Virus record (IMG/VR): IMGVR_UViG_3300047666_000417
Span: 1 to 36,787 of that record
DNA length: 36,787 nucleotides
Reading direction: 5' to 3' (one strand)
DNA from: a virus
Positions 1 to 36,787 of this stretch are shown here, one piece after another. The notes below the pieces were generated by a model, which ran no database searches, had not been told where the DNA came from, and saw only the letters and a list, made by a program, of their open reading frames with translations. Positions within the stretch are counted from its first letter, which is position 1. Each line of letters opens with the position of its first letter. A program made the position numbers and the translations under genes.

Positions 1-3000
1 TCTAAAAGTAGAATCGTTATTTACATTTAAGCCTCTACCACCAGTTCCTACACTTACACTACCTTGACCAAGTGTACTTGGAGCAGGAGGCAATGTTTGT
101 AATTGACCTTGTAGTTGTGGGGTAGGTGATCCACCAATTTGAGTAGGGATTTTAGGTTGTATTTGATTATAATTATTATTTAACTCTTGTTGCCTTGGTT
201 GAGAATTTGGGTTTTGATTTACTTGAGTAGGTTGATTATTAATTGGCTGTCCTATTTGAGAATTACCAGGTTGATTAAATGATGAATTAAATGGGTTTTG
301 TAATTCTTGAGAAGAATTTTGTAATCCTGGTAATTGCATAAAAGAAGAACTGTTCTCTCCTTGTGTTAAAGAATTACTAGGATACATATAATTATAAGAA
401 TCATCGGATAATGATTCTTGTTGTCTTAAAGTATTAGTATATTCTTGAAATTGTTTTTCTAAATTAGGATTATCAGTTAATGCTGCTTTTACACTAGTAC
501 ATGCCTTAGCATCACCTGCTTCACATGCCATTTTTTGAGCTGCGTAATTTTTTATTGCAAAAGCACCAGTAGCACTTGCATCTATCTGACCTCCTGGTGC
601 AACAGTTTCCATGCCTTTTGGAACCGACCCATCAGTACCAATCTGACCTAGTGTAGCTAATAAATGCTCTACAGGACTGTTTGGTCCACCACTAGCATAC
701 ATCTGACCACCAGCAGCCATTTCTTTAGCTTGTGTTTTTGCACGAAGTTTTAATATATTTGGATCAACCTCTTGTTGTTCACGCAATGTAGATAACTCTT
801 TCTTACGTGACTCTTGGGCTAGTTTATCTGTTAATACAGTAGAATGAGGTTGAGAAGATCCTTCACGCATTTTGTATTTAGCATAAACAGCTTTAGATAA
901 CTCTGCATATGTTTTTTTAGAGCCTTTTGGTTTAATTCTATCAGAATAGATATAATCATCAACCATAGTTTCACCACCTTCTACTTCAGCTTGTGGAGAA
1001 ATTTGTATACCACCCTGTTCGTGAGATGGTCCTTGAAAACTAATCATTTCTCCGCCTCCAGCAAACGACATAGAAGAACTACCTAAAGAGTTAGGAACAT
1101 TTTCATAAAGGTTTGGTTGGTTTGGTTGGTTGTTTTGAGACATGTAACTAGTACCTGCACCTAAAAGTGCTCCACCAACAGCTCCAATTGGACCAAGAGC
1201 GGAACCTGTGGCTGCACCAGACAAACCACTCATTAAAAGTGATTGCATGTCTATGTTACCACCACCTGCATAATTTTGATTATAATTCATATTATTTTGA
1301 TTGTTAAGATACCCACCACCCGCAAAGGACAAACTTTTAGTTTCTTCACGTTTAGGTTTTTTTCTATTTTTTATAGCATCTCTCATTTCTTTATCATACA
1401 TTTCTCTTTGTACTGACCTAGATCCATCTGGATTTTCATAAAAACGTCTTTCTCCAGTTGCTACAAAACCACGTCCCGTATCATGTCCCGTACGTTCAGT
1501 TTCAATTAATTTTTCCAACTCCATTGGAGGTATATTAGCAAGTTCTTTTGGTACGCTTCCTGTTCCTTCTTGGATAGACTCCATCTTATCCATTTTAATC
1601 TGAGGTCTCTTTGGTATAGATTTCTTTTCTTTATTAAAACTAATACCATCATACTCAGCAGTACTTCTCATATAAGGTGTACCTGAATCTCCGTACTTAT
1701 CTCGTCTTTCTACTTTTTCAGCGTCTGTTAACATATCCCAAGGTTTGATTGCTAAGGGAGCATACTCAGGAGAACTAGACCAATCTGAAGATTGACGCGA
1801 GTAATATATACTTTCTCCTTGAGGAGTTATATTAGGATGTAAATAAGCTAGAGGAGCATTAGGATTTAATCTCCCATCAGGATACCTTGTAAATATATCT
1901 CCAAACTTTGTAAGGTCAGTTCCTGGAACAGGGCCAAATTTTTGTGAACCTATCATACTATCAGGTGCATTAAAAGCATCAACTAGTTCTTTAGAAGTTC
2001 TAGTTTCTGAAGGAGAGGGCCAACGAGTATCGGTATCATCATAAACATCAGCTATCAAATTAGTTCTTACATCTTTATCTGTAAAATCTGTATGAAAATA
2101 ACCATCGGCAGGTACCTGTTTTTCTGAACCATCCTCTCCAAGGTATGTTTTAGGATTTTCTACATAATCTAGACTATTTTTATAAAAATCATTTCTAGCT
2201 TGAGCATTGTTATACAAGAATAAACTATCTGCTCTAGTAGGTTCTGGACCAGAGACTTTAATAGGATCTCCTTGTACAGGTTTTCCTTGGTTTTGATTGT
2301 TAAGATAACCTCCTCCTGCGTAACTTTTTACAGCTCCACCACTAGCATGATTGATATTAAAAATATCTTTATTTACAGGAGTTGATGGTTTGCTTATATA
2401 ATTATTATAATCTTGTCTTGTGACTTTATTAGCTTCTAAAAGATTTCCTATTTTTGTATTTTCAGCTCCTATAAATTGAGGAAAATTACCTTTAATTACA
2501 TTAGTACCTTCTGTTCTAAAAGCAGAAGATTTTCCATAATTTTTTAATATATCTAAATTTATATTTTTTGCATCATCTTTCAAGATTAATCCTGCATCAG
2601 GATTATTTTTTTTCCAAGCAGATATAGTTTCTTTATATATTTTAGATTGTTGTTCTGCATTTAAAAAAGGTAATTCATTAGGTTGCACTTTTAATATATA
2701 CATATCCCCTTTTTCTAAATCACTTGTATTACCTAATGTTTGAAATGAATTAGGGTCTGTATGTTTTCCTATGTGACTTAATGCAGAATCATAGTCTTTT
2801 CCGAAATTTAAAGTTTGTTGTAATTGTCTTTTTCTACTAGTACCAGTATTTCCAGGAATAGTAGTACCCATTATATTTAAAATTTCATCATCTGTTTTTC
2901 CTTTAAACTTTACTAAATTTCTAATTTCATCATTTAAATAAACTCCTCTATAAATTGGTTCTAAAGCTGATTTAAGTTTAGATTCTTTATTTAAAGCTTT

Positions 3001-3744
3001 CCCTGTAGTTTTAACTGCTTTTCCTGCACTACTTATTGCTTTAGAACCCATTCCTGCCCCTAATAAATCTAAAGCTCCCATACCAGTCTCAAAAGCCGCC
3101 TCACCGTAATTACCTTCTTGTATGTGTCCAGGAATTTTAGGTGCTCTATTAGTTATAAAATCAGATGCAAATCCTGCTTGTATAGAATTAGCTATTGTTG
3201 CTCCTGGTAACGAAGCTCCTCCTGCAATTGCTGGTGCAGACATGTAAGGTGCTACTGCTCCGTAAGTAGCCTCACCTGCGGCACCTAATGCAGAACTAGC
3301 TAAACCTGCTGTTGCTATAGCACCAGGCAAATACCAAGCTGGATTACGATGCACATCTTCCATATTCTGTTGTACATAACCTTCTCTAGCTTGTTTATTT
3401 CTATCAGTGTAAGATTGTTGCTGTTCTTGAGGTAGTTTAGCTATTGCAGCATCTTGTTTAGGATTAGTAATACCAGTACCTTGTACTCCTAAGTATCCTT
3501 TAGCATATTCTTTAGTTCCTTTAAGTGCATCTTTTTTAGATATACCTGTTAAAGGAGTTTCTAATTTCATTAATGCACCTGATTTAGTATTATAACCATA
3601 TCTACCAGTGTTAATCATCTTATTGATCCACTCGTTACTTTTAATATTTTGTTTAAAAGTTCTACTATTACCAGCACCTAACTCATTAATAGTTATTACT
3701 TCTGGTTCTTTAGGACCTCCACCGCTATATAAATTATTATACAT
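1..3744 (-). CDS. Giant crAss-type cargo/ejected virion protein (partial, C-terminus outside window)
   Basis: The frame is open for 1248 codons from ATG at 3744 to the window edge; I checked every triplet and found no stop, while an in-frame stop lies just upstream at 3790-3792. Residues about 137-196 and 833-865 are Ala/Gly-rich hydrophobic stretches. Short Gly-rich motifs recur: AGGGYLNNQN at about 476 and 808, and AGGG again at about 826 and 895. The last is followed by HEQGGI (about 908-913) and EVEGGE (about 920-925), a motif pair I associate with large virion proteins of Bacteroidota phages. The end seen here is Gln/Asn/Pro-rich. The gene follows the muzzle-like gene, the place of the first cargo gene in crAss-like phages, so I infer a protein packed in the tail or head and ejected into the host. 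Exact function and cleavage sites are unknown. A promoter sits directly at its start codon. Confidence 0.6.
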   Translation of the reverse strand, partial: MYNNLYSGGGPKEPEVITINELGAGNSRTFKQNIKSNEWINKMINTGRYGYNTKSGALMKLETPLTGISKKDALKGTKEYAKGYLGVQGTGITNPKQDAAIAKLPQEQQQSYTDRNKQAREGYVQQNMEDVHRNPAWYLPGAIATAGLASSALGAAGEATYGAVAPYMSAPAIAGGASLPGATIANSIQAGFASDFITNRAPKIPGHIQEGNYGEAAFETGMGALDLLGAGMGSKAISSAGKAVKTTGKALNKESKLKSALEPIYRGVYLNDEIRNLVKFKGKTDDEILNIMGTTIPGNTGTSRKRQLQQTLNFGKDYDSALSHIGKHTDPNSFQTLGNTSDLEKGDMYILKVQPNELPFLNAEQQSKIYKETISAWKKNNPDAGLILKDDAKNINLDILKNYGKSSAFRTEGTNVIKGNFPQFIGAENTKIGNLLEANKVTRQDYNNYISKPSTPVNKDIFNINHASGGAVKSYAGGGYLNNQNQGKPVQGDPIKVSGPEPTRADSLFLYNNAQARNDFYKNSLDYVENPKTYLGEDGSEKQVPADGYFHTDFTDKDVRTNLIADVYDDTDTRWPSPSETRTSKELVDAFNAPDSMIGSQKFGPVPGTDLTKFGDIFTRYPDGRLNPNAPLAYLHPNITPQGESIYYSRQSSDWSSSPEYAPLAIKPWDMLTDAEKVERRDKYGDSGTPYMRSTAEYDGISFNKEKKSIPKRPQIKMDKMESIQEGTGSVPKELANIPPMELEKLIETERTGHDTGRGFVATGERRFYENPDGSRSVQREMYDKEMRDAIKNRKKPKREETKSLSFAGGGYLNNQNNMNYNQNYAGGGNIDMQSLLMSGLSGAATGSALGPIGAVGGALLGAGTSYMSQNNQPNQPNLYENVPNSLGSSSMSFAGGGEMISFQGPSHEQGGIQISPQAEVEGGETMVDDYIYSDRIKPKGSKKTYAELSKAVYAKYKMREGSSQPHSTVLTDKLAQESRKKELSTLREQQEVDPNILKLRAKTQAKEMAAGGQMYASGGPNSPVEHLLATLGQIGTDGSVPKGMETVAPGGQIDASATGAFAIKNYAAQKMACEAGDAKACTSVKAALTDNPNLEKQFQEYTNTLRQQESLSDDSYNYMYPSNSLTQGENSSSFMQLPGLQNSSQELQNPFNSSFNQPGNSQIGQPINNQPTQVNQNPNSQPRQQELNNNYNQIQPKIPTQIGGSPTPQLQGQLQTLPPAPSTLGQGSVSVGTGGRGLNVNNDSTFR
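1281..2325 (-). repeat. Two near-identical AGGGYLNNQN-coding segments in the cargo gene
   Basis: The coding DNA near 1296-1323 and 2290-2319 encodes AGGGYLNNQN twice, about 330 residues apart, with nearly the same bases. Looser AGGG copies follow at about residues 826 and 895. They may be linkers between functional units or recognition sites for processing. Confidence 0.6.
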
Positions 3745-3749
3745 AAATA

Positions 3750-3781
3750 CAAAGATAAAAGATTTTTGTTTATTAGACAAA
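3750..3781 (-). promoter_or_regulatory. Bacteroidota-type promoter for the cargo-like gene
   Basis: On the minus strand TTTG (3781-3778) is followed by exactly 20 nt and then TATCTTTG (3757-3750), a full match to TTTG-N20-TAnnTTTG. Only 5 nt separate the box from ATG at 3744, so transcription should start at or within a base or two of the start codon. An inverted repeat (ATTAGACA 3772-3779 with TGTCTAAT 3797-3804) overlaps the -33 element and could be an operator. Confidence 0.7.
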
Positions 3782-3818
3782 TAATTATACTACAAATGTC
3801 TAATAGAAACTGTTAGAG

Positions 3819-6800
3819 TTAATAATTATTTATAGGCTGTTGATGATAATGTGTAACTAAATCATTCATAACAAACCTATAGTTATTATCATTGTTATAT
3901 CTTAATTCAGCACGTATCCAAGGATTTCTAATTCTATCGTTGGATTGAGTGTCATCAGAGTTTCTAAGTATAGAATGTCTCCAAATCCTGAATCGCTGTC
4001 TAGTATTGTCTGGAACAATAAGTGCTGTTGTGTTTGTATCCTGATAGTTGTTGGATACTCGTATGAAATCGAATGTGTCATCATAAACATCTAAGTTATT
4101 AGTGTCATAAACGTCAGTATTCCATTCTAAGTTATTCCATTGCTTAGACATATGATTACCACCATTTATAAGATATTTAATAGAAGAGCTGTAAGGCTGA
4201 CTATCATAGTATACACCATAGTTACCCTTATCATGTTGATATACTTTACTATCTGTAGAGTCTACTGAAAGTAATTTACGACCTGTAGATAAATAAAGCT
4301 TAGGTTTAAAATCATAGAATGATTCAAAAGCATCTATAATTTCATTGTAAGAAAATGTAGTGTTTTTAAGTAAAGGTCTATCACCAACTTGTTGTATAGA
4401 GTTTTCAGAAGAAAGTACTGTAAAAAGAACCCTATTATACCTATGGTCGTAAGCACCATGTATGTTATAAGGTATATCGTTACTTGTAGGGTTGTCTGTA
4501 TTTTCTAATGGTGTTTCATCAAAAGTATTAGATAAATAAGCAGACATTCCTTTTACATCAGAAAGAGGAAATTTAGACTGTAAGCTATATCTCCATAATT
4601 TCTTTTGACGTATATCAAAATGGTATATGTTATCTTCAGAATGTATTACAGCAGTTCTATGAAAACATCCAGTGTGTGTAGATATATAAGCATAGTCCCC
4701 AAGTACTTGACCATCGCCTATAATAAGGCTAGTTCCATTTTCATCAGGAGCTGTAACTCTTTCATTAATTGGTACAATACCAAATCCAGAGTTTTGATAA
4801 AAAAAGATTTTATCTTTAAAATTATGTATAGAATTAATTGGTCCATAATTACCATCAACATCTATTTGGTTATTAACTAAAAAAGCATTAAAGCTATCTA
4901 TAAATTCACCATTAGTTTTTGGTTCTGATGACCACACAGAATAAGGAAGCTCTGTCACTGTATTAGCAAGAAAGTTTTTACCTTGATATAATGAGCTAAT
5001 ATTATTTTCTTGTGTGTATACAGCATTGATTGCAAACTGCTCCACACCATATGTTTGGTAAGGGTCTTCAGAAGTTCCTGTACCATCAGGAGCACCTCTA
5101 TCTTTAGAAAAATGATTACCATGACGTAATTCTACATTAAAAGTAGATTCGCATGGGAAACCTACACCTGTAGATGCTTTGTCTGAGTAAGTTCCTAAAT
5201 CCACTTCGTTAACTTGCTCATACATAAAGTAATGTACAAAAGTATCACCTCCATATATGTTCATGGACCCAGACTCGTTACTAGGATTTAAAGAACCTGT
5301 GGACATATATTGATTACTACTACGTGATTCAAATGTGTTTCCACCATACTGATTTGTAATGTCTCTACAATAAGTAGCATAAACTAAATACCTAGAAGAA
5401 TCAGAAAGACCTACTTCACTAATTGGAGAACCAATCTGCATAAAAGTAGTTTGACCACAAGAATAATCCGCTTGTGTACCATCAATTAATCCTCTAACTT
5501 TATTTTTAAAATCAGATAATGTTGTAGTTGGTTCTAAAGAAGAAACATTAATAGCATTATCACTAGCTACCTTACGCCATCCTAATACAGGGACAGTATA
5601 TACATCTGGAACATTAAACGAAGTGTGCATTTTAATATAACGTAAATCTGGACTACTACTTATAGTGCTATCTACTCTATTGTTATATGCTTTTTCTATT
5701 TTTAAATAATCACCTGTTTTATAAGTTAATGATGTATTAAAAAGTGTTTCTGGAGAAGTATAACCAACAAAATAATTATCTTCTTCGTCTGACACAGATG
5801 GAGAGTTAAGTAATGATCCTGAAAGAACGTCTTCATTAACTTTTACATCTAATCCATCTAAAATTAAATGCTGTAATGCACCACCTCCAATTCTAGAGCG
5901 ATCAGAGTTTTTACGTTCAACACGCACTATCTCATAACCATCTATTTTTTCCTTAATTGATTCAGGTATTGTTATGTCAAAATTAATAGCTAACACTTTT
6001 AAATTCAAAGGATTAGTATCAGTTGTTTGACCACTACTTAATTTAAGTTGTTTTAATGTAGGAAATTTAATATCTCCAATCCACTTAGTAAAAGAAAGTT
6101 CTCCTTTTTTAGAGCGAAAAACTATAGCAAATCTATATACCTCATCACGCTGATAACCAGTAAAGAGGTTATGAACAAAGGGAGATACATAATTATTAAA
6201 CTGGTTGTTAACAAAATGAGTAATACTTGTTTGAAAGTTATCTTCATAAGTTACTTTTGTTAATGTACCACACCAAGGAGTGCTTCCTGACTGACCTCTT
6301 TGGTCACCAAGCAAGTCTTTTGTGAAAAAATTATAAGTTACATTTATACCTTCCCCGCCAAGAGTTGTTCCATCGGACTTGTAAATGTATTCTTCAAAGT
6401 TGAGGTCGTTTGTATTGTTATAAGGATTAATAGCATCATGCTCTGCATCTAGTATTAAGTCATTAGGAATAACAGTAGCTGTCCCGTCCGACTGGTATAC
6501 AGTTGCTGTACTATCAGATTTAAACCTGTAAGCACGAGCATCAAACTCTTCGTCAGTAATTTCAAATTGTCTAAGTTTATGATTAGCAGCAATCAATCGA
6601 TTGTCTTTTATAGCTATATCTTTAACTACATTAATTTCTGGAACAAGTGTGTTAATTTCTATGTCAGATAATGTAGTTAAATCGTTTTCTGTATTAGTAA
6701 ATGTTTTTGTAATAATACCAGTAGAAGGTATAGTTTCTATATTACTATAAACTAAAGGTAGATTTTCAAACTCATTTATAATATATATATATTCAATAAA

Positions 6801-7874
6801 GTTATAACTAGTGTCTATATTAGAAACACTAAATGTTACTGATTTATTATCATCAGTATCAGATTGTGGTGAACCTTTTATTTCTCTGAATAAATCGTTT
6901 TCGTCATCTGATGAATATATAGGTAATGGGTTAGTAAGAGGTGACACATTTGTTACTTTACTATTACCAAGTAATCTATATCCTACCTGTACAGTAGAGC
7001 CTGTTGGTATACCACCTCCTGTAGAGATATCAGTAAAAACAGCTTTACCAAAACTAACATCTGATGATAAATCTAAATCGTTACAAGCTATTGCAAAACC
7101 TTGTGGGTTAAATAAATTAAAAGAACGTAATGGGTTTAAATAATCTGTCCAATAAACTCTAGCAATATCTATAGTTTCATAACGAGTTAATGCTCTTGTA
7201 ACAGAATGTTCTGTTGATAAGTTAAGACAGTTGTTATATTTAAGGTGTATTGAAGGAACTAAACAGTTGTCCACAAGGTTAGGTATAGTGTCTGTAGATT
7301 CATCATAATCTATAGCCCATATTTGACCGTCTGAGTTTGTAGGGTTAGACGTAGTATTACCAGTAGTAAAAATTATAATCTTATCATCCATATTTGTCCA
7401 ACCAATAATTAAAGGTTGTTCAATAGGAGCTACCTCTTGCACAAAGATATTAGCGTTATCTAATAATGTTAAATTTTCTAAACCTACTAATACCAATCTA
7501 CCACCACTAATGTAAAAATTATAATCACCATTCTCTATTGCGGCGGCATAAGCAGGGTTATTTATAAGTCTTTCGTAAATTTGTTGTGTGGTAAGTAGAG
7601 TTATATCATCTACAAATATGTAACCTTGTCCATTTAAACCTATAATTGGTAAACTAGGACCAACATACTCTGTATTTAAAGCATAAACAGCTTGTGTAGA
7701 GGGTATACAGAAATCTAATCTATTACCACGTTCATTTACAATAGCACCAAAAGATGACCCTTTATCTGTAAGTACTTTGAGATTATACATCTCTTCGTAA
7801 GTATCAGGTGTCATCTTTAAAGGATGAACATCTTTATTCATTCCTTTACTATAATTATTTACAGTAGTTGCCAT
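3819..7874 (-). CDS. Muzzle-like / tail stabilization protein (crAss type)
   Basis: A 1351-residue protein beginning MATTVNNYSKGMNKDVHPLK. This N-terminal pattern (NxYxKGMNKDxxP) is one I recognise from the large tail stabilization protein of crAss-like phages, identified structurally as the muzzle that closes the tail tube. The rest looks beta-rich, with many Asp, Asn, Thr and Tyr and no transmembrane segment. It starts 2 nt after the ring-protein gene, as expected for the ring-muzzle-cargo order. The name rests on N-terminal similarity, size and gene order; no motif seen here proves the fold. The gap downstream (3745-3818) carries an inverted repeat and the promoter of the next gene. Confidence 0.7.
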   Translation of the reverse strand: MATTVNNYSKGMNKDVHPLKMTPDTYEEMYNLKVLTDKGSSFGAIVNERGNRLDFCIPSTQAVYALNTEYVGPSLPIIGLNGQGYIFVDDITLLTTQQIYERLINNPAYAAAIENGDYNFYISGGRLVLVGLENLTLLDNANIFVQEVAPIEQPLIIGWTNMDDKIIIFTTGNTTSNPTNSDGQIWAIDYDESTDTIPNLVDNCLVPSIHLKYNNCLNLSTEHSVTRALTRYETIDIARVYWTDYLNPLRSFNLFNPQGFAIACNDLDLSSDVSFGKAVFTDISTGGGIPTGSTVQVGYRLLGNSKVTNVSPLTNPLPIYSSDDENDLFREIKGSPQSDTDDNKSVTFSVSNIDTSYNFIEYIYIINEFENLPLVYSNIETIPSTGIITKTFTNTENDLTTLSDIEINTLVPEINVVKDIAIKDNRLIAANHKLRQFEITDEEFDARAYRFKSDSTATVYQSDGTATVIPNDLILDAEHDAINPYNNTNDLNFEEYIYKSDGTTLGGEGINVTYNFFTKDLLGDQRGQSGSTPWCGTLTKVTYEDNFQTSITHFVNNQFNNYVSPFVHNLFTGYQRDEVYRFAIVFRSKKGELSFTKWIGDIKFPTLKQLKLSSGQTTDTNPLNLKVLAINFDITIPESIKEKIDGYEIVRVERKNSDRSRIGGGALQHLILDGLDVKVNEDVLSGSLLNSPSVSDEEDNYFVGYTSPETLFNTSLTYKTGDYLKIEKAYNNRVDSTISSSPDLRYIKMHTSFNVPDVYTVPVLGWRKVASDNAINVSSLEPTTTLSDFKNKVRGLIDGTQADYSCGQTTFMQIGSPISEVGLSDSSRYLVYATYCRDITNQYGGNTFESRSSNQYMSTGSLNPSNESGSMNIYGGDTFVHYFMYEQVNEVDLGTYSDKASTGVGFPCESTFNVELRHGNHFSKDRGAPDGTGTSEDPYQTYGVEQFAINAVYTQENNISSLYQGKNFLANTVTELPYSVWSSEPKTNGEFIDSFNAFLVNNQIDVDGNYGPINSIHNFKDKIFFYQNSGFGIVPINERVTAPDENGTSLIIGDGQVLGDYAYISTHTGCFHRTAVIHSEDNIYHFDIRQKKLWRYSLQSKFPLSDVKGMSAYLSNTFDETPLENTDNPTSNDIPYNIHGAYDHRYNRVLFTVLSSENSIQQVGDRPLLKNTTFSYNEIIDAFESFYDFKPKLYLSTGRKLLSVDSTDSKVYQHDKGNYGVYYDSQPYSSSIKYLINGGNHMSKQWNNLEWNTDVYDTNNLDVYDDTFDFIRVSNNYQDTNTTALIVPDNTRQRFRIWRHSILRNSDDTQSNDRIRNPWIRAELRYNNDNNYRFVMNDLVTHYHQQPINNY

Positions 7875-7876
7875 TA

Positions 7877-8635
7877 TTAATATCTTGTATTTCTTTGATC
7901 GAAATTATTAGTATTGCTAGTATTGTGATTAATACGTCTTTCTTGCATACCTATATTACCAAACTGAGTACCATGTGCGTTTGTTTTAGGTATGATACGT
8001 ACTGTTTGGTTTTTAAGACTTTCTACTTGGTCAAGTGATAAACCTTTAGCTTTGGATATTGCTTTACCAACATACCAATCTTTTTCAGAACGTATATAAT
8101 CAAAAGTAGGTCTAGGCATACGACCTCCTATAAACATCTTGTAAGCAAGTTTAAATGCAATATACCATGCCATTGCTTCTATTGCTGCTGGTTCATCTTG
8201 TATGAGAGGAAATCCATTGTCGTCTACAGGAAAGCTTTCGTAAGCGAATTGTATAGTACCTGTTTCAAAAGATGTAAATACAAAGCCTTTATTAATTCTG
8301 TACGTATCATCGCATTGACATGTTAAGTTAGCTGAACCACTGCAATGCATACCTATCATATTAGGGTCTCCATCGTAACGTAAAGGAAATATCCTTGAAC
8401 CAACTTTACGTGTAATAAGTTGTATACGTGTCATATCACTAGGTAAGGATGCTCTATAATCTTCTACATCTGCTGTGCATACAGCATCATCAAACATAGC
8501 ATTAGAACCCATAAGACCTATAGCATCTCCAATCCATTCTATTGCATCAGAAAACTCAAGCTCATCTGTAAAACCGTGGTCACGATAAACTTTTTCTATA
8601 ATCCTTTCTGATGATACGTATTTTCCAGTTTTCAT
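7877..8635 (-). CDS. Tail ring/adaptor protein (crAss ring protein 1-like)
   Basis: 252 residues. The N-terminus (SSERIIEKVYRDHGFTDELE, then DAIEWIGDAIGLMG) is the helical start typical of the crAss-like adaptor that precedes the muzzle gene. The middle (about 60-150) is beta-rich with a Cys cluster (CxCDDTYR). It is followed by helices around AAIEAMAWYIAFKLAYKM (about 149-166), and the protein ends in an Asn/Arg-rich tail. The family is thought to form a dodecameric ring below the portal. The start overlaps the stop of the IHF-like gene (ATGA), which suggests translational coupling, and the muzzle gene follows after 2 nt. Assigning it as ring 1 rather than another ring is inference from position. 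Confidence 0.65.
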   Translation of the reverse strand: MKTGKYVSSERIIEKVYRDHGFTDELEFSDAIEWIGDAIGLMGSNAMFDDAVCTADVEDYRASLPSDMTRIQLITRKVGSRIFPLRYDGDPNMIGMHCSGSANLTCQCDDTYRINKGFVFTSFETGTIQFAYESFPVDDNGFPLIQDEPAAIEAMAWYIAFKLAYKMFIGGRMPRPTFDYIRSEKDWYVGKAISKAKGLSLDQVESLKNQTVRIIPKTNAHGTQFGNIGMQERRINHNTSNTNNFDQRNTRY

Positions 8636-9189
8636 TCGTAGTAGTCTATTTTGTTATAAGGATTTAAAAGTATCTCAGCAATTCGTCTATTGTTTTTACG
8701 AGATGCTTTAAACTTGTATGGTCCTAAATTTGGTAACGTTGCTCTATACTTATCTACAACAAACATTGCAGAGTAACCATCTGTGTGATCGTTAACGAAG
8801 TATACAAATCTTTTTTCTTCTTTAGCCTTTGGATTATCACTCCAAAGTTTTCTAGTTAGTTGCCAATTAATGGCTAATGCTTTAGGATCAACAGATCCGT
8901 TTTCTAAAAACTTTATCTTACGCTTATACTTTTTAATTCTAATAGTAGGTAAACCAGCAGGCATTTTATAAGTAACAGCTTCTTCTAGAATTTTTCTAGC
9001 AATCTCTTTATGCACTTCTTTAATTATCTTACCATAAGTTGCTCTACTTACTTTATACTTATCAGGTGAATCTTTAGTTTGTTCACAATAATGTTTGTAT
9101 GCCTCTGGTAATCCTTTATCTATATTTATTTTTCCTTTACCTCTTGGTTTAACTTTGGTCAGTAGACTGGTCTTTTCCATCATTTGCAT
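8632..9189 (-). CDS. IHF/HU-like DNA-binding protein of the crAss structural module
   Basis: 185 residues, strongly basic in the first two thirds. Residues about 47-92 run SRATYGKIIKEVHKEIARKI, then LEEAVTYKMPAGLPTIRIKK, which looks like the HU/IHF pattern: two helices, then the strand with a Pro-Gly turn that begins the DNA-binding arms. The crAss-like core includes an IHF-like gene beside the ring proteins, which fits this position. The C-terminal half (about 105-185) is not part of HU and I do not recognise it. The start overlaps the upstream ring gene by 41 nt; MEKTSLL at codon 4 is an alternative start. Whether it compacts DNA or is purely structural cannot be read from the sequence. Confidence 0.5.
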   Translation of the reverse strand: MQMMEKTSLLTKVKPRGKGKINIDKGLPEAYKHYCEQTKDSPDKYKVSRATYGKIIKEVHKEIARKILEEAVTYKMPAGLPTIRIKKYKRKIKFLENGSVDPKALAINWQLTRKLWSDNPKAKEEKRFVYFVNDHTDGYSAMFVVDKYRATLPNLGPYKFKASRKNNRRIAEILLNPYNKIDYYE

Positions 9190-9823
9190 TATCTGTTGGT
9201 AATTGTTCTTGTTTTAAATAGGTATTAATTAACCCTTCTCTGATGTGCTTCTCCATCCAATTAGACATAGGGTATTCATCGTCATCTGAGTAACATGTTA
9301 TATCGGTGCCACATTGATTAAATGTTTTAACATCAGTAGGATCTTGGAAAACACCTCTAACATTAATTTTACTAAGTAATGCTATTGTAATGTCATTACT
9401 TTTTAAGTGAATTTTATTATTAAGTGGAAATGCAAATATAATGTCATTATTAAATCTACCATTACCTGATACCATAGCTTCTTCAAAGCTAGTGTATTTA
9501 AATCGTAATTTAGTTTTAACAATAGAACCTACTCTGGTTATCATAATATTGTTAGGAATATCTTTTACAGTTCTAATCATAGAACATCCAGTGGATAAAT
9601 CACAGCAATCTGCTGCATCGGCAATCTCTAAATCTAAACAACCTAAGTCTTGAATAAAATCATCATTTATAGAATTCCCATTTTTAATGTGTTTTTTTAG
9701 CAAGTCAGCACGATCAACATGTATGTCGTGTTTAATAATACTTATACCAAGATCTGAATCATCAGTTAAGCGAGGCTTAACCTTGTTCATTATACCGTAT
9801 GCTATTTCATTTAATGTTGACAT
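9149..9823 (-). CDS. Tail ring protein (crAss ring protein 2-like)
   Basis: 224 residues. It begins MSTLNEIAYGIMNKVKPRLT, followed by a helical region containing DRADLLKKHI, then QDLGCLDLEIADAADCC (about 58-74). The set 'NEIA...I...V...D', 'RA.L', 'QDLGCLDLE.AD' is one I recognise from a conserved crAss-like tail ring protein. Cysteines cluster at about 62-80 (GCLDLE, DCCDLSTGC). The C-terminus is acidic. It is the first gene after the hairpin at 9840-9859 and overlaps the IHF-like gene by 41 nt. The family supplies a stacked ring between portal and muzzle; the ring number is inferred from gene order only. Confidence 0.6.
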   Translation of the reverse strand: MSTLNEIAYGIMNKVKPRLTDDSDLGISIIKHDIHVDRADLLKKHIKNGNSINDDFIQDLGCLDLEIADAADCCDLSTGCSMIRTVKDIPNNIMITRVGSIVKTKLRFKYTSFEEAMVSGNGRFNNDIIFAFPLNNKIHLKSNDITIALLSKINVRGVFQDPTDVKTFNQCGTDITCYSDDDEYPMSNWMEKHIREGLINTYLKQEQLPTDNANDGKDQSTDQS

Positions 9824-9839
9824 ATCTATAAAGCATTAA

Positions 9840-9859
9840 AGGGGAAGTTTCCTTCCCCT
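9840..9859 (-). terminator. Hairpin between small gene and ring gene
   Basis: A perfect 8-bp stem (AGGGGAAG / CTTCCCCT) with a 4-nt loop, followed on the minus strand by a short run of three T. It lies between the 127-residue gene and the ring gene. It could be a weak terminator that lets some transcription through, or an mRNA 3'-end stabiliser, since no promoter is evident before the ring gene. Confidence 0.55.
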
Positions 9860-9880
9860 ATAAATTAATTTGTTATTTTA

Positions 9881-10264
9881 TTATTTACGTACACCTTCTT
9901 TGGGAGCTTCGCTATCTTTAGACTCAAAAGCATCAGCAGCTTCTTCAAAGAACTCAATTAAAGTGTGATAAAATTCGCGTAGCTCTACTGATTCGATTTC
10001 ACCATCATCATCTATAGTGGTGTTAAGAAGAGTAAGTTTCAATCCTAAATACAACTCGTGTAACTGTTCATCCGTTAATTGAATACCGTTGATACCAAAT
10101 TTAGTGATATACTCTCCGATACTATACATAATCTCTGATACATCACTTAATGATAGAGGTTTATCCTCACCATCGTTTATAGCATAAAATGTAAATACTG
10201 CTGTTAGCTTTGCATAAAAAGTAGGAGTTTTAATTCCATTAAATCCGTATTTTAATCTTGACAT
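9881..10264 (-). CDS. Acidic hypothetical protein (127 aa)
   Basis: 127 residues and not recognised. The N-terminus is basic (MSRLKYGFNGIKTPT); the rest is helical and acidic, with IQLTDEQLHELYLGLKLTLL (about 60-79) and a Glu-rich stretch near ELREFYHTLIEFFEEAADAF. No signal peptide or membrane segment is apparent. It starts 3 nt after the preceding small gene and ends just before the hairpin at 9840-9859, so it closes the metallophosphoesterase operon. Position between phosphoesterase and tail-ring genes suggests a small virion or assembly protein, but nothing in the sequence shows this. Confidence 0.6.
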   Translation of the reverse strand: MSRLKYGFNGIKTPTFYAKLTAVFTFYAINDGEDKPLSLSDVSEIMYSIGEYITKFGINGIQLTDEQLHELYLGLKLTLLNTTIDDDGEIESVELREFYHTLIEFFEEAADAFESKDSEAPKEGVRK

Positions 10265-10267
10265 TTT

Positions 10268-10510
10268 TTATTTATTTGTGGGTGTTATATTTTGTTCTAT
10301 AATTTGCATTAATGGAAAACCAAATCTTGTTGGCATTTCATTAATTATACTTTGTATTTGCTTTAGTCCGTTTTTAGTTAAGTAAAATTCAGGTGTTGGT
10401 CTACCAGGACCTAGCCCTGCTTGAGACGCTGCTTGTTTGAGATCCTCGGCTTTCTGTGAATTTTCTTTTTTATTTTCTGTAAGCTCTTTTGTTGCTCCTT
10501 TAAGTTCCAT
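10268..10510 (-). CDS. Small hypothetical protein; possible -1 frame extension of the coiled-coil gene
   Basis: The frame encodes 80 residues from ATG at 10510, with a charged N-terminal third (MELKGATKELTENKKENSQK) and a more ordered C-terminus containing PTPEFYLTKNGLKQIQSIIN and FGFPLMQIIEQN. It overlaps the upstream coiled-coil gene by 100 nt in the -1 frame. The shared DNA contains A_AAA_AAG in phase with the upstream frame, so the C-terminal about 64 residues may instead be made as a frameshift fusion. No strong ribosome binding site precedes the internal ATG. Function unknown; small coiled-coil plus globular architecture is common in phage assembly factors. Confidence 0.6.
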   Translation of the reverse strand: MELKGATKELTENKKENSQKAEDLKQAASQAGLGPGRPTPEFYLTKNGLKQIQSIINEMPTRFGFPLMQIIEQNITPTNK

Positions 10511-10572
10511 ATTAATTCTTCTAATTTTGTTAATCTTTTTTCTAATTCAGTAATTCTTGTTATATAATCCAT
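10411..10572 (-). CDS. Coiled-coil small protein, candidate frameshift donor
   Basis: 53 residues starting MDYITRITELEKRLTKLEEL, a regular heptad coiled coil, followed by a Lys/Arg-rich end. The frame is open further upstream, but ATG at 10572 is the best start because it overlaps the phosphoesterase stop by one base (TAATG), the junction used repeatedly in this genome. The first 20 codons are clear of the 80-residue frame; the remainder overlaps it and looks like an out-of-frame reading. That is why a -1 shift at 10465-10471 seems more natural than two independent proteins. The alternative is two overlapping genes. Confidence 0.5.
   Translation of the reverse strand: MDYITRITELEKRLTKLEELIWNLKEQQKSLQKIKKKIHRKPRISNKQRLKQG
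10465..10471 (-). other. Candidate -1 ribosomal slippery site A_AAA_AAG
   Basis: The minus strand reads ATA AAA AAG in the frame of the coiled-coil gene, giving the heptamer A AAA AAG in the correct phase. This is the classic efficient bacterial -1 slippery sequence. A one-base slip moves translation into the frame of the 80-residue gene. A downstream stimulatory structure is not obvious: only AGCC/GGCT and short pairings. Confidence 0.45.
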
Positions 10573-11678
10573 TATAGGTTTTCTTGTACAAATCCATCTA
10601 ATCCTTTTTCTGAGTCCCATAAAAATGCTTGACCACATCTGTAATGAGAGTAACCCATATTTTTATGCCAATCATCTGTTCCACATATAGATGGTAAAAA
10701 TCTTACTTTAATACCTCTAAACTCATTAAGCATTTCTTTATGAAGGTGTCCGCAATGAACCTCACGATGTGAAGAGTCTGCAAAAAGCAGGGGTTGTTCA
10801 GTTGCCATTATAAGTGGCATATCTGCTGGTTTCTCTTTATCTCCGTGAGTATACATTATGAGACATTTCCCATACTTGTAATACTTTCTTGGATCTGGTA
10901 AATTATTAACACTAACTGTTTTACTCTTTCCGTAATATGCAGAGATAACTTCACCTACATAAAACATTCTTTCCCAATCATGATTCCCTTGTATAACAAC
11001 AACATCTACTGGTGCTATAGTGTTTAGGTAATTAATAGCTTCTACTAATGCTGCTGAGTATGTTGTAAATGTTTCATACCAAGGAGCTGAATCATGCTGT
11101 GGTGTACCTGCTGTAGTTGTTAATCTAAGACCTTCTGAATTTAGACCGTCGTTTCCTATTGGAAGGATGAAGCGTTCTATTCTTTCGTTTGGTACTTTAG
11201 CAACTAAATTAGCTACAGTTTGTAGAAACTCTGCTTTTAGGTTTTTCATATCACCTTTACCAAAATGTAGGTCAGGTAGTGAAATCTCCATTGCGATGTT
11301 TCCATTATTTTTTGCTGGTTTAATCTTTGGTTTTTCTAATCCTTCTAACGCTTCAATTAAAGTGTTTTGAAAGATAGACCAAGATTCACCAGACTCTTCT
11401 TTTTTCTTCTTGTAAGAAGCTAACCATTCACCGTTTGCTCCTTGCCAAGCTGATACTTTCTCAAAGTTCTCTGGAACTTCTTCTATCATTATTTCTTTTA
11501 CAATCTTATCAGAAGCCTTGTTTTCTTTTCTAGCTTCCGATAAAGCTAAATCAACATCTTCAAGAGTAACTATGTATTCTCTTTTAGAAAGAATCTCAAA
11601 TAGTCTTTCCTTACCTTCTTTTAAATAACCTGGACGATCTAAAAGAAATCTTTTTATGTCTGTTTTATCAAATATCAT
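10572..11678 (-). CDS. Calcineurin-like metallophosphoesterase
   Basis: 368 residues with all the usual metal-binding motifs in order: DLH (D136, H138), GND (175-177), GNHD (231-234), a His in THGD (H278) and GHLH (310-313). This indicates a two-metal phosphoesterase. The substrate cannot be told from sequence; nucleic-acid ends, cyclic nucleotides and phosphoproteins are all possible. Residues 1-120 are a charged helical extension with WQGANGEWLASYK (about 78-90), a pattern seen in phosphoesterases from Bacteroidota phages. The gene has its own promoter 28 nt upstream and couples by TAATG to the next gene. A cytoplasmic enzyme beside tail genes may serve assembly or host control; that part is inference. 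Confidence 0.85.
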   Translation of the reverse strand: MIFDKTDIKRFLLDRPGYLKEGKERLFEILSKREYIVTLEDVDLALSEARKENKASDKIVKEIMIEEVPENFEKVSAWQGANGEWLASYKKKKEESGESWSIFQNTLIEALEGLEKPKIKPAKNNGNIAMEISLPDLHFGKGDMKNLKAEFLQTVANLVAKVPNERIERFILPIGNDGLNSEGLRLTTTAGTPQHDSAPWYETFTTYSAALVEAINYLNTIAPVDVVVIQGNHDWERMFYVGEVISAYYGKSKTVSVNNLPDPRKYYKYGKCLIMYTHGDKEKPADMPLIMATEQPLLFADSSHREVHCGHLHKEMLNEFRGIKVRFLPSICGTDDWHKNMGYSHYRCGQAFLWDSEKGLDGFVQENL

Positions 11679-11705
11679 ATAGTCTTATATGTTTTATTAT
11701 TCCTG

Positions 11706-11736
11706 CAAAGTTAGTGACTTTTTTTGGATTACACAA
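11706..11736 (-). promoter_or_regulatory. Promoter for the metallophosphoesterase operon
   Basis: Minus strand: TTG (11736-11734), exactly 20 nt, then TAACTTTG (11713-11706). The box ends 27 nt before the ATG at 11678, leaving a short leader of roughly 20 nt. It lies in the 76-nt gap after the lysis cassette. Confidence 0.65.
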
Positions 11737-11754
11737 GTTTTTCGATAACTATTT

Positions 11755-12243
11755 TTATTTACCTAATAAAAAACCTGCAATTAACCCACCAGTACCAATT
11801 ACAATAATTGTTTTATTTTTACGTTTAACTTTTCTATTTTCTTTAATGTAAAGATTTTTATAACTTTCTCTTGACTCATTAAGTGAATCATTGAGTTTTT
11901 CAGAACGATTTAAATCAGCATTTACTCTAGAAAGAATTTCTTTATTATAAGCAAGTATCTTTTTAGTTAGTTCATGACTATTAGCTTCTTCACTGTAAAG
12001 CTGTAGAGCACCCTTTAAATCGTCTAAATAGATACGTTTGTATATAAGTTTCTCAATGATACGTTGTTCTTGTTCCCATGTAAAAAATACACCACTATCT
12101 TGGTCAAGAATAACTCTAACGGGGGAAAGAGACAATTGTGTCGCGTATGGCGGACTCGACTGTCCAGAAACTATCACGCTGCTCAATACTAGAAGTAGCA
12201 AGCTTAATGTACTGTAAAGATTTTTCTTGATTATTTTTAACAT
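11755..12243 (-). CDS. Exported protein with C-terminal membrane anchor, spanin-like
   Basis: 162 residues. The N-terminus (MLKIIKKNLYSTLSLLLLVL, then SSVIVSGQ) is a signal peptide with no lipobox Cys, probably cleaved near SGQ. The middle (about 50-140) is helical and charged, rich in Glu, Lys and Asn. The last 17 residues (about 145-161) form a Gly-rich hydrophobic segment ending LLGK, after a KRKNK basic stretch. The gene starts inside the previous gene in another frame, 128 nt before its end, as Rz1 genes do in Rz. The order amidase, membrane coiled coil, overlapping exported protein suggests a spanin system. The missing lipobox and the C-terminal anchor are unlike a classical outer-membrane spanin, so the role is inferred. 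Confidence 0.45.
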   Translation of the reverse strand: MLKIIKKNLYSTLSLLLLVLSSVIVSGQSSPPYATQLSLSPVRVILDQDSGVFFTWEQEQRIIEKLIYKRIYLDDLKGALQLYSEEANSHELTKKILAYNKEILSRVNADLNRSEKLNDSLNESRESYKNLYIKENRKVKRKNKTIIVIGTGGLIAGFLLGK

Positions 12244-12496
12244 CTATTTTAATTTTATTTTGATTATTTCGTAAGCTATCTCTTTCTTCTATTAATTTCT
12301 CTATGATAGATTCCGCTTGAGTTACATATTCTAAAGTTTGTTTTCTTTCAGCTTTAACTGTTTCTACAAATTTATTTAGTATTTCTTCTTTAGCGTTTAA
12401 CTTATATTCTAATTTATAATTCCTATTACCTGTAAATAAAAATAACCCTAAAAAGATCACTCCTATTAATAAAATTAATTGTTCTCTTGCTTTCAT
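12116..12496 (-). CDS. Inner-membrane spanin-like protein (Rz-like)
   Basis: 126 residues. It has one N-terminal membrane segment (about 6-23, QLILLIGVIFLGLFLFTG) followed by a long charged coiled coil (about 30-105) containing ESIIEKLIEERDSLRNNQNK. This is the architecture of Rz-type inner-membrane spanins. The ATG overlaps the amidase stop by 4 nt (ATGA), and the downstream exported protein begins inside it. It uses TAG as stop (12118-12116), evidence that TAG is not recoded. Identification rests on topology and position, since spanins are too divergent to call by sequence. Confidence 0.55.
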   Translation of the reverse strand: MKAREQLILLIGVIFLGLFLFTGNRNYKLEYKLNAKEEILNKFVETVKAERKQTLEYVTQAESIIEKLIEERDSLRNNQNKIKIDVKNNQEKSLQYIKLATSSIEQRDSFWTVESAIRDTIVSFPR

Positions 12497-13032
12497 ACTA
12501 TGTTATTTTCTTTTAACCAATCAGACACTTCAAAGCTAGGACACCTTTTAATCCACTCAAATGACTCTATAATACCGTTGTTGTTTAGGTCTGGGGAATA
12601 ATCCCTATGACCTTTGACAGGTATTTTACCTAATTCGTGTGGTTGTCTTAGTTGATTAACTAAATTAACCATTGATTGTTTTTGAGCAAAAGTCCTGTCA
12701 TCGTTATCTTTACCTCCTATATAAGAGATATGTACTGTATCTCTGTTATACCCTTTAACACCATTAGAGACTTTACCTAATGACCATGTGTTAACAATAG
12801 TACCATTAGGTTCTATTATATAATGATAACCTGGGGAATTCCATTTCTTTACATTTTTAAAATAATTAAGTATATCCTGAGCACTAGCATTTTGAGAAGA
12901 TGCTGTACAATGAATGACTATACCATTTATTTTACGCCCGTAATTCTTAGGGGCTATTTTAGAGGGGGATGCTTTCAGGGTCGGAATAATCTTCCCCAAG
13001 TTCCTCCCCAGTGTTCTGAGATAAGTTAACAT
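12493..13032 (-). CDS. N-acetylmuramoyl-L-alanine amidase (endolysin, PGRP/amidase_2 type)
   Basis: 179 residues. It cleaves the bond between N-acetylmuramic acid and L-alanine of peptidoglycan. The zinc ligands of the T7-lysozyme/PGRP family are visible: H41 in GIVIHCTAS, H142 in VKGHRDYSPD and C164 in KRCPSFE. YHYIIEPNGTIV (about 69-80) is the conserved core strand pair. Between the second and third ligands lies DLNNNGIIESFE (148-159), a textbook 12-residue EF-hand loop, so calcium may order the active site. No signal peptide is seen, so release depends on a holin; two candidates lie just upstream. The start overlaps the holin-like gene by 74 nt; no later Met precedes the catalytic core, so this start is kept. 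Confidence 0.92.
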   Translation of the reverse strand: MLTYLRTLGRNLGKIIPTLKASPSKIAPKNYGRKINGIVIHCTASSQNASAQDILNYFKNVKKWNSPGYHYIIEPNGTIVNTWSLGKVSNGVKGYNRDTVHISYIGGKDNDDRTFAQKQSMVNLVNQLRQPHELGKIPVKGHRDYSPDLNNNGIIESFEWIKRCPSFEVSDWLKENNIV

Positions 13033-13273
13033 GTGTTTGATTTACAAATGAAGGTCTATTAGTTTCTTTATTTACATAGTATCCTGCAAGCATACCTATA
13101 GTGGTCGCTATAGCACTCCAGGCTGCCCATGCAGACACTGAAGAAGTATCTCCCAATTCTAATGATTTTATGATAACATACATTGGAAAAAAAGACATTG
13201 ATAAAAGTAAACAAGAAATAATTGTAGTTACTTTAAGTCTACTACGCTGTACATTATCTAATTTAAGTTTCAT
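12959..13273 (-). CDS. Two-helix membrane protein, holin candidate
   Basis: 104 residues. Two hydrophobic segments are visible: about 15-35 (TTIISCLLLSMSFFPMYVII) and about 47-67 (SAWAAWSAIATTIGMLAGYY). They are followed by an acidic hydrophilic tail ending SDPESIPL, and a basic stretch (QRSRLK) precedes the first helix. Small size, two helices and overlap with the amidase gene fit a holin that releases the endolysin. The neighbour upstream is another small two-helix protein, so one may be holin and the other antiholin or a partner. Confidence 0.5.
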   Translation of the reverse strand: MKLKLDNVQRSRLKVTTIISCLLLSMSFFPMYVIIKSLELGDTSSVSAWAAWSAIATTIGMLAGYYVNKETNRPSFVNQTHVNLSQNTGEELGEDYSDPESIPL

Positions 13274-13505
13274 CTTTTTCTTCTTTATCTATCATATTTT
13301 GATATTCCATCTTTTTTATTTTAGAATCATAATAGTAAACCCTAGCTTTAAGGAAACTAATTATAACAGCTAGTAAAAAAGTACCTACTGCAAACCAAGC
13401 ATTTATATCTATCTTAGTTACCGCACTAAAGATGTTTGTAGTAAACGCTAGTATAACACTAGATATTAAAGTTGTGTCATTTTCTACTAATTTAGTAATA
13501 GTCAT
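13263..13505 (-). CDS. Small two-helix membrane protein, holin candidate
   Basis: 80 residues with hydrophobic stretches at about 12-29 (LISSVILAFTTNIFSAV) and about 35-53 (NAWFAVGTFLLAVIISFL), then a highly charged tail (KIKKMEYQNMIDKEEKDET). This is the class II holin layout. It lies directly upstream of the 104-residue membrane protein (11-nt overlap) and of the amidase, inside a compact lysis cassette. The charged C-terminus resembles the regulatory tails of holins. Which of the two proteins makes the lethal hole cannot be told from sequence. Confidence 0.5.
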   Translation of the reverse strand: MTITKLVENDTTLISSVILAFTTNIFSAVTKIDINAWFAVGTFLLAVIISFLKARVYYYDSKIKKMEYQNMIDKEEKDET

Positions 13506-13514
13506 AAGTGTATG

Positions 13515-13844
13515 TTATTCGGATTCTAAAATTATATATCCTTCTGTTAATAAATTTACTTCTTTTACATTTATGACATCAGTATTAATAACTGGATCAC
13601 CAGTGGGTTCGTAATCACTTAATAAAAAACCTACTATTTGTTGTCCTGTTTCACCCATGTTTGATAAGACTTCATTGTAATAAAACCAGTATTTATCTTC
13701 TATTGGATGTTTTTGATAATTGGCAACATTACTAGTTGTATTGTCTCCGTTTTCATAACGTTGTTCAACAGTAGATAATACGTTAGCTAACCACTTAACA
13801 TGTTCAGCAGTAAGCTGTCTATAAACTTCTATTATTTTAGTCAT
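13515..13844 (-). CDS. Hypothetical protein after the fibre genes (109 aa)
   Basis: 109 residues and not recognised. The N-terminal half is helical (IIEVYRQLTAEHVKWLANVL); the C-terminal half is likely beta (VGFLLSDYEPTGDPVINTDV and NLLTEGYIILE). It has no membrane segment or signal peptide. Its start overlaps the stop of the AbfB/lectin-like gene by one base (TAATG), so it is translated together with the fibre cluster. A tail-fibre assembly factor or a small virion protein would fit the position, but no motif supports either. Confidence 0.6.
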   Translation of the reverse strand: MTKIIEVYRQLTAEHVKWLANVLSTVEQRYENGDNTTSNVANYQKHPIEDKYWFYYNEVLSNMGETGQQIVGFLLSDYEPTGDPVINTDVINVKEVNLLTEGYIILESE

Positions 13845-14695
13845 TAGTATAAAGAATAAATAGGGTTAATTAAATCTCTAACTTTGTTAGATAAAATTGT
13901 TGATTGTGAAGAATCAAATATTACAACTTCATAAATATAACCATCCCAAGTATTAGAACCAGCGTCACATCCTATATTGAGAGTATCTCCTCCAGAGTTA
14001 GCCGTTGTTGTATTAGATGATGAACCTAACTGAGTTGTATTACGGTCTAATTGAAAATTAGAACCATCATGATGTCCATATATATATTCTTTACCTGCTG
14101 CTGCATCAGTAGTTAAGCTTAAAGCAGTATCAACTCTCCATGCAAATCTACAATTTGTTCCGTAACGATTAAATCTTAAATAAGATGTTGCACCTGGCGA
14201 GCTAGGTGATGTACTTACTGAAAGAAAAGTAGAAAATCCAGTAGTAGAAGTTTCTAAAGCAATATGAATACTTGCAGCGGGTCCTGATGAAAAAATTCCT
14301 CCTGCGATTTGAGCACTACTTAACCATTCTCCAGAAGAAGAAGATAACAAAGCTCTACCAAATGATGCGCTTGCGCTAAGAACTGGTTGATTGCCAGCAG
14401 TAGACTGTGTTATGTCTCTACCTTGCCCTGACTGGTCATACCAAGTCACAATGTAAGCAGTTGCTCCACTTAGCCAAGTATCAATAGCAGAGTAGTCTAA
14501 GAACTCCCCCATAGATAAACCAGAGCCAAAATCTGATTCTACATTATCTGAGCTACGCCTTAGTCTAATTAATTCTCCAGAATACCCACTATTTATTAAA
14601 CGCATAGAATATGCATGTATGGGTGCATCCCCTGAATAATCAGATATATCTAAGCCTTCATAGGCTGCTACAAATCTATATGGGTTTAGTAACAT
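13844..14695 (-). CDS. AbfB/LamG-like receptor-binding or appendage protein
   Basis: 283 residues. Residues about 27-56 (HAYSMRLINSGYSGELIRLR, then RSSDN.ESDFG) and about 84-94 (TWYDQSGQGRD) form the signature of the alpha-L-arabinofuranosidase B-like domain, which is widespread as a lectin-like module in phage appendages. The following part (about 130-270) looks like a concanavalin/LamG jelly roll: paired strands, HHDGSNFQLDRNTTQLG, and a closing strand GYIYEVVIFD. I see no clear glycosidase acid pair, so binding is more likely than cleavage. It is the last member of the fibre cluster and probably decorates the head or tail and contacts host surface glycans. Confidence 0.7.
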   Translation of the reverse strand: MLLNPYRFVAAYEGLDISDYSGDAPIHAYSMRLINSGYSGELIRLRRSSDNVESDFGSGLSMGEFLDYSAIDTWLSGATAYIVTWYDQSGQGRDITQSTAGNQPVLSASASFGRALLSSSSGEWLSSAQIAGGIFSSGPAASIHIALETSTTGFSTFLSVSTSPSSPGATSYLRFNRYGTNCRFAWRVDTALSLTTDAAAGKEYIYGHHDGSNFQLDRNTTQLGSSSNTTTANSGGDTLNIGCDAGSNTWDGYIYEVVIFDSSQSTILSNKVRDLINPIYSLY

Positions 14696-14696
14696 T

Positions 14697-16502
14697 TTAT
14701 AATTTATAGTATCCTAGTAAAACAATTTTTAATCCTGCACCCGCTGTAGATGATCCTATTTGATCTATGTCTACAGTAATCTCTGCATCTGCTGCTAAAG
14801 CAGAATCTGATATAACTGGGGGCACTGCTGCTGTAGTAGAAGTTTTTTCTGAAGCGTCTATACTTAACTTAGTAGAAAGTATACTAGTTCCTTCTTTATT
14901 GATATCAACTATTATGGTTGAACCAACAGGAGCAGTACTTACGCTTGCCTTTACACCTGTCACTGTAAATGCAGCAGCTACTCTAAATGTTACTTTAGCG
15001 TTACCAGTAGTTAAATCTGATCTCTCATCACTACAAGCTATGTAAATTGGTTTAATGTAGTTAACTTCTATAATTGTACCATCTGTAGTAAAAGCAGGAG
15101 AGGTTGTAGGGGTCCCAGTAAAAGTGCTTTCCCCATACTCATTAAATTCCACCTCTCCGTCATTACGTAAAATTATTTTATTTATAGCACCTGCTGCTGC
15201 ATTTTGTAACCAAAGCTCTCCATTGTCTATGTTCTGCATAACAAACGCTCCTGTAGCACCTGTTTGTTTTGTTAAAGAAGCATCGGGATTACCATTATTA
15301 GAGCTAGATTTAGGAAAAAACTTAACTGATCCATCTAATGCTTGTCCTGCTGCGGCCGCATAATAACCTATTTGAATATCATTACCACTAGCTCTAAACC
15401 TATGATTATGTAATCTAATCATCCCCGCTGAAGATGTTGGGCTACCAAGGTCATAAAACTGTAATAAATTACCATCTGTGTCTACAGTTCTAGCTGAATC
15501 AAGTTGACCATTATCTGTGTAGATGTTTGTGTTAAGATCAACAGAAAATAAAGTAGCAAGTTCAAATCCTAACACAGGCCTCCAAACATCATTTAATGGG
15601 TCATATGTCATAACATATGTGCTTGCGTTAAAATCTAAAAGCCAGGCAGCAGAGCTAGCAACAGAAGGTTCGTTACCTACCCATGTTGTAAATGTTTGTG
15701 TATAGAGATCACCTATCGTTTGATAGAATCTAGCATCAACATCTGCCAGATCTGACATAAGAGACGGTATATTCCAAGACATTTCACTAGACGCATTATT
15801 ATATAAATAACCTACTGAACTAGAAACGGGTAAAGTGTAAGAACTGTTTGTTACACCTGCTGCTCTTGGAGCAAATGCAATAGTATTGTTTTCTGGATTT
15901 TGAAATGTTAAAGATACTTCATCTAAAAATAAATTATCATATGCTGTTATTCTAGATGCTGTAATCAATATTGATGTAGCACCACCTGTTGTAACAGTGG
16001 TTTGGTTACCTGCATTATTAATAGATACATGATTAGCTGTTGTACCTAACTGAACAACATGGTCTGTAACAGTGTAATCTAAAATAGAATCTGCTCCATT
16101 TTTTAAAAACCAATTAAACCCACCAACTGTATGGGACCTAGCAGCGTCAGCAGTAAGATTAGTGTTCATCATGTGTGTATCTGATGAACCTGTTATAGTT
16201 ATATTAGCAATTCCACCTGTAGCATCTACTGCTGTTACAGAGTCACCAATAAAGTTAATTGTTGTAAAAGCACTCCCTACTACCGAACCTTCTTCTTGTA
16301 TTATAAAAGAACCTGATGCTGTTACGTTAAGATTGTCTTCTAAAAAAGATACAAGATTACCAAGTGTACTTTTTCTAGGTAAACCATCAATAGATCCATA
16401 GTAATCATTTCTATCAGCAACAATTGGAAAAAATGTCCATTGGTCATTTAAGCTAAAAGTGTTAAACTCTTTTATTGCTGGAAAATATAAATTATTAGCC
16501 AT
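14697..16502 (-). CDS. Large tail/head fibre protein
   Basis: 601 residues. The N-terminal part (about 1-120) contains GNLVSFLEDNLN and an ITITGSSD strand. A repetitive Ser/Thr/Ala/Gly-rich beta region follows, with patterns usual in phage fibres (TVTDHVVQLG, FTGTPTTSPAFTTDG, NGELWLQNAAAGAINKIILR). The C-terminal about 110 residues (from about KPIYIACSDERSDLT) form a distinct beta domain containing VGSTIIVDINKEGTSIL. It ends in VLLGYYKL, a terminal strand typical of the tip domain of fibres. This same tip-like pattern recurs at the end of the 276-residue protein. It sits between a small cysteine-containing gene and the AbfB-like gene. It is probably a trimeric appendage that carries host-range determinants. 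Confidence 0.65.
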   Translation of the reverse strand: MANNLYFPAIKEFNTFSLNDQWTFFPIVADRNDYYGSIDGLPRKSTLGNLVSFLEDNLNVTASGSFIIQEEGSVVGSAFTTINFIGDSVTAVDATGGIANITITGSSDTHMMNTNLTADAARSHTVGGFNWFLKNGADSILDYTVTDHVVQLGTTANHVSINNAGNQTTVTTGGATSILITASRITAYDNLFLDEVSLTFQNPENNTIAFAPRAAGVTNSSYTLPVSSSVGYLYNNASSEMSWNIPSLMSDLADVDARFYQTIGDLYTQTFTTWVGNEPSVASSAAWLLDFNASTYVMTYDPLNDVWRPVLGFELATLFSVDLNTNIYTDNGQLDSARTVDTDGNLLQFYDLGSPTSSAGMIRLHNHRFRASGNDIQIGYYAAAAGQALDGSVKFFPKSSSNNGNPDASLTKQTGATGAFVMQNIDNGELWLQNAAAGAINKIILRNDGEVEFNEYGESTFTGTPTTSPAFTTDGTIIEVNYIKPIYIACSDERSDLTTGNAKVTFRVAAAFTVTGVKASVSTAPVGSTIIVDINKEGTSILSTKLSIDASEKTSTTAAVPPVISDSALAADAEITVDIDQIGSSTAGAGLKIVLLGYYKL

Positions 16503-16744
16503 TATTTTAATATTTTTTGTAATTCAACAATAAATTTACATATAGTTGCTTCAGCTAAACATGAACATCCACTATAGTAAAGTTCGATTTCTTCTAAATA
16601 GAAATAAGCAAGAAGCATTTTTTTATCCTCTTGCTCACACACTATACCATATCTATATTTCTTTTCTAGTTTAGAAACAAAATTCTTATATAAATATCTA
16701 CCTTGTGCTATCCATTGTAATAAATTAGAGCTACTTAAACTCAT
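16502..16744 (-). CDS. Small hypothetical protein between two fibre genes
   Basis: 80 residues and not recognised. It is helical and charged, with a run of aromatics (LLAYFYLEEIELYYSGCSCL, about 44-63) and four cysteines (positions about 36, 60, 62 and 69). It overlaps both neighbours by one base, so its translation is tightly coupled to that of the two fibres. This placement is typical of fibre-assembly chaperones, but that role is inference. No signal peptide or membrane helix is clear. Confidence 0.6.
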   Translation of the reverse strand: MSLSSSNLLQWIAQGRYLYKNFVSKLEKKYRYGIVCEQEDKKMLLAYFYLEEIELYYSGCSCLAEATICKFIVELQKILK

Positions 16745-17574
16745 TATGCGGTTCTATTTAATGTAATTGATAAAAGAGCTTTACCACCAGCAGTAGTTTT
16801 GGCTGTAACAAACTGTAATACTTCGCCAGCATTATAAGTATTACCACTAGTGATAGTTAATGCACTTGTTGTGTTTAGTGCCGTTGATGCTGATATAGAA
16901 ACATTAGTAGGTGTTGTCGATCCTCCATTTACTTTAGGAGTTATAGTTCCAGCATCCGTACCAGCAAGAGCTTTAGTTACAATATATTTCATCGATGTAA
17001 TTGTACCCTGAAATGGTATTATCACATCATTATTACCTTGTTCTCCTGTTTCAAAAGATACAGGTATTACGATAGTTTCTGTTTTAGCTGATGCTGCTAA
17101 CAAAGAAACGCTTATTGTTGCATCTACAATTTTAGCAGCAGTTATAGTTTTTGCACCTAAACCATCGGCAACAACTGCTCCTGTGCCTATTTTAGCTGCC
17201 GTAATTGCGTCATCTGCAATTTGAGTAGTACCAATATAACCAGTCTCATCTATTTTAGCAAGAAACTTAACTATCCATGCAGAGCCATTGTAATAAGCTT
17301 CTATTGTACCTAACACACTTTCTAGTGCTTCTCGTATAGTTACACCAAGAACTGTTACTGAGTTACCATTAAAATCTAAATCAGCTTCATAATGTATTAT
17401 AATAGAATCTCCTTTAGCGGGAGTTCCTGAAGCGGTTACAGATAAATTACCTGTGAGAGTAACAGCAGCAGAAGTGTAAAATCTATGAAAATCTGCATAG
17501 TCAGTAAGGTCTATAGCAATACTTGTAGTACCTGCTAGTATTTGGTTTTCTTTATATAGTTTTCTAGTTGCCAT
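16744..17574 (-). CDS. Fibre protein with AAKI repeat linker
   Basis: 276 residues. The N-terminal beta domain (about 1-105) includes FHRFYTSAAVTLTGNLSVTA. A linker carries the phage-fibre repeat IADDAITAAKIGTGAV and then KTITAAKIVDATI (about 118-155). The C-terminal beta domain (about 165-276) starts at IVIPVSFETGEQ. The DDAITAAKI element is widespread in trimeric tail fibres, where it forms the shaft. The C-terminal domain has a pattern like that of the 601-residue fibre tip (FQGTITSMKY, GTITPKVNG, LLSITLNRTA). It couples by one-base overlaps with both neighbours. A fibre or capsid-decorating role is likely; the binding partner is unknown. Confidence 0.65.
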   Translation of the reverse strand: MATRKLYKENQILAGTTSIAIDLTDYADFHRFYTSAAVTLTGNLSVTASGTPAKGDSIIIHYEADLDFNGNSVTVLGVTIREALESVLGTIEAYYNGSAWIVKFLAKIDETGYIGTTQIADDAITAAKIGTGAVVADGLGAKTITAAKIVDATISVSLLAASAKTETIVIPVSFETGEQGNNDVIIPFQGTITSMKYIVTKALAGTDAGTITPKVNGGSTTPTNVSISASTALNTTSALTITSGNTYNAGEVLQFVTAKTTAGGKALLSITLNRTA

Positions 17575-18572
17575 TATGATGTTCTTTTAGTGTAACGTAC
17601 AACGAAGTCATTAAGAGTTATAGCTTCTTGAGTAGTACCTAACGCAAGTATTTGTAATAAGTTTATTTGTGTAAAATCAACACTTGTTAATTTATCCTCA
17701 TTTATTTGTGTGAGAACACTTGTTTTAGAAGAATCTCCTGCTGTTAGATCTTCAGCAACATATATTAATTCTGAAGTAAATAAAGCTTCTGTAGAACTTG
17801 TTCTATATAATCTACCGTTTATACGAACAGACTGAGCTTTATACTTAGAGTTCATAACTCGTTCATCTGTATCAGATAAATAACCTTGATTACCAAAAGA
17901 CATTAACCATATGTCATCTATTAATGGGTCAGCGTCTTGTGTCCTTGTAAGAGTGGCTGAAAAATCTAACATGTCTTCATCAGTTGATAAAGTATTTGCT
18001 GGTATAGGTATACTACCTATAAGTGTAGTTGCTTCACCAGCAGCTACAGTACCAGTAAAAACACCATCTACTACATAAGCACCCTCTCCACTTGTGCCAT
18101 CAGTACCATCTGTACCATCTGTCCCATCAGTACCTTGAGGAGTAAAGCTAATAATTACATTATCATCTGCTGCAAAAGTACCATTAGACATTAGGTTTGA
18201 TATTGTTAATGTATAATGATCTCCTGTATCAACTACACCCGTAAGAGTAGCCATTAAAAAAGTATTAGATTCGTGTTGTTTCCAAACTTTAATTAATCCA
18301 TAATTACTAGAATTGCTAAATGTTGCTAGAAAAGTAGCATGATTAACATTATCTATATTAGTTTCATTTAAATATATCTCTGTTACAGAAGATAGTGTTG
18401 CGTTATTAAAACGCAAGTAATTTACAGCAGGATTAGATAATACAGAAGAAGAATCAAATTTCCACTCTGCTGAAAAACCACCAAACAATCCATCTTGACC
18501 AGCAGAACCAGTAAGATAAGGTAAGGTTATTCCAGAATCACATCCACAAGGGTTTGTTGAGCAATCGCACAT
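17574..18572 (-). CDS. Collagen-like fibre protein with Cys-rich N-terminus
   Basis: 332 residues. It begins MCDCSTNPCGCDSG, five cysteines within 14 residues, very unlike the rest of the protein. Residues about 146-160 are Gly-X-Y triplets (GTDGTDGTDGTDGTSG), encoded by a short 9-nt-based DNA repeat near 18095-18133. This marks a collagen-like trimeric shaft. The C-terminal half is beta-rich, with the segment DIWLMSFGNQGYLSDTDERV. The N-terminus ahead of the shaft probably attaches to the virion, and the Cys cluster may bind metal or form disulfides. The preceding gene ends in the similar motif PCGCN, so the two proteins may use the same chemistry. Confidence 0.65.
   Translation of the reverse strand: MCDCSTNPCGCDSGITLPYLTGSAGQDGLFGGFSAEWKFDSSSVLSNPAVNYLRFNNATLSSVTEIYLNETNIDNVNHATFLATFSNSSNYGLIKVWKQHESNTFLMATLTGVVDTGDHYTLTISNLMSNGTFAADDNVIISFTPQGTDGTDGTDGTDGTSGEGAYVVDGVFTGTVAAGEATTLIGSIPIPANTLSTDEDMLDFSATLTRTQDADPLIDDIWLMSFGNQGYLSDTDERVMNSKYKAQSVRINGRLYRTSSTEALFTSELIYVAEDLTAGDSSKTSVLTQINEDKLTSVDFTQINLLQILALGTTQEAITLNDFVVRYTKRTS
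18095..18133 (-). repeat. Short 9-nt tandem repeat encoding the collagen-like GTD triplets
   Basis: About four imperfect copies of a 9-nt unit (GGTACAGAT-type on the minus strand) encode GTDGTDGTDGTDG. Such tracts can change length by slippage and so vary fibre length. Confidence 0.6.
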
Positions 18573-18578
18573 AAGTTC

Positions 18579-19148
18579 TTAGTTACACCCACAAGGGCTA
18601 TATTTACAAAAATCAGTTAATAGAGCTAGTATTTCATCAGCTTTTGCCTTATCTACAGTACTAGCTGCTGAAGATAATGCTTTTTCCCAAGCTTTTGCTT
18701 TTAGTAAGTCTTTATAATACTCGTCGTTTTTAGGGTTTTCCTGTACGAGTTTTACAAATTTGGAAATACAACATTTAACGCTTGGATAGAAATACTTTTC
18801 TACACATGCTGTATAAGTGGTTGATGCTGTTTTAACAGTGTATAAAACTTTATAATAACCATCTATAATTGTTATACCATTTCCAACACCTAGTTCAGTA
18901 AAAGTAATTTGACCTGTTACTGGGTCTGGTATTTGAGATAAAACATTTATAATAGTAGAAGACCCTGACGGGTCTGTTACAGTTAAATTAGCTTCTGTTA
19001 AGTTTGAGGCTTCTATAGTGGAAGCATCTTCCCATCCTGTTGTATTATCTGTAGCGTCATATACATCAGTTGAGTCTGTAACGTGCAGTTCATACACATC
19101 ACTTGAATTTTTTATTAAACAATAAGTTATAGTAGGTACAAAAGCCAT
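18579..19148 (-). CDS. Virion-associated protein with Ig-like part and CGC C-terminus
   Basis: 189 residues. The first about 115 residues look like one beta sandwich: EASNLTEANLTVTDPSGSST, then ITIIDGYYKVLYTVKT. A helical tail follows (LLKAKAWEKALSSAASTVDK), ending FCKYSPCGCN. Seven cysteines lie near the C-terminus, two of them adjacent (KCCISKF). The next gene begins with a similar NPCGCD motif. It is the first gene after the strong hairpin at 19165-19190 and heads the fibre cluster. I do not recognise the family; a capsid- or tail-attached appendage base is a reasonable guess from its neighbours. Confidence 0.6.
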   Translation of the reverse strand: MAFVPTITYCLIKNSSDVYELHVTDSTDVYDATDNTTGWEDASTIEASNLTEANLTVTDPSGSSTIINVLSQIPDPVTGQITFTELGVGNGITIIDGYYKVLYTVKTASTTYTACVEKYFYPSVKCCISKFVKLVQENPKNDEYYKDLLKAKAWEKALSSAASTVDKAKADEILALLTDFCKYSPCGCN

Positions 19149-19164
19149 GATTAAAAGTATAATA

Positions 19165-19190
19165 AAAAGGGGAGAATCAACTCCCCTTTT
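19165..19190 (-). terminator. Intrinsic terminator after the 418-residue structural gene
   Basis: A 10-bp stem (AAAAGGGGAG / CTCCCCTTTT) with a 6-nt loop. The A/T flanks make a T run on either strand, so it could work in both directions. It separates the head and connector genes from the fibre genes. The minus-strand sequence after it (TACTTTTA just before the ATG at 19148) resembles a -7 box lacking its final G, so the fibre cluster may have a weak promoter here. Confidence 0.75.
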
Positions 19191-19201
19191 TAAGTGAATA
19201 A

Positions 19202-20458
19202 TTATGCGAAAGACGCAGTAGTACCAGTTATGGTATTAAGTAGCGTCAACAATGTACTAACTTGTCCAGAGGCTGCCCAACTTGAATCAGCAGCACCATC
19301 ACCTAGATAGATTACACACTCTTTATTAGAAATTGGTTGAGCACCAATCCCAGAAACAAAGTGTGATTCTTGCCAAGCAATATTTAAACTACCATAATAG
19401 GTAGTGCCTGTTAAGTCTGTATCAATTGTTGCACGAAACATGTGATCTTTTCGGTATTTATTACCATTGACTGATTCACCAAAATATTCCATTTTAGCTA
19501 CTTCTTCAAAGTTACCTTTACCTTCAGAAGGTGCAGTAACAGAAGTCAGTGTAGAATTACCAAATTTATCCAATTGTGTGTTCCAACGAACTTTACGAAA
19601 AAGACCTGGTTTAGTTGCATCAAACTTACGCTTGATACCTGATAAACGAATACCACAAGCAACACCAGCTACAGAAGCAGCAGTATATGCAATAGCATCT
19701 TGGTCAGAAGCAGAAGCCCCTTGATATGGCATGTGTACACGTACAGAAGTTGAAGAGATTACCTCAACTACTTCATATCCGATTTGAGCAACGTTGTCTA
19801 GGACAATTACTTCACCAACAAGTGGTATTTCAGCCCATGCTATAGTACCTTCATTGAAGATATCAGAATTTTTAACAACATCAACTTCATTAGAACCTGC
19901 TGTCGTAAGAGAAATACCTTCAGTAGCTGAAGCTATATCTAGTATACAAGTTGCTTGTACATCACGCTCGTAACGTTTACGTACGTTATCATTAACATTA
20001 ACAGAAACATTCTTAGATACTTCCCATTGTGTAGCAGATGAATCTGATACATATGTTCCGTGAATTATATCCTGTTGAGCAAAACCAATACGATTAGTTT
20101 CAATCAAGTTAAGACGTAAAAAATAAGAATTACTGTTAGTCGCTGTTATAACACCTGTGGTGCCATTAAAGCCTACATCAGTTACTTGTTCAGTCTCGTT
20201 ATAATGACGAGCACCTTTGTAATAACGAATTCCCCCTGAAGGGTCAATTAGATCAGTTACTCTTGGAGAAAGACCAGTACCTCTACCTTGTACAATGCGG
20301 AACTTTTGATTCAGCGCATCAGTAGATGTAGTAATTACAACTCCAAATGCATCAACAAGGGCAACTTGACCAGCAGCCATTCCTGTTATGTTAGTAGCTG
20401 ATGTATAGGCTTGGTTGCCTCCAATCATTACTGAACGTATGTTTTTATTAGTAAACAT
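19202..20458 (-). CDS. Virion structural protein (418 aa), unrecognised
   Basis: 418 residues. The composition is typical of virion proteins: many short strands, Ala/Thr/Ser/Gly-rich, no cysteine clusters. The start is MFTNKNIRSVMIGGNQAYTS. Notable segments are GKARHYNE-like 'KGARHYNETEQ' (about 81-91), ERDVQATCILDIASATEG (about 164-181), and VVVLDN-type strands in the middle (EVIVLDNVAQIGYEVVEVIS). It lies after the MCP and two connector-like genes, and an efficient terminator follows immediately. A separate 3' end suggests that it is made in quantity. It could be a capsid auxiliary or tail tube protein; I cannot decide between these. Confidence 0.6.
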   Translation of the reverse strand: MFTNKNIRSVMIGGNQAYTSATNITGMAAGQVALVDAFGVVITTSTDALNQKFRIVQGRGTGLSPRVTDLIDPSGGIRYYKGARHYNETEQVTDVGFNGTTGVITATNSNSYFLRLNLIETNRIGFAQQDIIHGTYVSDSSATQWEVSKNVSVNVNDNVRKRYERDVQATCILDIASATEGISLTTAGSNEVDVVKNSDIFNEGTIAWAEIPLVGEVIVLDNVAQIGYEVVEVISSTSVRVHMPYQGASASDQDAIAYTAASVAGVACGIRLSGIKRKFDATKPGLFRKVRWNTQLDKFGNSTLTSVTAPSEGKGNFEEVAKMEYFGESVNGNKYRKDHMFRATIDTDLTGTTYYGSLNIAWQESHFVSGIGAQPISNKECVIYLGDGAADSSWAASGQVSTLLTLLNTITGTTASFA

Positions 20459-20491
20459 AGTATTTATTATTTATATTAATTAAACATTTAT

Positions 20492-21175
20492 TTATTCCGC
20501 TCGTTCGCCTAACTGTGCGTGTGTTTGGCTTCGAGGTTCTTGTTGGTTCTCCAACGCTGTTGTAACTGCTATATTGACTATCTCTCTATGTGTCATAGAG
20601 TTTAGTTCTGATGTCACACCACCATCAATATCTATATCAGTTAATTGTTTTATGTATCTTAAATTATAATTTGTAATAGTGTATTCACCATTAGTTATAA
20701 CTTCATGTCTAGCTTGACCATTTAAAGGAGTAGCCTCTAATCGCCAAAGTTTATTAGAACTTGGTTTTTTAAAAGGATTCTCATTGTTCCCAAAATAAGT
20801 GTCTTGTGTAACAGGAACTACTTTTTTTTGTTTACCACAGTTATCAGAGGTTTGTACCCATTCTACTGTAGTTAACCAATGGTTAGAAGGTAAGTCAAAA
20901 ATAATACTATTAGTAGATATAACATCTGTTTGATCTGCTGAAATAACACATTGTGATTGTCTACCAATTGCAGCTAAATCTTTACGGCGTTTTTCAGTTT
21001 CCTCAAACCCTTCCTGATATTTATTACCCATAGGATGATAGTGTTGCTTAACAAACATCTCTTGTGCTTCGCTAAGAAATTGACTTATCTCTGAGTTAAT
21101 GAATCCAGGAGCGGCAAAGTTAGCTACTTTATCGTAGCCAACTAAGAACTCCGTTTTTAATTCTGCTGCTGTCAT
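20492..21175 (-). CDS. Head-tail connector-like structural protein
   Basis: 227 residues. The N-terminal helices (MTAAELKTEFLVGYDKVANF, then EISQFLSEAQEMFVKQHY) resemble adaptor proteins that dock under a portal. A beta region with DLPSNHWLTTVEWVQ follows (about 93-107). RRKDLAAIGRQSQ is basic. The C-terminal helix HREIVNIAVTTALENQQEPR (about 196-215) is the usual final element of gp6-like adaptors. It overlaps the stop of the preceding gene by one base. The crAss-like order MCP - unknown - adaptor fits. Precise identity is uncertain because several ring proteins share this plan. Confidence 0.55.
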   Translation of the reverse strand: MTAAELKTEFLVGYDKVANFAAPGFINSEISQFLSEAQEMFVKQHYHPMGNKYQEGFEETEKRRKDLAAIGRQSQCVISADQTDVISTNSIIFDLPSNHWLTTVEWVQTSDNCGKQKKVVPVTQDTYFGNNENPFKKPSSNKLWRLEATPLNGQARHEVITNGEYTITNYNLRYIKQLTDIDIDGGVTSELNSMTHREIVNIAVTTALENQQEPRSQTHAQLGERAE

Positions 21176-22032
21176 TATTTAGAACCTTCTATTTGACTTT
21201 TAATCTTCATATACATATCACTGTTAATTCCATTAGGATCTAACTCCGTTATGATTTGTGTAATACTATACACATCATCAGGTTCGCCAGCAATTGCATA
21301 TTTATTTTTTCCTGTCTTTGCAATAGCACCTACTTCTAAAGCATCTTCAATAAAGCATCTCATATCAAAATTATCATCTTTGATAATTTGAATAAACTTA
21401 TTAGGGTTTAATTCAACTACTTTTTTAACCTCTGCTTTTAAGAAGTCAGTTTTTGCATTTTTAGGTACAGATTTCTCTGAGTAAATTTTCAAAACATTAC
21501 GCATTTTATTATGGCTGTTTTGAATAGCACCAAATTCCATCCACACTGACTGCATTAATTCAGCCTCTCGTGCTTCTGTTGCCACTTCGTGATCTACATC
21601 TACCATCATCCATCTTGCTGAAGGGATATTTAATCTATCCTCAAATGAAGGAGCAATAAGCTCTTTATTTGTTAGCAAAACTTTATACCTAATATATTGG
21701 TCAGGGTCAGATAAATCTAAAAGAGTTTCATCTTTGTCTAGCTTTACATAATAGCGTGACCAAAAGTTTTCTTTGGGTGCTTTGTAAATACTTAGGTCAC
21801 CTTCTTTTTTAGCTAATTTTTTTTCTAAAAAGAGAGCTTCATCATCCGTTAAGGGATTCATTAGTTGACCAGTTTGACCATTTCTAGGTATTGATAAAGG
21901 CATTGATGTGCCTGTAAACATAAATTCTCCATCGTGCCCTTTACCTAACCATGAGCTTCGACGAATAATTGGCAACACTTTTACTTTGCGGTTTGGTAAG
22001 CTAAAAGTATCGTTCTTCTCCATTGTATCCAT
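21175..22032 (-). CDS. Conserved protein following the capsid gene (crAss/Bacteroidota phage type)
   Basis: 285 residues with no transmembrane segment. Residues about 60-105 (NPLTDDEALFLEKKLAKKEG, then DLSIYKAPKENFWSRYYVKL) form a pattern I have seen directly downstream of the capsid gene in Bacteroidota phages; its function is not known to me. The middle carries SDPDQYIRYKVLLTNKELIA. The C-terminal half is helical and charged. The gene begins after the MCP terminator and overlaps the connector-like gene by one base. A role in capsid completion or assembly is likely from position only. Confidence 0.55.
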   Translation of the reverse strand: MDTMEKNDTFSLPNRKVKVLPIIRRSSWLGKGHDGEFMFTGTSMPLSIPRNGQTGQLMNPLTDDEALFLEKKLAKKEGDLSIYKAPKENFWSRYYVKLDKDETLLDLSDPDQYIRYKVLLTNKELIAPSFEDRLNIPSARWMMVDVDHEVATEAREAELMQSVWMEFGAIQNSHNKMRNVLKIYSEKSVPKNAKTDFLKAEVKKVVELNPNKFIQIIKDDNFDMRCFIEDALEVGAIAKTGKNKYAIAGEPDDVYSITQIITELDPNGINSDMYMKIKSQIEGSK

Positions 22033-22048
22033 TTTGTTTCTTTTTTAA

Positions 22049-22078
22049 AACCTTCCTGCATTATTATACAGGAAGGTT
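22049..22078 (-). terminator. Intrinsic terminator after the major capsid gene
   Basis: A 10-bp perfect stem (AACCTTCCTG / CAGGAAGGTT) with a 10-nt loop, followed on the minus strand by a short T run. It lies 13 nt past the capsid stop. It should limit read-through into the following genes and give the capsid mRNA a protected 3' end, consistent with the need for more capsid protein than connector. Confidence 0.75.
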
Positions 22079-22090
22079 AATTATTATTTA

Positions 22091-23575
22091 TTAATATACT
22101 ACTCCTACTTCAGAAAGTAAGTTAGGAATTAAAGCTGCACAACGTGTTGGGTCAGTTACCTTAGCACCACAAGTTGTCATACGGTGGAATTCATATCCAT
22201 CCACACTATGAGCTGCCATTGACATTTTAGCGTCTGGAGAATACGGGTTACGTAGTCCAGGAATATATGCCATTACCTCTCCGTTACTTTTAGCTAAACA
22301 TTTCTGAATGTTAGCTTCACCATTAGATGTACCTACATCCAAGATGTCATAACGATAAGATTCAGCCAAACCTCCGTCTGGGTGATAAATCTTATTACGA
22401 GTTGGGTTGTCATTCATTGGCTCGTGAGAAAGGGTTACTTTCACACCTTGAGGTCCCATGAATTCAAGGAATTGTCCTTTATAGCCAAGAGTATTACCCT
22501 TACCACTATAAACACGCTCTGTTACTTGTAACGGAGTATACAATGCACTGTAATCTTCTAGAGACTCAGAGAATTGATACATACCCCACTCTCCTGTACG
22601 GAAGATAAACTCACGTTCATCACGAGTAAGACGGTTTACAGAAAGGTCAAGTAAAATAGTTGTCATCCAACGAATATCAAACGTATTGTAATACGCTGTG
22701 TTAGAAGATTCCATTTGTTGACGAATACCAGCACCCTGCTTAATTTCGTATCCTGATTTACCCTTAGCAGTATATGTTCCATCTTCATTACGGTTAGAAA
22801 CAGCAAACATCAAAAGACGAGATTTCATCTCTTTAAACTGTTGCTCAAACTCCCAGTCTGCATATTGCATCCAAGTAGATTTTGTTTCTAAACCACTATC
22901 ACCCATTACTTGCCAGCTAAATGCAACTGGTTTAGCAATCATGTTACCTGGACGTACGTCTTGCATACGGATCGAGGTAAAAGTGTTAATCATAGAGAAC
23001 GGAGAAGTGTAGTTAACTTCACCACCTTTAACAGATAGTGTGCGTTCTACAATACTGAAGTCACGAGAGAATTTCTTACCTGCAACTAATTCACCATAAG
23101 GAACAAACAACGTGCTGTCTTTAGTGAGTAATTCGCATTCGTAATGAACTTCAGTACCAACCTGAGCTGGTGCATCTATAATACGAATTTGGTAACGCTC
23201 ATTCTTTTCACCAACAATTACGTCAGTATCTGAGAAAAAGTCCTCGTTAAATACAAGAGTAAATCTTGCACCAGCTAAACCAGCCTGACTAGCAGACGTT
23301 ATAGCTGTACCATCAATTTCAGCACGCACAATAGGAATATTCTTACGTGAGTGCCCTTGAAGCCTCCAACGGAAGTCTTCGTCTGAATCGAAATATTTAA
23401 CTCCAAACTGAGATAGGAAAGTATCCAAGTCCATACCAGAATTGATCTGATGCAACATTGTGACCAAATCTGATGCTTCTTGTACGTCAATTCCGTAAAT
23501 AGAAGCAATGTGGTTTTCCGTGGTCAATCCAGACCAGTCTGTTGGTAAATATTCCTGTAAAGGAAATGTTGTCAT
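22091..23575 (-). CDS. Major capsid protein (crAss-type HK97 fold)
   Basis: 494 residues, the usual size for crAss-like major capsid proteins. The region AGKKFSRDFSIVERTLSVKG, then GEVNYTSPFSMINTFTSIRM (about 163-203) is the conserved 'K.FS.DFS.VE.TLS.KGGEVNYTSPF.M.N' pattern of that family. QGVKVTLSHEPMNDN and the Cys pair near CGAKVTDPTRCA lie toward the C-terminus. It forms the icosahedral shell. It is preceded by the scaffold gene (12-nt gap) and followed by a terminator. No N-terminal delta domain is evident inside the protein; the separate acidic protein upstream fits the scaffold role. Confidence 0.88.
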   Translation of the reverse strand: MTTFPLQEYLPTDWSGLTTENHIASIYGIDVQEASDLVTMLHQINSGMDLDTFLSQFGVKYFDSDEDFRWRLQGHSRKNIPIVRAEIDGTAITSASQAGLAGARFTLVFNEDFFSDTDVIVGEKNERYQIRIIDAPAQVGTEVHYECELLTKDSTLFVPYGELVAGKKFSRDFSIVERTLSVKGGEVNYTSPFSMINTFTSIRMQDVRPGNMIAKPVAFSWQVMGDSGLETKSTWMQYADWEFEQQFKEMKSRLLMFAVSNRNEDGTYTAKGKSGYEIKQGAGIRQQMESSNTAYYNTFDIRWMTTILLDLSVNRLTRDEREFIFRTGEWGMYQFSESLEDYSALYTPLQVTERVYSGKGNTLGYKGQFLEFMGPQGVKVTLSHEPMNDNPTRNKIYHPDGGLAESYRYDILDVGTSNGEANIQKCLAKSNGEVMAYIPGLRNPYSPDAKMSMAAHSVDGYEFHRMTTCGAKVTDPTRCAALIPNLLSEVGVVY

Positions 23576-23587
23576 TTTATTTTGTTT

Positions 23588-24772
23588 TTATCGTTTATTT
23601 AAATCTTGTTTCAGTTGATTAAACGAAGCAAGAATATCTTTTGAGGTTTTGTTACCTTCTTCTGGTGAATATACTGGTGATCTACCACTAGTAGGTGCAG
23701 AAGTACTTAACGCTTTCTCTAAATCTTTAACCGCTTGTGATTTAGCTGAGGAGATTAAACCATCCCACTTATCATCAAAAACACCTAGCTCATTAAGATA
23801 ATGTAATTTAATCTCAAAGCTAACGGGATCTTTTTGTCTTTTAACAGCGACTGCATTCATAGGTGCTCCTGTATTAGGGTCTTTTGAAACTGCTGTTGTA
23901 ATACTTTTAAATAATTTTTCTTTAGTATTATCATTAAGAGGTTTACCAGGAACTATTTCGTTTGTAGAATAAACCTTCTCTTTAAGACCTTCTATCTGTG
24001 CTTTAGCTGAATCAGAATATTGTTGTCTTGCAACATCGGCCTCTTGTTTTAGTCTTTCTTTTGTTGAAACATAGTTATCTTGTAACTTGGTAGCATAAGA
24101 ATTAGCCTTGTCAGATAACTTACTAGTGTCTTCAAAGTATTCAATCTGGTCTTCTATATCTTGTTCCGACATATCAGTACTTTCAGATAAGTACATTTTA
24201 ATAGCTTGTTTTTGCAAATCAACATTATCCTCTAATTTGTGTGGGACAAAGTCTTTTATATTTGCTTTTTTAGCAACTTCTTTAACAGTATTGAAATCAA
24301 CACCTTTATCTAGCATGTCAATAAACTCCCTAGTCTCTGGTGTATATCTAGATAAATCTTCATTCCTACGTTGATCTACATTGTATTTAATTGCATTTTC
24401 AATACCTTTTGTAAAATCATCAATTGAATCAAAATTTAAATCTTCTGTTATTTCGTCGAAAAAAATACCCTGCTCCTTTAGAACATTAGCAAATGAAGCA
24501 AATGGAGAAGAAGCGTCTTTAGTTTCTTTGGGAGCAGGGATTTTTGTTCCTTCAGGTTGCACTTCTACTGGTCTAGCACTTGCGTTGCTAATTGTAAATG
24601 GTTTTTTTAATAAGTCTACGTCACCTTCATCAGGTACAATAGGCTCTTCAGTTTTTATTTCTTCTACTACAGGAGGTTCTGGTTGTGCTTTAGGGATTTC
24701 AAATGCTTTTGATGTATCTCCTAAAATCAACTTGTCTAAACCGAGTCCTGTATTGCTTCCATTATCACTCAT
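23588..24772 (-). CDS. Scaffolding-like protein
   Basis: 394 residues, acidic. The first about 105 residues are Pro/Glu/Ser-rich and look disordered (PPVVEEIKTEEPIVPDEGD). Helical coiled-coil stretches follow, for example MSEQDIEDQIEYFEDTSKLS and TKERLKQEADVARQQYSDSA. The basic C-terminus ends in SFNQLKQDLNKR. Position between portal and capsid, high charge and a helical rod are the hallmarks of scaffolding proteins, which direct capsid assembly through a basic C-terminal helix. No protease triad is visible. A possible promoter overlaps the gap upstream. Confidence 0.7.
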   Translation of the reverse strand: MSDNGSNTGLGLDKLILGDTSKAFEIPKAQPEPPVVEEIKTEEPIVPDEGDVDLLKKPFTISNASARPVEVQPEGTKIPAPKETKDASSPFASFANVLKEQGIFFDEITEDLNFDSIDDFTKGIENAIKYNVDQRRNEDLSRYTPETREFIDMLDKGVDFNTVKEVAKKANIKDFVPHKLEDNVDLQKQAIKMYLSESTDMSEQDIEDQIEYFEDTSKLSDKANSYATKLQDNYVSTKERLKQEADVARQQYSDSAKAQIEGLKEKVYSTNEIVPGKPLNDNTKEKLFKSITTAVSKDPNTGAPMNAVAVKRQKDPVSFEIKLHYLNELGVFDDKWDGLISSAKSQAVKDLEKALSTSAPTSGRSPVYSPEEGNKTSKDILASFNQLKQDLNKR

Positions 24773-24778
24773 TTTTTA

Positions 24779-24809
24779 CAAATTTATAAATTTTTATTAA
24801 TATAGCTAA
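24779..24809 (-). promoter_or_regulatory. Probable promoter for scaffold and capsid genes
   Basis: TAAATTTG (24786-24779 on the minus strand) matches TAnnTTTG and ends 6 nt before the scaffold ATG at 24772. The upstream element is imperfect: TTAG at 24809-24806 with 19-nt spacing. A 19-nt palindrome (TCTAACAA / TTGTTAGA, 24816-24834) lies next to it and may be an operator or a weak hairpin after the portal gene. Confidence 0.5.
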
Positions 24810-24856
24810 GTAATTTCTAACAATTGTTGTTAGATAATTTTTACAATTATCGCACT

Positions 24857-27574
24857 TTAGTTAGATGTTTTATTTGGAGAATTAGCCGCTCTAGCTTTAA
24901 TTGCTAATTCTTTAACTGCCACTCTTTCTTTAAGTGCCATCTCTCTTTGAGCAATATACTCTTTAAGTGTAAGCTCTTTATTGGCAATATCTTTTTTAGT
25001 TTTTGCTTCTTTATCTGCAATTAATTGCTTAGTTTTAGATTCTTCAGCTTTTAACTTAATATCAGAAGCTAACTTTTTCTTAGTTTCTTGCTCCTCTAGT
25101 CTACGTTTTTTAGAAGACTCTTCTCTAGAGATTTTAATTTTATTATCAATCTCTTTACGTTTTAATTCTAACTGAGCTAATGAGTCACGTTCTTTCATAC
25201 GTATATTTTCACTAATCTCTTTTTCTTTAAGAAGTAATTCTTTTTCTTTAATCTTTTCTTCGTTACGTTGTTTAGCTTCAACTAAAAACATATCATTAGC
25301 CTTATCACCAGAATCTACTTGAGACTGTAAAATAAGAGTCATTCTATCCTCTTCACCTTTAGCACGTATTTCATCTAGACGAGCAGCTTGTTCATCTTCT
25401 CTGTTCTCAATTTGCATTTGAGCCATTTTCTCTTGAGAAGCTTGTTGTTGTTCTGCTAGTTTTTGTTCATGCTCTTTTTGAGCCTGCTCTGCTTCTTGCA
25501 TTTGTTGCATTTTACGCTCTTCAGCATCTTCAATAGATTTTGCCATATCCGTAAGATTATTAGCGGAGAAAACTTTAATAACATCTGCAAAGTTAAGCTT
25601 TTCATTCTGTAGACCTGCATGAGCAAGTTGTTTAAGAGACTGTTCAAATTCAGCATCTTTACCAGAATTATTAATAAAGATTGTAAAGTCTTCTTCTGCT
25701 ATTTTAGAACCATCTATACGTAACATCTTTGTAGACATATCATCTAAGACATACGAAACACGTTTATCTGTTTCTTCTCTAAAACAATACTTAGCTGTTT
25801 CTAATAACATCTCTAGAACACGTAGCTTAACGTATTCATGTGTTCTAAACCAAGGTTCCGTAATATGTGAAGATTGTGTAACAGAACGTTCCACATTTCC
25901 AACAAGTTCACGTTGTTCAATTTGCCCCTGACGCTGGCTAGACACACCAGATATATTTCCTAATTGTTGCTCTATATAAGACAACATCTGAATATTAGAT
26001 TGGATATAGTTTCCAATACTATCATCAGATAATATTTTACCACCTACTGTATTCATGTTACCAGCTAAGGTTCCTTGAGATGAACCTTTCTTAGATTCAT
26101 TAAAAGGGTCCATTAATGCATAGCCCATTACTTCAGCATAGTATAACCATTTATCTAGTTCCCAATCATCTGGTATCATACCAGCATTGATTTCCATAAT
26201 TGGTCCTTTGTATTTAGCAAATGCTAACTCTGTACGATACATGAATATGTTATACAGATACTGATAAGGTTTCATTTGGTCGTATAAACTACGAGCACGA
26301 GAACTGTTAATATTGTAAGCTGTTCCAACATAACCTGAACGACATTTACTAAGGTTGTTTAAAGAACGAAATTGTACTGGACGAGGCTGTATTTTAACAT
26401 ACAAATCTTTACCAATACGTGTACCTTCCCAATATTCATTAACCCATAACCAGCTAATTGTTTCTCCTATCTCAGCATCTACTGGATGGTTTTCATCAAC
26501 AATTGTTTCTTGTTGGTCACCCATTTGGTCAAAATAACTAAGCTTACCAATTTTTCTACGTGACTTCCATACAACACGAGTAACTCTAATGTTACCAGCT
26601 TCATCCCAGTGACCACCAAATCTATTACGAGAATCTTTCGTATCTATAGCAATAGGTTCATCTAAAAATGTAGAAGCATGTAAAGTGGGGAAAAAGTTTT
26701 TATAATTAAGAGTATCTCCTGTACCTCTTGCTCCACCAGTAGTTTTATCTCTACCTTCTAATTCTATTATATCGGAAGGTTTTAAAAACTCATAAAATTC
26801 ATCAACAACTGATCCAACAGGCATATAAGAGTCCTCTATGATAATATCTGCATCATCAATATAAGGAGATTCTCCTGTACCATATGTAAAAACATTTAAT
26901 GGATTACATTTAGTTACAGATGGTTGACCAGCAACTATGTCTACTCTATAGATTTCTTCTGATGCAATAAGAGCATCTTCGAATCCTTTTGAAAACTTTT
27001 CTTGTAATCCTTGTTCTTTCCAGAAAAAAGAAAGAATATCAGAAGCCATTTTTTCTCTATAATCTTGATAAGAGTATTTGAACTTCTTTTGAATATCTTG
27101 AAGTTTAATTTTAAGCTGTTCTTCATTCAGCTCTTTGTTTTCTTGAGCAATAGACTCTTGAACATACTGTAAAAGTTCTTGCTTTTGTTTTTCTTCTTTT
27201 TCGTTTTGAGTATGTGGATTTGATGACCTACATCTCCACTCAAACTTACGTTTCATTTCTTCACCAAGAAGAAGCTTAATTTTAGGATTTGCTAAAGGAT
27301 AGTTTTGCATTGTAGCTGGAAAACTAGACATTTCTAATCCCATTGGACTACATATCTTCTCAACATCTTTAATGTCTATAATATCATTAGCTAAATCGTA
27401 GTTCTTCTTTTTATTATAGTAACTTTGTCTTACTTCATAATTAGAAAATAATGTTAAACTTTCAGCACCCTCAATACAAGACACAGCCCAGTCTTTAGAT
27501 TTAGCTGCTGTTGCTTTCTTTTGGGAAGGGAACTTAGAATCTTTTGTTGATGGTTGATATATTCTTTCTATCAT
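24857..27574 (-). CDS. Portal protein with long coiled-coil C-terminus (crAss type)
   Basis: 905 residues, far longer than a typical 500-residue portal but usual for crAss-like phages. Residues about 1-650 carry the portal part, with NYPLANPKIKLLLGEEMKRK near the N-terminus and SGVSSQRQGQIEQRELVGNV in the crown/stem half, a region of the kind found near the end of P22-type portals. From about 680 to 895 the chain is a continuous Glu/Lys/Gln-rich helix with repeated K.KE..L.E blocks. It forms the dodecameric DNA gate at the capsid vertex. It sits between TerL and scaffold and has its own promoter. The coiled coil may extend into the head and organise DNA or cargo; that part is inference. Confidence 0.88.
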   Translation of the reverse strand: MIERIYQPSTKDSKFPSQKKATAAKSKDWAVSCIEGAESLTLFSNYEVRQSYYNKKKNYDLANDIIDIKDVEKICSPMGLEMSSFPATMQNYPLANPKIKLLLGEEMKRKFEWRCRSSNPHTQNEKEEKQKQELLQYVQESIAQENKELNEEQLKIKLQDIQKKFKYSYQDYREKMASDILSFFWKEQGLQEKFSKGFEDALIASEEIYRVDIVAGQPSVTKCNPLNVFTYGTGESPYIDDADIIIEDSYMPVGSVVDEFYEFLKPSDIIELEGRDKTTGGARGTGDTLNYKNFFPTLHASTFLDEPIAIDTKDSRNRFGGHWDEAGNIRVTRVVWKSRRKIGKLSYFDQMGDQQETIVDENHPVDAEIGETISWLWVNEYWEGTRIGKDLYVKIQPRPVQFRSLNNLSKCRSGYVGTAYNINSSRARSLYDQMKPYQYLYNIFMYRTELAFAKYKGPIMEINAGMIPDDWELDKWLYYAEVMGYALMDPFNESKKGSSQGTLAGNMNTVGGKILSDDSIGNYIQSNIQMLSYIEQQLGNISGVSSQRQGQIEQRELVGNVERSVTQSSHITEPWFRTHEYVKLRVLEMLLETAKYCFREETDKRVSYVLDDMSTKMLRIDGSKIAEEDFTIFINNSGKDAEFEQSLKQLAHAGLQNEKLNFADVIKVFSANNLTDMAKSIEDAEERKMQQMQEAEQAQKEHEQKLAEQQQASQEKMAQMQIENREDEQAARLDEIRAKGEEDRMTLILQSQVDSGDKANDMFLVEAKQRNEEKIKEKELLLKEKEISENIRMKERDSLAQLELKRKEIDNKIKISREESSKKRRLEEQETKKKLASDIKLKAEESKTKQLIADKEAKTKKDIANKELTLKEYIAQREMALKERVAVKELAIKARAANSPNKTSN

Positions 27575-27595
27575 CTTTTGAGTTGGTCAATCTTA

Positions 27596-27626
27596 CAAAA
27601 TTAATACATTAAAACTTACATATCAA
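27596..27626 (-). promoter_or_regulatory. Promoter for the portal gene
   Basis: Minus strand: TTG (27626-27624), exactly 20 nt, then TAATTTTG (27603-27596). The box ends 21 nt before the portal ATG at 27574, so the leader is about 15 nt. It lies in the 81-nt gap after the TerL stop. Confidence 0.6.
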
Positions 27627-27655
27627 TTTATAAAGAATAATTAGTTTGTTTTATT

Positions 27656-29866
27656 TTATCTACCTATAGCTCTTTTAAAATCTTTTTTTGGGTCATAACT
27701 TTTAGTTTTAAACCCTCCTACTTGATTATCCCACTTTTTAAATATATTTTCTACAGGATTTTCTATAAGTGCTGTCTGTTTATATCTTTGTTCTTTGTAT
27801 ACCATAACCATACCTAATGCTGATACACGGTCAAAGTTAGCTTCGTCATTCCATCTTATAAGTTCTTCATGCAAACCTCTTGATCTTATAGTGTCTACAT
27901 TAAGCATATTTTCTCTAGCATATGCTGGTTCTAACAACCATTCTTTAATAAGGTTACGTGCCCATACGTTTACCGCTATGTTACCAGGAGTACCATAAGC
28001 TTTGTTACCAACATTAGCAGTTTTTACCATTCCTTGATCTCTCAAGATTTTAGGAGTTTCTGCTAGAAGATAAGTACAGTTCATATTTGTAAAATACTGA
28101 AACAAACCTTTTTTGTTGTTTTCATAATTACATTTAGCATTATAAAACAGTAAAAGCTTTCTTAGATTTTCATAATACTGTCTAGCTGTTTCATGTCTAC
28201 CTGTATATTCAGCAACAATTCTACCTGTTAAACGATTAAATATAAAACAAGATTGTAGCGAACCTTCAAAACTGTCATCATCAACAGGGTCACACCCTGC
28301 TATATAAATACCAGAAGGTACTGTTTCGTCTATGTTTTTAACAGGCATTTCGAATATCTCAACACATCCCTCACCCATTTTACTAGCTTTGTGAGGCCAG
28401 TCTGTAATAGGTTTATCATCTGTATTTTTCCAGATAATCTCATCATCTTTAATAACACACTGTCCTGACCATGCAGAATTTAACAACGTATCATTAGACA
28501 ATAAGTTCTCCTGAGCCATTTTAAGCTCTGTTAAAGGAAAGAACGTTCCTTCCATAGAGAAGAAGACCTCTGATGGCTTAATAGGCCTGTTAATGACCTC
28601 TGATGCGTATTTAATTTTATTCTTTTTTAATGACTCTCTTTCCCTCTCTAAATACGACAATGCTTTAACCTCATCTGTTACAAAGTTAGCAGTACGTTTA
28701 AAGCCGTTAAGAGTTAAGTAAGAAGGTACAAAGTATCCTATATCACCACGACCTTCCCATTCGTCATTAAAACATAAACAATTATAGTCTTTAGGATTAT
28801 AAAATATGTTACGTGCGTGCATAGCAGCAGCTCCTTTAAACAAACCACCTGTACCAAACATGTATATAGTACCAAATTGTCTGTTACCCTCAGCTACACA
28901 TTCTTTCATTGCCCCAAGAGCTTCTTCAATATTGTCCATAAACCCAGTCTCCTCAATGTAAATTAAAGAAGGACGTGTTCCGTTTGCTGCTAATGGATCG
29001 TCTTTAAATGTTCTATGGTGTATTTTAGATTGTGATATATCAGAAACTAATGACTTACCTGACATAAGTGAACCATGATACTTTATATCTAATGGGCTAG
29101 GATAATCTTCTCCAGCAAATTTAACAGAACCTGGAAGATTTGCCATACCCAATCTAAACTTACTGAGTAAATCAGTAGAGTATTTAGAGTCAATTGCGCC
29201 AACTAATGTTTGAGTAGTAAGTGGTTTATCGTTTGGATTATTAGAACTACGTTTTTTTAAGTAAATATCATAATCTGTAGCACCATCAAATAAGAAGTTG
29301 TGACCAATGTTGCCTCCTGCAAAATAAGACTTACCTCCACCACGGGCCTCAAGGTCAATAACGTTTTTTGCTTCATTATGAAATAAAGCCTTACCTTTAC
29401 TTTCATCATGTTTCATTCTAAGATATTGCCTAGCAGGAATATATTTTTTATCTAAATCTTCTTTACGGCAATAACCATTTTCAATGTATAACTCTAATAA
29501 CTCTTTTTCTATTAATTCTTTCTTATCTCTAACAGTTTCATTAGCTGTATATTTACTATCATTTTCAAAACCAGAAAAACCTCTAGCTTCAACCATGATG
29601 TAACCTTTTTCCCATTCTAAATCACGGAACCACGGTCTACCAATAGTCTTACCTAAAGATTCTTTTGACTCTACTTCGATATTCCAAAAATTGACATAAA
29701 AATAAAGAACTCCAGGACACCATCTACCATCATGCCAATAGCCTTCGATACATCGTTTCTTTTGTTCTTTCCACCAAGAGATTCTTTCAAATCTTTCAGT
29801 GATAGGATTAAAATATGGCACATCCACCATAAAATCCTTATTATTTACATCGTTAATTTTTATCAT
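27656..29866 (-). CDS. Terminase large subunit
   Basis: 736 residues. The ATPase part has a Walker A-like ARGGGKS (about 174-180) and Walker B LIYIEE (301-306). The RNase H-like nuclease part has AGCDPVDDD (D526), YENN (about 581-584) and FDRVSALG (D679), which together give the acidic metal-binding set. It packages DNA into the procapsid and cuts at the end of packaging. The unusually long N-terminal extension (about 150 residues, aromatic-rich, WWKEQKKRCIEGYWHDGRW) is present in crAss-like TerL proteins. The ATG overlaps the stop of the lipoprotein gene by one base, so the two are translated together. Confidence 0.93.
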   Translation of the reverse strand: MIKINDVNNKDFMVDVPYFNPITERFERISWWKEQKKRCIEGYWHDGRWCPGVLYFYVNFWNIEVESKESLGKTIGRPWFRDLEWEKGYIMVEARGFSGFENDSKYTANETVRDKKELIEKELLELYIENGYCRKEDLDKKYIPARQYLRMKHDESKGKALFHNEAKNVIDLEARGGGKSYFAGGNIGHNFLFDGATDYDIYLKKRSSNNPNDKPLTTQTLVGAIDSKYSTDLLSKFRLGMANLPGSVKFAGEDYPSPLDIKYHGSLMSGKSLVSDISQSKIHHRTFKDDPLAANGTRPSLIYIEETGFMDNIEEALGAMKECVAEGNRQFGTIYMFGTGGLFKGAAAMHARNIFYNPKDYNCLCFNDEWEGRGDIGYFVPSYLTLNGFKRTANFVTDEVKALSYLERERESLKKNKIKYASEVINRPIKPSEVFFSMEGTFFPLTELKMAQENLLSNDTLLNSAWSGQCVIKDDEIIWKNTDDKPITDWPHKASKMGEGCVEIFEMPVKNIDETVPSGIYIAGCDPVDDDSFEGSLQSCFIFNRLTGRIVAEYTGRHETARQYYENLRKLLLFYNAKCNYENNKKGLFQYFTNMNCTYLLAETPKILRDQGMVKTANVGNKAYGTPGNIAVNVWARNLIKEWLLEPAYARENMLNVDTIRSRGLHEELIRWNDEANFDRVSALGMVMVYKEQRYKQTALIENPVENIFKKWDNQVGGFKTKSYDPKKDFKRAIGR

Positions 29867-30630
29867 TACTCTTGTCCTGTTACAAGTATTTCACCATTGT
29901 TTAACTCAGTATATGTGAATGGTCCAAGAAATAAATTAGGTATTGAAAAATCAAAACAATTTTCTATACTATCTGGAGTATTTATAATTAAAGCAAAACC
30001 CTTATCTGTTCTTACATATATATCGTCATTAAAATAAACTTTCATAGTGACAACGTTCGTTCCATTACAAGGGGGTTGCCATCCTGGGTTATCTATTGTG
30101 CTATCAAGATTGTATGTTTGAAACACTAAAAAATCACCACCTGTCTGAATAAGTTCATCCTCGAAATACCATTCTATTAAATCAGGATTGGTAAGGTTTA
30201 CAGTTTCTGAACCACACTCACGCCTTACTATTACACTCCATCCAAGATTATCTCCTGAAACATCATTAATAAAATTATTCCATGCAGGGATAATTTTTAT
30301 TGGGTCACCTAAATCATAAGATTGCCCATAAGCAGTTAAAAAATTAGATAAATCATCTTGGTCGTAAAAAACACCATATCTTTGTATAAATATATTTAAA
30401 TCAGAAGTAGCAACTAAACCATCAGCATCAAAATCCCATTTACATGGTTCTGTTGATACTTTTTCCATTAATCTAGCAATCTGTACTTGTGATATTAATA
30501 TGTCTTTTTTAACTAACTCTCTGTGTGCTACTTCAACTAATGTTTTATCTTTTTCTGGTATTAAATCATTAGGTGTCTTAGTACACGATAGTAATGTTAA
30601 AAATATTAGGGGGAGAATATATTTTTTCAT
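29866..30630 (-). CDS. Lipoprotein with EF-hand/dockerin-like loop
   Basis: 254 residues. The signal peptide MKKYILPLIFLTLLSC contains a lipobox (LLSC, lipidated C16). Residues 66-77 (DFDADGLVATSD) have Asp at loop positions 1, 3, 5 and 12, a calcium-binding EF-hand loop; with the following LNIFIQRYG it resembles half a type I dockerin repeat. The C-terminal part (about 110-254) is beta-rich, possibly Ig- or PKD-like (WSVIVRRECGSE, VTMKVYFNDD). After export it would sit in the outer or inner membrane facing the periplasm or surface. Superinfection exclusion or surface modification is plausible. It lies between a TerS candidate and TerL, an unexpected place for a lipoprotein gene. Function not established. 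Confidence 0.6.
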   Translation of the reverse strand: MKKYILPLIFLTLLSCTKTPNDLIPEKDKTLVEVAHRELVKKDILISQVQIARLMEKVSTEPCKWDFDADGLVATSDLNIFIQRYGVFYDQDDLSNFLTAYGQSYDLGDPIKIIPAWNNFINDVSGDNLGWSVIVRRECGSETVNLTNPDLIEWYFEDELIQTGGDFLVFQTYNLDSTIDNPGWQPPCNGTNVVTMKVYFNDDIYVRTDKGFALIINTPDSIENCFDFSIPNLFLGPFTYTELNNGEILVTGQE

Positions 30631-30642
30631 ATTTAATTGTCT

Positions 30643-31197
30643 TTATATTTCATTTGAATCAGTCAGTGAAAGCAGTTTATTTCCTGCTCCTCTTTTTTGT
30701 TTATCATTCTCTTCATCAAAGTCTTTTTTAATTTTTGAATAATCATTATAAAACTTAGGTGTTTTTTCAAGTAATTTATCTAAGTTTACTATTAAGTCAA
30801 TATTTTTAGTGTCTAAAGCTTCTATATAAAATTTCTTAATCTCTCTATCTCTTAATGACATTATTTCATTCCATGTTACTAAGCTTTTTTTAGCCTGAGT
30901 AAGTACCATGTTTTTATAGAAATCCATTTCATCTGAGTATTGTTCCCATTCAAAATTTTCATCACCAAGAAAATCCTTAGCTAAATAATATGCCTTATCT
31001 TCATCAGTAAGGTTATGATATATATTATCATCATTAGGATCTAGTCTAAACGCAATTGCCCACATAATCTGAGATGTTTTCTTGTGATTACGAGTTCTAT
31101 CATTTTTATACATTGACTTAAAAGGACCCAGCATTCTAAATTGTGGATTAACTTGCCAAAAGTTTTGTTTTTCGTCAAATACGTTTATTACACTCAT
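30643..31197 (-). CDS. Conserved protein upstream of TerL, possible small terminase
   Basis: 184 residues, helical and highly charged, beginning MSVINVFDEKQNFWQVNPQF. LGPFKSMYKNDRTRNHKKTS (about 23-42) is basic. The middle and C-terminus are Lys/Glu-rich helices (KIKKDFDEENDKQKRGAGNK). A similar protein precedes TerL in crAss-like phages, where its function is not firmly established. Size, helical content and position are what one would expect of a DNA-recognising small terminase, but I see no clear helix-turn-helix. The lipoprotein gene follows after 12 nt, and the complex hairpin beyond GroEL precedes it. Confidence 0.5.
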   Translation of the reverse strand: MSVINVFDEKQNFWQVNPQFRMLGPFKSMYKNDRTRNHKKTSQIMWAIAFRLDPNDDNIYHNLTDEDKAYYLAKDFLGDENFEWEQYSDEMDFYKNMVLTQAKKSLVTWNEIMSLRDREIKKFYIEALDTKNIDLIVNLDKLLEKTPKFYNDYSKIKKDFDEENDKQKRGAGNKLLSLTDSNEI

Positions 31198-31228
31198 ATT
31201 TATTGTGATGTTTTATAATTCTTAATAA

Positions 31229-31284
31229 CGGATAAAGGAGATGCCTACATTTAGGACATCTCCAATATTGATAACCGTTATCCG
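31229..31284 (-). terminator. Complex hairpin after groEL
   Basis: The inner hairpin (31237-31263) pairs GGAGATG with CATCTCC and continues through CCTA/TAGG around a 4-nt loop with one unpaired base. It is flanked by CGGATAA (31229-31235) and TTATCCG (31278-31284), which also pair. Overlapping TAACGG/CCGTTA offers a competing pairing. The minus-strand sequence after the inner stem is TTTAT. It probably terminates or protects the chaperonin mRNA; the double stem with alternatives is more elaborate than a plain terminator. Confidence 0.6.
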
Positions 31285-31300
31285 CTTTTTCCTCAACCAA

Positions 31301-33286
<1,986 letters not shown>

Positions 33287-33294
<8 letters not shown>

Positions 33295-33619
33295 TTTGCT
33301 TTAGTTTTTCCATTTCATTAACAATCTCTAAATGTTCTCCTGTAACTTCTTTCTTCTCTTTACGGTAAGTAACACCTTTGGACTTTCCTACAAATGTTGG
33401 GTTACCTTTTAAATCAAAGATAATGTTTCCATCATCATCTGTATCTGGAATCAACATCACTGAAGGGTGTATTAATGTTTTTTTATTTTTTAAATAATTC
33501 TTAATTGCTTTTCTACGTAATTTATATTCAACTTGTGTTTCCTCTTCTAAACGAATAGGCTTAATTGTATTGTAAATTTTAATTTTTTCTCCTTCGTAAT
33601 CTACTTCTGTATATTCCAT
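33287..33619 (-). CDS. Hypothetical protein (110 aa)
   Basis: 110 residues and not recognised. It is mixed alpha/beta and basic in the middle (RRKAIKNYLKNKKTLIHPSV), followed by PDTDDDGNIIFDLKGNPTFV, an acidic turn between two strands. The end is helical and charged. The DTDDDGN turn resembles a calcium loop but lacks the spacing of a full EF-hand. It sits in the chaperonin operon, overlapping the GroES-like gene by 8 nt and starting on the stop of the previous gene (TAATG). The compact gene order suggests co-expression with the chaperonins. Confidence 0.6.
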
Positions 33620-33864
33620 TATTCTGCTATATCCATTAATTGTGCTTCTACTTCTTCATCATAAAGTACAGGAAAACTGCATCCATGAATAAGTATTTCA
33701 ATAAACTCTTCCCCATCATCACTACTATACCTAAAGAAAGCACCTACTGATGATTCTATAATATTAATAGTATTAATTACAGGTTCGTTATTTACTTCTA
33801 TACCAAGACTTTCAAACTTCTCTGCATTATCATCATTTACCATTTTAAACTTTGCTCTTATCAT
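33619..33864 (-). CDS. Small acidic hypothetical protein (81 aa)
   Basis: 81 residues, acidic, with short beta strands: MIRAKFKMVN at the start, SSVGAFFRYSS in the middle and FIEILIHGCSFPVLYDEEVE toward the end. There is no membrane segment. The start overlaps the upstream gene by 20 nt and the stop shares a base with the next start. I do not recognise it. Acidic proteins of this size made early in infection are often inhibitors of host proteins, but there is no direct evidence for that here. Confidence 0.6.
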   Translation of the reverse strand: MIRAKFKMVNDDNAEKFESLGIEVNNEPVINTINIIESSVGAFFRYSSDDGEEFIEILIHGCSFPVLYDEEVEAQLMDIAE

Positions 33865-34099
33865 TTTTTATTTTTATTATATGATTTAATAAACCTTCTG
33901 ACGCATAAAACTTACCAAGTAGTGGTAAATTATAACTCATAAATGTTGATGGGTCATTGAAATCAGTTTTCTTAATATCTTTTGCAATCATTGCATAGTA
34001 TTGATAAACCATTTCCTCAATAACCATCACTTGTATGTTATTGTTAACACTTGCCTTCTTACAAGCCTGCTTCAGTGGCTTGCTCCGTATTCTCTCCAT
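33845..34099 (-). CDS. Small basic hypothetical protein (84 aa)
   Basis: 84 residues. The N-terminus is basic (MERIRSKPLKQACKKASVNN), a helix follows (IQVMVIEEMVYQYYAMIAKD), and the segment STFMSYNLPLLGKFYASEG (about 51-69) has the 'LP.LGKF' pattern that I have seen in small proteins of Bacteroidota phages beside the structural module. Function is unknown. The start overlaps the upstream gene by 41 nt; no better Met exists before the basic helix. DNA or RNA binding would suit the charge, but there is no recognised motif. Confidence 0.6.
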   Translation of the reverse strand: MERIRSKPLKQACKKASVNNNIQVMVIEEMVYQYYAMIAKDIKKTDFNDPSTFMSYNLPLLGKFYASEGLLNHIIKIKNDKSKV

Positions 34100-34463
34100 A
34101 TTTCCAACTAAATGTTAACGATAAAGGTAATTTAACATTTCGTAAATCATATACTTGATGTAATTTGTTACCTAACTTTGTTTTAATAACTGTATTCTTC
34201 TTTCTAAGATTAGAAAGAATATTATTTAATCTAGCGTCTGTAATATCTAAATAAACAGATGCATCATACTTAACATCAAAGTCAAGTAATAACTTCTCTC
34301 TAATCTCATTATCTTCAATAAAAGAATTCTTATGTATCATTATTTCAACAAGTAATTTCTTTTCACCTTCAGTTAAATGATTAAAACTATCAAGAATAGT
34401 TAAATATTGTACAGCAAAATCTCTAATATCTTTAACGTCTAGTACTATATTCTCATTTACCAT
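34059..34463 (-). CDS. Hypothetical protein, possible winged-helix (134 aa)
   Basis: 134 residues. It begins with helices (DIRDFAVQYLTILDSFNHLT, then EGEKKLLVEIMIH), followed by DARLNNILSNLRKKNTVIKT (about 76-95). The arrangement 'L..GE..LLVEI......LN..L..L..K..I' is that of a helix-turn-helix or winged helix, in which the third helix would contact DNA. I have seen similar small proteins in crAss-like genomes without a known role. It overlaps the upstream gene by 11 nt. A transcription factor acting on the divergent region is conceivable; that is inference. Confidence 0.5.
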   Translation of the reverse strand: MVNENIVLDVKDIRDFAVQYLTILDSFNHLTEGEKKLLVEIMIHKNSFIEDNEIREKLLLDFDVKYDASVYLDITDARLNNILSNLRKKNTVIKTKLGNKLHQVYDLRNVKLPLSLTFSWKYGENTEQATEAGL

Positions 34464-34728
34464 ATTCCTTAACTATTTCTTTGTGTGAAAATCCCATATT
34501 CTTTAATTGGTTATGACCTGATGGAGAGTAGGCCAGAACGACTCTACTCTCTATAGTAATACCAACTTGTTCTAACTCATCAGGGGAATTGAAAAAGGTA
34601 CTTACTTCCATCAGGCGGGAAGGGTCTTCACCTAGACCCCATTTAGCCTTTATACTAAAATCACCAACACTATTATTATTTGCTAGCTCATTTTCTATGT
34701 AATTCAAATCATCATCTAATCCATCCAT
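34453..34728 (-). CDS. Small acidic hypothetical protein (91 aa)
   Basis: 91 residues from MDGLDDDLNYIENELANNNS. I chose ATG 34728 rather than an upstream ATG at 34761 because a real Shine-Dalgarno (AAAAGGAG, GGAG at 34738-34735, 6 nt before ATG) precedes it. This is rare in this genome. The upstream start would also run through a different gene. The N-terminus is acidic; PSRLMEVSTFFNSPDELEQV and SPSGHNQLKNMGFSHKEIV follow, the latter resembling a short helix-turn-helix. It is the second gene of the chaperonin operon. Not recognised. Confidence 0.6.
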   Translation of the reverse strand: MDGLDDDLNYIENELANNNSVGDFSIKAKWGLGEDPSRLMEVSTFFNSPDELEQVGITIESRVVLAYSPSGHNQLKNMGFSHKEIVKEYGK

Positions 34729-34729
34729 T

Positions 34730-34867
34730 TTATTCTCCTTTTTGTCCTGTAGACAGGACATATACTACTTCAGCTTCTGTCATGTCTTTACCTAGTACTT
34801 TATAACAATCTGTACTATCACTATATGTTATATATATTCGATATAATTTATCTTTTCCTATAATCAT
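34730..34867 (-). CDS. 45-residue protein at the head of the chaperonin operon
   Basis: ATG 34867 opens a 45-codon frame (MIIGKDKLYRIYITYSDSTD at the start, ending VLSTGQKGE) and stops one base before the next start. The promoter box TATATTTG ends 4 nt upstream of this ATG, so the mRNA would be leaderless and this is the first codon the ribosome meets. It has a short beta-hairpin-like composition and no motif. The DNA near its end forms a 6-bp hairpin (34744-34759) just before the ribosome site of the following gene. Promoter, frame and spacing support a real gene. Confidence 0.6.
   Translation of the reverse strand: MIIGKDKLYRIYITYSDSTDCYKVLGKDMTEAEVVYVLSTGQKGE
34744..34759 (-). promoter_or_regulatory. 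Hairpin just upstream of a Shine-Dalgarno
   Basis: GTCCTG (34744-34749) pairs with CAGGAC (34754-34759) around a 4-nt loop, directly followed on the minus strand by AAAAAGGAG, one of the few strong ribosome binding sites here. It could limit or time translation of the 91-residue gene, or serve as a binding site for a translational regulator. It also lies within the coding end of the 45-residue gene. Confidence 0.4.
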
Positions 34868-34871
34868 TGTG

Positions 34872-34902
34872 CAAATATACGTATAATTATTATACTATGC
34901 AA
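34872..34902 (-). promoter_or_regulatory. Promoter of the chaperonin operon
   Basis: Minus strand: TTG (34902-34900), exactly 20 nt, then TATATTTG (34879-34872). ATG follows after 4 nt at 34867, so the start of transcription should fall at or beside the start codon. Confidence 0.75.
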
Positions 34903-34911
34903 CTTTTTTTG

Positions 34912-35295
34912 TTATTTTTTTAAAAGTTTTTGCTTTTTAATCTTAATTGCTCGTAAAACAGCCATCTGAGTATGCCCTGGATCAATAAAATTTAAAATCC
35001 ATACAATACCTTTACCTAACTTAGTTAAGTTACTAACAGCTTCATTTTTACCTAATACATAAGAGATCGTGTCATCTGGGTCACCAAATTGGTAAACCTT
35101 TTCTTTAACTAACCATTTATTAAAAACTGGTGCTCCAATAGTATTACCAGTTTGGTCTATTGATAAAGCATTAAAAAACATGTAGTCATTACGATTCTTA
35201 GCAAGAATTAAACCAAGTATAAACAATGCTGGTATTAATATCATTGCCATTATAGCTGCTACAATAAACAATACAAAACCTTGTATTTTTTTCAT
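34912..35295 (-). CDS. Small inner-membrane protein (127 aa)
   Basis: 127 residues from ATG 35295, which overlaps the previous stop (ATGA). An upstream in-frame ATG at 35352 is less likely because it would run 61 nt into the preceding gene. The start MKKIQGFVLFIVAAIMAMIL, then IPALFILGLILAKNRND gives one long or two tightly packed membrane helices (about 6-32). A mainly soluble part follows, and the end is very basic (LRAIKIKKQKLLKK). It is likely in the inner membrane with the tail in the cytoplasm. It could act in superinfection control or host membrane modification; nothing specific is recognised. Confidence 0.6.
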   Translation of the reverse strand: MKKIQGFVLFIVAAIMAMILIPALFILGLILAKNRNDYMFFNALSIDQTGNTIGAPVFNKWLVKEKVYQFGDPDDTISYVLGKNEAVSNLTKLGKGIVWILNFIDPGHTQMAVLRAIKIKKQKLLKK

Positions 35296-35561
35296 TTTGG
35301 ATTTTTTAGAAGATAAGTTCGTCGCTTCTCTCTCCCATCTGCAAATATCCAAGGTGACTTTAAAAATATATATCCTTCACCTGCTTGATTATCAAACTCT
35401 GTGTCATAATAATCTAAAAATGCTTTAACATCTTGTGGTAATGTAAGAGTAAGTTCCCATTTCTGACCTACTGGGTCGTCAAGCAGTGTAGCCTTACTAG
35501 CAAATGCTGGTGGAACCTTATTTACTATAACCTTTCTTGTGTATTGTCCTGATTGTGCCAT
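35292..35561 (-). CDS. Small hypothetical protein (89 aa)
   Basis: 89 residues and soluble. It begins MAQSGQYTRKVIVNKVPPAF; the middle is WELTLTLPQDVKAFLDYYDT (about 35-54), and it ends in a basic stretch (GREKRRTYLLKNPK). The alternating strands with one helix suggest a small alpha/beta fold. Start and stop are shared with its neighbours by 1 and 4 bases, so the four genes from 35981 to 34912 form one operon. Not recognised. Confidence 0.6.
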   Translation of the reverse strand: MAQSGQYTRKVIVNKVPPAFASKATLLDDPVGQKWELTLTLPQDVKAFLDYYDTEFDNQAGEGYIFLKSPWIFADGREKRRTYLLKNPK

Positions 35562-35839
35562 TAGTTTATAATTGACAAGTGAATATTTCTACCGTTAGGT
35601 CCCATATAAGAATAATCTAAAGCACTTTTTTCTTTTACTTCTGGTAAAGGAGTGTATAACACACCATATTTTGATTCAATATCTATAGATAAATAATTCT
35701 CTTCTTCTTTATCTAAAATTAAATGTATATCAGTACTATTAGGTGCATTATATTTACTGTTGTCTAATATAAAACTAGTAAACTGCTTTATATCTTTATA
35801 CTCAATCTTATGTGCTTTATTATCTATTATCAGTATCAT
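35561..35839 (-). CDS. Small hypothetical protein (92 aa)
   Basis: 92 residues beginning MILIIDNKAHKIEYKDIKQF. It is mixed alpha/beta, with acidic DKEEENYLSIDIESKYGVLY (about 45-64) and a final YSYMGPNGRNIHLSIIN-like strand. It has no membrane segment or known motif. The start overlaps the 53-residue gene by 20 nt. It is the second gene of the operon next to the divergent control region, so it is probably made together with the other small proteins there. Confidence 0.55.
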   Translation of the reverse strand: MILIIDNKAHKIEYKDIKQFTSFILDNSKYNAPNSTDIHLILDKEEENYLSIDIESKYGVLYTPLPEVKEKSALDYSYMGPNGRNIHLSIIN

Positions 35840-35981
35840 TTTTTTCTTCTAAATTAAAACAATTATAAATTAAACGTATTTCTTCTGTATAGTCAATAAT
35901 ACTTTTACCTTTAGGTCTACCACCATCACCAATAACTTCTGGTTCTGAATTATATTTAATCTTTATTATCTTGTTTTTCAT
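35820..35981 (-). CDS. 53-residue protein, first minus-strand gene of the divergent region
   Basis: ATG 35981 opens a 53-codon frame (MKNKIIKIKYNSEPEVIGDG at the start, then GRPKGKSIIDYTEEIRLIYN). The N-terminus is basic and the GRPKGKS stretch resembles an AT-hook core (GRP-K), so it may bind AT-rich DNA. The promoter box TATATTTG ends 4 nt upstream, making the message leaderless. It overlaps the next gene by 20 nt. It is short, but the promoter fit and the operon context support it. Confidence 0.55.
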   Translation of the reverse strand: MKNKIIKIKYNSEPEVIGDGGRPKGKSIIDYTEEIRLIYNCFNLEEKNDTDNR

Positions 35982-35985
35982 GTTG

Positions 35986-36017
35986 CAAATATACAACAAA
36001 AATATTTAATAAACAAA
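35986..36017 (-). promoter_or_regulatory. Leftward promoter of the divergent region
   Basis: Minus strand: TTTG (36017-36014), exactly 20 nt, then TATATTTG (35993-35986). ATG follows 4 nt later at 35981. This is a full match to the Bacteroidota consensus, with a predicted leaderless transcript. Confidence 0.75.
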
Positions 36018-36063
36018 CATGTAGAGTAATAATAAACTTTATTAGAAAATAAACATAAATAAA

Positions 36064-36095
36064 TTAGGAAATATGAATTATTCTTTGTAACTTTG
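36064..36095 (+). promoter_or_regulatory. Rightward promoter of the candidate structured RNA
   Basis: TAACTTTG (36088-36095) matches TAnnTTTG. Twenty nt upstream is TTAG (36064-36067), a one-base departure from TTTG. Transcription would start near 36100, at the beginning of the first stem of the RNA. The stretch 36018-36063 between the divergent promoters is AT-rich with no other signal that I can see. Confidence 0.55.
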
Positions 36096-36099
36096 CTAA

Positions 36100-36426
36100 G
36101 TAGTGAAGCGTATGCGGTAGCAGACGTCAACAACTACTGTCTGTTAAGACAAGTAGTATAGTCTTCACGATTGTTTAAGCCCAATATTATTTTAAAAATA
36201 ATAAAAAAATATTTATCAAAAAATCGTTGCACCGCCGTACCAAGGAGTCATAGACTCAAGGAAAGCTCGCTACCTGCAACAGAGAGGGTAACAGGTGAAA
36301 TACCCTCTCAACTTTTTAATTAAAACCAGATGCTTATGAAATACCAGAATTCAATGAAAGTCGAACTAGTATAAAAGGAGGTAATCAATCTAACTAAAAG
36401 GTCTAATTAATTTTAGACCTTTTTTC
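36100..36426 (+). ncRNA. Candidate structured non-coding RNA, about 330 nt
   Basis: This 330-nt stretch has no credible protein frame, is visibly less AT-rich than its surroundings, and is bounded by a promoter and an intrinsic terminator. Stems seen by eye are: GTGAAG 36103-36108 with CTTCAC 36163-36168; a 10-bp hairpin with one bulged A at 36133-36157; ACGATT 36167-36172 with AATCGT 36222-36227, enclosing an A/T hairpin; GTTGCA 36226-36231 with TGCAAC 36275-36280, enclosing GAGTC/GACTC (36245-36257); and a 9-bp hairpin at 36282-36309. GGTAGC (36116-36121) could pair with GCTACC (36269-36274), suggesting a pseudoknot. I do not recognise the class; it is not a tRNA or tmRNA. It could regulate host or phage expression, act at replication start, or be a ribozyme. 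Confidence 0.65.
36397..36426 (+). terminator. Intrinsic terminator of the structured RNA
   Basis: A 10-bp stem (AAAGGTCTAA 36397-36406 with TTAGACCTTT 36413-36422), a 6-nt loop and a T run to 36425. It is the clearest intrinsic terminator in the window, and its T tract runs directly into the next promoter. Confidence 0.85.
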
Positions 36427-36457
36427 TTGCATAAGTCCCTGATTTTACGTATCTTTG
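36427..36457 (+). promoter_or_regulatory. Rightward promoter of the plus-strand genes
   Basis: TTG (36427-36429), exactly 20 nt, then TATCTTTG (36450-36457). Only 3 nt separate it from ATG 36461, again a leaderless arrangement. Confidence 0.75.
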
Positions 36458-36460
36458 TAT

Positions 36461-36658
36461 ATGAATAAATTTAAAGATGTAAAATTAAGTAAATACGATA
36501 GTAATAGTAAAAGATTACCAGAACACAAAACGCTGTTATCATTTAATAATGACGGTGGTAATTATGCCTTTAATGACTGGTGGTATGAGATAGGATCAGA
36601 GTTATTTAATAATTGGTGTTTAAAAAATGAAGAATATAAATGCGAAGCTAGTAGTTAA
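36461..36658 (+). CDS. 65-residue protein, first rightward gene
   Basis: 65 residues from ATG 36461 (MNKFKDVKLSKYDSNSKRLP at the start). The N-terminus is basic and the second half aromatic (YAFNDWWYEIGSELFNNWCL). ATG 36461 is preferred over a TTG two codons upstream because the latter lies within the promoter box. It has no membrane segment. Being first after a strong promoter on the strand opposite to the virion genes, it is likely expressed early and could act on a host target. Family not recognised. Confidence 0.65.
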   Translation: MNKFKDVKLSKYDSNSKRLPEHKTLLSFNNDGGNYAFNDWWYEIGSELFNNWCLKNEEYKCEASS

Positions 36659-36669
36659 AAGATTTAAAA

Positions 36670-36787
36670 ATGAAAAATAAAGAAGTAATACGTAGAGATT
36701 GTTTAAATATAGCAGTCAATTTAAAACAAACATGTGGTGATATAAGAAATACAATTGAAATAGCTAAAGAGTTAGAAGATTATATTT
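36670..36787 (+). CDS. Small rightward protein (partial, C-terminus outside window)
   Basis: ATG 36670 opens a frame that stays open to the window edge: 39 codons seen, MKNKEVIRRDCLNIAVNLKQ, then TCGDIRNTIEIAKELEDYI. It is helical and charged. It begins 11 nt after the previous stop, consistent with one operon. Too little is visible to name it. Confidence 0.5.
   Translation, partial: MKNKEVIRRDCLNIAVNLKQTCGDIRNTIEIAKELEDYI

Follow-up and report, generated by a model that had tools for sequence, protein, structure and literature searches.

A conserved structured RNA at the right end of a crAss-like phage record

A 36.8-kb IMG/VR virus record of crAss-like type (the whole stretch, called the window below) carries at its right end a noncoding unit whose predicted RNA folds into a structure that is conserved in a syntenic ortholog from a related phage contig (L013). 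The comparison argues for a real and probably functional RNA of about 325 nt, the length being predicted from the positions of promoter and terminator, and the layout of promoter and terminator, 5' domain, spacer, second domain and tail is well supported by it. The terminase of the window matches crAss-like phages in a phage collection, and the genes for portal (phrog_6547), terminase (phrog_6681), major head protein (phrog_11589) and a GroEL-like chaperonin all point leftward. On one side of the unit the genes point leftward, and on the other lies a small ORF that points rightward; an earlier description made from the letters of this DNA alone (the sequence-only reading) had placed an RNA between leftward virion genes and rightward genes, and the gene map bears this out. 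The same reading had stated that there was no coding frame, which holds in that no ATG frame of at least 50 aa lies inside the unit, but not for short frames, as a 14-codon ATG frame is present at 36330-36374. The features of the unit in window coordinates are as follows.

36064-36067: weak -33 element TTAG, about 20 nt upstream of the -7 element
36088-36095, plus strand: promoter -7 element TAACTTTG, Bacteroidota TAnnTTTG type
36098-36425, plus strand: structured RNA, whole predicted transcription unit (fold z -4.8; ortholog in L013)
36103-36168, plus strand: P1, GUGAAG (36103-36108) with CUUCAC (36163-36168), the stem that closes the 5' domain; almost invariant, 5/6 pairs in L013
36109-36126, plus strand: P2, local hairpin CGU-A-UGC-GGUA-GCA-G-ACG, found by eye; L013 matches loosely (UGCG/CGCA)
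36133-36157, plus strand: P3, 6 bp and 4 bp with tetraloop and a 1-nt bulge on the 3' side
36170-36185, plus strand: P4, hairpin with 8-nt loop directly 3' of CUUCACG; 4 bp in the window, 6 bp in L013
36186-36225, plus strand: AT-rich variable spacer, position of the approximately 560-bp insert in L013
36226-36280, plus strand: P5, GUUGCA (36226-36231) with UGCAAC (36275-36280)
36232-36238, plus strand: CCGCCGU, 5' strand of the internal loop between P5 and P6; same letters in L013
36245-36257, plus strand: P6, 5 bp and triloop; GAGUC AUA GACUC in the window, UUCUC GCU GAGAA in L013
36267-36273, plus strand: UCGCUAC, 3' strand of the internal loop between P5 and P6; same letters in L013
36282-36309, plus strand: P7, GAGAGGGUA with UACCCUCUC; loop GGUGAAA (36294-36300), loop motif kept in L013
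36330-36374, plus strand: mini-ORF of 14 codons if read from 36330, of 12 if read from the ATG at 36336; 24 codons in the L013 frame
36373-36381, plus strand: AAAAGGAGG, complement of the 16S rRNA 3' tail; same place in L013
36396-36425, plus strand: intrinsic terminator AAAAGGUCUAA-UUAAUU-UUAGACCUUUU with T-run, read from the sequence

Promoter, terminator and predicted fold

A Bacteroidota-type promoter of its own and an intrinsic terminator had been ascribed to the unit in the sequence-only reading, and both can be read in the window and have equivalents in the ortholog. The predicted transcription start lies at about 36098-36102. At the equivalent place L013 has the full consensus TTTG-N20-TATCTTTG, and BLASTN matches its promoter DNA to parts of a Microviridae record and of other phages. 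The terminator stem (36396-36406 paired with 36413-36423) runs into a T-run at 36420-36425; its equivalent in L013 differs in sequence. Simple scanners for the sigma-70 consensus and for GC-rich terminator stems reported neither promoter nor terminator, a result that is uninformative for Bacteroidota.

The RNA strand of the unit has a predicted folding energy of -81.5 kcal/mol (z = -4.8), a value equalled by 0/100 shuffles, and the fold without the terminator gives z = -3.95. Since two of the eight coding control segments of the window reach comparable z-scores (-3.9 and -5.0), folding energy alone is not decisive, whereas the ortholog and the covariation are, and we rejected the MFE z-score by itself as proof of an RNA. 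Seven stems (P1-P7) were found where at least five had been noted before. P1 encloses P2 and P3 and is followed by P4 to make up the 5' domain; after the tolerant spacer, the second domain consists of P5, the CCGCCGU/UCGCUAC internal loop and P6, and then P7 with its GGUGAAA loop. A long-range pairing of GGTAGC (36116-36121) with GCTACC (36269-36274) had also been suggested. The two are perfect complements in the window, but L013 keeps UCGCUAC and has no GUAGC-like partner in its 5' domain, and the pairing was rejected as a conserved one. The 5' strand of P1 (GUGAAG) and the P7 loop (GGUGAAA) could both pair with CUUCAC, and might form a switch.

Conservation of the fold in the ortholog

Related loci were fetched by terminase similarity. 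L013 is IMG/VR contig 3300023313_000005 (75.5 kb), whose terminase is 71% identical to that of the window in the best segment. Its RNA occupies the syntenic place, keeps the orientation to the flanking genes that it has in the window, and adjoins the ortholog (54% identity) of the window gene at 35292-35561. The blocks AGUGAUGCGGAUG, CUUCACGAU, CCGCCGU, UCGCUAC, GGUGAAAU and AAAAGGAGG follow one another in L013 in the order of the window.

Covariance models were built from the window sequence alone, R1 for the 5' domain and R2 for the second domain. With filters off, both ranked the expected place first in 23 kb of L013, R1 at 3477-3575 (25.0 bits, E 0.00033) and R2 at 2847-2919 (20.2 bits, E 0.0035), on the same strand and in the right order. 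Over 98 sources (1.27 Mb), L013 again came first among the non-self matches of R2 (E 0.19) and was missed by R1 run with default filters. In two-row alignments of window and L013, 14 base pairs (7 + 7) have changed on both sides and still pair; 97% of cells pair, as against 29-54% when partners are slid by 1-3 columns, in alignments that were fitted to the structure and are thus biased towards it. A hand check independent of the models agreed. P3, with its 6 + 4 bp, tetraloop and 3' bulge, is found in both RNAs, the bulge being 2 nt in L013 with six double changes, and this architecture was reached by only 394 and 158 of 200,000 shuffles. P4, P5 and P6 also recur in both RNAs, with weaker individual statistics; four of the six P5 pairs are changed on both sides in L013, where the stem is extended to 8 bp. 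Because the pairing in the two-row alignments and the hand check of P3, P4, P5 and P6 agree, we regard the fold as conserved between the two phages. A syntenic homolog and compensatory base-pair changes, the marks of a conserved structured noncoding RNA, are thus both present, and the covariation that had been named as a check in the sequence-only reading is seen as 14 double changes between two syntenic orthologs.

The L013 contig showed several further peculiarities. An insert of about 560 bp (2896-3454, minus) lies in the RNA spacer between P4 and P5 and holds two overlapping small hydrophobic ORFs of 75 and 107-123 aa, neither with a convincing family match; the second ends within the conserved CCGCCGU region of the RNA. 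Elsewhere in L013, the segment 1340-1640 (minus) folds strongly on one strand only (z -4.6) and has CCGCCGTACCAA and GGAGTCATA in common with the window RNA. The place carrying these two motifs (1496-1450, minus) was rejected as a copy of the RNA, as it lacks the UCGCUAC strand and the stems. The terminase match at 10001-13153 covers 3.15 kb as compared to 2.2 kb, which suggests an intron or insert in the gene. At about 35.0-38.4 kb of the same contig (L215:5000-8400), tandem small glycine-rich paralogous proteins starting MID... are encoded, with an extreme GC skew of about -0.7.

Searches for known families and further members

No tRNA or tmRNA was detected in the unit by ARAGORN or Rfam, as the sequence-only reading had expected. 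Its proposed Rfam check likewise yielded no known family: Rfam 15 gave nothing for the window at gathering or permissive thresholds and only sub-threshold matches for the ortholog, and the OLE, GOLLD and ROOL covariance models in Rfam did not match. The tRNA, tmRNA, riboswitch and ribozyme families of Rfam were therefore rejected as identities. The suggestion of a new phage RNA class is borne out by the lack of an Rfam match and by covariation, but the word class here covers two members, the window and L013.

Exact and gapped DNA patterns, run against viral and genome contigs, recovered besides the L013 contig only matches without flanking stems, and the neighbour gene as query found the L013 contig alone. 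The window RNA had no BLASTN match among phages and plasmids, and those of the L013 RNA were confined to short and promoter-like stretches. Searches with R1 and R2 over 98 sources and with R3 over 96 gave no credible third member. Such negatives are weak for divergent relatives because R1 with default filters missed even L013; the whole-record R3 search missed it too and carries no weight. The contigs of the close relatives L003/L010 and L002/L009 end before the RNA. One candidate in L015 (3257-3620, minus; GTGAAGCGCATG) was not counted, as its one shared motif is at chance level. Nor do we take the likeness of GGUGAAAU to the 16S '690 loop' as evidence, an 8-letter match being estimated to arise by chance about half the time. 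A brief literature search found no paper joining crAss-like phages with structured noncoding RNA.

Long gaps free of sizeable ORFs were seen upstream of virion genes in related crAss-like phages, at L042:520-1093, L042:1610-2114 and L043:1330-1656 (minus) and likewise at L016:794-1201, L045:2403-3164 and L015:2444-3070 (minus). They fold with z -4.9 to -8.3, match no Rfam family at gathering thresholds and are possibly further new phage RNAs. A Hatchet ribozyme match (77.9 bits, gathering threshold 51) lies at L016:645-781 (minus), in a relative of the window phage.

A Shine-Dalgarno-like motif in the tail

From P7 to the terminator the two RNAs have diverged except for TTATGAAANNNCAG and AAAAGGAGG. 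With the letters of the 16S rRNA tail assumed from the phylum, AAAAGGAGG can pair with it over 9 bp in the window and 8 bp in L013, and a complement of at least 8 nt occurs in 0.25% and 0.38% of shuffled tails. AAGGAGG is found once in the window, both strands counted, and the 32 gene starts inspected are without Shine-Dalgarno (SD) sites, as is expected for Bacteroidota. The duplex with the assumed 16S tail was calculated at -13.6 kcal/mol for the window and -12.2 kcal/mol for L013. An extended SD of the rpsU type comprises 9-13 consecutive base pairs at -14 to -21 kcal/mol; the two values lie within the rpsR-like range and short of the rpsU range (PMC9976891). Coding-DNA sites in the window reach -15.8 kcal/mol with the same assumed tail, and by modelled energy the pairing is good, not exceptional. 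In the minimum-energy fold predicted for the window RNA, the letters AAAAGG of the motif are base-paired.

GGAGG is followed by UAAUCAAUCUAA in the window and AACUAUCUAA in L013. In neither is there an AUG, GUG or UUG between GGAGG and the terminator, and the start codon 5-10 nt downstream that marks an SD-type ribosome binding site is absent. In both tails (window 36377-36393) GGAGG is followed after 6 nt (window) or 4 nt (L013) by AUCUAA; AUC-UAA could be a start-stop pair or chance.

Possible modes of action

The reading we put forward, tentatively, is that of a standalone, conserved structured noncoding RNA that would act in trans by hooking 30S subunits through the anti-SD. Its tail would pair with the anti-SD end of the host 16S rRNA, the host being assumed from the phylum, and would capture the subset of 30S subunits with a free 16S tail; the folded body may then block or remodel the platform, or recruit a protein, so as to act on translation. 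Because no AUG, GUG or UUG separates the hook from the terminator, the tail would be a lure or modulator and not a ribosome binding site. We infer transcription, ribosome binding and any effect from the sequences of the two RNAs. In Bacteroidia the anti-SD is hidden in a pocket of bS21, bS18 and bS6, and strong SD sequences are translated better by bS21-depleted ribosomes, which controls rpsU (PMC9976891). A stronger claim, which we consider unlikely, is that some Bacteroidota ribosomes are commandeered or blocked by the phage RNA via this normally hidden anti-SD. Against the hook reading count the modelled duplex energies and the pairing of AAAAGG in the predicted fold; a search for a bS21 gene also came up empty, both in the window and in 13 related records, which are possibly fragments.

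It is also conceivable, if somewhat doubtful, that the structured body binds a phage or host protein, as a decoy or in anti-defence, packaging or regulation, and that AAAAGGAGG is incidental or a single-stranded protein site. The most invariant stretches lie in loops or internal-loop strands (CCGCCGU, UCGCUAC, GGUGAAA) or at the 5' start (GUGAWGCGKAUG), a pattern typical of protein- or tertiary-contact sites, and the body exceeds in size and conservation what an SD lure requires. However, protein binding leaves unexplained why, in a tail that otherwise diverges, the longest conserved stretch should be a complement of 16S rRNA.

We hold it to be rather improbable that the RNA is a transcript associated with a replication origin, where it would act as a primer, form an R-loop or regulate the origin, and where the AT-rich spacer would be the element that unwinds. 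The cumulative GC skew of the L013 contig turns at a minimum at 49-51 kb and the RNA lies at 50.6-51.4 kb; the skew of the window shrinks towards the RNA, and the AT-richness of the spacer would suit unwinding. GC skew here also tracks gene direction, however, which flips at the RNA, and the L013 insert puts about 560 bp between the two halves, while the terminator and the compensatory changes in most stems point to a finished, folded RNA rather than an origin transcript.

Slightly less probable still is a long structured leader, riboswitch-like or of the attenuator type, acting in cis on a mini-ORF of 12-24 codons. Both RNAs do contain a short ATG frame that starts with TTATGAAANNNCAG in an A/T-rich context and ends with TAA just before AAGGAGG. 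The encoded peptides, however, are conserved only in MK-x-Q and differ two-fold in length, and coding selection is beyond two-sequence data; moreover, the terminator directly follows the mini-ORF, and therefore no larger gene would be controlled. A chance fold in an intergenic spacer, for which the z-scores of the two coding controls could be cited, is scarcely credible against a syntenic ortholog, matches of two single-sequence covariance models, 14 double changes and conserved promoter and terminator positions, as it would need a spurious L013 match, very unlikely given the synteny.

Relation to known systems

GOLLD and ROOL are structured RNAs of unknown function that are linked with phages or prophages, as is the window RNA. 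They are much larger and oligomeric (PMC12286853), and the window RNA has no Rfam match. For the proposed capture of 30S subunits, the nearest parallel is OLE RNA, a structured bacterial noncoding RNA that is reported to exploit SD/anti-SD mimicry and to bind bS21 (PMC12054373). It is about 600 nt long, occurs mostly in Bacillota and itself contains the anti-SD strand, and the likeness is one of idea only. The extended-SD leader of rpsU in Bacteroidia is likewise strongly complementary to the 16S tail, in a phylum where SD sites are avoided, but a start codon and the bS21 gene follow it, where the phage RNA has a terminator and no usual start codon, and the predicted pairing of the phage RNA (9 and 8 bp) is shorter (PMC9976891). 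With phage-encoded bS21 (PMC9723584, PMC6375957), phages have been proposed to manipulate the same site of the ribosome, by a protein gene instead of an RNA.

Even without the ribosome link, the RNA is a testable new family. If the phage RNA does capture ribosomes through the anti-SD, it would be the nucleic-acid counterpart of phage-encoded bS21, and, should the ribosome link hold, it would join the question of why Bacteroidota keep an unused anti-SD to that of how their phages redirect translation.
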